This document shows positions 1-64,000 of a stretch of 64,000 bases of DNA, piece after piece. Source of the DNA: Opitutaceae bacterium. GTDB lineage: Bacteria > Verrucomicrobiota > Verrucomicrobiia > Opitutales > Opitutaceae. The position numbers were made by a program, and so were the translations under genes. Location: the NCBI GenBank assembly GCA_030648295.1, contig JAUSID010000034.1, positions 1 to 64,000 on the forward strand. Reading direction: 5' to 3'. Under the pieces are notes generated by a model that was given only the letters and a program-made list of their open reading frames with translations, was not told the origin of the DNA and did not search any database. Every line of letters begins with the position of its first letter. Position 1 is the stretch's first letter.

Positions 1-316
1 AATATCGATCCGAATCGTTCATGTTTGCGACGATTTCAAAACCCTGAATTTTACAGGAGAAAGCAGAGGGAGCAGAGGTCCACTTCATGCATTTTCTCTG
101 CTTCCTCCGCTGCCTCCTGTTAAATGGGTTGGGTTTGGTTGCGGCCCTGTGCCGCGTTGTGAAATAACCGGGTTAGAACCGCGGGAGCGCAGCGTCTTTC
201 TCGTTCTCTTAATCCCTGGTCGCCTCCGGCGCCGCCAAAGGCGGGTAAACTTTCTCTTTCTCTCGGGTTCGACGACGGGAGAAAGATTAAGATAAAGAGA
301 ACACGGGGCAGCCGCG
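1..316. repeat. Intergenic repeat mosaic at window start
   Basis: No gene is supported here. The stretch holds: a 26-bp module (26-51) repeated in inverted orientation at 4479-4504; a purine-rich imperfect inverted repeat with 25-bp arms (53-77 and 96-120, beginning ACAGGAG) able to form a long hairpin; one copy of the 18-bp motif YTARCCSGGWWATTTCAC on the minus strand (159-176); and a 37-bp module (214-250) whose inverted copy lies at 4383-4419 with 35 of 37 matches. Short ORFs here only translate these repeats. Confidence 0.75.
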
Positions 317-1369
317 TTAACCGGCGACATTCTGCCGGCTCGTGTATAAGGCCACGAGCGCGGCGCCAATCGCCTGGGACAAATCGCCGAGCGCGGCTGG
401 GACGACCTTCAACCGCTCGCGTTGCACGGGCCAGAGATACGGCTGGGCGCTTTCGCGGAGAATCCGCAGGTAGCGCTCGCGAAACTCCGCCGTGGTCGCT
501 TCCGGATCCATCAATCCGCCGCCGATGACGACATACTCGGGATCCATCGCGATCACGAGCGACGCCATGTGGAGGCCGAGCGCGCGCGCCTGGAAGTCGA
601 AGACTTCCACCGCGAGCGGATCGCCCTTCTGCGCGAGCGTGCGCAGCGAGAGGACCTTTTCCTTGATCGGAACGGTCGAGGTGGCGAGCGGGTGCGACGG
701 ATACCTGGCGATCATGTCGCCCAGCAGCTGCGGCAGCCCGGAAATTGTCGTGTAAGGTTCGATACAGCCCCAGTCTCGGCCGCAGCCGCATTTGTAGGCG
801 CGAACGCCGCCGAGCAGGTGCAGCGGCGCGGGCAGGTGGCCGCCCTCCATGCCGTTGAGCGTGTCACCGTCGAGCGGCAGCCCGTTGCCATCGACGTACG
901 CCACCCCAAGACCTGAACCCGGCGCGAGCATCAGCACGCCGACCTTGCGACCGGCGCGCAGCCGGTGCGCCTCGGCCACGCCGCCGTAATTGCCATCATT
1001 GCCGGCGACGAGCGGAACGGGACGGCCGGCGCGCGTCGCGAGGGCGTTGCTGTAGTCGCGGTGAAAATCCCAGCCGGCGAAACTCGGCGGGAGGTTGGGC
1101 GAACTGCCGAGGACGCCGTAGCGGACATACGGTCCCGGCAGCGCGAGCCCGACGCCCAGCACGTCGTCCCACGACAATTTGTTGTCGGTGAGAAATCCCT
1201 GGACGCCCTCGACCCAGCCGTTGATCACCGCCGCCGTGCCCGCCTGGGAGTTGGTCGAGCTCTGTCGCAGTTTCAGCGAGATGGTCGAACCGTCGGGCCG
1301 AACGCCGCCGGTCTTCGAGGTGGTTGCGCCGCTGTCCGTGCCGATGAAAACGCCTGTTGGCTTCGTCAT
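317..1369 (-). CDS. ROK-family sugar kinase (glucokinase-like)
   Basis: 350-residue cytoplasmic ROK protein, probably phosphorylating glucose or another hexose with ATP. The N-terminus carries a phosphate-binding loop of the actin-like ATPase fold (IGTDSGATTSKTGG). The zinc motif appears as CGCGRDWGCIE, one residue longer than the usual CxCGxxGCxE. A glycine-rich GSGLGVAY segment precedes it and VVIGGGLMDPE lies near the C-terminus. The ATG at 1369 gives the family's normal length; the frame stays open upstream but that part is repeat-derived. There is no DNA-binding domain, so kinase rather than NagC-type repressor is favoured. It stands alone, divergent from the TonB receptor at 1647. The hexose specificity is not readable from sequence. 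Confidence 0.88.
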   Translation of the reverse strand: MTKPTGVFIGTDSGATTSKTGGVRPDGSTISLKLRQSSTNSQAGTAAVINGWVEGVQGFLTDNKLSWDDVLGVGLALPGPYVRYGVLGSSPNLPPSFAGWDFHRDYSNALATRAGRPVPLVAGNDGNYGGVAEAHRLRAGRKVGVLMLAPGSGLGVAYVDGNGLPLDGDTLNGMEGGHLPAPLHLLGGVRAYKCGCGRDWGCIEPYTTISGLPQLLGDMIARYPSHPLATSTVPIKEKVLSLRTLAQKGDPLAVEVFDFQARALGLHMASLVIAMDPEYVVIGGGLMDPEATTAEFRERYLRILRESAQPYLWPVQRERLKVVPAALGDLSQAIGAALVALYTSRQNVAG

Positions 1370-1434
1370 GTAAAAAAAGAGGGCCAGATGTTTTGGAAAC
1401 CCGCCCCCCGGGCGCAACCATGTTGTGGCGTGAA

Positions 1435-1483
1435 ACCGCGAATAATTGGGTTCAACCGCGAATGGACGCGAATGAACGCGAAT
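1435..1483. repeat. Short tandem CGCGAAT repeat
   Basis: CGCGAAT occurs at 1437, 1457, 1467 and 1477; the last three are spaced exactly 10 bp apart. It lies between the divergent ROK and TonB-receptor genes. Its role is unknown: dispersed intergenic repeat, or a phased protein-binding site. Confidence 0.6.
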
Positions 1484-1646
1484 AAAACCGGCATGGCTTC
1501 GGCCAGGCACCTGCATTGCCGGGCAGGCGCCCAATTGCGGCTGCGCCGCCCTGGGTCATTTCTGGTCGGGCCCGCGTGGATCGGATAATGATCGTCCGGG
1601 CAGGATTCGAAGTGCACACTCGCCGCCCGGCGAACCCTACGGCTCC

Positions 1647-4049
1647 ATGAGACACCTGCGCCTGCTGCTTGGACTGCTCGGTTTTGTGGCCTCGGCGCAC
1701 GGGCAGACGGAGGTGACCGGGACGGTAATCGAACACGGCTCGCGTCGCGAAGTGCCGTTCGCCGCGATCACGTTGCAGCAGCCGGACGGCACGATGGTCC
1801 AGCAAACAATCACCGATGCCCATGGGCGGTTCCGCTTGGAGAACGTGCCGGCCGGCGATTACGCGGTCCTGTCCCGGATCGTGGGCGGGGACGCCGTCGC
1901 AACGCGTCGCTTTTCGGCGGTGGCGGGACAAGGGACGATTGAGCTCGGGGTATTCGAGCTCACCGACCCCGCGGTGCAGATGGGAAAAGTCGAAGTGAAG
2001 GCGGGCGCTTCGCCGTTCCTCAACCGGATCGATCGCAAGGTCTACCTCGTCGGCAGCGACATCCAAGGCGTGACCGGCTCGGCGAGCGATCTGCTCCAAA
2101 ATGTGCCTTCCGTGCAGGTCGACCTCGACGGCCGCGTCAGCCTGCGCGGCTCGGAAAACGTGCTCATCCTGATCGATGGCCGGACATCCGTGCTGATGGG
2201 CAAGAGCCGGGCCGAGGTGTTGCAGCAATTGCCGGCCGACTCGATCGAGAGAATCGAGGTCATCACCAATCCGTCGGCGAAATTCAAACCGGACGGAACC
2301 GCCGGGATCATCAACCTGGCGTTGAAGCGAAAACGTGCCGCGGGTTTTTCCGGCACCGCCAATGTCGCGATGGGCGATCAGCGCCGGTATCAGGCGGGAA
2401 TTTCGGCGAACTACGGTCGCGGCAAGACGGTTCTCTTCGGCAGCTACAGCGTGCGGCAGGACGATCGTGAACGCTGGGGCACCGACGTGCGCACCTCCTT
2501 CGCGCCGGACGCGGACCGGACGACACGCGTCGAGAAAAGCTCGCACGAGGAGTCGCGGCCGTTCTCGCACACGGTCCGGGCCGGAGCCGAATACTCGCCC
2601 ACGGCGTCGGACAAACTGGGCACGAGCGTGAATTATCACCGGCGCACCCTCACGCGGCACGCGCTGGATTCCAGCGTGACGCGCGTGGCGCCCGGCGGAC
2701 CGACCGTGGATTACGATCGCGTGCGAACCACCCCGGAAGTTGAACGCGCCACCGAAGTCATGGGAACGTGGCGGCACAAGTTTCCCGGCGACGATCACGA
2801 GCTGTCGGTCGAGCTGAAGGCGTCCTTTGACCGCGAACTCGAGGACAATCATTTCGCGGACATTTACCGGTCGCCGGCGCGAAGCCCGAGCTTCGAGCGG
2901 ATCACGCTTCGTCCCCGCGAGGACGAGAACGAGCTGACGGTCGAATATACGCGGGCACTCGACGAGCAATCGAAACTGGAGGCCGGTTACGTGCGCACCG
3001 CGAACGAGCTCGATTCGGACTTTCACGCCGAAACGGCCGACGGTGGATCGACGCTTTGGATCACGGATGTTGCGCGCTCGAACCGATTCGGCGCGGAGCA
3101 GACGATTGACGCCTTTTACGCGACCTACGGCCGGACCTTCGGCAAGCTCGGCGTGCTGGCCGGCGTCCGGCCGGAGTGGGCATCCGTGACGTCCCGCCTC
3201 GTGAACACCGGCGCCACGATCCCGAACCGCTATGCGCGCGTCTACCCCAGCCTGCACCTCGCCTACCAGTTCACTGATCGCCATGAGGCGCAGCTCAACT
3301 ACAGCCACCGCGTGAACCGGCCGGATCCCGACGAGTTGAATCCGTTTCCAGAATACACCGACCCGCTGAACCTGCACGCGGGCAATCCGCGGCTGCTGCC
3401 GGAGGATATCCACTCACTCGAGGCCGGCTACGGGTACCGGCATGACGAGACCGGGTTCACCTCGACGATTTACCATCGCTACCGGTACCACGGGTTCGCG
3501 AGCATCACGCGCGACCTCGGCGGCGGCGTGCTCCTGACCACGCAGGAGAACCTGGCGCGGAGCGAGGCCACCGGTCTCGAACTCACGGCCAACGCCGCAC
3601 TGGGCGGGCATGCGACGTTCAACTTCAGCTCGAACACGTTTTTCAACACCATCGATGCCTCGAATCTCGGTTACCGCACCCGCAAGTCCGACGTGTCCAC
3701 GACCGCAAAGCTCGCCGTCACGGTGCAACTCCCGCGCCGCACGACGGTACAGTTCAACGCGAACTACACCTCGTCCCGGCTGACGGCCCAGGGCTCACGC
3801 CGGCCGTCATGGTTCGCGAACAGCGGCGTGCGGCATGAGTTCGGGGTGAAAAAGACGGCCGTGGTGCTGACGGTGTCCGACATGTTCGACTCGCTCCGCG
3901 AGCGGACCGTGATCCGGATGCCACTGCTCCAGCAGCAGACCGAGCGGCGCCGCCGGGGGCGAATCGTGTATCTCGGAATCCGGTATCATTTCGGCCAGCC
4001 GCCGAAAAAGATGAAGGAAGACCCGATGCAGTTCGACAATGCGCTGTGA
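1647..4049 (+). CDS. TonB-dependent outer-membrane receptor, carboxypeptidase-regulatory-like N-terminus
   Basis: 800 residues. A signal peptide (residues 1-19, ending SAHGQ) is followed by a beta-sandwich of the carboxypeptidase-regulatory-like type (about 22-110, with the DAHGRFRLENVPAGDY segment). Next come a plug domain (about 130-235, with LLQNVPSVQVDLDGRVSLRG and IERIEVITNPSAKF) and a beta-barrel to the end. It resembles the OMP_b-brl_3 type of receptor rather than SusC. The role is TonB-driven uptake across the outer membrane; no cargo can be inferred, because its neighbours (ROK kinase, sulfatase) are transcribed in the other direction. The ATG at 1647 is the first Met before the signal peptide. 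It differs in architecture from the three longer or plug-only receptors further along the window. Confidence 0.88.
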   Translation: MRHLRLLLGLLGFVASAHGQTEVTGTVIEHGSRREVPFAAITLQQPDGTMVQQTITDAHGRFRLENVPAGDYAVLSRIVGGDAVATRRFSAVAGQGTIELGVFELTDPAVQMGKVEVKAGASPFLNRIDRKVYLVGSDIQGVTGSASDLLQNVPSVQVDLDGRVSLRGSENVLILIDGRTSVLMGKSRAEVLQQLPADSIERIEVITNPSAKFKPDGTAGIINLALKRKRAAGFSGTANVAMGDQRRYQAGISANYGRGKTVLFGSYSVRQDDRERWGTDVRTSFAPDADRTTRVEKSSHEESRPFSHTVRAGAEYSPTASDKLGTSVNYHRRTLTRHALDSSVTRVAPGGPTVDYDRVRTTPEVERATEVMGTWRHKFPGDDHELSVELKASFDRELEDNHFADIYRSPARSPSFERITLRPREDENELTVEYTRALDEQSKLEAGYVRTANELDSDFHAETADGGSTLWITDVARSNRFGAEQTIDAFYATYGRTFGKLGVLAGVRPEWASVTSRLVNTGATIPNRYARVYPSLHLAYQFTDRHEAQLNYSHRVNRPDPDELNPFPEYTDPLNLHAGNPRLLPEDIHSLEAGYGYRHDETGFTSTIYHRYRYHGFASITRDLGGGVLLTTQENLARSEATGLELTANAALGGHATFNFSSNTFFNTIDASNLGYRTRKSDVSTTAKLAVTVQLPRRTTVQFNANYTSSRLTAQGSRRPSWFANSGVRHEFGVKKTAVVLTVSDMFDSLRERTVIRMPLLQQQTERRRRGRIVYLGIRYHFGQPPKKMKEDPMQFDNAL

Positions 4050-4120
4050 GTCACGCGCGCCGCAGCGTACGGCGACCGGTTGACCAGGCCGTGTTCTCAA
4101 ACCCAATGCAGAAGCCCGGC

Positions 4121-4181
4121 GTAGCGGACCGCGTGAGCGGGCTTTTCGGCGGCAGTGCGAAAGCCTCACGGCTTCCGCTAC
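4121..4181. repeat. REPIN-like unit, family 2 (GTAGCGG), copy A
   Basis: 61-bp unit bounded by GTAGCGG and CCGCTAC. Each half is a short hairpin with a GTGA or TCAC loop. It aligns in inverted orientation over its full length with 29353-29413. The left part with its preceding AGCCCG (4113-4118) can pair with CGGGCT (4138-4143) just before TTTT, so it could also terminate the receptor gene ending at 4049. Confidence 0.7.
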
Positions 4182-4382
4182 ACCGGTCTCCCGGCTTGAA
4201 GGCACGCCCTAGTATCACTCTGTAAAGTCCCTCGTGAAAACGGCGATTTTCGAATGTCACGTATTATGTGACATTACCTCTGAGAATCGTCGGCATTTGG
4301 AGCCGAACTTAACGAAGTAATGCTAGCCGGGAATTTTTCCACCGCGGCCTGCGGCCGCAACCAAACAGCGTTAGCCGCAAGA

Positions 4383-4504
4383 GTTTACCCGCCTTCGGCG
4401 GCGCCGCAGGCGACCAGGGAACGCAAAGTGCGCAGAGAATCGAATGCATCCGTGTGCTCTATGCGTTCTTTCGCGGCTAAATCCAGGACTTTGAAATCGT
4501 CGCA
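4383..4504 (-). repeat. Inverted copies of the 37-bp and 26-bp intergenic modules
   Basis: 4383-4419 is the reverse complement of 214-250 with two mismatches, and 4479-4504 is the reverse complement of 26-51 with a few mismatches. The order of the two modules is the same in both places, so this is a pair of related composite repeats with different filler between the modules. Confidence 0.7.
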
Positions 4505-4575
4505 ATCCTGCACGCAGACGGCGAGAAGTGCGGGCTAACCGGGACATTTCACAGGCTGAATGAAAAAACCCTTTT

Positions 4576-4725
4576 GGTCACAGAGCGCACAGAGCTCCGA
4601 CACAGAGTTCACAGAGGAAAACCCTTCGATCCAATTTGGAATGCCTGCCCATTCGCATCAGGCGCGTCCAAACACCTTGTGGCCTCCTGCTGCCTCCGTG
4701 TCCGAGCTCTGTGTCCTCTGTGACC
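4576..4725. repeat. Large purine-rich inverted repeat (32-bp arms)
   Basis: The arms 4576-4607 and 4694-4725 begin GGTCACAGAG and are reverse complements with about four mismatches, separated by 86 bp. They are built from repeated CACAGAG units. It could form a cruciform or a transcript hairpin between the convergent genes. It resembles the ACAGGAG elements at 53-120 and 8772-8806. Confidence 0.7.
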
Positions 4726-4923
4726 CAGGCCTTGGTTCGTCTGGCTATGAAATAACCGGGTTAGCGGCGCCGCCAATCCCACCGGTTCGGCGGCGGCGAG
4801 CAGCGCCATCAGGGAGAGTCGGATCCACCTGGTTCGTGTAAAGTACAACATCATGGGTATCGCCGTTGATTAGCCCCTCAGAAGGTTTGCGGAACCGCGA
4901 GACCCTTCGGATGTGCATGCAGA

Positions 4924-6543
4924 TTAACGCAACTTGTAAGGTGCGAGCGGCCACGGCCACCGGACTTGGGCGCGCGCCGCCCACGTTTCAAACTGGGCGC
5001 GCATTTCGCGAACGCGCTCGGGATATTGGACGGCGAGATTCGTCGTCTCCGTGCGGTCGACGTCCATGTCGTAGAGCTCCCACGCGCCGGGGCCGTCCTC
5101 GGCGCGAACGAGCTTCCAGCGGCCGTGGCGGACGGCGGCGTTGCCCTGATGCTCCCAGAAAATCGGTTCATCGTGGATTGGCGCGGAGGCACCACGGAAT
5201 GCGGGGGCCAGACTGCGGCCTTCGAGCGGCACGATCGGCTGGCCGCGGAACTCCTTCGGATGCCTGGCGCCAGACAGCTCGACGGCAGTGGCCATGAGAT
5301 CGATGACGTGCGCGGGATGCGGGTAACTGGTGCCAGGCCGTGCGATTCCCTTGGGCCAGCGCGCGAGCAGCGGCGTGGAGATCCCACCTTCGTGCACCCA
5401 ATGCTTGTAACGGCGGAATGGCGTGTTGCTGACGTTGGCCCAGCCGAGGCCATAGCCGTGATATGAGTCGCGGGAACCGAGCGCCGCGCCCGGTTTGCCG
5501 CGGTTCGGGTTTTCCTCGGTCGCGCCATTGTCCGAGAGAAAGAAGACCAGCGTGTTGTCGGCGACGCCGCGGGTCTCGAGCGCGGTCAGGACGCGCCCGA
5601 TATTCTCGTCCATCACCGCAATCATGGCGGCGTAGATTTCCATCCGGCGGGCCCAGTCGGCCCGTTTCGCGGCATCGAGTGTTTTCCAATCGGGCGCGGT
5701 GCCTTCGCGACGACTGAGCTGCCAGCGCGGGTCGAGGAGGCCGAGTTCACGCATGCGCTCGAAACGGCGCCGGCGAATCTCATCCCAGCCGGCGTCGTAG
5801 CGGCCATGGAACTTCGCGACGTCTTCCGGACGGGCCTGCAGCGGCCAGTGCGGCGCGGTGAAGGCGAGGTAAAGGAAGAAAGGTTTCGCGGTGTCGTGCT
5901 CGCGGATCATGCGCGCGGCGTTTTCGCCAAACCAGTCCGTGGAGTAATAGCCGTCGAGCGGCGGGCGCCAGAGCTGCTCGTCGATCGCGTAGCGTTCCCG
6001 GCGGCTGGCGGGCTTGCGTTCTTCACTGGCCTCGGGGTCCCCAAAGAAATTGCTGCAGCAGTCGATCAGCGCGGTGGAGCGATCGAAGCCCCGGTCGATG
6101 GGCCAGTGCGGACGCTCGCGACCGAGGTGCCACTTGCCGGAATGGTAGGTGGCGTAGCCGGTGGAGCGAAGCGTCTCGGCGATCGTCACGCAGCGGTCGC
6201 TGAGATGAGCGAGATATCCGGGCCCGCCGATCGGCGCGGCATATTCCGGGACCTCGCCGAGGCCGGCCTGCTGGCTGTAAACCCCGCTGAGCATCGCCGC
6301 ACGCGAGGGCGAGCAGCGCGTGACATTGTAGAATTGCGTGAACCTGAGCCCCTCGCGGGCCAGTCGATCGATGTGGGGCGTGGAAATCTCGGAGCCGAAG
6401 CAACCGACGTCGGAGTAGCCCATGTCGTCGGCGACGATGAGGACGATGTTGGGACGGGGCGCGAGCGGCGCGGCGGCACCCGCGCAACCGAGCGCGAATC
6501 CAAGGCCGGCGAGGGCAGCGAACGGATATCGAAGTGTCGTCAT
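4924..6543 (-). CDS. Secreted Cys-type sulfatase (arylsulfatase family)
   Basis: 539 residues from the ATG at 6543; an alternative start is 6561. The signal peptide spans residues 1 to about 25. The metal-binding ADDMGYSD (38-45) and the formylglycine signature CSPSR (Cys77) are intact, followed by HSGKWHLG (135-142) and the second metal site FFLSDNGA. The enzyme hydrolyses sulfate esters, probably on glycans, in the periplasm, after conversion of Cys77 to formylglycine by an FGE or anSME not seen in this window. A GGAA sits about 9 bases before the chosen start. It is a single gene, convergent with the TonB receptor across a repeat-rich gap. The exact substrate is unknown. Confidence 0.9.
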   Translation of the reverse strand: MTTLRYPFAALAGLGFALGCAGAAAPLAPRPNIVLIVADDMGYSDVGCFGSEISTPHIDRLAREGLRFTQFYNVTRCSPSRAAMLSGVYSQQAGLGEVPEYAAPIGGPGYLAHLSDRCVTIAETLRSTGYATYHSGKWHLGRERPHWPIDRGFDRSTALIDCCSNFFGDPEASEERKPASRRERYAIDEQLWRPPLDGYYSTDWFGENAARMIREHDTAKPFFLYLAFTAPHWPLQARPEDVAKFHGRYDAGWDEIRRRRFERMRELGLLDPRWQLSRREGTAPDWKTLDAAKRADWARRMEIYAAMIAVMDENIGRVLTALETRGVADNTLVFFLSDNGATEENPNRGKPGAALGSRDSYHGYGLGWANVSNTPFRRYKHWVHEGGISTPLLARWPKGIARPGTSYPHPAHVIDLMATAVELSGARHPKEFRGQPIVPLEGRSLAPAFRGASAPIHDEPIFWEHQGNAAVRHGRWKLVRAEDGPGAWELYDMDVDRTETTNLAVQYPERVREMRAQFETWAARAQVRWPWPLAPYKLR

Positions 6544-6779
6544 CGAGTATTCCACGTTCATCCCGCGATCGCCGGATTGCAATTGGGCAGGCTGCGAATA
6601 TGGAGAATCTGATTCCGCTGCTGCGTTCAACCGCGCGGAATCATTGCGATCCGATCGGCCGCGGAGCGTCGCGCTCGGCATAGTCACGCAGGAGCGGCGC
6701 AAACGACACGGCGGCGACTCCCCGGGAAGAAAGTTTGCCCTGGCGCGGTGCCCTGCACTTATTGAAAAGACATTCGCTC

Positions 6780-6864
6780 GCCCGGGTGGTGGAATTGGCA
6801 GACACGCCAGACTTAGGATCTGGTGTCGAAAGACGTGCAGGTTCAAGTCCTGTCCCGGGCACCA
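6780..6864 (+). tRNA. tRNA-Leu (anticodon UAG)
   Basis: Acceptor arms GCCCGGG and CCCGGGC pair over 7 bp. The anticodon stem CCAGA/TCTGG encloses a loop with TAG at 6814-6816. A type II variable arm, the T-loop GTTCAAGTC and an encoded CCA end (6862-6864) are present. The length and long variable arm fit leucine; it reads CUA and other CUN codons. Confidence 0.96.
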
Positions 6865-6894
6865 GCCTTCGCCGAGTTCCGCGAGGCGAAGGCT
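6864..6894 (+). terminator. Hairpin directly after tRNA-Leu
   Basis: The 10-bp perfect stem AGCCTTCGCC (6864-6873) / GGCGAAGGCT (6885-6894) with an 11-base loop starts at the tRNA CCA end. There is no T-run, so it may be a processing or termination hairpin rather than a classic intrinsic terminator. Confidence 0.5.
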
Positions 6895-7101
6895 GCCTGC
6901 CGTGGGCTTGGCGGAGGCGGGCCAGATTCACGCCAGCGGCCAGGCTACGGCTCGCGGGCCATCCAAAGTTACGATACGCGGCGCGATCCCGGTAATCTCC
7001 CCCGGAATCGTCTGTGAGTCGCGGCGTCATTCCACCACCTGAGCGACGCGACCCGAAAAAATCGGGGATTTCGGCGCGGCGGCAAGCGTCGATGAGCACC
7101 G

Positions 7102-8676
7102 TCACCTGCCGCTGAGCGTGGGCAGGAACCGCGGTTCCACGCGGGCTTTGGCGCGATGCTCGAAATCCGCCGCGAGCGCGAGCAGCCGTGCCTCGGTCCA
7201 GGCCCGCCCAAAGAACAAGAGCCCGACTGGCAGTTCCGATTCCGTGCCCATCGGCACGGTGACGCTCGGGTAACCCGCAATTGCCGCGGCGCTGCTGGCG
7301 GATCCGGCCGGGCCTCTCTCCCCGAAAACCGGATCCTTGCCGCGCGTCCGATCGATCAGCCCGGCCGGCCCGCTGGTGATTGCCACCAGCGCATCAAGCC
7401 CGTGCGCGTTCGTTTTGCCGTCGATGACCTCCTCGCGTGCGACCCGCCAGCATTGCGCGCGCGCGTCGACATACGCCGATTCGGTCAGCGGGCCCTTCGC
7501 CGCCGCGGCGACAAAATGCTGCTGTCCGAAGAGCGGCATCTCCCGCGCCCAGTTTTCCTCGTTGAATCGAATCACGTCGGCGATCGACTTCATTCGCGAC
7601 GAAGGCCCGAGGCCGCGGAAGTACTCGTTCAACGCGTGCTTGATTTCGTAGCGCATCACCTCGACCGCCGGCAGTGAACCGGGCAAATCGCCGGCCTCGC
7701 TCACCTCCGCGCCCGCGTCACGCATCGACTGAATCGCGCGCTCCAGCATCGGATCGAGGTTCGGCCGATAACTCGCCGAGCGGAGCACGCCGATCCTCGC
7801 ACCTTTCAGCGCCCCGTGCGACGGCGACGGGGCCAGGTGAGATCCGAGCGCAGCCGGCTGTCTCGTCGACGCCTCATCGGCGGGATCCATGCCGGCCATT
7901 GCCGCCAGCACGATGGCGGCATCGCGAACCGTGCGCGCCATCGGTCCCGCGGTGTCAAAGCTCGGCGCGAGCGGGATGACTCCGTCGCGGCTGACGAGAC
8001 CGACAGTCGGCTTGATGCCGACGATCCCGCAGGCGGAGGACGGCGAAACGATCGAGCCATTCGTCTCGGTGCCGATCGCCGCGACGCAAAGATTCGCCGC
8101 CACAGCGACGGCGGAGCCGGAGCTCGATCCGGACGGCGTGCGATCGATCACGTACGGGTTCAATGTCTGGCCGCCGCGGCCGCTCCAGCCGCTCACCGAG
8201 CGCGTGCCGCGAAAGTTCGCCCACTCGCTCAGGTTGGTCTTGCCGAGAATCACCGCGCCCGCCTCGCGCAATCGCGTGACGAGGTACGCCTCGCGCGGCG
8301 GCTTCGCGCCGACGAGGGCGAGCGATCCCGCGGTGGTTTCCATCTTGTCCGTCGTCGCGATGTTGTCCTTCAGCAGAATTGGAATTCCGTGCAGCGGTCC
8401 CCGGACACGGCCGGCCTTGCGTTCGGCATCCAGCCGCTCCGCGATCGAGAGCGCGTCCGGGTTGAGCTCGATCACGGCGTTCAGCTTTGGTCCGGCGCGG
8501 TCCACTTGTTCGATCCGCTCGATATAGGCCGCGGTCAACTCGCGTGCGGTCAGCGTTCCCGCGGCCATCTCGGCCTGCAGCCGATCGATGGTGGCCTCGG
8601 CAAACCGGAATTCCGCGCGAGCGGGGAATCCAACGCCTGCGGTGCCCAGCACGATCCAGGCAAACCACCGTTTCAT
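7102..8676 (-). CDS. Secreted amidase of the amidase-signature (GatA-like) family
   Basis: 524 residues. The ATG at 8676 opens an N-terminal signal peptide (MKRWFAWIVL..., cleavage near ARAEF), so the enzyme is exported. The Ser-cisSer-Lys triad is visible: Lys in GIPILLKDN (Lys103), serines in PSGSSSGSA (about 182-188), and the nucleophile Ser in TETNGSIVS (Ser208). It hydrolyses carboxamides; because it is exported and carries no Asp/Glu-tRNA amidotransferase partners, it is not GatA of the tRNA pathway. The frame continues upstream of 8676 only through repeat sequence. It is monocistronic, with the decarboxylase gene 173 bp upstream on the same strand. Substrate unknown. Confidence 0.87.
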   Translation of the reverse strand: MKRWFAWIVLGTAGVGFPARAEFRFAEATIDRLQAEMAAGTLTARELTAAYIERIEQVDRAGPKLNAVIELNPDALSIAERLDAERKAGRVRGPLHGIPILLKDNIATTDKMETTAGSLALVGAKPPREAYLVTRLREAGAVILGKTNLSEWANFRGTRSVSGWSGRGGQTLNPYVIDRTPSGSSSGSAVAVAANLCVAAIGTETNGSIVSPSSACGIVGIKPTVGLVSRDGVIPLAPSFDTAGPMARTVRDAAIVLAAMAGMDPADEASTRQPAALGSHLAPSPSHGALKGARIGVLRSASYRPNLDPMLERAIQSMRDAGAEVSEAGDLPGSLPAVEVMRYEIKHALNEYFRGLGPSSRMKSIADVIRFNEENWAREMPLFGQQHFVAAAAKGPLTESAYVDARAQCWRVAREEVIDGKTNAHGLDALVAITSGPAGLIDRTRGKDPVFGERGPAGSASSAAAIAGYPSVTVPMGTESELPVGLLFFGRAWTEARLLALAADFEHRAKARVEPRFLPTLSGR

Positions 8677-8771
8677 CGCCACGGATTTCACAGATGAGCA
8701 CGGATAAAGTGAGGGCTCGATCTTGCAACAGATAAGCAGCGCAATAGCGCGGTGCATCCGGCGAAAAACAC

Positions 8772-8806
8772 CTTCTCCTCCGTTCTCTCTGTTTCCTCCT
8801 GTAAAA
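8772..8806 (-). repeat. ACAGGAG-type purine-rich intergenic repeat
   Basis: On the minus strand this starts TTTTACAGGAG and continues with AAACAGAGAGAA, closely matching the left arm of the inverted repeat at 49-77. It sits in the 173-bp gap between the amidase and decarboxylase genes. Confidence 0.55.
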
Positions 8807-8849
8807 TCGTTTGTGGATTCGACCCGGAATTTCCGCCGCAGTTCGTCCG

Positions 8850-9749
8850 TCACGGCACCTCGCCCAACCTGTCACCCATTTTCGCATACGTCTCACGGTG
8901 CTCCGCACTCTGGCCGGCGATATCCGCATCGAATCGAATCCGACCGCGCTGAAAAACCGTCACAACGCAGGAGCCGCCGAACGCGAACAACCCCTTCTCG
9001 GCACCTTTCACGACCGCCCGGCCAGGGACGAAGCTCTGCTGGATGCTGCCGACATTCGTCGCGCCCACCTCGACCATCCCGACGGTGCCAAAGCGCGGCG
9101 AATCGATCAGCGTGATCTCGCGCTTGTTCTCGATCAGGTATTCCAGCCGGCGCCTCAGCGCGAGCGGGCTGACGGAGTATAGCCAACCCTCGATCCGCCG
9201 CGATTCGCCGGGGACACCGTCGACTGGGAAATGAAAACGGTGGTAATCGACGGGGCACAGCCGCGAGATCAACATCGCCCCGCCGGCGAATTTTTCCGCG
9301 ACGCTTTCGTCACCGAGCAGCTGGGCGAAGGAGAACTTCGCCCCCTTCACGTAGAATCCCGCCGCGGCCTGAATGTCGGGAAACGCGAGGTGCCGGCCAT
9401 CGGCCGGGAACACGGCGACGTTTTCCCCCGGCGCAATCGGCCGGACCTCGGGCTTGAGCGCGCGGTAGAAAAACTCGTTGAACGTCTTGTAGTCGAAGGC
9501 GGACTTCGCGAACTCGTCCACGTCGATGTTGTATTCGGCGATGAACGGCAGGATCCGCAGCGCGCTCTCGTGCTTGTTCATCTTGTAGCCATACCACTTC
9601 GAAAAAAAAGTGCGGCGGGCGACGAGCCAGACGAAGAACCGGCCGGTGAGGTTCTCGTACGCGAGCCGCACCCAGCGTTCGCCGAAGACGCGCTCCGCCT
9701 CGATTCGCCTGGTGTAGCGGTTGTAGAAGTGAATCGGTTCGGCCGGCAT
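8850..9749 (-). CDS. psd: Phosphatidylserine decarboxylase
   Basis: 299 residues from the ATG at 9749; GTG at 9776 and TTG at 9785 are alternative in-frame starts. The enzyme decarboxylates phosphatidylserine to phosphatidylethanolamine at the inner membrane. Family landmarks are EPIHFYNRYTRR near the N-terminus, FPADGRHLAFP, the LISRLCPVDYHRFHFPVDG segment and the C-terminal FGGSCVVTVF. In this family the chain self-cleaves at the Ser of the GS(T/S/C) motif to make the pyruvoyl cofactor; here the motif reads GGSC. Length and layout match the longer Psd type found in many environmental bacteria and plants. It is not in an operon with pssA; the neighbours are an amidase downstream and the REPIN-RAYT cassette upstream. 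Confidence 0.9.
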   Translation of the reverse strand: MPAEPIHFYNRYTRRIEAERVFGERWVRLAYENLTGRFFVWLVARRTFFSKWYGYKMNKHESALRILPFIAEYNIDVDEFAKSAFDYKTFNEFFYRALKPEVRPIAPGENVAVFPADGRHLAFPDIQAAAGFYVKGAKFSFAQLLGDESVAEKFAGGAMLISRLCPVDYHRFHFPVDGVPGESRRIEGWLYSVSPLALRRRLEYLIENKREITLIDSPRFGTVGMVEVGATNVGSIQQSFVPGRAVVKGAEKGLFAFGGSCVVTVFQRGRIRFDADIAGQSAEHRETYAKMGDRLGEVP

Positions 9750-9829
9750 CGCGGCGAACCAAACGAAGAAATGCACTAACCTCAATTGAGTTTGTGCGGG
9801 AAATATTCGGTTCCCGCGTCAGATGCGTA

Positions 9830-9945
9830 GGTGGAGCGCGTTGACCTCAACGCGCTTCGTTGATCAGTCGATCGCAGCGACGTTTACGTGTCGCTCGGCA
9901 CAACGCACTCCGACTGCCAGCGGCTTGGGGTCAAGCCGCTCCACC
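9830..9945. repeat. REPIN family 1, copy 1
   Basis: 116-bp unit made of two inverted REP elements. Each end is GGTGGAG followed by an 18-base hairpin. The left stem is CGCGTTG/CAACGCG with loop ACCT; the right stem is CGGCTTG/CAAGCCG with loop GGGT. The two stems differ by compensatory changes, which shows that structure rather than sequence is conserved. The second copy lies at 10470-10585 in the same orientation, with four base differences. Confidence 0.9.
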
Positions 9946-9962
9946 TCGGTGCGGGTTCCGAA

Positions 9963-10454
9963 TTACGTTTCCACTCCGCCACGGTGAAACTCCGCCGGGA
10001 GCAACTTATTTTCCACGGCCGCGCTCCACCACCACGGCCATTGCTCCTCGGTTGCCGAGAGTGCCTTCACCACTGGATTGCGACGGATGTATCCCCACTT
10101 TCCCTGCGCCTCGGCTTCGTTTCGGAGCCGATGATCGAAATACCCCTCCTGCCATTCGATCTGTTGGTAGCGGGCCGTGCCTCGCTTCCAGTTCCGCGCG
10201 ACTTCCGACATACCCGGTTCGGCCGGAAAACCGAGAATCGCGTGTGTATGATCCGGCATCAGCAGAAACAGTTCGCACCACCAATGCCCAAGGTCGTGAT
10301 AACGTTTTGCAGCGCGCAGAAGATCGATTGCAAGCACTGGCTCGGTCAGAAGTGAAATTTGCGCTGAAGTTACGCGAAAACGGATGTGATACGCTGAACC
10401 GTCAGGGACCCATCCCGGCGTGTTGTGGTACAGTCGCTGCGGATAGGTCGACAT
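9963..10454 (-). CDS. REP-associated tyrosine transposase (RAYT, IS200/Y1 family)
   Basis: 163 residues from the ATG at 10454; the longer frame upstream only translates the neighbouring REPIN. Y1-transposase landmarks are YHIRFRV (22-28), the HUH motif in LLMPDHTHAIL (His69 and His71), YFDHRLRN (105-112) and YIRRNPVVKAL (122-132), which carries the likely catalytic Tyr. RAYTs nick and mobilise REP hairpins in trans. The gene sits tightly between two REPINs, 17 bp after one and 15 bp before the other, and has no inverted-repeat ends of its own, as expected for this domesticated class. Confidence 0.92.
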   Translation of the reverse strand: MSTYPQRLYHNTPGWVPDGSAYHIRFRVTSAQISLLTEPVLAIDLLRAAKRYHDLGHWWCELFLLMPDHTHAILGFPAEPGMSEVARNWKRGTARYQQIEWQEGYFDHRLRNEAEAQGKWGYIRRNPVVKALSATEEQWPWWWSAAVENKLLPAEFHRGGVET

Positions 10455-10469
10455 TCCTGAGTGACTAAC

Positions 10470-10585
10470 GGTGGAGCGCGTTGACCTCAACGCGCTTCGT
10501 CGATCAGTCGATCGCAGCGACGTTTTCGTATCGCTCGGCAGAACGCACTCCGACTGCCAGCGGCTTGGGGTCAAGCCGCTCCACC
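10470..10585. repeat. REPIN family 1, copy 2
   Basis: 116-bp direct repeat of 9830-9945, with the same GGTGGAG ends and 7-bp REP stems. Both REP stems are identical to copy 1; the four differences fall in the central spacer (cttcgTtgatc/cttcgCgatc region, gtttacgtg/gttttcgta, ggcac/ggcag). Confidence 0.9.
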
Positions 10586-10643
10586 TCGATGCCTATTTTC
10601 CTCATGCGAATGGACCGCGCTACGCCGACAGCAACGCCGCCGC

Positions 10644-10672
10644 CCTAGGTTTTCGCGGAGCGAAAACCTAGG
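10644..10672. terminator. Perfect 13-bp hairpin downstream of hipA
   Basis: CCTAGGTTTTCGC and GCGAAAACCTAGG form a perfect stem around a GGA loop. It lies 86 bp beyond the hipA stop codon on the minus strand. It has no T-run, so it may be a terminator, a transcript-stabilising hairpin or another dispersed palindrome. Confidence 0.4.
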
Positions 10673-10757
10673 GGCTGGAGGGCGCCGCCGGAGGCAGAGC
10701 AGCGAATCAGCCACGTTCCGCGCGAGACGCGATGCGAAATCCGCGCCGCGGGGTCGG

Positions 10758-12026
10758 TCAGGACGCGTCCAACACGGGCTCGATCAACGCGATGTCGCCG
10801 CGGCTCAGCGCGAGGCGTCTGGCCTTCTCACGCCACGTGGCGAGCACCGACCGCACGCGCGCGAGGATCTCGTTCGCGGCGGCCGCGTCGAGGCCGTAGA
10901 AGCCGGCCGTGTCGAGCGCCAGCTGCACGTCTCCGGTATGGTCGCGCCCGTCGATCGCGAGCGCGTGCTGCGTGGCGCCAGGGTTGACGTTCACGTCGTA
11001 GGACGGCGCGAGCCGCCATCCGTCGCCGGAGTAGATGAAGCCGTGGTTGCGCAGATGGTCGTCTGTGTTCCGGACGAGGACGTTGAACACGACGCGCGTC
11101 CAGAGCTGGCCCAAGTCCGCCGCGATGTGGTCCGCGCTCCCGCGGGTCTGCACGTAGTCGGCGAGCTCGAGGTAGCTTCCACCCGAGCCGTCCTCGCGCT
11201 GCAGGAGTGTCATTGCGGAAACGAAGAAACGCCGGCGGGCACCCGCGCGATCGAAGCGCTGGCACGCGAAGGTGCGATACTCGCTGCCCAGCTTGAACAC
11301 GCGGGCAGCCGGCACGTCGATGCCGGCTTCGGCCGCGAGCTGATGCACGAGCATCTCGAGGGCGCCGACATCGCGGCGGTCCTGCCGGCTCTGGAACTTC
11401 GCGATCCAGAGCGAGCCGTCCGTGTCGGTGAAGTTCGCCTTCGGCCGGTGGCCGCCGAGCGAGCTGCCCGGCGCGAGCAGCGCGGTAAGCCACGCGCGAT
11501 ACTGCGGCGAGTCCTCGGCGTCGGGATTCTCGAGAGAGAGCGCGGCGGCCTCCAGTTCGCGCAGCGTGGCGAGCGGCGGCGCGGCGTGGTGCTCGTCGTT
11601 GTCGAGAAACGGGCCGTCCGCCGTCGCCCGGAAACGCAGCGCGCCCATGCGCGCGGTGTCGTGCACGCCGAGCAGGAAGTCCCATTCGCCGAGCGTGCGC
11701 GCCGCGCGGTTCTCCGCGCGCGCGCGCATCGCCTCGCGGCGCTCGAGCAGCACGCGGCCCCACCGGTCCGGCGCGGAATCGAGGAAGATCCGGAAGACGC
11801 CCGCGGTGTTCGCCGGGTAGGTTTCGCCGCCGACCAGCTGGAGGCCGGGATCGATCTCGAAGGCGTCCGGCCGCCGCAGCCAGGCGTCGTCGTATTCGAA
11901 CGAGAAGACGCCGCCGCCGCGGCCCGAGGCGTGGTAGAGCGTGCCGACGGGGCACGCCTCCGGCACGACGTCCGCGTCGAGGACGACCTGCACTTCATCC
12001 CGGGCCGCCCTGGACTTCGCGCTCAT
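10758..12026 (-). CDS. hipA: HipA-family serine/threonine kinase toxin
   Basis: 422 residues. HipA toxins phosphorylate translation-related targets (GltX in E. coli) and cause growth arrest until neutralised by HipB. Visible landmarks are an N-terminal couple_hipA-like region (GGVFSFEYDDAWL, about residues 36-48), the nucleotide-binding GGHRPKANF motif with the ATP lysine nearby (LWIAKF), the catalytic loop VLVRNTDDHLRNHGF and the Mg-binding LAPSYDVN. The start codon overlaps the stop of the HTH gene upstream as ATGA, so toxin translation is coupled to the antitoxin. All core kinase residues seem intact, so this looks like a functional module. Confidence 0.9.
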   Translation of the reverse strand: MSAKSRAARDEVQVVLDADVVPEACPVGTLYHASGRGGGVFSFEYDDAWLRRPDAFEIDPGLQLVGGETYPANTAGVFRIFLDSAPDRWGRVLLERREAMRARAENRAARTLGEWDFLLGVHDTARMGALRFRATADGPFLDNDEHHAAPPLATLRELEAAALSLENPDAEDSPQYRAWLTALLAPGSSLGGHRPKANFTDTDGSLWIAKFQSRQDRRDVGALEMLVHQLAAEAGIDVPAARVFKLGSEYRTFACQRFDRAGARRRFFVSAMTLLQREDGSGGSYLELADYVQTRGSADHIAADLGQLWTRVVFNVLVRNTDDHLRNHGFIYSGDGWRLAPSYDVNVNPGATQHALAIDGRDHTGDVQLALDTAGFYGLDAAAANEILARVRSVLATWREKARRLALSRGDIALIEPVLDAS

Positions 12027-12313
12027 CTGTCACCTTTCCGCGCAGGTGCGATCTTGCGGACGGGGAGCTCGAGGTCCTGCAGCTTGCGCCCAAGCACGTC
12101 GTCGCGCGCGACGAGGTCCAGGTCACCGGGCAAGCCGAGCACCCGGAGCACGTTCGCGTAGGTACCCATGCTCACCGCGGGATCGCCCTTCTCCACTTTA
12201 TAGAGCGTCATCCGGGTCACGCCGGCGCGCGCCGCGACTGTCGCCGCCGAATAGCGGCGCCTGAGCCGGGCCAGCTTCAGCCGTTCGCCAAGCTCGCGCA
12301 GTTGCTTGGCCAA
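12023..12313 (-). CDS. hipB: HipB-like XRE-family HTH antitoxin/repressor
   Basis: 96 residues with an XRE helix-turn-helix (about residues 7-63; YSAATVAARAGVTRMTLYKVEKGDPAVSM in pieces). It should bind its own promoter and HipA. The only sensible start is a TTG at 12313, since the next Met lies inside the HTH; no clear ribosome-binding site is seen, which could keep expression low. The gene overlaps hipA by 4 bp. Upstream lies an AT-rich segment with an inverted repeat fitting autoregulation. Confidence 0.87.
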   Translation of the reverse strand: MAKQLRELGERLKLARLRRRYSAATVAARAGVTRMTLYKVEKGDPAVSMGTYANVLRVLGLPGDLDLVARDDVLGRKLQDLELPVRKIAPARKGDR

Positions 12314-12345
12314 GGGGGGTGGAAAGGAGGTGCGGGAGGGTTTCA

Positions 12346-12399
12346 GATGTAAACGTTAATAGGCAAAAACCCGCATATTTGTCTACTATAATTTACATC
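12346..12399 (-). promoter_or_regulatory. Putative hipBA promoter and operator
   Basis: AT-rich stretch upstream of hipB. GATGTAAA (12346-12353) and TTTACATC (12392-12399) are perfect inverted 8-mers. Between them on the minus strand, TAGACA and TATTAA are separated by 18 bases, an acceptable -35/-10 pair. The arms would bracket the promoter as HipB operators do. Inferred by eye only. Confidence 0.45.
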
Positions 12400-12418
12400 T
12401 TAGCCAAGATGCCTTCCG

Positions 12419-13906
12419 TCAGCAATCCAGCATCACCCGCCTCACGGCCCTGTGCCAGCCGGTCAGCAAGTTCTCGACCTCACTCGCCGACGCGTTTGGC
12501 CGAAACGACTCCTCGGGTTGGGGCAACGCGAGCAGTTTGGAGGGGCTGGCGTGCAGGCCCAGGCCGAGCGCGCCCATCCACGCGGCGCCGAGAGCGGAGA
12601 GGTTTGGATTGTTGCCGACCCGCAGTTCGACGCCCGAAAGATCAGCGCAGAACTGCATGAGAAACTTGTTCGCCGTCGCGCCCCCGTCGCCTTGAAGCCG
12701 CTGCAGCTTCACGCCTGAATCGGCCCGCATCGAGTCCAGCACGTCGCGGAGCTGAAACCCGATCGACTCGAGAGCGGCGCGAACCACGTGGCGTCGGTCG
12801 CTGTGCGCGCTGAGCCCGACGATGGCAGCCCGGGCTTCTTCGTCCCAATACGGCGCGCCGAGTCCGGAAAACGCCGGAACGAGGTAAACGCCGCCGTTAC
12901 CCTCGACCGCGCGCGCGAGCGCTTCGGTCTCGGCGGGCCCCGCAATCAGCCCAAGTTGATCGCGCAGCCACGTGATCGTTGACGCCGACGAAGTGATGAT
13001 CCCCTCAGCCGCATACCTCGGCTTGCCGTCCAATACCCACGCCAGCGTTGCAACCGAGCCGCTGTCAGTCCGCGGCCGTGACGATCCCACGTTGAGCAGC
13101 ACCGAGGAGCCGGAGCCGAACGTGACTTTCGCAGTTCCCGGTTCGAAGCACCGATGCGCAAACAGGGAGGCTTGGGAGTCGCCCATGACGCCGCAAATCG
13201 GCACGGGCCGCGGCAAGACTCCTGCCATGGTAGTTGTGCCGAAGCGTTGCGAGCTGGCGCGAACCTCGGGAAGCGCGACACGCGGAACCTGCCACCACGC
13301 ACACAGCTCATCGTCCCAATCGAGCCGCGCGATATCGAACAGCAGGGTGCGGCTGGCATTCGTGTGATCGGTCGCGAATACGGCTCCACCCGTTAATCGA
13401 TGGATCAAGTATGCATCGATGGTGCCGAGGCAGGCGCTCCCGTCCCGCAGCCGCGCGGCCAAATCAGCCCGCTCGCGAATCAACCACTGCATTTTGGGCG
13501 CCGAAAAATACGAATCCACGCGCAACCCGGTCCGCGCTCGCAGGGATTTCTCGCGACCATTTGCCACCTGTTCCGCGCAAAAGCGATCCCCCCGACGACA
13601 CTGCCAGACGATCGCTGGATGCAGCGGTCGACTCGTCGTGCGATCAAAGATCACGAACGTCTCGCGCTGGTTGGCGATGCTGATCCCCGCGATATCCCCA
13701 ATTCGTGCCCCATTCCTCGCCAGCAACGCGCGGGTCGCTTCGACGACATTCGCCCAGATTTCGTCGGCGTCATGCTCGACCCACCCCGGTTGCGGATAGT
13801 GTTGCTTGTGCTCGCGCGATTCGCGGTCGAGTGCTCGCCCGTCCGCATCGAACAGCAGCGCCTTGGTTGCAGACGTGCTTTGGTCGATGGCGAGAATCAG
13901 CGACAT
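12419..13906 (-). CDS. FGGY-family carbohydrate kinase, glycerol-kinase-like
   Basis: 495 residues with the FGGY actin-like fold. The N-terminal AIDQSTSATKALLFD is the phosphate loop. The residues that bind glycerol in E. coli GlpK appear conserved: Arg-Glu in NQRET (81-82), Tyr133 and the catalytic-base Asp243 in GVMGDSQASLF. The C-terminal half has the ATP-binding FGSGSSVLLN and QGDGGATANKFLMQ segments. By family it phosphorylates glycerol or a related short polyol or ketose with ATP. It is the last gene of the isomerase / transketolase-A / transketolase-B / kinase run, 15 bp after the transketolase gene, so I infer that it activates the sugar whose phosphate feeds the transketolase. Plain glycerol kinase is the alternative. 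Confidence 0.8.
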   Translation of the reverse strand: MSLILAIDQSTSATKALLFDADGRALDRESREHKQHYPQPGWVEHDADEIWANVVEATRALLARNGARIGDIAGISIANQRETFVIFDRTTSRPLHPAIVWQCRRGDRFCAEQVANGREKSLRARTGLRVDSYFSAPKMQWLIRERADLAARLRDGSACLGTIDAYLIHRLTGGAVFATDHTNASRTLLFDIARLDWDDELCAWWQVPRVALPEVRASSQRFGTTTMAGVLPRPVPICGVMGDSQASLFAHRCFEPGTAKVTFGSGSSVLLNVGSSRPRTDSGSVATLAWVLDGKPRYAAEGIITSSASTITWLRDQLGLIAGPAETEALARAVEGNGGVYLVPAFSGLGAPYWDEEARAAIVGLSAHSDRRHVVRAALESIGFQLRDVLDSMRADSGVKLQRLQGDGGATANKFLMQFCADLSGVELRVGNNPNLSALGAAWMGALGLGLHASPSKLLALPQPEESFRPNASASEVENLLTGWHRAVRRVMLDC

Positions 13907-13921
13907 GGCAAACAGCGAGAA

Positions 13922-14926
13922 TCAGCGGAGCAGATCGCGCGCGCGCGCCACCAGACCTTCCATGCTCAGTCCATAATGGCGGAAGATGTCCGCCTGGCTG
14001 CCGGTGACCGTATATTCGTCGGGAATGCCAACAATCTGGAATCGGGTGGCGATGCCGTTTTGCACCAGGTGTCCGGCGATCGCCTCGCCCAACCCACCAT
14101 TTACCATGTGTTCCTCGGTCGTGATCACCGCACGACATTCACGCGCCGCGTCGAGCACGGCTTCGATATCGAGCGGCTTGATCGTGGGGACGCTGATGAC
14201 CCGACATTGCAGTCCCGAATCGGCCGATAGGTGTTCCGCTGCGAGCAGCGCGTGAATTACGGTTTCGCCAGAGGCAAGAAAAGCCACGTCACTGCCGTCG
14301 CAGAGCTGACGGGCTTTCCCGAGCACAAACGGAACGTCCTCGCTCCGCGGCAGGGTATAGAGCGGGGCCTTGCCGAATCGGAGATATACCGGCTTGTCGT
14401 GACGAGCGCAGATTCGGACGGCTTCACGCGCTTCGAAGTTATCCGCCGGAGCAACAATCGTGATGTTGTTAATGGCGCGGAGGACCGCGAAGTCGTGCAG
14501 CGAGTGATGTGTGGTGCCGAGTGCGCCGTAGCTCACCCCGGCACTGATGCCAACGACCGTGACTGGATGATCGGAATAGCAGATGTCATTCTTAATCTGC
14601 TCGAGCGAGCGAGCCGTTAGAAAACATGCCGGGGAAACCGCGAATACTTTTTTCCCGCACGAACCCAATCCTGCCGCAATTCCCACCAAGTTTTGTTCGG
14701 CAATCCCGACTTCCACGATCTGTTTAGGTAACGCCTGCCCGAACGGGCCAAGTTTGCCGGAGCCGCGAGAATCGCTGGTGACCGCCAGAATGTTCCGATC
14801 GCCCTTCGCAAGACCGAGCAAGGTGTCCGCAAATTCCTCGAGGTTCGCCCGGCCCATCTTCAGGCCCAGTTTTTCAGCGACGGCTTTGGCGGCCGGCGAA
14901 TACATTGAAGGAGCGGGCGCGCTCAT
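13922..14926 (-). CDS. Split transketolase, C-terminal subunit
   Basis: 334 residues holding the pyrimidine-binding and C-terminal domains of a two-subunit transketolase. VEVGIAEQNLVGIAAGL carries the glutamate that activates thiamine diphosphate. The C-terminal domain follows (GLQCRVISVPTIKPLDIEAV... VITTEEH). The start at 14926 is set by a GGAGGAG about 8-9 bases upstream; the in-frame ATG at 14953 lacks one. It pairs with the 15042-15881 gene to move a two-carbon ketol unit between sugar phosphates. A split transketolase beside an isomerase and kinase is seen in specialised sugar pathways, for example apulose-4-phosphate transketolase AptAB. A housekeeping TktA is normally a single chain. 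Confidence 0.87.
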   Translation of the reverse strand: MSAPAPSMYSPAAKAVAEKLGLKMGRANLEEFADTLLGLAKGDRNILAVTSDSRGSGKLGPFGQALPKQIVEVGIAEQNLVGIAAGLGSCGKKVFAVSPACFLTARSLEQIKNDICYSDHPVTVVGISAGVSYGALGTTHHSLHDFAVLRAINNITIVAPADNFEAREAVRICARHDKPVYLRFGKAPLYTLPRSEDVPFVLGKARQLCDGSDVAFLASGETVIHALLAAEHLSADSGLQCRVISVPTIKPLDIEAVLDAARECRAVITTEEHMVNGGLGEAIAGHLVQNGIATRFQIVGIPDEYTVTGSQADIFRHYGLSMEGLVARARDLLR

Positions 14927-14992
14927 GGGATTGGCTCCTCCGCGGGAATGCACGAATCGCCAGCCATCGTAAAATCAGGAGTCTGAAATTTG

Positions 14993-15018
14993 CCGATGCC
15001 CGATGCCCGATGCCCGAT
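14993..15018. repeat. CCGATGC heptamer tandem repeat
   Basis: CCGATGC is repeated 3.7 times in the 115-bp gap between the two transketolase genes. Intercistronic; possibly slippage-prone. No other function is evident. Confidence 0.7.
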
Positions 15019-15041
15019 TTCAAGATTTCGGGTCATGCTTC

Positions 15042-15881
15042 TCATGTGGCGCCTCCGCTCAACTTCGCGATCCCGGCATCGAGTTCCGCTAGCGCCCGCG
15101 CATACTCGTCATCGTTGGGGACACCATGGTGCCATTTCCCAACGTCTTCCATGAAACTGACGCCCTTGCCCTTGGTGGTGCGGGCAATCACCAGCGACGG
15201 CTTTCCTGCTTCCAACGGTTTCTCCAGCGCGGCGGTAAGCGCCGCAAAATCGTGCCCGTCCACCGTGCGCACCGCCCAGCCGAACGCGGCCCATTTGCCG
15301 GCGAGTGGCTCATGGTTCATCACGTCGCGGGTGCGGCCGGTGATCTGAAGCGTGTTGCAGTCTATGATGACCGTGAGGTTGTCCAATTTGTAATGGGCTC
15401 CCGCCAGCGCGCCTTCCCAGTTCGAGCCTTCAGCGAGCTCTCCGTCGCCGAGCAGCGTGAACGCGCGAAACCCCGCGTCATCCATCTTGCTGGCGAGAGC
15501 GGTCCCGACCGCGATGGGCAGACCGTGGCCAAGGGCGCCGGTGTTTTGTTCAATACCGGCGACATGCCGCGTCGGATGTCCCACGTAGTCGGACTTGTAG
15601 CCGCCAAGCGTCTCCAGGTCTGATTCAGGAAAGAAGCCGCGGTCGGCGAGCACGACAAACAGAGCCTCCACGCTGTGGCCCTTGCTCTGGATGTAACGAT
15701 CGCGTTTCGGATCGGAAAAGGTCACCGGCGAGACCCGAAGTATCCGGTTGTAGAGGACATTCAGAATGTCCACACACGAGAGACTGCCCCCGGTGTGACC
15801 GGCCCCGGCATGCTTGATCCACTTGAGGACGCTGCGGCGATAGTGAAGCGATTTGAGCGCGAGCTCGCGATCGGTCGGCAT
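15042..15881 (-). CDS. Split transketolase, N-terminal (TPP-binding) subunit
   Basis: 279 residues matching the diphosphate-binding domain. HAGAGHTGGSLSCVDIL near the N-terminus, RDRYIQSKGHSVEAL, the GALGHGLPIAVG segment and the thiamine-diphosphate motif GDGELAEGSNWEGAL ending IIDCN are all present. The ATG at 15881 begins one base after the stop of the isomerase gene, so the two are almost certainly co-transcribed and translationally linked. The product works with the C-terminal subunit downstream. No residue loss was noticed. Confidence 0.9.
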   Translation of the reverse strand: MPTDRELALKSLHYRRSVLKWIKHAGAGHTGGSLSCVDILNVLYNRILRVSPVTFSDPKRDRYIQSKGHSVEALFVVLADRGFFPESDLETLGGYKSDYVGHPTRHVAGIEQNTGALGHGLPIAVGTALASKMDDAGFRAFTLLGDGELAEGSNWEGALAGAHYKLDNLTVIIDCNTLQITGRTRDVMNHEPLAGKWAAFGWAVRTVDGHDFAALTAALEKPLEAGKPSLVIARTTKGKGVSFMEDVGKWHHGVPNDDEYARALAELDAGIAKLSGGAT

Positions 15882-15882
15882 G

Positions 15883-17307
15883 TTATTCCTGCGGAGCTGC
15901 GTGATGGTAGACTTCCCAGCCGAGATAGCGCTCGAAAGCCTCGGCCAGAATGCCCGCAGTATGTGATGAGTTCATCACGACGTGGTGCTCGAATCCCTGC
16001 CGGCAGACGTGATGCAGCAGTTTTTGCAAGTTCGGCACCCGGGCGACCGCACGGTTGCCGAACGTTTTCAATTCGTCGTTGGTCAACTCGCCTTCGCCGA
16101 CATAGGTGCGAATGACGCCCGCGGTATCATCAGTGGTGATGCGACCAAAGGTCAGTGGGCTCGCTGGCGTGCGGCCGTCAAGGGCGCCCCATGTATTCTC
16201 CACGCCAAGCGCCGAACCGAGGATGGGGGCGTTGAGCACCTTGATGTCCGGCAGGAACGATTTGGCCCAATTGCCGCAGTGGAAAAGGACGCACTTGTCT
16301 GGATCGGTGCCGTAGTTGTTGTTCCAATCGACAAGTGCGCTCGGCGAATTCGAGGCGAGCTGCATGGCATACATGGTGAGCACGCCGGTCACGTCGACCT
16401 CGCAAGCGCTCGGGAGGAAACTCTCGCTCATCATGCTCATCGATGTGCAGACGTTGCAGCCGTGATTGGCCTGCACGGACGTCCAGCACTGGATCGCGGT
16501 CGCGTCGAGATGGTTAGCCGCCACGAAATCGTCGAGGACCACCCCGAGCCGGGCCATCTGCACCAGCTTTGGCGCTGGGACCGCAGTCGCGTTGGCGTAC
16601 GCTTTGATCTCGTCGACCTTCGTGACGATACGCCGATCCGTTTCACCGATCCTGGCCGCGGCGCCAAGAATCTCGGAAAGATCAACTGTCGTGACGGAGA
16701 TCCCATGCCGTTCGAGGATTTTTTCGGAATACCGGACGGTGTTGAATGCACCGGGCCGCGCGCCCACTGCGCCAATCCGAACCTTTCGCAGACCCTGGAC
16801 GACGCGCGTCACCGCGAGAAAATTCTGGAGGTCGGTCCTGAAGGAAGGATCAAGGGGATGGACGACGTGTTTCGTCGTCAGGGTGTAGGCGATGTTCGCC
16901 TGGCGAAGATTGTTGCAGACCGAAATCTTTCCGCAGAACGCGTCGCGCCGGCGAATGACGTCCAGGCGGTCAAGGTCATCGGGGTAGCCTTGGACTAAAA
17001 CTGGAACGTTCAGCTCGGACAGCTTGAGCGTGTCGGCCACACCCTTTTCGTCGCCGAAGTTCGGCAAACAAACCAGAACGCCACCAATGCGATCCCGGTT
17101 TTGGCGGAAGAGTTCGGCGCATTTGCGGGCGTCGTTGTGAGTCTCGACTCCGCCGAGCTTGGTCGCGGCCGGATCGAGCATCACTGCGTCGACGCCGAGT
17201 TCCCCCAATAGTTTGACGATGTCGGTCCGTGCCTCCGCGACCAATTTGTCGGGGAAAAAGTCGCGGTTGCCAAAGATGACACCGAGGACACTGCGAGGGG
17301 GTGGCAT
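15883..17307 (-). CDS. L-fucose/L-arabinose-isomerase-family protein
   Basis: 474 residues. It resembles the shorter FucI/AraA-like isomerase group, which interconverts aldoses and ketoses with a divalent metal. The conserved core contains ACEVDVTGVLTMYAMQLAS (Glu303, Asp305), SALVDWNNNYGTDPDKC (Asp327) and VLFHCGNW (His343), placing candidate metal and proton-transfer residues where the family has them. It is the first of four tightly packed genes, followed by split transketolase and an FGGY kinase. I infer that it makes the ketose that the kinase phosphorylates. In the known non-oxidative apiose route an isomerase makes apulose, but whether that enzyme is of this family I cannot confirm. 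The substrate remains open. Confidence 0.8.
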   Translation of the reverse strand: MPPPRSVLGVIFGNRDFFPDKLVAEARTDIVKLLGELGVDAVMLDPAATKLGGVETHNDARKCAELFRQNRDRIGGVLVCLPNFGDEKGVADTLKLSELNVPVLVQGYPDDLDRLDVIRRRDAFCGKISVCNNLRQANIAYTLTTKHVVHPLDPSFRTDLQNFLAVTRVVQGLRKVRIGAVGARPGAFNTVRYSEKILERHGISVTTVDLSEILGAAARIGETDRRIVTKVDEIKAYANATAVPAPKLVQMARLGVVLDDFVAANHLDATAIQCWTSVQANHGCNVCTSMSMMSESFLPSACEVDVTGVLTMYAMQLASNSPSALVDWNNNYGTDPDKCVLFHCGNWAKSFLPDIKVLNAPILGSALGVENTWGALDGRTPASPLTFGRITTDDTAGVIRTYVGEGELTNDELKTFGNRAVARVPNLQKLLHHVCRQGFEHHVVMNSSHTAGILAEAFERYLGWEVYHHAAPQE

Positions 17308-17355
17308 AAGAATGAGGGAAAGTGGCTGGAGGGAAGTCGGAGGCTGAAGATACCA

Positions 17356-17748
17356 TCATCCGCCGGGCATTTCTCCCCGCAGGTTGGGCCTATTGTTATC
17401 GTAAACTAAGATTGAGCGGTCGTTGTTAGTCCCGAACATCACCGCGCGAGAATCGAAAGTGGTCAATGTTACCTCGTAGTCGCATTCAATGTAACTGCCG
17501 ATCTCGTTTTTCGTGTCGACGGAACCTTTGCCCGAATGAGTGGAATGCGGTGCGTCGGTAAGCATCACATTGTGCCAGCAGCTATGCCGATCAACGCCCC
17601 CGGTGAATTTGCCGGTTTCCGCCTCGATAATGAGCGGAGCATTTGCAAGAGGCGATGCCGCGAAGAAACCTGCGGGCGCGGCGAGAGCGATAAAGAATGC
17701 GATTATTTTCAACGTGATGGTGGGGTTGGGGTCGACATGCTTTTTCAA
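17356..17748 (-). CDS. Small secreted protein with CBM-like segment, probably truncated
   Basis: 130 residues: an N-terminal signal peptide (about 1-32, hydrophobic IIAFFIALAAPAGFFA) followed by a beta-rich segment starting LIIEAETGKF and containing GSVDTKNEIGSYIECDYEV. The IEAE opening recalls carbohydrate-binding modules of families 6 and 35, but the domain is shorter than usual and ends abruptly, so this may be the 5' remnant of a larger glycan-active gene. It lies 48 bp upstream of the isomerase gene on the same strand, and its start is only 7 bp from a DUF1593 gene remnant. A free-standing small lectin is the alternative. Confidence 0.5.
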   Translation of the reverse strand: MKKHVDPNPTITLKIIAFFIALAAPAGFFAASPLANAPLIIEAETGKFTGGVDRHSCWHNVMLTDAPHSTHSGKGSVDTKNEIGSYIECDYEVTLTTFDSRAVMFGTNNDRSILVYDNNRPNLRGEMPGG

Positions 17749-17755
17749 TGATCAT

Positions 17756-17902
17756 TCAGCGACGGCCGTCCGCGTCGCTGGGTGCCGGTGCCTGGCACCG
17801 GCGCATCCGCTCCGCAAAGTCGCGCAGGAAATCCTCGCGCCACCGATTGACGGTTTTGGCCCCGATCCGTGGGCCTTCGGCGAGCGCCGGTGTGGGATCG
17901 GG
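17756..17902 (-). pseudogene. Remnant of a DUF1593 gene (C-terminal 48 codons)
   Basis: Read on the minus strand, 17902-17756 encodes a peptide ending in a TGA. Its core, VNRWREDFLRDFAERMRRC, matches VSQWRKDFLRDFAERMLRC at the C-terminus of the DUF1593 protein at 22564-23889, and the preceding AEGPRIGAKT matches AEGVHIGART. Upstream the frame is closed by stops. A paralogue must therefore have been deleted down to its last ~48 codons between the CBM-like gene and the intact DUF1593 gene at 17964, which has a different C-terminus. Confidence 0.85.
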
Positions 17903-17963
17903 CTATTCTCATAGGAAGTTATCAGGGACGTCAGCCCGGGCGCAGTTCGCCCGGCGGATGGTG

Positions 17964-19388
17964 CTACGGTGCAACGGTCACGATAACGCGCTGGTAACGC
18001 GTAAGCCGGGGAGTGCCATGGTCGGTTACGGCCAGGATGATATGCATTGTGCCATTACGAAGCACGCGGCTTGTCGGCACAGTCAGCCAGGCCTTTGGCT
18101 GATCGAAATTCTGAACCATCACCGGCTGCCCACTGCGCGCGTTGGAGGTCGTGAACGTGCCGGCCTCGCCGTAATAGAACCACTCATAGGAGAGCGCATG
18201 GCCGTCGGGATCGCTGGAGCCCTCGGCGCTGAGGTTGACGCGCTGGCCGGGTTTGGCCGCGAGCGCGCTGGCGTGACCGAGCTTGGCCACCGGGGGATGA
18301 TTCGCCTCCGCATAGGGCTTGATCGTCCAGTCGATGCGGGCGGCGAAATCGTTTTGAAACGCCGAGCGCCAGCGCCAGATCGTCGCGTGATTGGTCGTGT
18401 GCCAGTTGCCATCGACGCCGCGCACTTCGTCCTCTGCATTCGTCCACAAAGGCCGGGTCTCGGGTTCCATGAACCACCGCTGCGTGCGCGGAGTGTAGAA
18501 TTCGTAGCGGCCGCCCCATCCGCCCCAGTCCGGATGCTCGGGGGCGTTGAGGCCGTTGTTGATCAGGCCGAGGAAACTCGGCGTGTCGCCCTCCATCAGG
18601 AACTCCGTGTGCGGATGCTGCGCCCCGAGCGGACCCTTCTTGCGGATGTTCTGATCCAGCCAGGGATTGTCGACGAGACTGAAGTCGGCGCCGGGGAAGC
18701 GAGCGTGAAACTTGTCGCCGCTGATGCCGCTCCACGTCGCGAAATGATACGCGCCGCCGGCATGGATGCCCGGGCTCGCGATATAGAACAGTTTCGGAAA
18801 CGTCTTCCGAATCCAGGGTCCGCTGTCGTCCTGATCCGAGATGGTGTAGGCGCGAAGCTTCGCCACGAATTTCTCCAGCGCCTCGGATGCGCGCATCGCG
18901 CGGACTTTCCACAGTGCCTGCGCGAGCACGTTGGGACCGCCCCAGACCGGCACCCACAACGGGCGCGGATCGTCGCGATCGGCGGCCTGGATGAGCAATT
19001 CCGAGCCGGACGAGTCCATCCCCTCGCCCACCGCGCGCATGCCGTAGTCGGGCCGGCCTTCGCGCACGACGGACAGCAGGCGCTCGGCCGTGGGATAGCC
19101 GGGCTCGTGTTTTTCGAGGTTGTCGCGGACTTTGCCGTAGGCCTCGACGATGAGGCGGATGCGCGCGGCGGCCGTGCGCTTTTGCTGGTGAATCGAAGTC
19201 GTGGCAATCAGACCCTCGATGTCGATGTGGTTCGCATACGTCAGGAATCGAACCATCGACTGTGCGTCGTCAGGCTCGTTATCGATATCGGTGAGGACGA
19301 GGACGCGGAGTTTTTCTTCGGCGGAGAAGCCGAGGGACACGCTCAAGAGGAACGCAACGACGAGCAGAATACCGGGACGGAGTTTCAT
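17964..19388 (-). CDS. Secreted DUF1593 (Sde182-like, nucleoside-hydrolase-fold) protein
   Basis: 474 residues with a signal peptide (1 to about 23). The N-terminal domain has the nucleoside-hydrolase-like acidic motif [16 protein letters not shown] and [15 protein letters not shown]. The C-terminal beta-sandwich (from about residue 365, [12 protein letters not shown]... [20 protein letters not shown]) is the domain usually following DUF1593. The prototype from Saccharophagus binds cellulose; catalytic activity is unproven, though the fold suggests N- or O-glycoside hydrolysis with bound calcium. It lies in the middle of the minus-strand locus next to DUF4038-type glycosidases, so a role in trimming an extracellular plant glycan is inferred. 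Confidence 0.85.
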
Positions 19389-19460
19389 GGGATTAAAGAG
19401 AGAGCTCGGTGCGGGGCGGTTTCGCCTTCCCGGAACCAGCGTTCATCGCCGCCGGATCCT

Positions 19461-21083
19461 TCATGGGAGCGTCAGGAGCAGCACGGCATCGCCGGCGAAG
19501 GGCGACTTGAACTCGCGGGTGTAGCCGCCGTCGATCGCCGGGCGCTCGGCATTCGCGTGCCATTGGCCGGTGCGGGGATTGAACCAGCGGATCCGCCACG
19601 TGCCGGCGGGAAGGTGAAGCCGGCCGGTGGCCGGCGTGTCAGCGACGTTGGCCGTTGCCGGCACTCGCGCGTCGGGGTTCTGCAGATAGGCGATGATGGT
19701 CTGCGGGCCGGCAATCACTTTGACGCTGTGGGCGTCGCTGCCGCCCATGGGATCGTTGGGCCTCAGGCCCACCAGGGTCAGATTCGCCTCGGCGAAGAAA
19801 CGCGGGAGGTGGACAAAATCGGCGGCGCCGTCCTCAAGCCGGCCCTCTCTGACGGCGGTCGCAAAACCGTGGATACCGTTGAGGCTCATCGGGCCGTCGT
19901 AGGGGATGAAGGTGTTCAATCCGCCGTAGGTCGCGTGCCCGCCACTGAGGAGGCTCGCCCACATCAGCCGGCGGAAGAAATAGCGGTCGTGCTGCGGCGA
20001 GAGGTAGACGCCGTAGCGGTCTTCATCGAGGACGACCGGATGATTCCCCAGCTCGCGGTATTGGAGGATGATGGCGCCGGCCACCTGGTCCCGATCCTCC
20101 AGGGTGATAATGTCCGACCACGGGGCGCCCACGAACGAATAGCCGTGGGTCCGCGCCTGGTGATTGGTCAGGAGCGTGCCCCAGGGTTCCCGCGCGCGCA
20201 TGTCGCGGCCGATGCGGTCGATGGTCGCGGGCGCGGCGTTGCGCCGGCCGGGAGCGGGCGAGATGTGGCTGTCGTTGGCGATGCACCATTGGACATTGGC
20301 GAAGGCGGAAAACCGGGCCTGCGCATAGCGGGCCACGAGCAGCGCGGCGCGATCCCCTTTGCCATAGCGCACCAATTCCGGCCAGTCCTCGCCGTAGGGA
20401 ATCAACTGAAATTGAATATGCGGATACTTCTCGAGCGCATAGACGAGGCGGCGCTCCATCTCGTTCCAGTATGCCAAATCGAGCCCCTGGCGATCCGAGG
20501 TGAACAACGCCCCCACATCGTGCCGTCCGCGACAGAACCACGTGCGGATCTTATTAAATCCGACCTGCGCGGCTTCATCGATATACTGCTGCCAGAGCGG
20601 CTCGGTGTCGGTGACGTAACGGTAGGCCGTATTGCCCACGTGCAGAAACCACTTTCCGTTGTCGGAGGCGAACTGCCGTTGGTCGTCCGAGTGGAGGCGC
20701 AGCTTGCCGGGCAGGTCGGATGGCGTGACCTCGAACGCGCCGCGCTTGCCATCGAGCGCCGGACGATTGGCGACGCTGCGCCATTTCCAGGCACCACGTT
20801 GCGCGCAATAGGCCCGGCCTGCCCACGTGTTGCCGCCCCAGTAGAATCCCTCCGCCTTGACTTCCTTCCCATCCGGCCGGGTGAAAACGAAGTGCAGTTC
20901 CACGTCGAAGAATGGATTGCCGCCCGGCCGATCGAGCGACAGTTCGATCTGCCACGTCCCAAACAAGGGGGCGGTGGGAGCAGCGGTCACGAAGTTTGCG
21001 GCCTGCCCACCCGAAGCGAGCAGCCACGCAACGAGTGCCGTCAGGGTGGTGCGCCAAGATTTAGAAACGAAATCCATGGTCAT
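19461..21083 (-). CDS. Secreted glycosidase with DUF5060 and DUF4038-like (GH140-type) domains
   Basis: 540 residues. A signal peptide (to about residue 28) is followed by a beta-sandwich of the DUF5060 type (about 36-120; FGTWQIELSLDRPGGNPFFDV in pieces, ending DLPGKLRLH), then a TIM-barrel region (about 130-430; WFLHVGNTAYRYVTDTEPLW, LDLAYWNEMERRLVYALEKY, NHPVVLDEDRYGVY). It ends in a small beta domain of the putative collagen-binding type (GTWRIRWFNPRTGQWHANAE). DUF4038 plus that C-terminal domain is the architecture of GH140, whose founding enzyme is an apiosidase acting on rhamnogalacturonan II. Family assignment is from pattern recognition, and this copy is divergent. It is co-oriented with and 37 bp downstream of a second, frameshifted member. 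Confidence 0.72.
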   Translation of the reverse strand: MTMDFVSKSWRTTLTALVAWLLASGGQAANFVTAAPTAPLFGTWQIELSLDRPGGNPFFDVELHFVFTRPDGKEVKAEGFYWGGNTWAGRAYCAQRGAWKWRSVANRPALDGKRGAFEVTPSDLPGKLRLHSDDQRQFASDNGKWFLHVGNTAYRYVTDTEPLWQQYIDEAAQVGFNKIRTWFCRGRHDVGALFTSDRQGLDLAYWNEMERRLVYALEKYPHIQFQLIPYGEDWPELVRYGKGDRAALLVARYAQARFSAFANVQWCIANDSHISPAPGRRNAAPATIDRIGRDMRAREPWGTLLTNHQARTHGYSFVGAPWSDIITLEDRDQVAGAIILQYRELGNHPVVLDEDRYGVYLSPQHDRYFFRRLMWASLLSGGHATYGGLNTFIPYDGPMSLNGIHGFATAVREGRLEDGAADFVHLPRFFAEANLTLVGLRPNDPMGGSDAHSVKVIAGPQTIIAYLQNPDARVPATANVADTPATGRLHLPAGTWRIRWFNPRTGQWHANAERPAIDGGYTREFKSPFAGDAVLLLTLP

Positions 21084-21120
21084 TCACTGGCGCGGCCTTT
21101 CAGATTCTCCAAGCTCCACC

Positions 21121-22543
21121 TTAACGGGTGCGAGCGGTGCCGGGGGCGGGGAATTTTTTGGCGGCATCGTCGAGGACGAGGACCCAGTCGTTGCCCGGCG
21201 CCGGTTCGCCGGGCGGGTCGAAGGTGGCGGTGCCGGCCTTCGGGTGCGTGCCGGCGGCGGTGACGGCACCGGTGCGCGGATTGAACCACGACGCGGTGAG
21301 AGTTGGGCCGGAGATCGAGCCGAGCTTCAGCGTGAAGGTGCGGCCCGTGTACGTGTAGGCGAAGAGATAGTCGGCGCCGCGCGTGACCAGCACGCGGTCG
21401 TATCTTTCGCCTTCGTCGCCGGTGACGGCGGACTGATCGTTGACGCGATCGAGAAACGGACGGGACAGAATCAGGTTCTTTAAATGGCGCAGCTGCGTTG
21501 CGCCCGGCGCCTCCAGTTGCTCGGCGAAGTAACCCTTCGCCGCACTCGCCGGCTTGGGATCGCTCGGCAGGTAGACCTGCCGCACCGAGTTCTGGCCGTA
21601 GCTATGGCCCGCCGCTCCGGCGAAGACCGACCAATAAGCGTAACGCCGCACATCGCCGTCCCTCCAGTAGGGCTGATTGCCGTCGTGCAGGCCCTGCGGC
21701 GTGTCCTCGAATGAGGGTTCCCCGTCGATGGACGGTTTGGCCGGGGTCTTCGCGAGGTCTTCGATCACGTAACGCCAGTTATCCTCTCCGAACTTTTTGC
21801 CGTCCGTATCCTGATCATAGCGACGATGTCCGGACGTGAACATGTTCAGATCGAGCCAGCGCTCCTGCTGAAACCACATCGACGATTGAAGTCCGCCCGA
21901 ATGGGTGAAACGTCATCAAGTGGTCAGGCGCATGCTCTTTGATCGTCTCACCGATAGTTTGCCACACATCAGTGTTCTCATTCCCGCGCGCGGATCCGCC
22001 GTTCAGCCAGATGATGTTCGGCTTGGTCCGATAACGTTTCGCCAGTGTTGCGGCGTAGGACTCGGCCTGCGCCTTCGTCACCGGGGCGCGGCGCACCGTG
22101 TGGCTCCAGGTGGGCGCGACGGCGAGGTAGATGCCATTTGCGGCCGCCGTCTCGACGATGTAGTCGAAGTGATCCCAGTAGTCGTATTCGGCCGCATTGG
22201 ACGGGTTGCTGCCCGGCGTGATTGCCAGTCTGAGCAAATCGCCCTCCACGAGGGCGGCATCCTCGTAGGCATTCTTGTCGTTCAGCATCTGCACGACGAC
22301 GCACTGGACGACGTTGAACCCTTTTGCCTTCCGGTTCTCAAAGTAATTTTCGACCTGGGCGCGATCCAGCTTCTGCGAGAGCAGCCAGCAGGTATCCGCA
22401 AGCCAGAAGAAAGGCTGGCCGTTCGCGTGCTGAAGATAGCGACCGTTGGACGAAACGACGAGCTTGCCGTTACTCCATGGAACTTGCGCAACGGCCGTCG
22501 CACCGAACAGCGCAAAAGAGGTCATCAATCGGAGGGTTTTCAT
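21121..22543 (-). pseudogene. GH140-type (DUF4038) glycosidase, split by a single-base frameshift
   Basis: Two abutting frames read one protein. The 5' part (ATG 22543, signal peptide ending near VAQVPW) runs to HLMTFHPFGRTS; the 3' part begins SMWFQQERWLDLNMFTSGH. Together they give the expected HPFGRTSSSMWFQQERWLD continuity of DUF4038/GH140, followed by WSVFAGAAGHSYGQNSV and the C-terminal SWFNPRTG domain. One extra base near 21884-21887 (plus strand reads cgacgaTTgaag) explains the break. Whole length would be about 470 residues. It is either a real inactivating mutation or a sequencing or assembly error; no other lesion was noticed. It lies 20 bp after a DUF1593 gene. Confidence 0.85.
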
Positions 22544-22563
22544 GTCGAGCCGAATGCCTGGGT

Positions 22564-23889
22564 TCATCGCGGTACGGGATGTGGGGCGCTGCGACCGCTG
22601 GCTGGCGAAACGCAGCGCAGCATTCGTTCAGCGAAATCACGGAGAAAGTCCTTGCGCCATTGGCTCACGGTCCGGGCCCCGATATGCACACCTTCCGCAG
22701 CCTCTGGCGCCGGATCGTCCGTCCACCAGTGGGGAAACCTTTCCGACGGCTTCGATTTCGCCATGGCCGATGGCGCCACTGCGGTGATCTCCCCCGTCTT
22801 GCCGTCGAGCGACGGCACATTGCTGCGCAGGGTGTAGCGATAAGCCTTCGCATCCTTCGGCGAAAAACGGAATCGCACGGCGCCTTCCGAGTCGACGTGG
22901 CCGATCAGCGTCTGGTTCTCGATCACCATTCGCGCCTCGGGTTTCGCCGGCGCGCCCGCGCCAAGCGGCACGATCAACTCGAGAATGCCGAAATGCTCGA
23001 TGCGATCATCCTTCGTCGTCAGCCGACGAAACACGGCGTGCGGCCGATCCCATGCGCGCACAAACCGTCCACCCCATCCTGGTTGCGTTGGGTCGGCCGG
23101 CGTGCCTTTCAGCAGCCACCCCACCGAAGGCGTATCACCCATCTTGATCGTGCCACCGAGCTGCGTCGCGAAAAAGTTGCCCATCGCTCCCTTCCCGGCG
23201 ACGTGCTTGCCCACAAAGGCGGTGTTGCCCCAGTCCCCCGTCTGGTTGCCACCCACGAACCAACCACGATAAGTGGCGTTGGCTTCGATGATCGAGAGTT
23301 TCGGATGGTGTGTCGCGATGTAGTGATAGGCGTCCGGGCACCATTTCTTGTTCGGACCACCGATGAAATAGACGCGCAGCTTTGGCAGGATGTCGGGCGC
23401 ATCATGCAGCGCTTGGGCGAGATCTTCGATCCCACCCCAGACCAGAATGTGCAGCGGCCGCGGCTCCGGACGCCGCGCGCATTGCACCAGCCATTGCGAG
23501 CCCTCCGTCGAACGTCGAACACCCGCGTAAGGCGCAACCTCGGTTTCGCCGAGCTTCGTCATCGCCCGCAATGCGGCCGGTGTGGGATATTTCTCCGAAT
23601 AGGTGCGCAGGTTTGGGTAGTCTCGCTCGTAGACGTCGATGACTTGGAGAATGTGTTCTTTCCGGCCTGGACCAAACGGCGACGAGATCAGCCCCTCGAG
23701 ATCGAGGACATCGGCATACAGGAGCAGATGCACCATCGACTGAAAATCGTCCGGGTCCGTGCCGCCGATGTCGCTGGAGACGAGCACGCGATGACGATGG
23801 CCGGCAAGCGCGCCACCGTCACCGGCTGCCGAACAACTCGCGCCGATTACCGCGCCAAGCCCGAGGATGAGAAAGCGAATGACGTTCAT
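22564..23889 (-). CDS. Secreted DUF1593 protein coupled to the sugar ABC permease gene
   Basis: 441 residues; a signal peptide possibly of lipoprotein type (IGASCSAAG). The acidic DIGGTDPDDFQSMVHLLLYA motif marks the nucleoside-hydrolase-like domain, with LVWGGIEDLAQAL further on. This subtype lacks the PKD-like C-terminal domain of its neighbour and ends with a basic helix (VSQWRKDFLRDFAERMLRC) also found in the remnant at 17756-17902. Its ATG overlaps the permease stop codon (ATGA), so it is translated together with the transporter. That coupling suggests that it releases the transported sugar. The substrate is not established for the family. Confidence 0.85.
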   Translation of the reverse strand: MNVIRFLILGLGAVIGASCSAAGDGGALAGHRHRVLVSSDIGGTDPDDFQSMVHLLLYADVLDLEGLISSPFGPGRKEHILQVIDVYERDYPNLRTYSEKYPTPAALRAMTKLGETEVAPYAGVRRSTEGSQWLVQCARRPEPRPLHILVWGGIEDLAQALHDAPDILPKLRVYFIGGPNKKWCPDAYHYIATHHPKLSIIEANATYRGWFVGGNQTGDWGNTAFVGKHVAGKGAMGNFFATQLGGTIKMGDTPSVGWLLKGTPADPTQPGWGGRFVRAWDRPHAVFRRLTTKDDRIEHFGILELIVPLGAGAPAKPEARMVIENQTLIGHVDSEGAVRFRFSPKDAKAYRYTLRSNVPSLDGKTGEITAVAPSAMAKSKPSERFPHWWTDDPAPEAAEGVHIGARTVSQWRKDFLRDFAERMLRCVSPASGRSAPHPVPR

Positions 23890-24869
23890 GCCGAGTCACG
23901 AGAGCGGACGTTCATCTTGTCGATGGCGACGGCCAGAAGGATGACCCCGCCTTTGATGACCTGCTGCCAGAACGGGGAAACGTTCAGCAGGAACAGGCCG
24001 TTGTTGAGAACGCCGATGATGAGACAACCGAGCACCGTGCCCATCACGGAACCGCGTCCGCCCGAGAGCGAGGTGCCGCCAATGACGACGGCGGCAATCG
24101 AGTCGAGTTCGTAGCCGAGGCCGGCGTTTGGCTGCGCTGAATCGAGCCGCGCCGTTACGATAAGTCCCGCAACTCCGGCGAGTGCGCCGGCCAGAGTGTA
24201 GACCGCGATCTTGATTCGATTTACCCGCAACCCGGTCAAGAGCGCGGCGCGCTCGTTGCCGCCGACAGCGTAGATGTGCCGGCCAAAACGCGTGCGCTTC
24301 GTCACGACCACGAAGACCGCCACCAGCGCGAGCATAATCCAGACCGGCATCGGCATACTGAGAAATGCACCGGTGCCGAGGAAACCGAAGCGATCGCCAA
24401 GGCCGGTGATCGGAAAGCCGCCGGTCCAGAGCATCGTGAGCCCGCGCGCGATGCTCAGCATGCCCAGCGTGGCGACGAACGGCGGCAGTTGAAACCGCGT
24501 GATCGCAAATCCGTTGAACGAGCCGGCGGCGGCGCCCACGACGATGCCAGCGACGATCGCCCCGGTGACGGTGAACTCCAGCCGCGCGCCAAATGTCGCG
24601 AGCACCAGGCCATTTTTCAGGAGTCCCGCCGCGATCGCGCCTGCGAGGCCTAGAATTGCGCCGACCGAGAGATCAATACCACCACTCAGGATCACCAGCG
24701 TCATGCCGACGGACAGGCACAGGTTCACCGAAATCTGTCGGAGGATATTCCAACCGTTGTCCACGGTGAGGAAGCGATCGGAGAGCAACGAAAGCGCCAG
24801 CACCATCACCGCGAGGGCGATCAGCGATTGAAACTGGCGCAGGTTAATTCGGTGCCTGATTTCGGTCAT
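23886..24869 (-). CDS. RbsC-type sugar ABC transporter permease
   Basis: 327 residues, strongly hydrophobic with about 8-10 membrane segments. The BPD_transp_2 family hallmarks are LSVGMTLVILSGGIDLSVGAILGLAGAI in pieces and the conserved loop VGGNERAALLTGLRVNRIKI... LDSAQPNAGLGYELDSIAAVVIGGTSLSGG. It forms the channel of a CUT2-class (ribose-like) monosaccharide importer with the RbsA-like ATPase one base upstream and the binding lipoprotein at 27058. There is a single permease gene, so a homodimer is expected. It overlaps the DUF1593 gene downstream. Confidence 0.93.
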   Translation of the reverse strand: MTEIRHRINLRQFQSLIALAVMVLALSLLSDRFLTVDNGWNILRQISVNLCLSVGMTLVILSGGIDLSVGAILGLAGAIAAGLLKNGLVLATFGARLEFTVTGAIVAGIVVGAAAGSFNGFAITRFQLPPFVATLGMLSIARGLTMLWTGGFPITGLGDRFGFLGTGAFLSMPMPVWIMLALVAVFVVVTKRTRFGRHIYAVGGNERAALLTGLRVNRIKIAVYTLAGALAGVAGLIVTARLDSAQPNAGLGYELDSIAAVVIGGTSLSGGRGSVMGTVLGCLIIGVLNNGLFLLNVSPFWQQVIKGGVILLAVAIDKMNVRSRDSA

Positions 24870-24870
24870 C

Positions 24871-26409
24871 TTAGAGGGCGACGGCAGCGCGATCAGGCAG
24901 CGCTGCCGTCAGGATTTTTTCCGCCGTGGCGTCGCGCCGCGCGAATTCCGCCGTCCTTCGACCTTCGCACATCACGACAATGGTGTCAGCGATCGCGAGC
25001 ACCTCGAGGAGTTCGGAGGAAACCACGAGCACGCCCAGTCCGGAACGCGCGAGTTCATCGATGAAGGCGTAGATTTCTCGCTTCGCGTTGACGTCGATCC
25101 CCCGCGTGGGCTCATCGAGCAGCAAAACCTTCGGCTGCGCTGCCAGCCACTTTGCCAGGATTACCTTCTGCTGATTGCCACCGCTAAGGTTGCGGATTTT
25201 CTGACCGAGTGAAGGCGTTTTCACGCGAAACCGATCAAGGTAGGGGCTGACATGTGCCGCCTCGCGTCGTGGTCGGATAAGTCCGCGTTTCACTGCAGCC
25301 GGCAGGCTGGCGAGGCTGGCGTTCTCCAATACGCTCATCTCCAGGATTAGTCCTTCGCGCTTCCGGTCCTCCGGGGCGAGAGCCAATCCCGCTTCGATCG
25401 CATCCACTGGCGCCAAAATGGAAACTTGCCGACCGTTCATGAAAACCAAGCCGCTCGTGCGCGAGGAATGTAATCCATAAATTGCCTCCAACAGTTCAGT
25501 GCGGCCCGCTCCCACGAGACCAAATATGGCGACGACTTCGCCGCGGCAGACGCGAACGCTTACCCCGTCCACGAGCATCTTGCGGCCGGTGAGTCCTCCC
25601 CGCACCGACATGTTTTCGACGCGGAGAATCTCGTCGGTCGGACTGGCGACGTGTTTCTGATACGCCTCACCCTGCTCGCGACCGGCCATCAAACGCACAA
25701 TTGCGTCGCGAGTCAGCTCGGCGAGCGTCCCTTCCCCGACGACGCGGCCATCGCGCATCACCGTGACGTCGTCGCCCACGCGGCCGAGTTCCTCGAACTT
25801 GTGGGTGATGTAAATGATCGCGACGCCCCGCCGCTTGAATTCGCCAATGACGCCAAAAAGCACTTCCACTTCGTGGGCCGATAGCGACGAAGTCGGCTCA
25901 TCGAGGATGAGCACCTTCACGTCCAGCGACACGGCGCGCGCAATCTCGACCAACTGCTGCTGCCCGACGCGAAGATCAGCGACGAGGGTCTGTGGTGGCA
26001 CCTGCAAATCGAGCCGCTTCAGGATCACTGCGGCATCCGCGTTCAGACGAGGGTAGTCGATAAGACCTGTCCGCGTGCGTGGCTCGCGCCCGAGAAAAAT
26101 ATTTTCCGCGACCGAGAGATGCGGAATCAGATTCAACTCCTGAAACACGATTCCGATCCCCGCCTCCAGGGCGGCGCGGGTGCTCGTAAACTCCACGGCC
26201 TGGCCCGAAAGACGGATCGTCCCGGTGTCAGGCGCAAACACCCCGGACAGGATGTTCATGAGCGTCGACTTACCGGCGCCGTTTTCGCCGAGCAGTGCGA
26301 GCAGCCGGCCCCGGCGGACGCGAAGCGAAACTCCGTCGAGCGCCCGCACACCAGGAAAGCTCTTCGTGATCGCCGTCGCCTCCAGGACAATGTCGCTGCT
26401 GCCCATCAT
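24871..26409 (-). CDS. RbsA-type duplicated sugar ABC transporter ATPase
   Basis: 512 residues with two fused ATPase halves. The first has a normal Walker A (GENGAGKST), LRVGQQQLVEIARA and Walker B (VLILDEPTSS). The second has the degenerate Walker A typical of RbsA (GLVGAGRTELLEAIYG), signature LSGGNQQKVILAKWL and Walker B LLLDEPTRGIDVNAK. The start at 26409 is fixed by an ATGA overlap with the DUF2291 stop; the longer frame upstream is a shadow of that gene. It powers import of a monosaccharide through the adjacent permease. Confidence 0.94.
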   Translation of the reverse strand: MMGSSDIVLEATAITKSFPGVRALDGVSLRVRRGRLLALLGENGAGKSTLMNILSGVFAPDTGTIRLSGQAVEFTSTRAALEAGIGIVFQELNLIPHLSVAENIFLGREPRTRTGLIDYPRLNADAAVILKRLDLQVPPQTLVADLRVGQQQLVEIARAVSLDVKVLILDEPTSSLSAHEVEVLFGVIGEFKRRGVAIIYITHKFEELGRVGDDVTVMRDGRVVGEGTLAELTRDAIVRLMAGREQGEAYQKHVASPTDEILRVENMSVRGGLTGRKMLVDGVSVRVCRGEVVAIFGLVGAGRTELLEAIYGLHSSRTSGLVFMNGRQVSILAPVDAIEAGLALAPEDRKREGLILEMSVLENASLASLPAAVKRGLIRPRREAAHVSPYLDRFRVKTPSLGQKIRNLSGGNQQKVILAKWLAAQPKVLLLDEPTRGIDVNAKREIYAFIDELARSGLGVLVVSSELLEVLAIADTIVVMCEGRRTAEFARRDATAEKILTAALPDRAAVAL

Positions 26410-27050
26410 TGCTGGATTTCGGCCAGCACGGGCACGATGTTTAGGATTGGTTCGCCTGGAGCAGCGGCTGTTTCCGGTGCTTCGGAGCAGCCTGCAAAGG
26501 TGACCGACGCGCCGACGCCAGCTTGGCGGAGGTGCGGCTGCACATTTTTCTCCACCAGCGCGTTCAGTTCGGCCGCCAGCGCGTTGTATTCCTGCAACCC
26601 GGGAACCTTGTTCACATCCAGCAGCCCACACCCGTCGCGCACCACGTTGCCGAACACCGGTCCCACTCGCAGTGCGACCAGCGTGTCGGACGACCCGGCC
26701 AGCCTTAACCGAAGATAGTTCCGATCCAACGAGACGACCTTCCCGGTGCCGCGCACAAAGTAATACGCCGTGCCGAGCCCGGCGGATCCTCCGTGCTTCT
26801 TGCGTGCGACCTCTGGGTTCGCCCGGATGTCAGCCGCGACGGTCGCCGCATCAGCCGCACGCTGGGCGGCCGTCGGCAACTCGGTCGACCAGAGTCTTGC
26901 CGCGACAGCCGCGGGATCAAAGGTCGTGGTTGCAGCGCCCGTCACTGTCGTGCCGTGGGTGGAGTTGAGCGGAACAACACGAAACAGCGGGAAGAACCAG
27001 AGTAGCGCGACGAGGAGCACCACGCACGCTACGCCTGCCCCACGTCGCAT
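26406..27050 (-). CDS. DUF2291 protein of the sugar ABC operon
   Basis: 214 residues from the ATG at 27050; an in-frame ATG at 27074 is an alternative that would overlap the binding-protein gene. An N-terminal signal anchor (VACVVLLVALLWFFPLFRVVPL) is followed by a periplasmic domain rich in conserved turns (GSAGLGTAYYFVRGTGKVVSL in pieces; RVGPVFGNVVRDGCGLLDVNKV). DUF2291 proteins are small envelope proteins found almost only in operons of RbsABC-like sugar importers; their function is unknown. Here the gene sits between the binding protein and ATPase genes, with 7 bp to the former and a 4-bp overlap with the latter. Confidence 0.85.
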   Translation of the reverse strand: MRRGAGVACVVLLVALLWFFPLFRVVPLNSTHGTTVTGAATTTFDPAAVAARLWSTELPTAAQRAADAATVAADIRANPEVARKKHGGSAGLGTAYYFVRGTGKVVSLDRNYLRLRLAGSSDTLVALRVGPVFGNVVRDGCGLLDVNKVPGLQEYNALAAELNALVEKNVQPHLRQAGVGASVTFAGCSEAPETAAAPGEPILNIVPVLAEIQQ

Positions 27051-27057
27051 CGACTGT

Positions 27058-28047
27058 TCACTGCTTCCGGCCATAGTCTCCAAATTTGGAAACATTCGTG
27101 CGCGTCACCAATTCGACCGCAACCGGCACCCGTTGTGGAAATTCCCGCACACCCTTGATGTATTTGTCTGCATTCTCCGCCGCGGTGCGTGCCATGACCT
27201 TTGGAAACTGCATCACCGTCGCCGTGATTTTTCCCTCGGCGACGGCTTTGACGACATCGTCGGCGCCGTCGAATCCAAATACCTTCACCTTGGAGGCCTT
27301 GCCCGCGGCGAGCAGCGCCTGATAAGCGCCCATCGCCATGGCGTCGTTGCCGCAGAAGACTGCATCGAGGTCCGGATTCGCCTGCAAAATCGACTCCATC
27401 ACTTCGAGGGCCTTGCTCCGATCAAACTCCGCGCTCTGCTGTGCGACCATCTTCAACCCGGGAAAGCGGTCGACCACACTGTGAAATCCCTTCGAGCGGT
27501 TCCACGTATTCGTGTCCGCGACGATGCCGAGCAACTCGGCGTATTTGCCTGTCTCGCCGACTTGCTCGACGAAGTATTGTCCGAGCGCCACGCAGCCGGA
27601 GTAATTGTCCGAGAGAATCTGAGAGATGGCCGCATCGTTTGCCTCGATTTCGCGATCCATGCAGAAGACCGGAACACCCGCGGCCTTGGCCCGTCGCACG
27701 TTGGCGATCGACCCTTTTGCGTCCGTGCAATTGAAGAGCACCGCACGATAACCGGAGGATATGATGTTGTCGAAGTGCGCGGACTCCTTGGCCGGATCAT
27801 TTTGCGAGTCGAAAATTGTCGCGTCGTAGCCCAGTTCCTTTGCCCGGTCGCGCGCCGTCTCGGCAAGGACGACGAACCACGGATTGTTCAGCGTCGAGAC
27901 CACGACAGCCACTCGGCGCGAATCCGAAACCTTCGGTCCGCTCTTATCGGCAGAAGCCGGGGAATCGGCACGTTTGCAAGATACCAGAAGCAGGCATACC
28001 ACGGCGCCGAGGCGCGTGAACGCGCGCAGGTAACGAAGGGTTTTCAT
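27058..28047 (-). CDS. Sugar-binding lipoprotein of the ABC importer (RbsB-like)
   Basis: 329 residues. The lipoprotein signal peptide ends LLLVSCKR, with the Cys at residue 24 as lipidation site. The Peripla_BP_4 fold is clear: [18 protein letters not shown], the hinge-lobe [36 protein letters not shown], and the C-terminal [16 protein letters not shown] and [15 protein letters not shown]. It captures a pyranose- or furanose-like monosaccharide in the periplasm for the RbsA/RbsC pair. It is the first gene of the long minus-strand locus, facing the AraC gene across 211 bp. The ligand is unknown; D-apiose is my working guess from the downstream enzymes. Confidence 0.92.
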
Positions 28048-28258
28048 TGGAATTTTTTACGTGTGATTGCGAGGCTAGCGAGAGAGCGGCCACGCCGCAC
28101 GCGCTGATTTGCGTGTGCGGCGTCGCGAATGAAACTGACATGGATTTGCGGGGAGGGCCGGAGCCCCGAGGGATGGAGCTGAAGCGCCCATCGCACCGTA
28201 ACACATCTTTTTGCTAGCAGTCTTCCGCGCTTTTGGATTTTTCTAACGACATACTAAG
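28048..28258. promoter_or_regulatory. Divergent promoter region between sugar importer and AraC regulator
   Basis: 211 bp between the two divergent starts, the natural control point of the locus. It contains the 9-bp inverted repeat ACGCCGCAC (28092-28100) / GTGCGGCGT (28115-28123), which falls in the leader of the importer mRNA, and a T-rich stretch just before the AraC start. No -10/-35 pair could be assigned with confidence. Confidence 0.45.
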
Positions 28259-29137
28259 ATGGGCTCAATGGCCGCTAAAACTGCCCCCGTCTCGTTCGAT
28301 CCGGATCGCCCTGATTTCGCTCCTTACGGTCTGACGTGTGTTCACTGGCAGCCGTCGCCGATGCGTCGTCCGGATCACCACAACGAAGTCGAACTCAACT
28401 TTCTCGAATCCGGAACAGTCACGTACCTGCTGGGCGGAACCAAGACGACCGTGCCGGCCGGAAAGTTGAGCGCGTTCTGGGCGGCGATTCCGCACCAGAT
28501 AATCGACTATGGGGACGAGACTGCCTACTTCGTCGCCACGATCCCGCTCCAGTGTTTCCTGCAGTGGCGGCTCCCGGAGCATTTCGTCCAGCCGTTGATG
28601 CAAGGGCGTCTGGTCAGCGAACCCACCGCAGGGCGCGCCGCGTCGGACGCCCATCTCTTCGAGCATTGGGAAAGCGATCTGCTCAAAAAATCCACCGCGC
28701 TCGAGCGCCCCGTTCTGCTGGAGATGCAGGCGCGGTTGCTGCGTCTGGCGCTGAACACCCCGGAGCGGAAAAAAACCCGGACCAAGCGCGATCGCATTAC
28801 TACGGTCACGGAAACCGGGTTGAACAAAGTCGAGCAGATGGCCTGCTTTATCGCCCAAAACTATACCGAAAAGGTAACGGTGCAGCAGATCGGCGAGTGC
28901 GTGGACCTCCATCCCAACTACGCGATGAACCTGTTCCAAAAAACGTTTGGGACGACGCTGATCAATTACCTCACCCAACACCGGGTGTCGCATGCGCAGC
29001 GGCTTCTCGCCACCACCGATCAGTCGGTCACCGACATCGCGTTTCAATCCGGCTTTCACTCGATCAGCCGCTTCAACGATGCCTTTCGGCGGGCGTGTGG
29101 CTGCTCTCCACGAGATTATCGAAAATCGCACGAGTGA
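28259..29137 (+). CDS. AraC-family transcriptional regulator
   Basis: 292 residues (a second ATG lies 9 bases in). The N-terminal cupin sensor domain (HHNEVELNFLESGTVTYLLGG, AGKLSAFWAAIPHQI in pieces) is followed by a C-terminal double-HTH domain (about 195-290; VTVQQIGECVDLHPNYAMNLFQKTFG, then SVTDIAFQSGFHSISRFNDAFRRACG in pieces). It is divergent from the ABC importer operon, so it most likely activates that locus on sensing its sugar. It is related to the fragment at 47458-47541. Confidence 0.92.
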   Translation: MGSMAAKTAPVSFDPDRPDFAPYGLTCVHWQPSPMRRPDHHNEVELNFLESGTVTYLLGGTKTTVPAGKLSAFWAAIPHQIIDYGDETAYFVATIPLQCFLQWRLPEHFVQPLMQGRLVSEPTAGRAASDAHLFEHWESDLLKKSTALERPVLLEMQARLLRLALNTPERKKTRTKRDRITTVTETGLNKVEQMACFIAQNYTEKVTVQQIGECVDLHPNYAMNLFQKTFGTTLINYLTQHRVSHAQRLLATTDQSVTDIAFQSGFHSISRFNDAFRRACGCSPRDYRKSHE

Positions 29138-29641
29138 CGGACTCCTCTGCCTAGCCGGGAAATTTCACACTTTGCTCCGCTGCGAACGCACAGGGTGTTC
29201 GCTTGTGCCGTGCGCCGGCGCGCGCTCCACGATTTCCCGGCTAAGGGCAAAACCGCTCGGCGGTTTTGATCTTAGCCCGGGCTAGCCCGAGGTCGGATCG
29301 GTCAGTCCCGCCCGCATCGAAGCGAGCGATGTTAGCCCGAATATTTCACACCGTAGCGGAAGCCGTAAGGCTTTCGCACCGAGATTCGGCGAAACGCTCA
29401 CGCGTTCCGCTACGACAGCTCGTTAGCCCGGTCATTCGGGGTGTGAAATTTCCGGGTTTGGCCGGCCGGCAAACCGGCGGCGGCTGGCCGCCCGGCCAGG
29501 CGCTTAGTATACCAGTAAAATTGGCGTCAGGACGGGTAGAAACCCCCGTAAGATTGCACTAGACTGGAATAGGATCAGCCGAAGGGCGTTCGCTCCGGGG
29601 CGCGGTGCCCCGCGGGTGTGAGGCCCATTATCACCCTCCCT
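29138..29641. repeat. 504-bp repeat cluster between AraC and TonB-receptor genes
   Basis: No gene is seen. It holds three copies of the 18-bp motif YTARCCSGGWWATTTCAC (29151-29168 plus, 29332-29349 plus, 29443-29460 minus), a 9-bp hairpin CAAAACCGC/GCGGTTTTG (29248-29268) that may terminate the AraC transcript, and a 61-bp family-2 REPIN-like unit (29353-29413) sitting between two inverted copies of the motif. The leader of the TonB receptor begins after about 29510. Confidence 0.75.
29353..29413. repeat. REPIN-like unit, family 2 (GTAGCGG), copy B
   Basis: 61 bp from GTAGCGG to CCGCTAC. The left hairpin has stem AAGCC/GGCTT with loop GTAA; the right one, read on the other strand, has stem AACGC/GCGTT with loop GTGA. 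Flanking CG pairs are shared. The compensatory change inside a fixed frame is the mark of a REP doublet. It matches 4121-4181 in inverted orientation and identical length. Confidence 0.8.
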
Positions 29642-32600
29642 ATGAATACTGAAACACCAGGCCAGTGCGTATGGACAAGACGGATACCCACCATTCGCCT
29701 TTTCCGCGACGTTTTAAAATCCACACTCCTCGCGGTCTTCACCGCGAGTGTCGTGGCGGTTGGCGCGAGCGCGGCGATCATTCAAGGAACCGTCGTCAAT
29801 CAAAACACGAAGCGGTTCCTGGAGCGCGCCACCGTGCAGGTGCAGGGAACTCGATACCAGGCCCTCACGGACAAGGACGGCACCTTCCGCATCGCAGGGT
29901 TGCCGCCCGGGACCTACACATTGGTCGCAAACTACGCCGGCCTCGATGACGCGACCAAAACCGTTACGGTCGCCGGCGAACAAACTGTGCGGTCTGACTT
30001 CGAACTCACCGCCAGCGAGGTTTACCAGCTGGGCCAGTTCGTGGTCACGTCCACCGTCGAAGGCAGCGCTTATGCCGTGAACCAGCAGCGCCGCGCGGAA
30101 TCACCTCGCAGCGTCACCTCGATTGACGCGTTCATCGATCAGACGACGGGCAATCCCGGGGAGTTCTTGAAGAACGTCGAGGGAATTCAAATGGACTACT
30201 CCCAGAACGAACCTCAGGCGATTCGCGTCCGCGGCTTTGACCCGAATCTCACCATGGTGACGATGGATGGCAATGAGATCGCGTCGGCCGCATCCAGCGG
30301 GTCCAACCGTGCGGTGCAGATCGACCAGCTATCGATTGCCAGTATCGAGAATGTCGAAGTCTTCAAAGCGCCCATTCCGTCGATCTCTGCGAACGCCATT
30401 GGTGGCGTGGTGAACTTCAACACGAAGAGCGCCTTCGATCAGCAGGGCCGCCGCGCGTTCACGCAGATCGGCGTGAACATGGACTCAAATGACTTCAGTT
30501 GGAAAAAGACTCCCGGTCCCGGTCACGGCGAAAAGGCCGAGCGTAGAATCTATCCTGTCGGTCGCATCGAGTATTCGAATTCGTTTCTGAACAACCGGCT
30601 CGGGATCGTGGCTTCCGTCGGCTATGATCACACCAACCAGCTCGGCTCGAGCGTCACGCACAACCTGAATGTGTCGGCGCTGCCTGGCTCGACCTTGCCC
30701 TCACCGCCGACCCCCTACACCACCGACAACGTGGCGGTGCGCCGCGGCGCGATGTCGTTTGCCCCGAACCGGCAGTTGCGCACGCGCGGCGACGTTTCGT
30801 TGAACACGGATTTCAAGCTTACGGAGAGCGTCGCTCTTTTCCTCAAGACGACCTTTTCCGACTACCACAGCACGAATCGCAATCATGGGTTCACCCTCAA
30901 CCCGGGAACGCTGGCGGCGGGTGCGACGGTCACCGACTACACCGCCACCGCCGGAACAGCTTCTCAAGGGGTCAGCGTTTTCGACAAGTATACCCAATCG
31001 TGGCAGATCAATCCGGGGCTGAAATACCGGGAGGGAAACTGGAAGATCGATCTCATCGGCGGGTTCTCGAAATCCATCAACCACTACAAGAATCCCGACA
31101 ACTTCGGAGCGCTGGGCATCACGCTCGGCGGCGTTGGCTGGACCATGAGCACACCGACCCACGACGACACGCCGACCTCGATCAGCCAGACGGCGGGACC
31201 CGATTTCTACAACCTCAACAATTACGCCCCTAACCAGGGGAACTTGGCGTCGACGGCCGGGCAACATCGGTCGAATCACAACGGACTCGTCTCGACGAAT
31301 TTTCGTGACTCGTCCGACGTAAAATACTCCAACCGGCTCGACGTTCGCCGCGACTTCCAGACGACGTTCCCGTTGTACCTCAAAACGGGCGTGGCCTACA
31401 ACGAGCAGATCCGCAACAAGCGCCAGGAACAGAAACGTTGGTATTGGATGGGACAGGACGGTGTCGCCACCGCCGACGATATCACCGCCGCTGGCGCCCA
31501 GCTCGGCCGATTTGCCGAACCCGTTCCGGTCACACAGGGCATATCGGGATTCGACCTGCGTGAGCCCAGCTACCTTAGCACGACGGAGCTTTTCAAGTAT
31601 TGGCAGGCAAATCCCCAAGTCCTCCAGGAAAACACCGCTTACACGGCACAGCAGAAGATCGCGGGGAAACAAAAGGTGAACGAACAGATCAGCGCCGCCT
31701 ACTTCATGGGCAATGCCACGTTCAACAATCTCAACGTGCTTGCCGGCGTGCGGGTCGAGAAGACCGAGATCAAGGCCGAGGGCTATCGCGTGTTGCCGAC
31801 GAGCGGCCCGGCGTCAGTGCTTCCCGCCGGCACCGACCCGAACTCCCTGCCGGGCATCCTTGCGGCTTACCGGACACTCACCACGCGCTCCGATTACACG
31901 TCGGACCCGTTTCCGTATCTCCATCTCAAATACGAGTGGGTGCGTGGTCTGCAATTGCGGGGCAGCTACACCGAAGCCATCGGTCGCCCCAATTTGTCGG
32001 ATGTGCTGCCCAACAACGTGACCCAGAACGACACGACCCAGACCATCTCCACCAATCGCGCCGGATTGCTTCCGCAGCGCTCCAAGAACCTCGATTTCAG
32101 CCTGGAGTATTACACCCGCACGGCGGGCCAGTGGACCGCGGGCTGGTTCAGTCGTGATGTCGAGGATTACATTTCCTCGGCGACGGTGCCGATGACGCCC
32201 GCGCTCCTCGAAGAACTGAACCTCGGGCCGGAGTTCGCGACCTGGCAGGTGTCGACCAAGACCAACCTCGGTAGTGCCAAATGGAGCGGGTATGAGCTCA
32301 GCTTCCGGCAGGCGCTGCGCGCATGGTCGTTCATTCCGAACCCGCTGCACGGCGTCACGCTGTGGGCAAACTACACGAAGATCGCGAAAATGTCGGGCGA
32401 CTTCGGCACCCGCGGTGCGACCATCACGCACTTGTCGAATGTGAGTCCGGAACTCGTGAACGGCGGGATCGGTTATCGCACGCCGCGCGGAAAATTCTTC
32501 GTGCAGCTCTCCGCTAATTACCAGGCAGCCAAACCCACGCAGAATCTGCCGGCAACCAACGCCGCCTCACAACGGCGGCCAATGCAGGAGGCGTATCGCT

Positions 32601-32767
32601 TCTGGAACATGGAGGCCAGCTACCGCCTGACCGAGAAACTGCGGCTGACCTGCACGGGCCGAAATCTGTTCTCGGAACGCCCGACGTTCTCGGAGATGGG
32701 CATCGTTCGAAACACCCAGCAGGCGACCGGGATCGCGTGGTTGTTCGCTGCGCGCTACGACCTGTAA
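29642..32767 (+). CDS. Large TonB-dependent receptor next to the sugar importer locus
   Basis: 1041 residues from the ATG at 29642; the frame also has a GTG at 29618. A long signal sequence (cleavage near VGASAAI) is followed by a carboxypeptidase-regulatory-like domain (about 42-125; DKDGTFRIAGLPPGTYTLVA), then a plug (PGEFLKNVEGIQMDYSQ, IRVRGFDPNLTMVTMDG, SIENVEVFKAPIPSI) and a long barrel ending in the aromatic AARYDL. It belongs to the large verrucomicrobial receptor type. It follows the AraC gene on the plus strand, so it may import the oligosaccharide whose monomer is handled by the ABC importer. No SusD partner is present. Confidence 0.88.
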   Translation: MNTETPGQCVWTRRIPTIRLFRDVLKSTLLAVFTASVVAVGASAAIIQGTVVNQNTKRFLERATVQVQGTRYQALTDKDGTFRIAGLPPGTYTLVANYAGLDDATKTVTVAGEQTVRSDFELTASEVYQLGQFVVTSTVEGSAYAVNQQRRAESPRSVTSIDAFIDQTTGNPGEFLKNVEGIQMDYSQNEPQAIRVRGFDPNLTMVTMDGNEIASAASSGSNRAVQIDQLSIASIENVEVFKAPIPSISANAIGGVVNFNTKSAFDQQGRRAFTQIGVNMDSNDFSWKKTPGPGHGEKAERRIYPVGRIEYSNSFLNNRLGIVASVGYDHTNQLGSSVTHNLNVSALPGSTLPSPPTPYTTDNVAVRRGAMSFAPNRQLRTRGDVSLNTDFKLTESVALFLKTTFSDYHSTNRNHGFTLNPGTLAAGATVTDYTATAGTASQGVSVFDKYTQSWQINPGLKYREGNWKIDLIGGFSKSINHYKNPDNFGALGITLGGVGWTMSTPTHDDTPTSISQTAGPDFYNLNNYAPNQGNLASTAGQHRSNHNGLVSTNFRDSSDVKYSNRLDVRRDFQTTFPLYLKTGVAYNEQIRNKRQEQKRWYWMGQDGVATADDITAAGAQLGRFAEPVPVTQGISGFDLREPSYLSTTELFKYWQANPQVLQENTAYTAQQKIAGKQKVNEQISAAYFMGNATFNNLNVLAGVRVEKTEIKAEGYRVLPTSGPASVLPAGTDPNSLPGILAAYRTLTTRSDYTSDPFPYLHLKYEWVRGLQLRGSYTEAIGRPNLSDVLPNNVTQNDTTQTISTNRAGLLPQRSKNLDFSLEYYTRTAGQWTAGWFSRDVEDYISSATVPMTPALLEELNLGPEFATWQVSTKTNLGSAKWSGYELSFRQALRAWSFIPNPLHGVTLWANYTKIAKMSGDFGTRGATITHLSNVSPELVNGGIGYRTPRGKFFVQLSANYQAAKPTQNLPATNAASQRRPMQEAYRFWNMEASYRLTEKLRLTCTGRNLFSERPTFSEMGIVRNTQQATGIAWLFAARYDL

Positions 32768-32844
32768 CCATAGCCGAAGACGCGGAACGAGACCGTGCCG
32801 CAGGCGAATCACCCCGCCAATATACTGGACAGTCCTGGGTCCGG

Positions 32845-33222
32845 TTACACCGCGACCGCGGGCTGTTTGTCGAAGGCAAGCTCGTTGTCACGGATAGTGA
32901 ACGTCAGGTCGGAGCCCTCCTCCACTTCGCCATTGATCAGCGCACGGGCGAGCTTGGTTTCAATGTTGCGCTGCAGGAACCGCTTCAGTGGCCGCGCGCC
33001 GAATACCGGGTCGTAACCCTTCTCCGCTGCCCATTCCTTCGCCTTCGGATCGAGTTTCACTGTGACGCGCCGGTCCGCCAGCCGCCTGTTCAGGTCGGCC
33101 ATCAGCAGGTCCACGATGCTGGTGATTTCTTCCAATGTCAGCGGCTTGAAGAGAATCGTCTCGTCGATGCGGTTGAGAAACTCCGGCCGGAACGCCTGCC
33201 GCAGCTCCGCCATCACGCTCAT
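32845..33222 (-). pseudogene. clpB 3'-end fragment 1
   Basis: 125 codons encoding only the end of the second AAA+ module and the small D2 domain of the ClpB disaggregase ([20 protein letters not shown]..., [16 protein letters not shown]). ClpB proteins are around 860 residues, so about 85% is missing. The homology stops abruptly around 33221, where the preceding BNR gene ends. It shares roughly 88% nucleotide identity by eye with fragment 3 at 58340, so the two are not simple copies of one another. Probably non-functional. Confidence 0.88.
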
Positions 33223-34625
33223 TGCCTGGCGGCCTGCTCCTGCCCCCTGCCGTCATACGGCCAAGGCGCCGTGGATAGGAAAAACCCCTTCGTCACGCGG
33301 AGCATGCGCAGGTCCGTGCCGTCGTTGGTGTCGTTGTTCGAGCCGCCGCCGTAAAAGATATACGCCATGTTGCCGACGAACGTGAGCGAATGCTGCAGGA
33401 AGCCGTCCTTGCCGTCGGGGAAATGTCCGAGGAGGCGGAAATTATCCCAGGTCCGACCGCCATCACGGCTGATGACCGAGGCGAGCTGCCGCCGGTCCTT
33501 CGAGCGCCTGCCGACATGCCACGAGTGGACGACCGCCACGAGGACGTCAGTGCCCGGAATCCGCGCCAGCTTCGGCGGGTTGTCTCCACCGCCCAAATAC
33601 AGTGTGCCGCTTCGGCTCCACGCGTGGCCGTTGTCGTCGGAGAACGAAAGAAAATAGAACGGTGCCTCGTGCCGGCTGAGAAACACCAGCCGGCCGTCGT
33701 CCAGGTGCGCCAGCGCCGACTCACCCGTCGGCAGCGCCTTCGCCGATACTTGCGCCAGCACGCGCCACGTCGCCCCGAGATCATCGGAGGCGGCAATCTG
33801 CACGGCGGGCGCGTAGCTGTTGAGCGCCTGCAGTAGCCGCGAGCGGTCGCCGACGATCAGCGTGTCGTTGTTGGCCGACATCTCGTCGCTCACCTGAACC
33901 GGCGCCGACCAGATGGCGGCTTCGTCGGTCGAGCGCATGAAGAAGCGCGCCCGCGCGACGATCTTGTAGCCCGCATCGAGCCCGAAACGTGAATAGGTCA
34001 GCCCAAGACTGCCGTCGGGCAACCGCGCCAGCGCCGGCTTGCCCCACGCGACCTCGCGGTTTCCCTCCAGCAGCCGGCGGGGCCGGGACCAGGTCGCGCC
34101 ACCGTCCGCAGACTCCATCTGCCAGAGGCTGGTGTTCAGGTGCAGCCGCGGCTGCTCGCGCGGCTTCAGAAAATACATCAGCAGCAGCCGGCCATCGCGC
34201 AGCCCGATCGCGCTGGGCGCCCCGGCATACCAGTCGTCACCGCGCCGGATCATCGTCGGCGAGAGATGCGACTGCATCCGCGGTGTGCGCGTCGCGGCGC
34301 TGACCGTGCCTGCGCTTTCGCCGCTGGCACCGAACGCCGCGACCTTGTGCTCGTAGCTCGTCTCGTGCTGCATGCCGCCGTCGTCGAAATGCGTGGCGTT
34401 GGCCGGCACCTCGCCCGCGAGATACCACCGCTCCGTTCCCTGCTCCCGCCGCCAGATCCGGTAACCGGCTTCGTCGGCCCCTCGATCCTGCCACGACACG
34501 CGCAGGTGCGCGGGCGACGAACCGGTGTGCCGAACGTCACCGGGCGCCGACGGCAACGCGGCAAACGCCGGAGCGGCGAGCATCAGCCCGCAAAGCACGG
34601 CAGCGAGGCGCGCGAGGGCGATCAT
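33219..34625 (-). CDS. Secreted FnIII + sialidase-like (BNR) beta-propeller protein
   Basis: 468 residues. After a signal peptide (to about FAALPSAP) comes a fibronectin type III domain (about 25-110; LRVSWQDRGADEAGYRIWRR in pieces), then a six-bladed propeller with Asp-boxes SADGGATW, SDDLGATW, SDDNGHAW and SRDGGRTW. The FRIP arginine of true GH33 enzymes is not evident, so glycan binding or another propeller hydrolase activity is possible. The ATG at 34625 is preferred to a TTG six bases upstream. Its 3' end runs into clpB fragment 1, and the last residues (GRGQEQAARQ) look like read-through past the original end. Confidence 0.82.
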   Translation of the reverse strand: MIALARLAAVLCGLMLAAPAFAALPSAPGDVRHTGSSPAHLRVSWQDRGADEAGYRIWRREQGTERWYLAGEVPANATHFDDGGMQHETSYEHKVAAFGASGESAGTVSAATRTPRMQSHLSPTMIRRGDDWYAGAPSAIGLRDGRLLLMYFLKPREQPRLHLNTSLWQMESADGGATWSRPRRLLEGNREVAWGKPALARLPDGSLGLTYSRFGLDAGYKIVARARFFMRSTDEAAIWSAPVQVSDEMSANNDTLIVGDRSRLLQALNSYAPAVQIAASDDLGATWRVLAQVSAKALPTGESALAHLDDGRLVFLSRHEAPFYFLSFSDDNGHAWSRSGTLYLGGGDNPPKLARIPGTDVLVAVVHSWHVGRRSKDRRQLASVISRDGGRTWDNFRLLGHFPDGKDGFLQHSLTFVGNMAYIFYGGGSNNDTNDGTDLRMLRVTKGFFLSTAPWPYDGRGQEQAARQ

Positions 34626-34635
34626 CGGCAATCTT

Positions 34636-35760
34636 TCAGCGCCGCTTCGGCGCCGCTACGGCCGCCTTCATCGGATTCCAGTCGTCGGCCGAAACGGGTT
34701 CGTAGCCATGAGCCATCAGCCATTCGTTCCGCAGGGCGTGCCACTTCGCTTTCGCCGCCCCTCCTTCCAGGAAGGTAACGCCCTTGGGTTTGGTCGCACC
34801 GTATTTGCCCGGCTCACCCAGCCAGAGCAGGTAGTTCGTGCCCTTGAACGTCGCGTTCTGGTGGAAATTCAAAAGTTTCCAGCCGTTGCGCGGCTGCTCG
34901 CCGGCTGCAAACACCGAGTCGGTGATCACGATTTTGTGATTCGGCGTCTCATAGCCGTGGAACTTGAACCATGTGCCGAGGCCGGGGTCGCCGTTCGTCC
35001 GCGCCAGGCGCACCAGCGTGCGCGTCACGCGAATTTCCGGATCCTCGTTCGGGCCGATCGCCGGAACTTTCAGGTAACGGACGCCGTTCACCGTCTCGTT
35101 CTGCTCGGACAGGAACGTCCACGTTCCGTCAATCAGGCAGTCCTCGATGTCGCCCGGCATGAACTCGTCGTTCTCGATGGCGTCGTCGCGGATGCCCGTG
35201 AGGTAGCAGGCGCGCATGAGAAACTTTCCGCTGTTCGGATAACTGCGCGCGCGGAACAGCGGCGTCTCCCGCGGCCGCCAGCCGTCGTGCATGTTGTGGA
35301 TCCGGGCACCCTCGAGCCGGTGCAGCCCGGCGCCCACGGTGTAGAACCCGGCTCCGCCGAACGCATGCGTGAGCTCCCAACTCCACTCGAGCGGAATCGA
35401 ACCGTTCACGGTGCCACCGAGGATAGTGATGTTGGTCGGTGGTTTCGACTGCTCGCCGACCGAAAACGCCGTCACGACCGGATGCGTCGGCTTCGGCGTC
35501 CACGCCATTCCGGTGAGGTCGAAAGTGGTGTTGTCCGCCACGTCGGCATGCGCGGTGTAACGCGTGCCGAAAATGCCCTCGATTTTCACGACCGCGCCGG
35601 AGGTCGCCGTCGCGGGCGTCTTCGTCACCTTGATCGCGGGCGGCTTGTCCGCGGCAAAGGCGCCGGCGACGCAAGCCAGCCCGGCGCAACCGACGCGCGA
35701 ACGACGCAGCGCCGTGCGCAACATTGAAGTGAGTCCGGCCGATCGGAGCGGTGATTTCAT
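34636..35760 (-). CDS. Secreted parallel beta-helix-like protein of unknown function
   Basis: 374 residues from the ATG at 35760, with a signal peptide ending near AGAFAADKP. The body has the repetitive short beta pattern of right-handed helices (NITILGGTVNGSIPL, GARIHNMHDGWRPRE, RACYLTGIRDDAIENDEF, DIEDCLIDGTWTFLSEQN). Such proteins in Planctomycetes and Verrucomicrobia are often polysaccharide lyase-like or hydrolase-like, but I see no assignable active site. It lies 10 bp upstream of the FnIII-BNR gene on the same strand, so they probably form one transcript and act on the same glycan. Confidence 0.65.
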   Translation of the reverse strand: MKSPLRSAGLTSMLRTALRRSRVGCAGLACVAGAFAADKPPAIKVTKTPATATSGAVVKIEGIFGTRYTAHADVADNTTFDLTGMAWTPKPTHPVVTAFSVGEQSKPPTNITILGGTVNGSIPLEWSWELTHAFGGAGFYTVGAGLHRLEGARIHNMHDGWRPRETPLFRARSYPNSGKFLMRACYLTGIRDDAIENDEFMPGDIEDCLIDGTWTFLSEQNETVNGVRYLKVPAIGPNEDPEIRVTRTLVRLARTNGDPGLGTWFKFHGYETPNHKIVITDSVFAAGEQPRNGWKLLNFHQNATFKGTNYLLWLGEPGKYGATKPKGVTFLEGGAAKAKWHALRNEWLMAHGYEPVSADDWNPMKAAVAAPKRR

Positions 35761-35917
35761 GGGAAGAATAGAAACGAGGGGATGAACGATTGATCTGCGC
35801 GCTCGGGGCGCATCGGGCAACGGAATCATGCGCATCGGTTTCAGGCCATCCCCGATCGGCCAGGTTAGATATCCGCGGTCGCGCGGGGCCGGAAGAGCGA
35901 TTGGGTGGTTCGCTCCA

Positions 35918-35951
35918 CAGACCAGCGGGAGCCGGGCGCGCCGCTGGTCTG
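35918..35951. promoter_or_regulatory. Inverted repeat CAGACCAGCG/CGCTGGTCTG
   Basis: Perfect 10-bp arms (35918-35927 and 35942-35951) with a 14-base centre. It lies between the start of the beta-helix gene and the truncated GntR-type reading frame, where a regulator operator would be expected. The TGGTC half-sites recall the palindrome at 41452-41470. Confidence 0.4.
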
Positions 35952-36019
35952 CGCGCCTGACCAGTGAATCGCGCTCGCCCGATGCGGCGGGCGCAGGCAG
36001 CGTCGGCGCGCTTTCCCGC

Positions 36020-36154
36020 ATGTCGTCTCCCGTCCTGCCGCCGCGCCGCGAGTTCCTTGCCGATCAGGTGGCCCGCGTACTGCGGCGCGAAATTCAGGCC
36101 GCGCGCTGGCGCGACTGGCTGCCAGGCGAGCGCAGCCTGATCAAGATCCTCACC
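36020..36154 (+). pseudogene. Fragment of a GntR-type regulator (N-terminal wing-HTH only)
   Basis: From the ATG at 36020 about 45 codons read as the start of a GntR-family HTH: PPRREFLADQVARVLRREI, then RWRDWLPGERSL. A complete domain would continue with a recognition helix and a ligand domain of about 270 more residues. The homology ends at about 36150, exactly where the convergent GH33 gene stops. The rest of the regulator has been lost. Confidence 0.75.
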
Positions 36155-37453
36155 TCAACGCTTCGGCGCCGCGGCGTCGGCCGCGGTGATCCAGCTCAGC
36201 GGGAAACGCACGAACGTGAGTGTCTCCGGCGGCCGGACGTCGCCGCCTTCGTAAAGCAGACCGATCCGACCATCCCGGAGCAGGGTCATGCACGAGTAGC
36301 CACTCTTCCGGCCGTCGACCAGGCGGCCCTCGTTCCAGGTGCGACCGTCGTCATGGCTGGCGCGAACCGTCATCGCGACCCGCTCGGTCGGTGAATTCGG
36401 ATTCGAAAACAGCAGCACGCCGGACGGGTGCCGCAGCAGGCTCGCCTGGCACGTGGGATCGGGCACGACGAACCACGGCTCGCTCCACTTGCCCGCGCCG
36501 ATGTCGTCCTGCCACCGATAGCGCGACCAGACGCGCCGCTTCGAAGGATCGTGGTTGCGGATCGAGAGCAGCAGCGAGCCGTCCGCCAGCTCCACGGCCT
36601 GCGCCTCGCTCGTGCGGAGGTCGCCCGGAATGGCGGTCGGCGACGTTTTCCACGTCTTGCCGCCGTCGCGGCTGTAAATGAAACACGCATGCTTCGGCAG
36701 CTCGCGATCCGCGATGCGGAGCTGCTCCAGGGCGTCGGCGTCCGGCGAAGTTTTCGCCGCATAGCGTTTCCCGACGACTTCCGGCTTCGGTTGATACTGC
36801 GCCGGGATCACCAGTGTGCCGTCGCGCAACTGGATGCCCGCGCCGGGACCGACGAGCGTTTTCTTCCAATCGGGGTGCTGCACTTGCGGCGTGATGTCCA
36901 CCGGCGGCGACCACGTGAGACCGTCGTCCACGCTCTTGGTGAGCACGAGGGTGTGAAGCAACGGCTGGGCCGCAGTCTTTCCCGGCGGTGCGCCCCGCGT
37001 GTTCAGCCCCGCCACCAGGATCGTCCCGGTCTGCCGGTCGACCAGCACGCACGGATCGCCGACGCCGTTGCCCATCGATCCCGGCTCGTTCTTGTCGAAA
37101 TCGATGATGACCTTCATCGGGCTCCAGGTAGTGCCGTCGTCGGTGCTGCGCATGATCGCGATGTCGGCATCGGCCGGCAGGTCGAGCAGCGTTCCATGGC
37201 GCACGTTGAAGGCGGCGATGAGCGTGCCCTTCGGCGTCGTCGCCAGGCCCGGTATGCGGAACGCATGGACGCCGTCGTCGCCCTGTCGCCGGACGACCTT
37301 GCGAAATACGCCGGGATCCGCCGGCGCCGCCAGCGCGACGGACGCCAGAATCCACCCAGCGCCGAGCAGTGCCCGGCCAGCCCGCACGCCGCGCCGCCGG
37401 GGCAAGACGTCGCGAGGCCGGTCGCAATCCGGACGATGCGGCAGGTGGGTCAT
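36155..37453 (-). CDS. GH33-type exo-alpha-sialidase
   Basis: 432 residues with a signal peptide or anchor (ALLGAGWILASVALAAP). GH33 features are present: the FRIP arginine motif (HAFRIPGL, Arg66), the acid/base Asp region (DADIAIMRSTDDGTTW), Asp-boxes (SVDDGLTW, SRDGGKTW, SHDDGRTW), the glutamate in SEAQAVELADG and the tyrosine in SGYSCMTLLRDGRIGLLYE. GH33 cleaves terminal sialic acid, but members acting on related keto-sugars such as the 3-deoxy-lyxo-heptulosaric acid of rhamnogalacturonan II are known. It is the last gene of the receptor / BNR / GH33 operon, with its start overlapping the previous stop (ATGA). Confidence 0.87.
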   Translation of the reverse strand: MTHLPHRPDCDRPRDVLPRRRGVRAGRALLGAGWILASVALAAPADPGVFRKVVRRQGDDGVHAFRIPGLATTPKGTLIAAFNVRHGTLLDLPADADIAIMRSTDDGTTWSPMKVIIDFDKNEPGSMGNGVGDPCVLVDRQTGTILVAGLNTRGAPPGKTAAQPLLHTLVLTKSVDDGLTWSPPVDITPQVQHPDWKKTLVGPGAGIQLRDGTLVIPAQYQPKPEVVGKRYAAKTSPDADALEQLRIADRELPKHACFIYSRDGGKTWKTSPTAIPGDLRTSEAQAVELADGSLLLSIRNHDPSKRRVWSRYRWQDDIGAGKWSEPWFVVPDPTCQASLLRHPSGVLLFSNPNSPTERVAMTVRASHDDGRTWNEGRLVDGRKSGYSCMTLLRDGRIGLLYEGGDVRPPETLTFVRFPLSWITAADAAAPKR

Positions 37454-38670
37454 TTCGAGCGGCCGCCGGCATCCGGCGCGCGTATGAGCCGGCCTGGTTC
37501 CCGCGCGCGCTGATCAATTTCCGCGAGCTTCAGCCGCACGCTCATGATGTAGGGCGGCTCGTTGGCCGTCCAACTCCCGTAGGTCGTCGCGACGATGGTG
37601 CCGTCGCGCAAGACTTCGACGCCGGGATACGCGCAGTCGCCGCCCTTCACGCTGTCGAGCAGCCGGACGCGCACCTGCCCGGCGCGGGCGTGCACGATGT
37701 CGTCGTAGGTGCCAATCCACGCCGCCCAGTCGCCACGACTCGGTGAGTTCTCCGCCATGTCGCGAAACGAAATGAACAGGCGGCCGTCCGGGGCATACAC
37801 CGCGACGTGCCGCGCGCCGGTCAATCCCGCGGCGACCTCGCGTGGCGCACTCCAGGTTTTCCCCTCGTCGTCGCTGAAGATCACCATCGAGTTGAACTTC
37901 TTCGCCTGCTCGCGCAGCAGCACCGCAATCTGCCGGCCGTCGGGCGAGCGCAGCGCTCCGGGTTCGCACAGGCGCGCGTCGGGGTGCGCGACGACCTTCT
38001 CGGGCGCCGACCACGTCAGCCCGCCGTCGCTTGAGAGCGTTTTGAAGACGACATAGATATAGCCCTTGTCGCCCTTCGTTTCCTCTTTCGGCCGAAACGT
38101 GCCATCGGCGTCATACACCCCGGAGTCGTGAAACAGCGCCATCAGCGCACCGTCGCGCAGCGGGACGAGGCTCGACATCGCCGTGACGCCGCCGAAGTCG
38201 CCGATCGGCTTCAGTTCGCTCCACGTGCGGCCGTCGTCGTCCGAGATCGAGAGCCGGATTCTTTCCCCGGCGAACTTCTTCTGCCGGCCGGAAAACAGCA
38301 GGAGCCGCTTCCTTCCCTCGGGCGTGGTGACCCGGTGAATGGTGGGCGTCTCCTTGCTCGTCGCCCAGCTTGCCGGCGTTGGCAGCCGATCGGACCAGCT
38401 GAGCCCGCCGTCGGTGCTGCGCTTGCAGACGATCGGCCCGCTGCCATGGCCTTTCGGATACACGAGGAGAATGGTTTTGCCATCCTCGAGCAGCGCCGAG
38501 GTCGTGTGGCCGAGATACTGGCCCGGCTCGCGATCAACGAGCACCTGGCGCTGCTTTTCCGCGTTGAGATCGATCGTGGGGGCCAGGCCGCCAGGCGCGG
38601 CGAAGGCGAGGGGCGCGGCCAGGGCGGCGAGGGCCGCGCGAACCATCCGGAGCGACGGGGCGGCGAACAT
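37450..38670 (-). CDS. Secreted sialidase-like BNR-propeller protein
   Basis: 406 residues with a signal peptide (cleavage near AFAAPGG). Asp-boxes STDGGLSW, SDDDGRTW, SSDGGLTW and SDDEGKTW mark a propeller. It lacks the FRIP motif, so it may be a different propeller hydrolase or a binding protein. It starts 7 bp after the TonB receptor stop and overlaps the GH33 gene by 4 bp, so receptor, propeller and sialidase are one operon. Confidence 0.84.
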   Translation of the reverse strand: MFAAPSLRMVRAALAALAAPLAFAAPGGLAPTIDLNAEKQRQVLVDREPGQYLGHTTSALLEDGKTILLVYPKGHGSGPIVCKRSTDGGLSWSDRLPTPASWATSKETPTIHRVTTPEGRKRLLLFSGRQKKFAGERIRLSISDDDGRTWSELKPIGDFGGVTAMSSLVPLRDGALMALFHDSGVYDADGTFRPKEETKGDKGYIYVVFKTLSSDGGLTWSAPEKVVAHPDARLCEPGALRSPDGRQIAVLLREQAKKFNSMVIFSDDEGKTWSAPREVAAGLTGARHVAVYAPDGRLFISFRDMAENSPSRGDWAAWIGTYDDIVHARAGQVRVRLLDSVKGGDCAYPGVEVLRDGTIVATTYGSWTANEPPYIMSVRLKLAEIDQRAREPGRLIRAPDAGGRSK

Positions 38671-38677
38671 CGGTGGT

Positions 38678-41332
38678 TCAGAAATCCAGCGTCGTCGTCA
38701 GCATGAACGAACGCGGCGTGGGATAGGAGTGGACGTTGCGCAGCGTGCCGCCGACGTTGACCTTGCCCGTCGTGATGTAGCCGTCCTCCTCGAGGAGGTT
38801 CGTGATGTTGAGCCGGATGTTCGCGTTGCGGCCGAAGAGCTTGGTGCGGTAGCCGGCGAATCCGTTCATCGTGAACCGTGCGCCGCCATGAACCGGCTGG
38901 TTGTTGAAATAGAGGAAGACGTAATCGTCCGAGTACTTGCCATTCAGGCCGAGGCTGAGGCCCTTCAGCCGGGACGAGTTGTTGAAGCGATAGTTCACGG
39001 CGTAGCTGAAACTGAAGGGCGTGCCGTGGCTGCCCGTGATTTTTTCCCCGTCGCGGCCGTTGAACGCGACGATGGCCTGGGCCTCCGCGATCAGGCCGGG
39101 ATTCTCGTTGCCGCGCGCGATCGCGTCTTCGAGGTGCTGCTTGAACTTCGTCATCGCCTCGTCCTGAAAAACTTCCTGCACGGCGGCGGAAACCCGCACG
39201 TTCCATCCTTCGCCCGGGAAGAAGGTGAGCGTCGTCTCGTAACCCTCCGAGAACTGCTTCCGCTTGTCGCGGGTGGGACTGAAGATCTCGACATAGCCGG
39301 GGTTGCCCGGATTCAGGTTGTTCGGGTTGAACACCTCCTCCAGTTCCTCGATCGTCATGCCCTGCAGGTTGAGACCCATTTCCACGTTGCTGCGCTCGAG
39401 ATCATAGTAGTTGAGATTCCACGACAGCTTGCGGTTGAAGAAGTCGGCCTTCACGCCGACCTCGAACGTCCCGCCCCGCTGCTGCCCGATCGCGTCGCCG
39501 GTGAAATCGACCGCCGCGCCGTTGGCCTGCCGGAACGACTCGGCGAGCACGACGTAGGCGTTGAGGTGGGGGGTGACGGCGTAGGTCAGCCCGTAGCTCT
39601 GGGTGAGCTCGTCGACGTCCGCGAGCGCCGGGTCGAGCGTGAACCGCTCGGGGTGGTGTTGGTATTTTCCAGAGGGCAGCGACTCGCCGTCCGGCCCGCG
39701 GTTGGCGTTTTGCCACGGGAGCGTCGTGAGCCGGTAGCCACGGTCGACGCGGACGCCGGCATTCGAGAAGAGCCGGCCGTTGAAGTAGCGGCCGCTCGCC
39801 GCAAGCGAGTAGTTCCGCTCGATCGTCATCTGCTCGATGAACTGGTTCGTCCAGCGCCGGATGTCGACGGTGGGCGAGACCGGCACGTCGTAGCGCGTCA
39901 TGAACGCCTGGTTGTAGTGCGTCGGGTCGTCCAGATAAACCCGATACACCGGGCGCGCCGCGGCGACGGCGGGGCCCTGGGTGTCGCGGTAATTCCGGTC
40001 TTGCCAGGCTTCGTTGAACCGCCGCGTGCGGCTCCAGACGGCGTTGCCCACGAAGAGCTGCGACATCCATTTGAACGGCTCCCAATTGTAGACCGCGGTC
40101 GAGCGGAACGCCTCGTCGGTGAAGTTGGAGATCGAGACCGCCCACTGGTAATCGATGTGCGGCCGGCGCGCGGCATCGAGCCGGACGCGGTTGTTGCCGC
40201 GCGCCTGATCCTGCCAGCGGGTGTGGTTCTGACGGAGACCGGCGAACTCCAGCCCCAGCTTCCCAATCCGCTGTTCCCAGTAAACGGACAGACTGTCGTA
40301 GTCCTGATCCATGAGCCGCTTGCCTTCCCAAACGCGCTCGCGGGAGATGCCGCTGTCGGCGTCCAGGTAGCTCAGCACCGCGCCGCTGACGTTGGTGCGA
40401 TCGGCCGCCGGCAGCAGCCGGTTGTCGATCACGGTGCCGCCGGGCAGGACGGTCCAGCGCTGGTTGAAGGCGCGGCCGGTCGCGGGATTCTGCATGATCC
40501 GCAGGTTGTTCGTCACCAGGTTGCGGGTATACTCGCCATACTCACCCTCCACGCGGATCACCGTGTTCTTGAACGGCTGATACGTCAGTGTCAGGTGGCC
40601 GGCCACCAGCCCCTGCTCGAAGAAATCGTAGTCCGCCTCGCCGTAGTTCTTCGTGAGGTTCAGCCGCGCGGCGAACTTCTTCGACAGCGATCGGTTGTAG
40701 TCGATGCTCGCGCGATACGAGTTGGACGAACCCACCTGCAGCAGCGCCTGCCCGAAGGTGCGGCCAATCCGGGCGCGCTTCGTGTAGATGTTGGCCTGCC
40801 CGCCCGGCTCGGCGTCGCCGAACAGCAGCGAGTTGGACCCGCGGCCGAAATCGATTCGCTCGACATTGTAGGAATCGGACGGGACGCCCCAGTTGAAAAG
40901 ATTGCGCGTCGGCCCGCCTTCATTGGGGATGCCGCGATACGAGTAGCGGTTCGTGTCCGCCGGCGGGTTGCCCACGTTGAGGATGCGGTCATCGAGCGAG
41001 ACCACCTGCGAGTTCGCCGCCCATTCGGCGGCGGCGAACACGTCGTAGATGCCCATATCGAGCATGAACTCCTGGGTGATCGACTCGATCGTCACCGGCA
41101 CATCCTTCAGGAGCTGGTTGGTGCGGCTGGAGAGCATGGTGTTGCTCGCGATCCAGCCCTCGTCGCGATCGGTGTCGACGAGGAAGGGCGACAACTGCAC
41201 GAGGTCACCGCCTGCGGGCGCCGAGGCCGGCGGCGCGGTCTGCGCCACCGCGACCAAGGGCGCGAGGCTATACAACAGGGCAAGAGCGGCAATGCGGACG
41301 CCGCGATCTACGAGTCGAGGGTGGGAATGCAT
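38678..41332 (-). CDS. TonB-dependent receptor of the sialidase operon
   Basis: 884 residues with signal peptide (to about AVAQTAPP), TonB-box-like region and plug (LKDVPVTIESITQEF, YSYRGIPNEGGPTRNLFNWG, VERIDFGRGSNSLLFGDAEPGG), and a beta-barrel ending TTTLDF with a terminal Phe. It has no carboxypeptidase-regulatory domain, unlike the receptors at 1647, 29642 and 47677. It is the first gene of a three-gene operon with two propeller proteins, so it probably imports their product or oligosaccharide. A palindromic operator candidate lies 120 bp upstream. Confidence 0.9.
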   Translation of the reverse strand: MHSHPRLVDRGVRIAALALLYSLAPLVAVAQTAPPASAPAGGDLVQLSPFLVDTDRDEGWIASNTMLSSRTNQLLKDVPVTIESITQEFMLDMGIYDVFAAAEWAANSQVVSLDDRILNVGNPPADTNRYSYRGIPNEGGPTRNLFNWGVPSDSYNVERIDFGRGSNSLLFGDAEPGGQANIYTKRARIGRTFGQALLQVGSSNSYRASIDYNRSLSKKFAARLNLTKNYGEADYDFFEQGLVAGHLTLTYQPFKNTVIRVEGEYGEYTRNLVTNNLRIMQNPATGRAFNQRWTVLPGGTVIDNRLLPAADRTNVSGAVLSYLDADSGISRERVWEGKRLMDQDYDSLSVYWEQRIGKLGLEFAGLRQNHTRWQDQARGNNRVRLDAARRPHIDYQWAVSISNFTDEAFRSTAVYNWEPFKWMSQLFVGNAVWSRTRRFNEAWQDRNYRDTQGPAVAAARPVYRVYLDDPTHYNQAFMTRYDVPVSPTVDIRRWTNQFIEQMTIERNYSLAASGRYFNGRLFSNAGVRVDRGYRLTTLPWQNANRGPDGESLPSGKYQHHPERFTLDPALADVDELTQSYGLTYAVTPHLNAYVVLAESFRQANGAAVDFTGDAIGQQRGGTFEVGVKADFFNRKLSWNLNYYDLERSNVEMGLNLQGMTIEELEEVFNPNNLNPGNPGYVEIFSPTRDKRKQFSEGYETTLTFFPGEGWNVRVSAAVQEVFQDEAMTKFKQHLEDAIARGNENPGLIAEAQAIVAFNGRDGEKITGSHGTPFSFSYAVNYRFNNSSRLKGLSLGLNGKYSDDYVFLYFNNQPVHGGARFTMNGFAGYRTKLFGRNANIRLNITNLLEEDGYITTGKVNVGGTLRNVHSYPTPRSFMLTTTLDF

Positions 41333-41744
41333 GGCTGGGGTTATTGGTCGACTTGCGGTCAGTCGGTCGTCTGCGGGGCGACGTCATCCACGACGCCAGA
41401 TGTCTGGAAGCAGGGTTGGACAGGTCGAGCGGCCGGAATAGCACATTTCATTGGTCCAAAAACTGGACCACGCCGAGGAGAATCCAGCGCCGCCAAACGT
41501 CACCGACCACGACGTCGCGCCGCACAATCCGGTTTTCCGCGACGACGATGGCTGTCTCGTTGTGGGGGTAATCACGCCGCCGCTGCCGCAGCTGGAGCAT
41601 CCTCGCGTCGCAGCATTCACGCGGAGCTTTGCACCACGGACCTCTCGATTCCGCTTGAGCAGTGGGCGCGCGGACGGGATTGAGACGAGGCGTCCGCGAC
41701 GCGTTCCTCGCGCGATTTCCACCGCGGATCGCCCCTTCCCTCTC
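41333..41744. promoter_or_regulatory. 412-bp divergent promoter region of the two sialidase units
   Basis: Separates the minus-strand receptor operon from the plus-strand BNR gene at 41745. The frame 41451-41744 is open but has no coding character before the signal peptide at 41745. Its main visible feature is the palindrome at 41452-41470; no promoter could be called by eye. Confidence 0.5.
41452..41470. promoter_or_regulatory. Palindrome TGGTCCA-N5-TGGACCA, operator candidate
   Basis: Perfect 7-bp arms (41452-41458, 41464-41470) with spacer AAAAC. It lies 120 bp upstream of the receptor start and 275 bp upstream of the divergent BNR gene. The shape and TGGTC core recall operators of GntR/HutC-type repressors, and the truncated GntR gene at 36020 lies in the same region. 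Confidence 0.55.
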
Positions 41745-42896
41745 ATGATGATTTCAACTTCGCCCCGTCGGGTTTCATTGCGCTCACAGCTCCTGGCCCT
41801 CGTGGCGCTGCATGCCGGCGCGGCGCAGGTTTACGCGCAGTCTTATGCGCGCGAACTGCCCGGCGTCGAACGCACGCTCGTCATTCGTACCGCGTCCGAC
41901 GCCACGTGGGTCGGCCGTGGGCGCCTTGCGGTGCGCGGCCGCGAATGGCTCTACGCTTACGTGCGCGGCAACCACCACGGCGGCACCGATGTCACCAAGC
42001 GGATTCATGTACGTTTCTCGACGGACGAAGGCCGCACGTGGACCGCGTCCGACACGCTGCCTTCCGGCCAAAAGGCAACCGGGCTTCCGCTCGGTCCGAT
42101 CGAGGAAAAAGTGGAAGCGGGCGAACTGGATTTAATCGAATGCCCTTCGGGCGACCTGTTGATTCTTGTGCGCGAAATGGTGGCGGTGCCGCCGACCAAG
42201 GGGATTGGCCGGCCGGGCAAGGGCATGCGTCAATTCCGCTCCACCGACGGCGGCAAATCCTGGCGCGATGAAGGCAAGCCCATGAGCGCCGCCGTCGGCG
42301 GCGGCGATTACCGCTCCTCGCTGGATCACTGCATCATCGGCCGCGATATCTACACGTTGATGATCGTGCCGGCGGGAGGACCGAAGAACGCGGTGCAGTT
42401 GTTGAAATCGACCGACAACGGGCACACGTGGACACGCGTCAGCATCATCAATCCCGGCCAGGAGCCGATCCAGGAAACCGGGCTCGCTCATCTCGGCGGC
42501 ACGAAACTGATGGCGGTCGGGCGCACCGTCGCCGAGAACGCCACACTGCTCAGCACGAGCGACGATCTCGGGCGCACGTGGAAACCATGGACCGACATCT
42601 CGCCGCAGGTTGGCGTGACGCAGCAGCCGAATCTCGTGATGCTTGGCGACAAGCCGGGGCGGCTTTATCTGGTCGGGCGGCTGCGGACGAAGGAAACGGT
42701 GCAGCGCAACGGCATCTGGTGGACGGACGACGCCGGGCGGACGTGGCGCGGCGGAGTGCTGGACGAAAAGGACTTCGTCGATACCGGCTATGGGGACATG
42801 CGCCGGCGTTCCGACGGCGCCTTCGTCTACGTCGCCTATCGCGGCAAGGACGACCTCTCCAACGTCTACACTTACGTGTTTCGAGTAAAGGAGTGA
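41745..42896 (+). CDS. Secreted sialidase-like BNR protein, plus strand
   Basis: 383 residues. The start is ATG at 41745 (or 41748), just before the signal peptide (LLALVALHAGAAQVYAQ). Asp-boxes STDEGRTW, STDGGKSW, STDNGHTW, TSDDLGRTW and TDDAGRTW are regularly spaced. The sequence resembles exo-sialidase/neuraminidase annotations of Verrucomicrobia without a clear FRIP motif. It faces away from the receptor operon and probably shares its regulation. The stop codon lies one base from a 45-bp clpB scrap. Confidence 0.84.
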   Translation: MMISTSPRRVSLRSQLLALVALHAGAAQVYAQSYARELPGVERTLVIRTASDATWVGRGRLAVRGREWLYAYVRGNHHGGTDVTKRIHVRFSTDEGRTWTASDTLPSGQKATGLPLGPIEEKVEAGELDLIECPSGDLLILVREMVAVPPTKGIGRPGKGMRQFRSTDGGKSWRDEGKPMSAAVGGGDYRSSLDHCIIGRDIYTLMIVPAGGPKNAVQLLKSTDNGHTWTRVSIINPGQEPIQETGLAHLGGTKLMAVGRTVAENATLLSTSDDLGRTWKPWTDISPQVGVTQQPNLVMLGDKPGRLYLVGRLRTKETVQRNGIWWTDDAGRTWRGGVLDEKDFVDTGYGDMRRRSDGAFVYVAYRGKDDLSNVYTYVFRVKE

Positions 42897-42897
42897 G

Positions 42898-42942
42898 CGT
42901 GATCCGGCCGGCATCGAGCACCTGCAACAGGACATTGAATAC
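42898..42942 (-). pseudogene. clpB scrap, 15 codons (fragment 2)
   Basis: The minus strand reads [15 protein letters not shown], matching [15 protein letters not shown] of ClpB as present in fragment 3 at 58340-59035. It exactly fills the 49-bp gap between the stop codons of the convergent BNR and cytochrome genes. Confidence 0.75.
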
Positions 42943-42945
42943 CGC

Positions 42946-45474
42946 TCATTTGAGGTGCTCCAGGTAGGCAGCCAGATCTCGGAATTCCTCGATTGAAAAA
43001 GCTGCCGCCAATCCCGCCGGCATCAAGGAGTGAGGCAATGCCCGAAACGTTCCGATCTGCCCGGCCGGAACCACCTTGTCCCGACCGTCGAGCAGAATAA
43101 GCGACGCGGCGCCACCAGACCGCCAGTGACCTTGCAGTCCCGTAAACACCTCCCCGGACTTCGTCGTCACCTCCCAGCCTTGGAATTGCGGTGCGATCTC
43201 TTGCGAAGGACTGACGATCGATCGAATAATCTGATCCCGCCGGGCGGCGCGGCCGATCACCGAGAGATCGGGTCCGATGATTCCACCGCGACCGTTGACC
43301 CGATGACATTGAACGCAGGTCGAAGTCGGCGCGAAGAAGACGCGTTCACCGGCCTCGGGATTCCCGTCGACCGCCAGCAGTTTCACCCACTCGGCTGCGG
43401 CATCGGCCGGCGGCGGCGCGATCGTTTGCGTCGATCGCCGCAACGTCCGCGCAGCCTGGGTTCTTACCGCTTTCTCGGGATCGTCGAGCAGCGGGGTTAG
43501 CACAACCGACTCGGCGGCACCCAGCAGGACAATCGCTTCGGCTCGCACGCGTGCAGGCTCTCCACGATTCGATGCGATCGTGCGCAACGTCTCCATCGCG
43601 TTTGTATCGCGGATCTCGGCCAACATCCGGAGCGCTTCGATCCGTAACATCAGGTCTCCGGTTCGCACGAGGGCCGACAACACGTCGCGATCCAGCGCAC
43701 CGGCGCGGCCGGCCAGTCGCCGTAGCGCGAACGCGCGCACGCCCACCGGTCGCGACCCGTCGGCCGCGATTTTCGCCAGTAGAGTGTGATCAACGTCGCG
43801 CTTGATGCGAAAGCCCGCCGGCCGCTTCGCATCCCGCGCCGGTGCGGGCGCATTCAGTATTTGCAACGTCGCGAGCCACGTCTCGAAGAATCGGGGCGTG
43901 ATGCCTGGCAACGTCGCCGTGGCTTCGATTTCCGGCTTCAACGTCCTCAGCTCCTTTTCGCCGGCCCATATCAGCGCCATGAGACGCACGTGTTCGTCGG
44001 TATCGCGCAACCGCGGACGAATAATCGTTTCGGCATCGCTCGCGTCGACGCGGCGCAAAGCGATCAACGCACCGAGGCGCAGGGCCGGATCGGCGCTCTC
44101 CAATTCGCGCTCGATGGCGCTTCGTAACTCCGATCGAGCCAGAGCAACGCCCGCAGCGTGGCGAACAAACGGATCAGTCGCCTTCAACGCGGCAAGAAGA
44201 TCCGCCAGCTTCCCCTCCCCGGCGACGGGTGAGCGTTCAACGCGAGGTGCCGGCGCCGCCGGCTTCACCGTGGCGACACCCTCGCGGGTGGTGAGTCTCC
44301 AAATCCGCCCCTGCCCGTGGTTCGGATAATCCTTCAACACCCAATCGGTAATATAGATCGTCCCGTCGGGCGCCGCCGCGATGGCGACCGGCCGGAACCA
44401 CTTGCCGCCGCGAATGAATGACTCGGCGGTCCCGCGTAACGACACGCCGACTGGCGTCGGCCGGACAATCGAAACAGCGTGTTCGCCCCAAATTGTGACG
44501 GCAATCGTGTCGCGATACCCCTCCGGCAGCGCGGCAAAGCTGAGATCAAGGACTCCTCCGGGAGATTCGCCGATGCCCGCGATCATCGGTAGCGTCCCCG
44601 GCAGTTCGCCGTCCCACGCAATATACGGATGCAATCCGCTCACCCCATACAGCGATTTGAAGCCGTAGTCGCCACCCTGGACGATATGGAGCAGGCGGTT
44701 TGGACCGCGCGAATCGGGGTCGTTGTCCACACAAAGCAAACGCCCGTGGCGATCGAATTTGAGATCGAACGGATTCCAGAATCCTTCCGCAAATCGCTCC
44801 AGCAGGGTTCCATCGAGCCGACACCGAACGATGTCGCCACCGTTGCCATACGCCTCCAACCGCCGGCCGTCCGCGCCAATCCACGCATGGGGGTGCCCAC
44901 CGGTGTTGCCGCGCGCGGCGTAGACCCAACCGTCAGTCGAGATGGTAATGCCGAGCAGTTGGCTATGCGGGTATTTTTCCTCGGTTTCGAGCCGCAGAAT
45001 CACGCGGGCTTCGTCCGCCTTCCCGTCATCATTGCAATCCGGCAACACCTCAATCGTCTTCGCCGTGATGACGAACAGCGTGCCATCGGGCGCAAATGCC
45101 AGGTTCATCCCCTCGAACACGCTGTCGGTGAACACGCTCACCCGCTCCGCGCGCCCATCGCTTCCGATGCCCTCAAATATTTTTATCCGATCCCGCTTCG
45201 GTCCCGCATAGTTCGTCGCCGGCAGATGCGTATGCGATTCGAGGACGAACAATCGTCCACGGGAATCGACCGCCGCGCCGATCGGCGTGACGATGTCAGG
45301 CGCATCGGCGAACAACGCGATCTGAATCCGCTCGTCCGACACACTCGGAATCTCGAGCGGAACGCTGACGGGAGCGGCGAGCGCGCCCGCCGCGAGTATC
45401 CAGAGTGCGGCCAGCAGGCATCGCAACCTCATCCCGTGGAAGAAACCGTTTTGGGCGGATGATCGTGTGTTCAT
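42946..45474 (-). CDS. PVC-type propeller/HEAT/cytochrome c protein (membrane-bound dehydrogenase-like)
   Basis: 842 residues from the ATG at 45474; 45432 is an alternative directly before the signal peptide MRLRCLLAALWILAAG. The architecture is an N-terminal six-bladed propeller of the PQQ-sugar-dehydrogenase-like type (about 60-420; RLFVLESHTHLP, GGDIVRCRLDGT, GFWNPFDLKFDRHGRL), HEAT repeats (about 450-690), and a C-terminal cytochrome c domain with heme motif CVQCH and the PVC heme-binding pattern GPDLSVIG, VFTGL. These large periplasmic proteins are abundant in Planctomycetes and Verrucomicrobia and are presumed sugar oxidoreductases. The start overlaps the stop of a small Tat-signal gene (TATGA), which argues for 45474. 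Confidence 0.85.
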   Translation of the reverse strand: MNTRSSAQNGFFHGMRLRCLLAALWILAAGALAAPVSVPLEIPSVSDERIQIALFADAPDIVTPIGAAVDSRGRLFVLESHTHLPATNYAGPKRDRIKIFEGIGSDGRAERVSVFTDSVFEGMNLAFAPDGTLFVITAKTIEVLPDCNDDGKADEARVILRLETEEKYPHSQLLGITISTDGWVYAARGNTGGHPHAWIGADGRRLEAYGNGGDIVRCRLDGTLLERFAEGFWNPFDLKFDRHGRLLCVDNDPDSRGPNRLLHIVQGGDYGFKSLYGVSGLHPYIAWDGELPGTLPMIAGIGESPGGVLDLSFAALPEGYRDTIAVTIWGEHAVSIVRPTPVGVSLRGTAESFIRGGKWFRPVAIAAAPDGTIYITDWVLKDYPNHGQGRIWRLTTREGVATVKPAAPAPRVERSPVAGEGKLADLLAALKATDPFVRHAAGVALARSELRSAIERELESADPALRLGALIALRRVDASDAETIIRPRLRDTDEHVRLMALIWAGEKELRTLKPEIEATATLPGITPRFFETWLATLQILNAPAPARDAKRPAGFRIKRDVDHTLLAKIAADGSRPVGVRAFALRRLAGRAGALDRDVLSALVRTGDLMLRIEALRMLAEIRDTNAMETLRTIASNRGEPARVRAEAIVLLGAAESVVLTPLLDDPEKAVRTQAARTLRRSTQTIAPPPADAAAEWVKLLAVDGNPEAGERVFFAPTSTCVQCHRVNGRGGIIGPDLSVIGRAARRDQIIRSIVSPSQEIAPQFQGWEVTTKSGEVFTGLQGHWRSGGAASLILLDGRDKVVPAGQIGTFRALPHSLMPAGLAAAFSIEEFRDLAAYLEHLK

Positions 45475-45683
45475 AGGCGCACGTAGCGCTGAAACTGCTC
45501 CCGCGCCTTGCGCAGGTTTTCCACGATGGGCTCGCGCGCTTGAGCCCACGCCATTTCGACCACCACAAATGATTTCTCCATCGGCGTCGTCCGAGTTTGC
45601 GCCGCCGGCAAATTGCGCGGGACCACCATCGAAGAAAGGGTGGCGACCGACGCCGCTTTAAAGAAATCGCGCCGGGTTCGCAT
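45471..45683 (-). CDS. Small Tat-signal protein, probably a truncated gene
   Basis: 70 residues starting with a twin-arginine signal (TRRDFFKAASVATLSSMVVP). Only about 40 residues follow and I recognise no domain in them. The stop overlaps the start of the cytochrome gene by 2 bases. It is either the 5' end of a Tat-exported enzyme whose remainder was lost, or a genuine short partner of the cytochrome protein. Confidence 0.5.
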   Translation of the reverse strand: MRTRRDFFKAASVATLSSMVVPRNLPAAQTRTTPMEKSFVVVEMAWAQAREPIVENLRKAREQFQRYVRL

Positions 45684-45769
45684 AGGACACCAGCCAAAAC
45701 GTCAGGGCCGTGGTCAAGCCGAACCGGCGCGGCGTCTGCAGGATGTCATGAAACGGCCGGTCCGGGCGG

Positions 45770-46713
45770 TTAGAAATCCACTCCCGTTCGCAGCGTCCAT
45801 GCGCGGGGCCGCTGGAGCCGGTAACGGTAAACGGTTCGTTCGCGCGTGGTGGCGTTGATGACTCCCTCCTGTTCGATCATCTCTTGTTCCTCGAGGAGGT
45901 TGTTGACGTTGAGCTGGAATTTCACTGTCCGGCCGAGGACCTTCGTCTGGTATGCGATCATGCCGTTGAGGAGGAAGAAATCGTTGCCGTAGATGAGCGC
46001 ACCGTTGTTGGCGTCGTCGTAGCCGATCGGACTTCTGCCTTGATACTGGCCGCCGCCACCAATCGACAGACCGCGCAGCCGCGAGTCGGTGTTGGGGAAC
46101 TTGTAGCTCGTGAAAAAGCTGCCGTTCCATTCGCGTAGCAACCGCCGGGTCATGCCCTCCTCCGCCCGGGCGGTCGCCAGGGTCGTGTCGGCGGCCTCGA
46201 TCAACTCGTTGACCGTGACGCGACCCTCTGTGCCGCCGCTGAGTAATGCGACGGTGGTCGCGGTGTAGAGGTCGCCCCTGGCCATCCACGCCGCCCGATT
46301 TGCCTCCATATAGGCGCGGCTTAACGGATACTTGTTCGCCGTTTTCTGATGATTCTGCGACGCGCTGAAACTGAGCCGCCAATTCACCGTGAGATTCGCG
46401 ACGACTTCATATTCGTAGCCGTCACCATTCAAGTCCTGCTTGTCGACGATCGAGGCGGGAATCGGATCGCGGTTCGGCAGGATGTCATCCGGAGCGGCGC
46501 CGCCGACCAGGTTGTGAATCGCGTTGATGTAGGTCCACCAATTGCCGCTCAGCCCCGTGACGTTCTGGGCCGTGTCTTCGATCTCCCAGTGGGTGATGTT
46601 GAAGAAGACCCGGCCAGTGAAGCGGGTGTTCTCCTGGCGGTTGAACGCCAGCTCCAAGAACAGGTTTTCGCGCACCCGCTGTTCGACGAAAACTCCCCAG
46701 TTGTAGTAGTGGA
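45770..46713 (-). pseudogene. TonB-dependent receptor, C-terminal fragment
   Basis: About 314 codons of receptor barrel: FHYYNWGVFVEQRVRENLF, ENTRFTGRVFFNITHWEIED in pieces, VNWRLSFSASQNHQK, ending RAWTLRTGVDF with the terminal Phe. It is closest in style to the receptor at 38678. Signal peptide, plug and front of the barrel are missing; upstream the frame changes into a heparinase-like fragment. Non-functional. Confidence 0.85.
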
Positions 46714-47178
46714 ATTGTGATTGTGTCCTTCTCCATTGTGCCCCGCTTTCGCGCCGACAAAGAACCCCTTCGTCGTCCCGGCCTGCGCCCGCGCCGTCAT
46801 CACCTGCACGGCGGGCATCCATGTGTCCCGCAGGAGCGGCGGTGCTGTCCGCGGTGGCGGTTCGGCCATGCTTTCCCGCAACGCGGGCACACGGCGGAGG
46901 AGACTGGCGGAGGAATCGGTCGCATCTCCGTCCGGCATCGAAGCGCCCAGTGCCGTGAGATGCGGATCGTCGATGCACCGCCCGAAACGCATGAGCAACT
47001 GCGACGGCAGCTTCATTCGACCCGGCGCGTCGTTGAAATTGAAAAAATAATCGCCCGCTATGTGCACCCGATAAATGAAGCGCCCCAAGTCCCGGACCAG
47101 CGGATGATCGTATAGCGTGATGGCACCGCCGGTCGCGCCATGAACAAGTTCGAGGCAATTCAAACGCCACATTGGGAT
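46714..47178 (-). pseudogene. Heparinase II/III-family internal fragment
   Basis: A second frame reads WRLNCLELVHGATGGAITLY, HPLVRDLGRFIYRVHIAGDY, RDTWMPAVQVMTARAQAG and then KAGHNGEGHNHN, the metal-site neighbourhood of heparinase II/III C-terminal domains. It breaks off right after HNHN, where the receptor frame starts. Both ends of the original polysaccharide lyase gene (usually 600-800 residues) are absent. Confidence 0.75.
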
Positions 47179-47676
47179 CCCACTCGAGGTAACAACTGGG
47201 AGAACGCGTCCCACTCCGACCATTAGTCCACAAAACGCCAGTGCCAACCTCTCCCGGCGTCTTGCGCGCTTGCGCGCTCTCTCAACGTGATCGATATCGT
47301 GTCGCCGTCGGCGCCAATCGATCCGCTAACCGCACTTCACTCCCTTTCCACCAGCCCCGGTCTCACGTTCTCTCATGCCAGTATCCCACCGGGTGCCGGC
47401 GAGCAGCTCTCTCTTCCCCTGCCGCAAACCAGCCCGTTGGGGACAACGGGCTCCACCCGTCAACCGGCCCGCTTCCAGCCTCACTTTTTGTCCGCTGAAA
47501 AGATAGGTCACCGAACCGAGGGCGGAAAATTGAGTTTCAGTTCGTGATGACTTCCGTGCAGCATTGATACAGTTCATCGGGAAGTCCGGCCTCGAAGTCA
47601 TTTTGACGCGCATCCAGCCGTCGGAATGCGACTGCGACCACCAACACCGAACCCCACCGTCCTGACGCCGATCATC
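47179..47676. other. 498-bp intergenic region before the TonB-receptor operon
   Basis: No intact gene. It contains a short fragment of an AraC sensor domain (47458-47541, minus strand) and must carry the promoter of the operon starting at 47677, which I could not place. Confidence 0.6.
47458..47541 (-). pseudogene. AraC-family sensor-domain scrap
   Basis: 28 codons on the minus strand read ETQFSALGSVTYLFSGQKVR and LEAGRLT, matching the cupin segment LNFLESGTVTYLLGGTKTT...AGKL of the AraC regulator at 28259. It is too short to be a gene. It marks a lost regulator beside the TonB-receptor operon. Confidence 0.6.
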
Positions 47677-50600
47677 ATGAAGTCATTCCGCCTCCTGCTC
47701 TGCTTCGCCACTTGCCAGGCGGGGCTGGCGCTTCCGCCGGCCGTCGCGCAGACCGCCGCCGCCTCCGCTGCGCCGCTTTCCACCGCCGCCGCGACCATCC
47801 GCGGCACGGTCCGCAACGCCGCCACCGCCACCAATCTCAACCAAGCCAGCGTGCGCGTCACCGGACGTCCCCAGGAATACCTGACTGAACGCGACGGCAG
47901 CTACGCCATCACCGGTTTGGGCAGCGGCACCTATGAGATCACGGTGAGTTTTGTCGGCCTCGACCCGCAGACGAAAGCGGTGACCGTGGGCGCCGGCGAG
48001 ACCGCCCAACACGACTTCGAGCTCACCTCGTCGCTTTACAAGATGGACGCCTTCATCGTCGCCGGGGAACTCGAAGGCAACGCCGCCGAGCTCAACAAGC
48101 AGAAGAAGTCGGATGTGTTCATCAATGCCGTCTCGGCCGACATGCTGGGCACCGTCCCCGGCGGCAACGTCGGCGAGTTTCTGAAGTATGTGCCCGGTCT
48201 GCTCATCGACTACGGCGCGTTTCCCGAAGCCGAATCCGTCTCGATGCGCGGACAGGACGCCGACGCGACGCAGTTCACGTTCGACGGCATGCCGCAGGCC
48301 TCGTCCGGCCGCGTGCCGCGCGCCGCGGATGAATCGACCACGGGGATGAATTTCAACGACATGACGATCGACAACATCGAGGCCATAGAGGTCTACAAGG
48401 CCCCGCCCGCCTGGATGGCGCCGAGCACGGGCGGAGTGATCAATGCCGTGCGGAAAAACGCGTTTGCCCAGAAAGGCCGGCGGCTCACGATCGTCGGCAC
48501 GCTGAACGGCAACAGCCAGTGGCTCACGTTCAGTCCGATGCGCGGCCCGGGCGGGGAAAAGACCATTCCGATCCAGCCCGGCCTGCGCCTCAACTACTCG
48601 GAGGCGTTTCTCAACAACACCCTCGGCATCGCCTTCACCTACGGCCAGACCGGCAAGCTCGATCCGCGGCACAACTACATCCAGGCGTTCGCCCGCCTCG
48701 ACGGCAAGACGGGCGCCGCCCTCGCCGCCGATCCGACCACCGCCGCGACGCCCCTGCGCTACGGCACCTTCAGCCTGGTGAACACGACCAACGAGAAACA
48801 CACCCGCAACATCGCCTTCGACCTCGATTACCGGCTCGGCGCCCGCACCGTGCTCAAGCTGAACGCGAGCCACACCAGCCAGATCACGCGCGCCTTCAAC
48901 AGCCGGATGAACCTCCCGGCCGGCGCGATCGATCCGGGCGCGACCGCCGAGGACACCACGTCCCGCAACGTGGCGCCCAACCTCGTCGGCGACAACAACA
49001 CCCTCGAGAATCAAAACTTCGGATACACCGGGCGGATCGAGCATCGCGCCGGCGCCTGGCGGTTCGACGCCGCGGCGCAATACTCGAAATCCGACGCGGA
49101 GAACCGCATGCTGCCCGACCACGTGCAAACCAGCCGCTTCGTCTACACCGGCGCCTCCACCGTGCGCTTCCGGACTCCCGCCAACGAGGCCGTCTCCCAC
49201 GTCGAACAGCTCGCCGGGCCCGACATTTTCGATCCGGCCAACTACCGGTTCGCCTCCGGCGCCGCCACGACCACGACCGGCCGCATCGGCATCATGCCGC
49301 GCGCGCAATACGACCGGCAGTGGTATCTCACCGCCAACGCCCGGCGCGATCTGGCCGCGCTGCGCTTCCCCCTCGAACTCCGCGCCGGCGTGAGCTACAC
49401 CAGGCTCGAGCGCGAAAAGTGGCTCAAGAACTCCAACCTCGACTACGTCGGTCCGGACGGGCGCTACCGCAGCGGTGACGAGACCCTCACCCTCGCCGGC
49501 CTGGCCTGGACCGACGGCCCCCGCGCGCCGTATTTCCAGAACCCGCCGCGCTACGACATCTACAAGCTGGCGGACTTCTTGAACGCCAACCCGGGCCAGT
49601 TCCTGGATATCGACGGTTTGAATACGAGAAACACCCTCCAGGGCTCGCAGACCTTCGGCCAGGACATCACCGCCGGCTACGTGAGCGCGACGATGCGCGC
49701 GGGCCCGCGGCTCACGCTGATCGGCGGCCTGCGCCATGAGATCACCGAATTCGAAGCCCGCGGTCCCCTGCTCGATCTTGCCCTCGCGGCCGGCATCAAC
49801 CCGCGGAATAATCCCCCGGCCAACAATCTCCTCGACTCGCACGAGTATTGGCGCGCCGCGCTTTCCAAGACCCAGCGCGCGACCAGCAGCTATCGGGATT
49901 ATTTTCCCAACTGGCAGGCGGCCTGGCGCTTCACCCCGGACTTGATCCTGCGCACCGCCGTCACCCGTGCGATGAAGCGTCCCAAGCTGCATTCGATTTT
50001 GCCGAACACCAACGTCTCGTTCAACCAGACGACCGGCGAGGGCCGGGTGTCGGTCAACAACACCGCGCTGCAACCGTCCTACTCCAACAACATCGACATC
50101 AGCCTCGAACTCTTCACGCGTCCCTCCGGCTCGCTGTCGGTCGGCTGGTTCCAGAAGAAAATCTCCGGTTATGTCATCAGCGACGAATCGATCGTGGGCG
50201 ACGGGCCGGACAACGGCTTCGGCGGCGAATACGCCGGCTATGAGCTGCTGACCCAGGAGAACGGCGGCACGGGCCGCTTCGCCGGTTTCGAGGCCGCCGG
50301 CCGCCAGCAACTCGCCAGATACCTCAAGTTCCTGCCGGAGCCCGCCCGCAACTTCGGCGTGTTTTTCTCCTACACCAAGAACACCAAGGGCGAGACGACG
50401 GATCTGGCCGGCCGACCTGTGCGGCCGACGGCGCCGAACTTCTTCGACTGGTTCGCGAGCTATGGCGTGAGCTACGAAACCCCGCGACGGCAGTTCTACC
50501 TCGAGGCCCGCGCGACCGTGTTTCCGGAGTCGCTCAGCACGCGGCCGACGGCGAACGACCTGCGCGGCACCTCCATTTCGGCCACCGAGAAATGGGATCT

Positions 50601-50766
50601 CACCGCGCGGTATCGCTTCAGCCGACGCTACTCGCTCGAGTTCAACGCTCGCAATATCTTTGCCGAGAAGGGACGCGAATTCCGCAGCGGCGGCCGCGTC
50701 ACGCGCTGGGATTTCTACGATACGTTCTACGCCCTCTCGTTCACCGCCAATTTCGGCGATCGCTAA
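47677..50766 (+). CDS. Large TonB-dependent receptor heading an esterase/DUF1593 operon
   Basis: 1029 residues from the ATG at 47677, directly before the signal peptide (MKSFRLLLCFATCQAGLALP). A carboxypeptidase-regulatory-like domain (about 42-125; ERDGSYAITGLGSGTYEITV) precedes the plug (VGEFLKYVPGLLIDYGAF, VSMRGQDADATQFTFDGMP, NIEAIEVYKAPPAWM) and a barrel ending YALSFTANFGDR. It is homologous to the receptor at 29642. The esterase gene begins one base after its stop, so substrate uptake and extracellular processing are co-expressed. Confidence 0.9.
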   Translation: MKSFRLLLCFATCQAGLALPPAVAQTAAASAAPLSTAAATIRGTVRNAATATNLNQASVRVTGRPQEYLTERDGSYAITGLGSGTYEITVSFVGLDPQTKAVTVGAGETAQHDFELTSSLYKMDAFIVAGELEGNAAELNKQKKSDVFINAVSADMLGTVPGGNVGEFLKYVPGLLIDYGAFPEAESVSMRGQDADATQFTFDGMPQASSGRVPRAADESTTGMNFNDMTIDNIEAIEVYKAPPAWMAPSTGGVINAVRKNAFAQKGRRLTIVGTLNGNSQWLTFSPMRGPGGEKTIPIQPGLRLNYSEAFLNNTLGIAFTYGQTGKLDPRHNYIQAFARLDGKTGAALAADPTTAATPLRYGTFSLVNTTNEKHTRNIAFDLDYRLGARTVLKLNASHTSQITRAFNSRMNLPAGAIDPGATAEDTTSRNVAPNLVGDNNTLENQNFGYTGRIEHRAGAWRFDAAAQYSKSDAENRMLPDHVQTSRFVYTGASTVRFRTPANEAVSHVEQLAGPDIFDPANYRFASGAATTTTGRIGIMPRAQYDRQWYLTANARRDLAALRFPLELRAGVSYTRLEREKWLKNSNLDYVGPDGRYRSGDETLTLAGLAWTDGPRAPYFQNPPRYDIYKLADFLNANPGQFLDIDGLNTRNTLQGSQTFGQDITAGYVSATMRAGPRLTLIGGLRHEITEFEARGPLLDLALAAGINPRNNPPANNLLDSHEYWRAALSKTQRATSSYRDYFPNWQAAWRFTPDLILRTAVTRAMKRPKLHSILPNTNVSFNQTTGEGRVSVNNTALQPSYSNNIDISLELFTRPSGSLSVGWFQKKISGYVISDESIVGDGPDNGFGGEYAGYELLTQENGGTGRFAGFEAAGRQQLARYLKFLPEPARNFGVFFSYTKNTKGETTDLAGRPVRPTAPNFFDWFASYGVSYETPRRQFYLEARATVFPESLSTRPTANDLRGTSISATEKWDLTARYRFSRRYSLEFNARNIFAEKGREFRSGGRVTRWDFYDTFYALSFTANFGDR

Positions 50767-50767
50767 C

Positions 50768-52879
50768 ATGACCCACCGCCAAGGCCGTTCGCATCACAAA
50801 ACGACGAGCCTTTGCGCGCTGCGACTGCTCGCCGCGGCCTGCGCGTGCGGCGCGGCGCTCGCGCCGGCGTCAGCCCAGGACCGCGGTGCCGAAGCCGAAT
50901 CGCTGCGCGTGCTGCCCGCGCGACCCGCCGCGCGGAAAGGCGAAGGCCCCTTGCGCGACCAGATCCGACGTGAGTCGCAAGCCGTGCTGGCCCGCCGGAG
51001 GGAAAGTTTCGAGCGACTCACCTCGCCCGACGCGATCGCCGCCTATCAGCGCGACCTCCGCGCGCGTTTCATCGAGTCGCTCGGCGGCTTTCCAGAGCGC
51101 ACCCCGCTCAACGCCCGGGTGACCGGCGAACTGCGGGGCGAAGGCTTTCGCGTGGAGAAAATTCTTTTCGAGAGCCAGCCAGGCTTCGTGGTCACCGGGC
51201 TGCTCTATCTGCCCGCGACCGGCGCCGGCCCGCATCCGGTGGTGCTGATGCCCTGCGGCCACTCGGCGAACGGCAAGGGCGGCTATCAGGCTCCGGCCAT
51301 GCTCATGGCGCGGAACGGTCTCGCCGTTTTCTGCTTCGATCCGATCGGGCAGGGCGAACGCCACCAGGTTTCTCGCGCTGTCGTGGTTGAAGGCAAAAAC
51401 GGGGCCGCGGGTGCGACCGGAGGGACGAACGAACACACGATCCTCGGAGCCGCCCCGATCCTGCTCGGCCGAGGCCTCGCCACCACCATGATCTGGGACG
51501 GCATGCGCGCGATCGACTACCTCGAGACCCGGCGCGACCTCGACCCGAAGCGAATCGGCTGCGCGGGGAATTCCGGTGGCGGCATGATGACCAGCTATCT
51601 GATGGCGCTCGACGATCGCATCGTCAGCGCCGCCCCGGGCTGCTTCATCACCACGAGTGCGCGGAAAAACGAAACTCCTGGAGCGGGCGACGCCGAGCAG
51701 AACATATATAACCAATACGGATACGGACTCGATTTCGCCGACTATCTCATCCTGCGCGCGCCGCGTCCGGTGCAGATTCTGTCGGCCACGCGCGACTACG
51801 TGCCCATCGCTGGCGCCTGGGAGACGTTCCGCGAAGCCAAGCGAATCTACACCCGGCTCGGCTACCCGGAGCGCGTCGACCTGGTCGAGACCGATGCGAC
51901 TCACGGCTACAGCGTGCAGTTGCGGGAAGCCTCCACCCGCTGGATGCGCCGGTGGTTGTGCGGCGACGACACGCCGATCTTCGAGCAGCCCGTGGCCACT
52001 TTCACCGACAAACAAATCGCCTGCACGCCGGGCGGACAGGTGCTCGCGCTACCGGGCGCACGCTCGCTGTATGATCTCAACCGGGCCGAAGCCTCCCGCC
52101 TCGCTCCGCTCCGGCAGTCGGCATGGGCGGCGCTTACGGACGAAACGCGCCGCGATCGCGTGCGCCAGATCGCGGGGATCCGGGCGGTCGCGGAGTTGCC
52201 GGCGGTGCGCCTCGAGTCGCAGGGCGAATCACGCCGCTCCGATTGCCGGATCGAGAAACTCGTCCTGATCCGCGAAGGTGACGTCCCGCTGCCCGCCCTG
52301 CGGTTCCGGCCGGAAAAACCTTCGGGCCGCGCCTGCCTCTATGTCCACGGCCGCGGCAAACAGATCGACGCGGCTCCGGGTGGTCCTATCGCCCAACTCG
52401 TGGCCGAGGGCGTCGACGTGCTCGCCGTGGATCTGCGCGGCTTCGGCGAGACCTCGATGAACGCCTGGCGCGTCCGACCCGCCGAGATTGCCGGCGACAA
52501 CGGAGCCGAGTTCTACATCGCCTACATGATGGGCCGTTCCTTCGTCGGCCTGCGTGCGGAGGACATTCTCGTGACCGCACGGGCCTTCGCCGGCATGATC
52601 GGCGCGACGCCAACGGCGCTCGAACTCGTCGCCGTGGAGGACGCCGCCATACCCGCCCTGCACGCCGCTGCCGTGGCACCTGCGCAGTTCGCGAGCGTGC
52701 GCGTCAGCCGCGCGATCGACTCCTGGCAGCGCGTGATCGATGCGTCGGTGCCGCGCCGCCAACTCGAAGCGACCGTGCATGGGGTTCTGCGCGCTTACGA
52801 TCTGCCGGACCTGGTCGCGCTTGCCGGCCGCGTCCAACGTTTCGAACCCGTCGATGCTGCGGGCACGCGGCTCGATTGA
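50768..52879 (+). CDS. Secreted alpha/beta-hydrolase esterase (acetyl-xylan-esterase-like)
   Basis: 703 residues; signal peptide ending near APASAQDRG. The first catalytic-type domain has the substrate-cap segment PCGHSANGKGGYQAPAMLM, FDPIGQGER, the nucleophile elbow GCAGNSGGGMMTSYLM and a His in DATHGYSVQLREA. A second hydrolase-like domain lies at the C-terminus (CLYVHGRGKQIDAAPGGP, VDLRGFGETS). Tandem-domain esterases like this remove acetyl or uronoyl ester groups from plant polysaccharides; the exact ester is not inferable. It is the middle gene of the receptor/esterase/DUF1593 operon. Confidence 0.83.
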   Translation: MTHRQGRSHHKTTSLCALRLLAAACACGAALAPASAQDRGAEAESLRVLPARPAARKGEGPLRDQIRRESQAVLARRRESFERLTSPDAIAAYQRDLRARFIESLGGFPERTPLNARVTGELRGEGFRVEKILFESQPGFVVTGLLYLPATGAGPHPVVLMPCGHSANGKGGYQAPAMLMARNGLAVFCFDPIGQGERHQVSRAVVVEGKNGAAGATGGTNEHTILGAAPILLGRGLATTMIWDGMRAIDYLETRRDLDPKRIGCAGNSGGGMMTSYLMALDDRIVSAAPGCFITTSARKNETPGAGDAEQNIYNQYGYGLDFADYLILRAPRPVQILSATRDYVPIAGAWETFREAKRIYTRLGYPERVDLVETDATHGYSVQLREASTRWMRRWLCGDDTPIFEQPVATFTDKQIACTPGGQVLALPGARSLYDLNRAEASRLAPLRQSAWAALTDETRRDRVRQIAGIRAVAELPAVRLESQGESRRSDCRIEKLVLIREGDVPLPALRFRPEKPSGRACLYVHGRGKQIDAAPGGPIAQLVAEGVDVLAVDLRGFGETSMNAWRVRPAEIAGDNGAEFYIAYMMGRSFVGLRAEDILVTARAFAGMIGATPTALELVAVEDAAIPALHAAAVAPAQFASVRVSRAIDSWQRVIDASVPRRQLEATVHGVLRAYDLPDLVALAGRVQRFEPVDAAGTRLD

Positions 52880-52893
52880 TTCCACCCTTCCTC

Positions 52894-54345
52894 ATGCGCG
52901 TGCTCCGCCGTTTTTTCCTGCTCGTTTTCGTCGGCACCGCGACCGTTCTCAAGGGTGCGCCGGCCATCGCGACCGCCGATCGTCCGCGCCTGATTGTCCT
53001 GTCCGACTACTTCAAGGATCCGGACGACAAGCAGTCGATGATCCGGCTGCTCGTTTATGCCAACGAGTTCGAGCTCGAGGGCCTGATCGCCACCTCGCTG
53101 GCCTATGGCGACGGCGCGGTGCGGCCGGAGCTGATCCATGAAATCATCGACGACTACGCGAAAGTTTATCCCAACCTGCGCCTGCACGGTCGGCCCGGGG
53201 CCGGGTTTCCCGCTCCCGCGGCATTGAAGCTCCTCGTCAAGGCCGGCGCGCCCGTCGTCCGGACGCGCGGCGGTGGGCGGCCGGGTTTCGCCATCCCGTA
53301 TCCACCCGGCGCGCACGACAGCCGCGCCTGCACCCCCGCCGAAAACTGGATCGGGGCCGGCAAGGACACCGCCGCCTCGCAGCACATCATCCAGGTCGTC
53401 GATCGCGATGACCCCCGACCCGTCTGGGTCGCCGTCTGGGGCGGCCCGATGGATCTCGCGCAGGCGCTGTGGAAAGTCCGCCACGAACGCCCGCCCGCTG
53501 CGCTCGCGCGCTTCGTCGCCAGACTGCGTCTCTATCAGATCAGCTGGCAGGACAGCGGCGCGGTGTGGCTGTGGGAAAACTTTCCCGACCTCTTCCGCAT
53601 TCAAAGCACGACGGTCGCGCACGGCCTCTACGCCGAGGGTCCGCCGGAGCTGCGCGACGCCGCCTGGGTGCAGGCCAATCTCACGGAAGGCCACGGCGCA
53701 TTGGGCGCGGGCTATCCCGCCGCCAACGCCACCGGCAAATCCGCGGTCAACGTGAAGGAAGGCGATACCGCGAGTTTCCTGCACCTCCTCGCGCCGGGCC
53801 TCACCGATCCCGAGCAGCCGACGTGGGGTGGCTGGGGCGGGCGCTTCCAGCCCTTCGACGCCACGTCGCGCCGTTACATCGATGCCCGCGACCGCCATCC
53901 GGCGTCGGACGATCCGCGGCGCGAAAGCCGATGGACGCTCGCGCGCTGGAACGAAGCGATCGCCAACGATTTTGCCGCCCGCATGGATTGGTGCGTGCAA
54001 TCGCGCGACCGCGCCAACCACGCGCCGGTCGTGCGCGTCGACGGCGACTCCTCACGCCGCGTGCTCCAGCGCGATCTCGTTGCGGGCGAAACCCTGTCCC
54101 TCGACGCCGCCAGTTCACAGGACCCGGACGGCAACCCGATCCGCTTCCATTGGTGGCAATACGCGGAGGCCGGCTCGTCTCGTGAAACACTTGTTCTGCA
54201 AACGGCCTCATCGCCGCGGGTCACCTTTGTCGCGCCGAAAGTGTCCACGCCGCAAACCATCCATCTCATTCTCTCCGCCACGGATGACGGAAAGCCAAAT
54301 CTCACCAGCTATCGCCGGGTCATCGTGAACCTGCGCGCGCCCTAA
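52894..54345 (+). CDS. Secreted DUF1593 protein, third intact copy
   Basis: 483 residues from the ATG at 52894; a TTG at 52876 overlapping the previous stop is possible. A signal peptide precedes LIVLSDYFKDPDDKQSMIRL (the acidic motif has Tyr-Phe-Lys where others have Ile-Asp/Gly), [19 protein letters not shown], and a C-terminal PKD-like domain (SLDAASSQDPDGNPIRFHWW in pieces). It is closest to the copy at 17964, with the same two-domain layout. It closes the receptor/esterase operon, which links DUF1593 again to a glycan-uptake unit. Confidence 0.85.
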   Translation: MRVLRRFFLLVFVGTATVLKGAPAIATADRPRLIVLSDYFKDPDDKQSMIRLLVYANEFELEGLIATSLAYGDGAVRPELIHEIIDDYAKVYPNLRLHGRPGAGFPAPAALKLLVKAGAPVVRTRGGGRPGFAIPYPPGAHDSRACTPAENWIGAGKDTAASQHIIQVVDRDDPRPVWVAVWGGPMDLAQALWKVRHERPPAALARFVARLRLYQISWQDSGAVWLWENFPDLFRIQSTTVAHGLYAEGPPELRDAAWVQANLTEGHGALGAGYPAANATGKSAVNVKEGDTASFLHLLAPGLTDPEQPTWGGWGGRFQPFDATSRRYIDARDRHPASDDPRRESRWTLARWNEAIANDFAARMDWCVQSRDRANHAPVVRVDGDSSRRVLQRDLVAGETLSLDAASSQDPDGNPIRFHWWQYAEAGSSRETLVLQTASSPRVTFVAPKVSTPQTIHLILSATDDGKPNLTSYRRVIVNLRAP

Positions 54346-54362
54346 CCCGGGCCAAGCCAACG

Positions 54363-54442
54363 GGGTCAGGCTTTGGGGCTTGGGGTTGACGGAAGAAGCT
54401 GACGTAAAGCTCCATCGTACCCCAAACCCCAAAGCCTGACCC
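54363..54442. repeat. Inverted repeat with 23-bp arms (GGGTCAGGCTTTGGGG)
   Basis: Arms 54363-54385 and 54420-54442 match at 22 of 23 positions, with a 34-base centre. It could act as a terminator-like hairpin for the operon ending at 54345, or as a mobile REP-type element. Confidence 0.75.
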
Positions 54443-54519
54443 TTTCGGATCGAGCCCGCCGCGCGGGGTCCGTGTCTTCACGGGCATAGCGTAGGACGAG
54501 TGACGATCCGACGGGGCGA

Positions 54520-54722
54520 TCCGACGAGGTCAGGCTGTTGCACGTTGCAATCGGCGTGGTCGCCAGATGTTCGGAACGGCCCGGTGGCTCAATGTAATCC
54601 ACGGCGTCTTATCGTTTCGCTGTTCGTAACGTCAACGTACGCGGTGAGCTGCACGCTCGGAGTGCGATTGCTTGGTCCCGAAGGGTTGTCGGTGCAACAT
54701 GCAACAGCCTGACCCCGTCGGA
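54520..54722. repeat. Inverted repeat with 30-bp arms (TCCGACGRGGTCAGGC)
   Basis: Arms 54520-54549 and 54693-54722 match at 28 of 30 positions around 143 bp of non-coding DNA. The outer part shares GGTCAGGCT with the repeat at 54363. The layout resembles a short non-autonomous element or a composite REP doublet. Confidence 0.75.
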
Positions 54723-54777
54723 GTGAACCCGCGATTTTTGTTGGTAAAATCTAACTTCGTTCACATCCTTTTCCGGA

Positions 54778-54998
54778 ATGATTCTCGCCGCCCAACTTCG
54801 CGAAACGCTGCAAAACGCGCCGCTCACGCTTCAGCTTGTGAGTGGTCGCACGTTGCGCGTCCTGCATACCGACGACGCGCTGGTCGTCCCACCGGCGACT
54901 CCGTCGCGGTTTACTCCAAAGCGGGCGGGCTCACGCTCGTCGCGCTCAGTAACATCGAGGCGATTAAGCCCGACGCCAAACCCAAGCACGCGGCCTGA
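54778..54998 (+). pseudogene. Small hypothetical gene with a frameshift
   Basis: The frame from ATG 54778 reads QLRETLQNAPLTLQLVSGRT and LRVLHTDDALVVP; the sensible continuation GDSVAVYSKAGGLTLVALSN is in another frame and ends at 54998. Together they give a ~70-residue protein like small uncharacterised Opitutaceae proteins. The break lies near 54893. An intrinsic terminator follows 19 bp later, so the transcription unit was real. Confidence 0.6.
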
Positions 54999-55016
54999 AC
55001 TCGCCGCCCTTCCTCC

Positions 55017-55048
55017 AGCCCGCTCGGCCCTGGCCCAGCGGGCTTTTT
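55017..55048 (+). terminator. Rho-independent terminator
   Basis: AGCCCGCT (55017-55024) pairs with AGCGGGCT (55037-55044), followed by TTTTT. It terminates the small frameshifted gene at 54778-54998. Confidence 0.85.
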
Positions 55049-55353
55049 CATGCCGGTTCCGCTGTGATTTTATCATTACCGCGCATACCGCAGTTGCGTC
55101 CTCACCGCGTCCAATCGACGATGGTCGCGTGCGTCGAATAGTTGGGACCGATCCACGGGGTCTTCGGTTGCCAAATCACGCGGAGCCGCGGAGGTCGCGG
55201 AGATTTGAATCGAGAACGGCTTGCTCCGCGCGTTCCGCGTCTCCACGTGGCACCTCATCGAACTTGTCTATGCCAGCGGGCGCATTAAGATCGGTGGTCG
55301 TTAATTCAACGACAAGACAGGTCGATGGTTCGCTCCCATCAATCGTAAGCGGA
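55049..55353. other. 305-bp region without recognised features
   Basis: Lies between the terminator and the sulfatase remnant. Short ORFs on both strands look random. It contains CCTCCGCGGCTCCGCG-type GC-rich repeats, and GTCGTTAATTCAACGAC near 55300 is a small palindrome. Nothing else is seen. Confidence 0.5.
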
Positions 55354-55662
55354 ATGAAACAATATGCATTGCTGACCCTCATCGCCGTGCTGCTGGCACC
55401 GCTGGCCGCGCTCCACGCTGGCGAGGCGCCGGCACTGAAACCCAATGTCCTCCTCATCCTGGCCGACGATTTGGGCTATGGTGACTTGAGCTGCTACGGC
55501 AATTACATCGATGAGATGGACTGGGCGGTTGGTCAGCTCCTGGCCAGGTTGCAGGCTCTGAACTTGGACCAAAGCACGCTGGTTCTCTTTACCAGCGATA
55601 ACGGCGCTTCCGAACCGAACAGCCGGGCGGACGGGTCGAGGCCTGATAGCGGCGTGGCATAA
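55354..55662 (+). pseudogene. Sulfatase gene with a large internal deletion
   Basis: 102 codons: a signal peptide, then PNVLLILADDLGYGDLSCYG, the normal start of a Cys-type sulfatase, joined in frame to NYIDEMDWAVGQLLARLQ and LVLFTSDNGASEPN, which belong near the second metal site. Roughly 200 residues with the CxPSR formylglycine site and the catalytic Lys/His are gone, and the C-terminal domain is missing too. It cannot be active. Confidence 0.85.
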
Positions 55663-55716
55663 CGCTTAGCGACAACGAGCATTTCCCGCGCAGCGATGCG
55701 ACGACTATAGTCGCGC

Positions 55717-56022
55717 ATGCTCTCGACCATCCTGGTTCAAGCGTCCTCTTCGGTTGCCGCCGCCGCGAAAAAATTTCGCTCGGGGCGCAGGATCGCTCCG
55801 TGGGTGCTTCCGGTCCTCGTCGCTGCCGTCGCCACGAGTTGCGCCTCGATTTCCAAGCCTCCGCTCCTCGTGATTGAAACGTCCGAGCCCGGGCTGGGTG
55901 ACGCCGCGTTTGCCCGTCACCTGGCCCTGCGTCGTAGCCACGCTTCGACCGGGCAGATCCCGTCGAGTGAAGCGCGGGGCGCGACGCCCGGTAACGTCCC
56001 CGCTCCTCAGCGCACGCCATGA
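55717..56022 (+). CDS. Small putative lipoprotein overlapping the PagL-like gene
   Basis: 101 residues with a hydrophobic stretch (WVLPVLVAAVATSCASI) that could be a lipoprotein signal with Cys near residue 42, though the N-region is unusually long and the lipobox imperfect. The rest is low-complexity. The stop overlaps the ATG of the broken PagL-like gene (ATGA), the main sign that it is, or was, translated. Confidence 0.4.
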   Translation: MLSTILVQASSSVAAAAKKFRSGRRIAPWVLPVLVAAVATSCASISKPPLLVIETSEPGLGDAAFARHLALRRSHASTGQIPSSEARGATPGNVPAPQRTP

Positions 56023-56545
56023 AAACGAAATCAGGCCGAACGTCCGCTCGCTGCGCGATGAGGTGGGTGAGCCTCGCCGTGGTGACAATTCTGCTCCCGG
56101 CGCAGGCCGTGGCGTCCGAGCAATTTCTTCCGGGCACTGAGCTCGTCATGATCGGAGGCATCGACAACCTCCGTAACGCGACCAGCGGGGGTTCGGAATC
56201 CTCCGCGCCCACTTCACGAAAACCTACTGGGACCTGCATCCTTTTGTGCAGGTCGGGCAGGCTCACGGTGGAAGTATATACGGTGGCGTCGGCATGTTCT
56301 ACGAATGCAAGCTCGCTCCTCGCACGTGGCTGACCTTTGGAACGGGGCCGGGCCTATATCGGCACAAGGGCAACGACCCCGATCTGGGATCCGCGGTGGA
56401 GTTCGCCAGCTGGATTGAGGTGACGACGATCGTCTTCAATCGCCGGATCGGACTCGGATTTTAGCATCTGTCGAACGCGCACCTCGGCTCGCGCAATCCC
56501 GGCACCGAAACGCTCGGTCTCGTCGTGCATCTGCGTCACTGGTGA
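56019..56545 (+). pseudogene. PagL-like lipid A deacylase, broken by frameshift and amber codon
   Basis: The first frame reads a signal peptide and GTELVMIGGIDNLRNATSGG. A G5 run at 56187-56191 then shifts the frame, and FGILRAHFTKTYWDLHPFVQ, GGSIYGGVGMFYECKLAPRT and GTGPGLYRHKGNDPDLGS follow. An in-frame TAG at 56462-56464 precedes HLSNAHLGSRNPGTETLGLV, the catalytic His-x-Ser-Asn region of PagL (outer-membrane 3-O-deacylase of lipid A). Both lesions come before the active site, so no product is expected. The reading otherwise matches the family start to end. Confidence 0.82.
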
Positions 56546-56759
56546 ACCATCTGCCCTTTAATATATGAACACCGGAGAGAACCGGATCAGCCTATCGGTG
56601 CCGTGCGGCTTGGGCTGTGAGCATGCGCAGAGGTTAGCCGCATTCTATTCCGCGCACGTATCGAGCGCGTCGAATTCGGGACAGCCGGTCGAAGCCGCAT
56701 GCGACCATACCTTCGTCCGAATCTCCTACCCGAGTATTCTTTGCTGCCTGCTGGCAGCA

Positions 56760-56930
56760 TACCTTGAACACAACTGGCGCATGGGCTACGGCTGCGTCCG
56801 CAATCCTCCAGCCGACCGGCAAAAGATAAGCTGGAATGCGAAACCAGTCCTCACCGTTGGCTTCGGTGTGCTCGATCGAGGGGAACCCTCGACGCAACAT
56901 ATCAAGCTCTTGTTGAATCCGGGGACGCAT
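56760..56930 (-). pseudogene. N-terminal fragment of a prokaryotic E2-like (ubiquitin-conjugating) protein
   Basis: About 57 codons from the ATG at 56930: RPRIQQELDMLRRGFPSIEH, EDWFRIPAYLLPVGWRIADA and HAPVVFKV. This resembles the start of the small E2-family proteins encoded after multiubiquitin genes in bacteria. After VFKV the reading degenerates, so the conjugating-site half is lost. The ATG overlaps the stop of the ORF upstream as TGATG, the tight coupling expected in such operons. Family identification is by recollection of sequence style and needs a profile search. Confidence 0.5.
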
Positions 56931-57196
56931 CAGCCTCTTTTCCAGCGGTGTTTCTTTCCAAAGCCCATTCCGGGCTTGATTTGAATGACTTCGCCAGCCG
57001 CGAGGGTCCGCTCGTTGTTGTCCTTGTCGACCTCGATTACTCCTTGCCCCGGCTCGATGTGACCGAATTTGCGAAGTCGGCAGACCAGAAGGAATGGACG
57101 TGGGAGGCGTACCTCGAGAACTACGTCCGGGTGGCCGTGATGTATCCCAAGGTAAAGAGCGCGATCGAACAATGCCCGCCAGCGACTGCCCGACAC
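56930..57196 (-). pseudogene. Possible C-terminal fragment of a multiubiquitin protein
   Basis: 88 codons ending at 56930. The C-terminal part (VIEVDKDNNERTLAAGEVIQ, IKPGMGF) has the beta-grasp-like pattern of a multiubiquitin last domain (strand, ERTL turn, GE-V, KPGM-F). The front half is not recognisable and no proper start is seen, so this is a remnant. Its stop overlaps the E2-like start. No E1/ThiF or JAB peptidase genes are visible nearby. Confidence 0.4.
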
Positions 57197-57378
57197 ACAT
57201 CGCTCCCACCGGGCCGTCCCGTGCGTCCCATCGCGAATTCCCCGCCTGCGAAAAATAAATCGCGCCGAAGGCGGCTGGATGAATGCGCAGCCACTCGCCG
57301 GACACTGGACCGCATTTCAGTCGGATCCGCGAAAAGTATCGGCCCGGTCCCTTGAAGGCGGGCCGCCGGGCGCCCGGC

Positions 57379-58164
57379 CTAGGCATGATTCGCCTGCGCG
57401 GCCGCGATCTCAGTGGCTTCCGCAATCTTACCGGCACGGAGCAAATCTAGCGGGCTCTTGTCGCGTCCTGCGTGCGATGGCGTGAGGAAGAACCGCATGA
57501 TTGCCCAAGGGTCGGAATCGGCGAGAATTTGCAGGCATTCGGAGATTCCGGCCAGCATTCCGTTCGCACCAAACTGCCATTTCGGAAACCGGTAGCGGCC
57601 CGCGGCGTCCGTCCAGACGACAAGTTTCTTCTGGTCGATTCGGTTGTATAGTTGCGCCAGACGCAGGTCGAGCCGCTGTGCGGCCTCGGTGCGATCAAGA
57701 TGTCCTCCCCCGGCCTCCTTGAGCGCTTCGATTGCGCGTCGGCCCTCTTCGAAGGGATCCCAAGCCTCGTTTTCCGCTGACACTTGGGCGGGTTGAATCT
57801 GGCTCACGACCGGCGCCGCCTTGATTTCGTCGAGTGATACCAAGGCGAGGCCCAGTTTTTTCTGCTCCAATTCTCGCATCACGTCACGGAGGTTGCCGCC
57901 GATCTTCTTCGCCAGGGTTGGCCCCACCGCTTTGGCGAGGGGCTGGGCCGTACAAGTCACGACTTCGGTTGCGTTCCCCGGCAGCGGCGTGATGACCGTC
58001 TTCAAAGCCAAACTGCCTTGAGGAACCACATGCAGTTGTGGGATCTGGAGATGCGCCAGGTTGGAGCCCGCGGAAATCTTCGCCCGATGTGCCTTGGTAG
58101 CCAAATTTCGGGACGTCTTGCCGGGTGCTGCCGGCTTCTTCTTCCGGTCGAGGAGTTGAGCCAT
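57379..58164 (-). CDS. Putative DNA-binding protein with MbcA/ParS-like (DUF2384-type) C-terminus
   Basis: 261 residues from the ATG at 58164; a GTG at 58212 adds a repetitive DELDELD head. The N-terminal part is basic (DRKKKPAAPGKTSRNLATK). A middle helix-turn-helix-like segment (RTEAAQRLDLRLAQLYNRID, then WTDAAGRYRFPKWQF) and the end (ADSDPWAIMRFFLTPSH, SPLDLLRAGKIAEATEIAA) match the DUF2384 pattern of antitoxins that pair with RES toxins. No RES toxin gene is adjacent. It is either an orphan antitoxin/regulator or the survivor of a module whose partner was lost in this decayed region. Confidence 0.55.
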   Translation of the reverse strand: MAQLLDRKKKPAAPGKTSRNLATKAHRAKISAGSNLAHLQIPQLHVVPQGSLALKTVITPLPGNATEVVTCTAQPLAKAVGPTLAKKIGGNLRDVMRELEQKKLGLALVSLDEIKAAPVVSQIQPAQVSAENEAWDPFEEGRRAIEALKEAGGGHLDRTEAAQRLDLRLAQLYNRIDQKKLVVWTDAAGRYRFPKWQFGANGMLAGISECLQILADSDPWAIMRFFLTPSHAGRDKSPLDLLRAGKIAEATEIAAAQANHA

Positions 58165-58339
58165 GACGTCTAATTCGTCTAATTCGTCCAGTAAGTCAAG
58201 TAGTGAACCCACCTTCCTCTTCGGGATTCTGCGCCGTTCAGACCTCAGGCGTGCTTGCTGCGTTCAATCTCACGCATGATCGGCGCAGAGTTTGTTGATC
58301 ACGATAAACTCCGCTTTCGTCAGCCACTCGGGCTCCCAC

Positions 58340-59035
<696 letters not shown>

Positions 59036-59137
59036 CTGCGGGATTCGGACCTAGTCGCTTCGGCAGCGGTCACGGTTATGCAAAATTTCCCGCATGCCGT
59101 CGGTGCTACACACTCGATGCACTCAAAAACATATTCC

Positions 59138-62100
59138 TCACTTCGTCGGGCCTAAATACGCATCGAGCCAATCCAGAATTTCCTTTTTGACCATTTCGGG
59201 GCCAATCACGTGACCAGCATCAAGCATCACGTGGCGCTTGTGCTCAGGCGGTGTGCCAAGCAAGTGGAATAGCTGCCGCTGATCTCGTAGTTGAAAGATA
59301 AAATCGAATCGGCCATTTAGCATTAGCGTCGGCAGTCTGATTCGCGGCGCATAGTTCACTTGCGCGACCTCCGGAGCCACTTCGGCGGGCCAAAAACCAC
59401 CGCTGATCAACACGCTCGTATTCAGCCGGTTTTCAACCGCCGGGGCGATGAATCCCAACGCCCCACCCAGGCTAAAGCCGAGAAAGGCCAATTTCTTGTG
59501 CTGAATGTCGGTCCGCGTCTCCAAGTAATCGATGGTGCGGGAAACGTCCTTTGACCACTCTATGACAAGGCTCCGGAATTCATTTATCCTGCTAAAATGC
59601 TCATTAAGACTTCGGCCGTCGCTGCGCTCGAATGTCCCTTGATATCTGGGATATATAAACGCGCGGCCCGACGTCAGGATAAAATGACGATAGCTTCCGC
59701 CTTCTGAATTGTGGAGAGCTCCCGATCCTGGGAAATAAATAACAGCTTGATAAGGCGGCGGACGGTTCACCGGTAGGAAAACCTGTGCACTCATGCGCTC
59801 ATTGCCGTAAGCAGTCCGAAATGATACCCGCTCCCGCCGCCACGCGGGTTTGACCTCTTCAGGCCCTTCGAAGGATATATCAAGTTCAGTTCGGTCGAAC
59901 GAATAAAGCCGTTTGAATATCTCAAACGTCTGATCGTTCACCGGCTCGTCATGGGTATGGTCGCGACTCACTTCGATTACAGGATCATCGGACCGGGAAT
60001 CGAATTCGACGCCGGCGGGAACGGATGCGCAGCGAAACCCGTTTGTCGTAGCGCGATCGAAAGGCGAAAGAGCATCGCGGTAGTTCAAGAACTTGAATTC
60101 CTCAGCCCAGCTGCCTCCGAGAATGTAGCGAGCCCCGGCCCCTGTTTCATTCCAGCACCACTCTTTGACATTTCCAGTCATGTCAAAGGCACCGAACACG
60201 GACATGCCTTGATACAGTCCTACGGGTGCGACCCCTTGCTGCCCGAAATTGCTGAGACGAGCCAGCATTTCGGCACTTTGGGCGGTGCCGGCATGGGTCC
60301 AGTGATGAATCGAAGGTAGGCGTTTGCCGATAGATTCAGCATACGCCGCCGCCTCAAACCAACTGACACCCGATACAGGATAATCGTCATCGCCCTTAGG
60401 ATACGTTCCATTCTTCCAGGTTGCCGGCCCTGGTTTTCCACTCGCATCGCAGAACGAGCTCATGACCTCCGCGGCCGCGAGCTCTTTCCCATCTTTGATG
60501 AATGGTTGACGCCAGAACTGCAGGTTCGAATAACCGCCGCGATCGACGAACTCCTTGAATTGCCGATTGGTCACCTCATAGCGATCGATGAAGAATGTGC
60601 CCAGCTTCGGCTGCGATGCATTGCTGCCTTCCGGTTTTGCATCCACTCGAACCATACTTGGTGGAACGCTTTCAATTGGATCGAGAATGAAAGAGTAGTC
60701 GACCTGGGTGACGGTTGGATCGCGCGTGAGTGGCCTGAAGCCGGTTGCACGCTCCAGCGTCGCATATCCAGGTTTTTCAATCCGCCAACGGCTCCCATCT
60801 CGGGGCAATAATACTTGGTTTAGTGGTGAGATTCCGACGAATTCCCATTCGGCCGCCGGCATCCGATAGGGTTTCAGGTAGATCTTTGCTCCAGCCGGCG
60901 TAGTTTGCAGTGACACGCGATGTGAAATGCGCGGCCAAAGATCAGTGACGGCTGGATCGTCGGGCAGAACGCTTTCGATTTCCCGAGCCAATTTGAACGC
61001 GGCCCTCACGTCTCCTGCGGATAAGAACCGAGTAACTTCCGGCAGCGCTGTTTCACGCGCCCAACGGATCTTATCCAGCCGCTGGTCGCGTTCGTCCGCG
61101 ACCCGACGCGCCGCGGAGGCCTTGAGCTCCGCTTGCCGATTTGATTCCTGAAGTTCATTTTGCGCGCGTTCCGCGCGCAGGGCGCGCAGGGCTTGCGCCG
61201 TTGTGAGCACGGAACCGAGCACGACGGCGGCGGCCACCGCGGCTGCGGCGGTAAACCCCACTTTGTGACGCGAAATGAGCTTTCGCAGGAGATACACCGT
61301 GCTCGGCGGACGAGCGACAACGGGTTCCTTTCGCAAATAGCGCTGCACGTCCATCGCGAGGCCATTCGCGGTATCGTAGCGCCGCGTGCGATCTTTTTCG
61401 AGACAACGCATCACGATCCAGTCGAGATCACCACGGAGGATCAGTGAGAGTTGTGAGACCGCGGAACCGCGGAGGCGGGCGATGGTGGTTCGCTCCTCTT
61501 CGGCGAGCGTTTGGAGGCGTGCGGAAGGACGAAGCGGCTCCACCTCGCGGATGTGCCGCCGAATTTGATCCACGCCAGCCAGGGCCAGCTTCTTCGCGTC
61601 GAATGGCGCCCGCCCCGTCAGCAATTCGTAGAGTAATACGCCCAGCGAGTAGATGTCGCTCCGCGTGTCGATATCGAGCGAGCTCATATCCGCTTGCTCG
61701 GGGCTCATGTAAGCCGGCGTGCCGATGAACTGCTCAAAAGCGGTGAAGAATGTCGCATCCGTCAGCCGCCCTTGCGTTGCCTTCGCGATCCCGAAATCGA
61801 TGATCTTCGGCGTCGGCTGCCCATCGTTGACCGTGACTAGAATGTTCGAGGGCTTCAGGTCCCGGTGGACGATTGCCTTCTGGTGCGCGTGCTGCACGGC
61901 CTGGCAAACTTTCACGAAGAGTTCGAGCCGCGCGAGGGGCTTGAGTTGGTGTTCATCACAGAATTTTGTGATCGGAGTGCCCCGCACCAGCTCCATCACA
62001 AAATAGGGCCGGCCCGCCTCTGTGGCGCCGGCGTCATGGATTTTAGCGATGTTCGGATGATCCATCATCGCGAGCGCCTGCCGCTCGGCTTCAAAGCGCG

Positions 62101-62452
62101 CGACGACCGACTTTGTGTCCATGCCGAGCTTGATCACTTTGATCGCGACGCGGCGCCGCATTGGTTCCTCCTGCTCCGCCATCCAGACCACCCCGCACCC
62201 GCCTTCGCCGATTTTCTGGAGCAGTTTGTAGCGGCCGATGATCGGTTTGTCCTCGTCCTGAGTGAGCACCAGGGGCGACGGCGGCTCAAGGATGCTGTCG
62301 GGGCCGCCATGCGCGGCCACCAGTGCCACCAACTGAGCGAGCAGTTCGACGTCGGACCCGCAGGCTTTGGCCAGGAACGTGCCGCGCTCCGCCGCGGGCA
62401 ACGCTAATGCGTCGCTGAACAAGGTCTCGGCTTCAGCGGGCAGTTTCTTCAC
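59138..62452 (-). CDS. Ser/Thr protein kinase - FGE-like domain - alpha/beta hydrolase fusion
   Basis: 1104 residues, GTG start. The cytoplasmic PknB-type kinase spans about 73-375: glycine loop IGEGGCGVVW, Lys105, HRDLKPSN (Asp198) and DFG (219-221) intact. One membrane segment lies at about 399-418, then a coiled-coil-like stretch and a PEGA-like beta domain (about 510-590). A formylglycine-generating-enzyme/SUMF1-type domain follows (about 598-835; FFIDRYEVTNRQF, VSGVSWFEAAAYAESIGKRLP in pieces, GNVKEWCWNETG). The C-terminal hydrolase domain ends the chain with nucleophile elbow GFSLGG. Kinase plus FGE-like fusions are known in PVC bacteria; the added esterase makes an external enzymatic output likely. 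An ECF sigma gene lies upstream on the same strand. Confidence 0.87.
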   Translation of the reverse strand: MKKLPAEAETLFSDALALPAAERGTFLAKACGSDVELLAQLVALVAAHGGPDSILEPPSPLVLTQDEDKPIIGRYKLLQKIGEGGCGVVWMAEQEEPMRRRVAIKVIKLGMDTKSVVARFEAERQALAMMDHPNIAKIHDAGATEAGRPYFVMELVRGTPITKFCDEHQLKPLARLELFVKVCQAVQHAHQKAIVHRDLKPSNILVTVNDGQPTPKIIDFGIAKATQGRLTDATFFTAFEQFIGTPAYMSPEQADMSSLDIDTRSDIYSLGVLLYELLTGRAPFDAKKLALAGVDQIRRHIREVEPLRPSARLQTLAEEERTTIARLRGSAVSQLSLILRGDLDWIVMRCLEKDRTRRYDTANGLAMDVQRYLRKEPVVARPPSTVYLLRKLISRHKVGFTAAAAVAAAVVLGSVLTTAQALRALRAERAQNELQESNRQAELKASAARRVADERDQRLDKIRWARETALPEVTRFLSAGDVRAAFKLAREIESVLPDDPAVTDLWPRISHRVSLQTTPAGAKIYLKPYRMPAAEWEFVGISPLNQVLLPRDGSRWRIEKPGYATLERATGFRPLTRDPTVTQVDYSFILDPIESVPPSMVRVDAKPEGSNASQPKLGTFFIDRYEVTNRQFKEFVDRGGYSNLQFWRQPFIKDGKELAAAEVMSSFCDASGKPGPATWKNGTYPKGDDDYPVSGVSWFEAAAYAESIGKRLPSIHHWTHAGTAQSAEMLARLSNFGQQGVAPVGLYQGMSVFGAFDMTGNVKEWCWNETGAGARYILGGSWAEEFKFLNYRDALSPFDRATTNGFRCASVPAGVEFDSRSDDPVIEVSRDHTHDEPVNDQTFEIFKRLYSFDRTELDISFEGPEEVKPAWRRERVSFRTAYGNERMSAQVFLPVNRPPPYQAVIYFPGSGALHNSEGGSYRHFILTSGRAFIYPRYQGTFERSDGRSLNEHFSRINEFRSLVIEWSKDVSRTIDYLETRTDIQHKKLAFLGFSLGGALGFIAPAVENRLNTSVLISGGFWPAEVAPEVAQVNYAPRIRLPTLMLNGRFDFIFQLRDQRQLFHLLGTPPEHKRHVMLDAGHVIGPEMVKKEILDWLDAYLGPTK

Positions 62453-62803
62453 GGATAGCAGCCGAACGTGCGGCTCAAGCCCTGGGGACGGCTATTCATG
62501 ATGGGCTGGATGGAACGCCTGGAACAATGAAACCTGGGCGGGAGCGGGCAACGATTGAATTGCCTGACATTCGCACTGTGGGTCCGCGACCAGCAACCGA
62601 CGTTGGTAAAACCGTCGGATATTGCGGTGGCGCGGAAGATTGAGGCCATGGGCACAAAAAGGGTGACGAGCGCGGTGGGCTTCTTCTCCCAATGCGCAAT
62701 CGGGCGAGGAGAACTGGACATTCGGGCAAAATTTCGCCGGCTGCCGTGACACCGAGTCATTGCTGCGAGCGAATTCCGCTTCTGACCGCACGAGGCCGTC
62801 TGG
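62453..62803. other. 351-bp gap between ECF sigma and kinase genes
   Basis: Short ORFs on both strands look like shadows. No repeat, RNA or promoter was recognised. The spacing is unusually large for the ECF-kinase pairs of this group. Confidence 0.5.
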
Positions 62804-63370
62804 CTAAGCGCGATCTTCGGAAAGCTCCCGCAGCAGGCACGCGCGCGAGAAATCCCACCACCGGCGGGCCGTGCGCTCGTTGATATTCAGGCTTTGCGCC
62901 GCCTCCTCAAGAGTGAGTCCGCCAAAATACCGGAGCTTCACCAACTGGGCTTTCTCCGGCTCGATCACCTCGAATTTTTCCAGGGCATCGTTGACACGGA
63001 TGACGCGCGCTTCGTCGGGTGGTGCCGCGAGATCCACGTCGTCGATATTCACATGTTCGTGCCGCCCGCCGCGTCGCTGGGCCAAACGCTGACGCGCGCG
63101 GTCGATTAGGATGCGCCGCATCGCCTCGGCGGCGGCGGCAAAAAAATGGCCCCGGCTCTTCCACACCGGCTGTTGATCCGCGCCGAGTCGCAGCCAGGCC
63201 TCGTGCACGAGAGCGGTGGGTTGCAGGGTGTGGTCGGCAGCTTCGCGCGCCATCCGAGTCGCGGCGAGTGAGCGCAGTTGTTCATATACCAGCGGCAACA
63301 GCCGCGCTGCCGCCTGCTCATCTCCGCTTTCAATTTGCTGCAAGACGATCGTGATGTCCGCGGGATCCAC
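62804..63370 (-). CDS. ECF-family RNA polymerase sigma factor
   Basis: 188 residues, GTG start. Region 2 (ARLLPLVYEQLRSLAATRMA, ALVHEAWLRLGADQQPVW with FFAAAAEAMRRILIDRAR) and region 4 (KFEVIEPEKAQLVKLRYFGG, LTLEEAAQSLNINERTARRW) are clear. It belongs to the Sigma70_ECF group typical of Planctomycetes and Verrucomicrobia, whose members lie next to Ser/Thr kinases instead of anti-sigma factors. It probably relays a signal through phosphorylation by the kinase downstream. Confidence 0.92.
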   Translation of the reverse strand: MDPADITIVLQQIESGDEQAAARLLPLVYEQLRSLAATRMAREAADHTLQPTALVHEAWLRLGADQQPVWKSRGHFFAAAAEAMRRILIDRARQRLAQRRGGRHEHVNIDDVDLAAPPDEARVIRVNDALEKFEVIEPEKAQLVKLRYFGGLTLEEAAQSLNINERTARRWWDFSRACLLRELSEDRA

Positions 63371-63605
63371 GGCAGCCGGTATGCCGCATCGCGCCGGGAG
63401 CGGAAGCGCGAAATTTCCGGCAGCAGCGAGTCCGCAAGAAAAAACACCTGAAGTTACGGGAACGATGTCCGGTTCCGTGCGGCAAATTACGCATTATTGG
63501 CAAGCCCCCATTCGGGCGGCAGTAACCCTCAACCCATTCTCCATGCGTTCGTCAGGCCTTCCCACGAGCGCTTGGGTGGTCCGACCGGACGACACATGAA
63601 TCGCC

Positions 63606-64000
63606 ATGATCGCCCTCCCAGCCTCCCGCAAATCCTTCTTCCGGCGTTTGCCCAGATTCGTGCTTTCTTTCTCCCAAGCGCCGACCACGGACCCGGCCGA
63701 GAACTCTGCCAAGACCCGGATCGCGATCGTCGCCGCCTCCGTAGGCACCGTCTTCGAATGGTATGACTTTTTCCTATACGGCAGCCTCGCGGTCTTTTTC
63801 AGCGCTTACTTTTTCCCGCCGGGCAACGAAAGCAGCGCGTTTCTGGCCGCGCTCGCTACCTTTGGAGCCGGCTTCGCCGTCCGACCGATTGGCGCGTTAA
63901 TCTTCGGTGCGCTGGGCGATCGCATCGGTCGCAAGCGGTCATTTCAGATCACCATGGTGATCATGGGAGCCTCGACGTTCGCGGTCGGCTTGCTGCCGAG
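63606..64000 (+). CDS. MFS transporter, metabolite:H+ symporter type (5' part, cut by window end)
   Basis: The ATG at 63606 opens a frame of at least 131 codons running off the window. After a cytoplasmic N-tail the first membrane segment reads AIVAASVGTVFEWYDFFLYG, the signature of the MHS family (ProP, KgtP, ShiA). It is followed by FGAGFAVRPIGALIFGALGD and the loop-2/3 motif GDRIGRKRSF. It should import an organic acid or osmolyte with protons. The exact substrate cannot be told from this part. Confidence 0.85.
   Translation, partial: MIALPASRKSFFRRLPRFVLSFSQAPTTDPAENSAKTRIAIVAASVGTVFEWYDFFLYGSLAVFFSAYFFPPGNESSAFLAALATFGAGFAVRPIGALIFGALGDRIGRKRSFQITMVIMGASTFAVGLLP

Follow-up and report, generated by a model that had tools for sequence, protein, structure and literature searches.

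According to the literature, RAYTs and their REPs co-evolve. The tetranucleotide GTA/GG serves as the general definition of the REP tag, and many GTGG classes have been described in Pseudomonas (PMC3686654, in part; sources so marked are represented here by a portion of their text). Units composed of a RAYT gene and its REPs have been named REPtrons, and GTGG-enriched genes were noted within subclass 2.2 of the TnpA-Y1 proteins, although the word "verrucomicrobi" is absent from the main text of that paper (PMC6006769, in part). In E. coli TnpA-REP, strand beta-1 is among the regions contacting the tag, which is also contacted by Q95 and R104, and in vitro TnpA-Mb was found to cut a GTGG substrate at CC, with cleavage at CA persisting (PMC8266576, in part). 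Within the Verrucomicrobiota, Opitutus terrae is highly enriched in GTAG-type repeats, and the majority of GTAG-20 elements bear GTGG (Di Nocera 2013; PMC3733652, in part).

The locus considered here lies in a stretch of 64,000 nucleotides from Opitutaceae bacterium (assembly GCA_030648295.1, contig JAUSID010000034.1, positions 1 to 64,000), hereafter called the window. It is an ordinary REPtron in a phylum that already had recorded REPs. In our preferred reading, to which we assign a probability of about 0.87, a HUH/Y1 nuclease gene stands between two doublets of its cognate REPs and is the likely source of the tens of REPINs in the genome. With the E. coli REPtron (y/z REPs, structure 4ER8) the locus shares the HUH/Y1 fold, the inverted REP pairs flanking the gene and the unlike arms, and in a profile alignment the tag-contacting residues Q95 and R104 of 4ER8 correspond to Q102 and R111. 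It differs in its 9-bp stem, which is perfect and lacks the bulge seen in E. coli, and in carrying GTGG instead of GTAG. The REPINs of Pseudomonas fluorescens and Stenotrophomonas likewise exhibit a GT(A/G)G tag, spaced inverted doublets and RAYT-specific REP classes, but in pseudomonads the stem is shorter and set at a distance from the tag, whereas here the tag directly abuts the stem; moreover, P. fluorescens SBW25 contains hundreds of doublets as opposed to tens (PMC3116915 and PMC3686654, both in part). REPtron organization and GT[AG]G feet are shared with the TnpA-Y1 subclasses (PMC6006769, in part). The likeness to GTAG-20 of Opitutus terrae, a verrucomicrobial family with a GTGG majority, is one of description and not of sequence; its presence in print takes away the novelty that a first-pass annotation had seen in GGTGGAG-headed REPs of a verrucomicrobium (PMC3733652, in part).

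Organization of the Locus

A RAYT gene between two 97%-identical, directly oriented 116-bp REPINs had been proposed from the sequence alone, and this layout is confirmed (Table 1). The REPIN copies are spaced 640 bp apart and differ at 4/116 positions, all of them within the 62-nt spacer, with tags, stems and loops being identical. The gap to the RAYT gene measures 15 bases on its 5' side and 17 bases on its 3' side, and REPs are thus located on either side of the gene, as expected of a REPtron.

Table 1. Features of the REPtron and of one further REP, in window coordinates.
Feature	Position	Strand	Remarks
REPIN downstream of RAYT	9830..9945	+	116 bp, two head-to-head REPs, 62-nt spacer
REP arm	9830..9856	+	GGTGG tag + 9-bp stem AGCGCGTTG/CAACGCGCT, loop ACCT
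REP arm	9919..9945	-	GGTGG tag + 9-bp stem AGCGGCTTG/CAAGCCGCT, loop ACCC
RAYT (TnpA-REP-like HUH/Y1 nuclease)	9963..10454	-	163 aa, ATG at 10454, stop ending at 9963; single copy in genome
RAYT codons 22-27 (Y-H-I-R-F-R), strand beta-1	10374..10391	-	residues 23/25/27 follow tag type in relatives
HUH motif H69-T-H71 of RAYT	10242..10250	-	
RAYT Tyr122	10089..10091	-	aligned to Tyr115 of 4ER8
REPIN upstream of RAYT	10470..10585	+	15 bp before RAYT ATG
REP arm	10470..10496	+	stem AGCGCGTTG/CAACGCGCT
REP arm	10559..10585	-	stem AGCGGCTTG/CAAGCCGCT
Lone REP, same family, elsewhere in window	47431..47457	-	stem AGCCCGTTG/CAACGGGCT

In each REPIN copy two REPs of 27 nt face each other in inverted orientation, and the GGTGG tag of either is directly followed by a perfect 9-bp stem closed by a 4-nt loop containing CC, i.e., a GT(A/G)G tag lies immediately 5' of a palindrome, the arrangement that defines a REP. 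The head had initially been read as GGTGGAG and the stem as 7 bp long; the former resolves into the canonical GTRG tag, in its GTGG variant, plus AG as the first two stem bases, and the stem comprises 9 bp. The compensatory differences noted at the same time do hold, as the arm stems differ by two base pairs, each compensated on both strands. Taken singly, the arms have folding energies near -11 kcal/mol and z values near -4.5, and the whole 116-mers reach z values of -5.96 (copy at 10470) and -4.83 (copy at 9830). The string GGTGGAGCG occurs eight times in the window, compared with 1.18 expected, and four of the eight occurrences are the tags of the two REPINs. A TIRtron (Di Nocera 2013), in which a RAYT-like gene is enclosed by long terminal inverted repeats that have no relation to GTAG REPs, was considered and rejected for this locus, whose flanks are REPs.

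Just past the upstream REPIN, a perfect 14-bp inverted repeat (CCCTAGGTTTTCGC...GCGAAAACCTAGGG) is located at window positions 10643-10673. The REPtron is adjoined by two overlapping minus-strand frames (10758-12313), which we take to resemble a HipA-type kinase and a HipB-type regulator.

The RAYT Protein

The gene call is supported by the match to the NCBIfam model NF047646 (REP_Tyr_transpos; E 1.6e-16, 60.5 bits, which is under the model cut-off of 80), by a profile of 70 rows that matches 4ER8, the E. coli TnpA-REP bound to a REP, at E 2.7e-16, and by the predicted fold. The match to the Pfam family Y1_Tnp (PF01797) is weak, at 14.2 of 23 bits. An AlphaFold2 model (pLDDT 92.1) was found to superimpose on 4ER8 with Z 14.4 (rmsd 3.0, 145 aligned residues), compared with Z 10.3 for the IS608 transposase. 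W101, Q102 and R109 are invariant in the 70 rows, and H69, H71, D107, R111 and Y122 are nearly so. Tyr122 is aligned to Tyr115 of 4ER8, which we take to be the catalytic tyrosine of the E. coli protein. With its HUH motif, this aligned tyrosine and a modelled fold closest to TnpA-REP, the protein belongs, as far as its predicted structure indicates, to the TnpA-REP-type Y1 nucleases.

The genome contains one full RAYT match; the sole other match, on contig C65, spans residues 95-146 at 35% identity. A second, divergent RAYT (locus L046, C65:46596-46961) exhibits several GTAG-tagged hairpins (GTAGCGGAACGCGTGAGCGTTTCG) on both sides, and the same hairpin is found elsewhere, for example at L015.

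Distribution of the REP Family

The genome of the bacterium (9.12 Mb in 294 contigs) was searched in three ways. A BLAST-type search with one REPIN copy returned 39 places, and a covariance model built from 27 REPs yielded at least 77 matches at E<=1 and at least 66 at E<=0.01, counts that are lower bounds since 150 of 11,987 first-look candidates were scored. A pattern fixing 15 bases matched exactly 30 times, and not once in a backwards control. The genome-wide count of REP doublets suggested by the first-pass annotation thus reveals a dispersed family of tens of copies at minimum, largely arranged as inverted doublets, as is characteristic of REPs. Its refutation had been tied to a total of two genomic copies without similar pairs beside related RAYTs; neither is the case.

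Among 25 distinct doublets compared, 23 measure 73-82 bp, and the 116-bp form is restricted to the two at the RAYT gene. These two are atypical of the population, with a spacer of 62 nt as opposed to 20-27 nt in the other doublets. Local duplication probably gave rise to them, since none of the searches returned the long spacer from another place.

The stems of the 27 REPs, rows preselected for at most two mismatches, show covariation: 31 double-change cells were counted against 11.5 after shuffling, and the covariation score was 0.343 against 0.085 (0/500 shuffles). None of the 25 doublets has identical stem cores, where 5.1 such doublets would result if arms were paired at random (P 0.0017). 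Six doublets differ at a single core base; for at most one difference the expectation is 11.2 (P 0.025). Both P values are optimistic, as the copies are related and two of the six (L031 and L034) differ by one broken stem strand only. Unlike arm stems as an obligatory feature were rejected for the broader collection of loci, since at least one identical pair is present in 6/40 GTGG and 5/40 GTAG loci among the labelled loci with head-to-head pairs (duplicates among L267-L271 included).

Similar REPs were also found beside related RAYTs, the other point on which the first-pass annotation had made its refutation depend: all five named Opitutae/Verrucomicrobia MAG loci, whose RAYTs are 59-66% identical, carry GTGG REPs with similar stems next to the gene. 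In a comparison of 57 relatives, the present genome counted in, the REP family (E<=1e-5) was detected in 6/6 genomes with a GTGG-labelled RAYT and in 12/51 without one (Fisher 5e-4). The presence of REPs is therefore not strictly tied to such a RAYT, one genome of the latter group (G029) having 33 matches. G029, G027, G001, G025 and G018 contain 9-33 family REPs with no GTGG-labelled RAYT found, and represent either orphan populations or missed genes.

Origin and Spread of the REPINs

In the REPtron reading, the RAYT would recognize the single-stranded GTGG hairpin, with beta-1 (H23, R25, R27) touching the tag, and would nick near the REP through Tyr122. It would thereby let REPINs be copied or mobilized in trans without moving itself. 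The unlike stems of the two arms would allow two hairpins to form more readily than one long one.

Three other accounts have to be weighed against this one. The direct flanking copies and the compact layout would suit a 756-bp cassette that is itself a mobile IS200/IS605-type insertion sequence with REPIN ends. Such an element moves its gene together with its ends and usually exists in several near-identical copies (mean 4.8 copies, 99.4% identity; table in PMC6006769, in part), whereas here one gene copy and two copies of the 116-bp form are present, the long-spacer ends occur only at this locus, and the top structural match is TnpA-REP and not IS608; this makes the account highly improbable. 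The REPIN-RAYT-REPIN arrangement of the earlier proposal stands; no observation points to movement of the whole cassette as a unit, the gene being single-copy and the 116-bp form having been seen at this place only. It is also unlikely, if less so, that the locus is a relic whose intact RAYT no longer mobilizes anything, the REPs persisting as terminators, mRNA stabilizers or supercoiling sites. A single-copy RAYT, a modest and diverged REP population, and REPs in the aforementioned 12/51 relatives would be in agreement with this, but the gene keeps its open frame, the HUH motif, Q102, D107, R111 and Y122, and the arms are identical in both RAYT-flanking REPINs while the spacer differs at four bases. 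Conserved sequence past the tags in 15/25 REPINs (by a consensus derived from the same data) points to a further scenario, in which the dispersed copies spread mainly inside a larger, MITE-like palindromic repeat by means of another transposase and the RAYT plays a small role. The outer arms of this repeat read ...CAGTCGAA, REPIN, TTTCAGTGGATTCG...CGACTGCATCGTT.CGGCT, and the outermost palindrome and an ACCGCGAATGGACGC stretch also have matches in other places where the REPIN-side part is lacking. However, the flank score is missed by 10/25 doublets, both RAYT-flanking ones among them, and similar REPs occur beside related RAYTs in other genomes, so that we consider this scenario rather doubtful as the main route, slightly more so than the relic; as a contribution, another, larger unit may have helped to spread REPINs.

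The outer flanks were seen at L120, L122, L127, L018, L013 and L016 of the same genome, with palindromes such as CGGCTAAGCCG located further out. Some of this outer flank sequence forms an independent dispersed repeat with CGCGAATGGACGC. Both REPINs of the window carry, within their spacers (at 9904 and 10544), the sequence CGCACTCCGACTGC, which closely resembles a piece of the outer arm.

Tag Base 3 and Residues of Strand Beta-1

The relation between RAYT and tag was analyzed at 271 RAYT loci of the phylum, collected in three rounds, whose proteins are mostly about 35-60% identical to that of the window; they were drawn from the matches listed, with 2 + 6 partial and many, mostly weaker, matches lying outside the set. 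Hairpins of 8-9 bp within 900 bases were tallied by the G..G 4-mer at their foot, without presetting the tag. A locus received a label when two or more of its hairpins carried GTAG or GTGG, the majority setting the label. Whole-locus scans labelled 200/271 loci, compared with 5/271 when read backwards; 38/134, 19/83 and 18/54 loci of rounds 1, 2 and 3, respectively, fell below two hairpins with a majority. L080 has no frame and was left out, and L081 and L266 are one gene.

The 134 loci with a frame in round 1 included 70 GTAG and 26 GTGG loci, and the alignment columns most strongly associated with the tag were 27, 34, 23 and 25. The GTAG loci carry F23 (69/70), T25 (70/70) and C27 or N27 (69/70), whereas H23-x-R25 is found in 21/25 readable GTGG loci, the others being L064 and L188 (H27), L243 (G27) and L221 (N27). 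The resulting rule was fixed in writing before round 2, whose genomes were new to the count but often of the same genera. From its 64 labelled loci, four repeats of loci already seen and one unreadable locus were removed, and the rule proved correct for 57 of the 59 tested: HxR predicted GTGG in 30/30 cases and F-T-C/N predicted GTAG in 26/26, with L315 (G27) being GTGG. It failed for L331 and for L318, a mixed locus with three GTAG and two GTGG hairpins. The 54 loci of round 3 include 50 that lie outside the class, and 36 of the 54 were labelled; R25 was present in 7/7 GTGG and 0/29 GTAG loci. In the pooled set (194/196 labelled loci, L060 and L239 being left out here and in the tree; 193 readable), all 62 loci with R25 are GTGG, and the 131 without it are divided into 126 GTAG and 5 GTGG loci. 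These five carry H27 (two), G27 (two) or N27 (one) in place of the usual C27. The GTAG-bearing E. coli 4ER8 also obeys the rule, with F15/T17/N19 aligned to H23/R25/R27 of the window RAYT, a further difference from the E. coli REPtron. In the predicted model, beta-1 comprises residues 21-28, and positions 23, 25 and 27 alternate along the strand.

Simpler rules were rejected. Position 27 is not sufficient, as L331 (Q27), L318 (P27), L380 (S27) and one K27 row are GTAG and L221 (N27) is GTGG, and H23 alone is not enough either, since L404 (H23-V25-C27) is GTAG. Among unlabelled HxR-like loci, L168, L187, L288 and L297 each show a single GTGG hairpin, L304 has one of each type, L309 has one GTAG, and L280 and L301 have none; the unlabelled L294 (HLRGR) and L295 (HTQIR) have one GTAG and one GTGG hairpin, respectively. 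The base that opens the stem shifts along with the tag: G predominates next to GTAG, and A next to GTGG. More than one feature has therefore changed together with the tag.

Within the group, prediction of the tag is excellent; the independence of the events is thin. We consider it an even bet that RAYTs of the Verrucomicrobiota read tag base 3 through alternate residues of beta-1, with F23-x-T25-x-[C/N]27 specifying GTAG and H23-x-R25-x-R27 specifying GTGG, and with a change at position 27 alone (C to H/G) accompanying further switches. If the cut is guided by the same tag base, as the in vitro work on TnpA-Mb suggests, a few residues would redirect substrate choice and cut site alike. The competing explanation, that one clade happens to have both R25/R27 and GTGG by shared ancestry and that no recognition code exists, falls a little short of even odds. 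A tree of 101 rows, built with the trait columns excluded, requires five tag changes and a quick tree of 193 rows six, and so small a number keeps shared ancestry in play. R25 itself changes only twice, and an AU test did not reject HxR rows as a single clade (p 0.245). Among the pairings listed, independent pairs number at most six, none of them opposite, and three (101-row tree) or one (193-row tree) lie on well-supported branches; with so few, a sign test is unable to reach 0.05. Against ancestry alone, the GTAG rows L171 and L177 (F-T-N) lie inside the HxR clade (support 96/90, inner placement weak), substitutions at position 27 are seen in all five GTGG loci that lack R25, and beta-1 is one of the tag-contacting regions of E. 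coli TnpA-REP (PMC8266576, in part).

In the literature searched, mainly open-access and including several papers in part, no report of this link between beta-1 and the tag was found. For RAYTs beyond the E. coli group, the portions of the papers examined do not settle which residues read the tag. The present loci bring together related RAYTs of either tag type, and in them a brief, structurally plausible set of residues predicts the tag. If the link is true, natural tag switches make RAYT-REP co-evolution testable residue by residue, and the residue set could help to assign orphan REP families to RAYTs.

In a scan for CT (99 GTAG loci) or CC (66 GTGG loci, duplicates among L267-L271 still included) at fixed positions up to 26 bases on either side of the REPs, neither dinucleotide stood out; the one conspicuous feature was the AG before the tag. 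Searches by tblastn on plasmids, outside the phylum, gave one weak record for P0001 and two for L058. At L255, two GTAG and two GTGG hairpins surround one RAYT gene, a possible intermediate. Other feet were found as well, namely GCAG at L208 and L228 and GGAG at the single gene L081/L266, indicating that the second tag base varies too.
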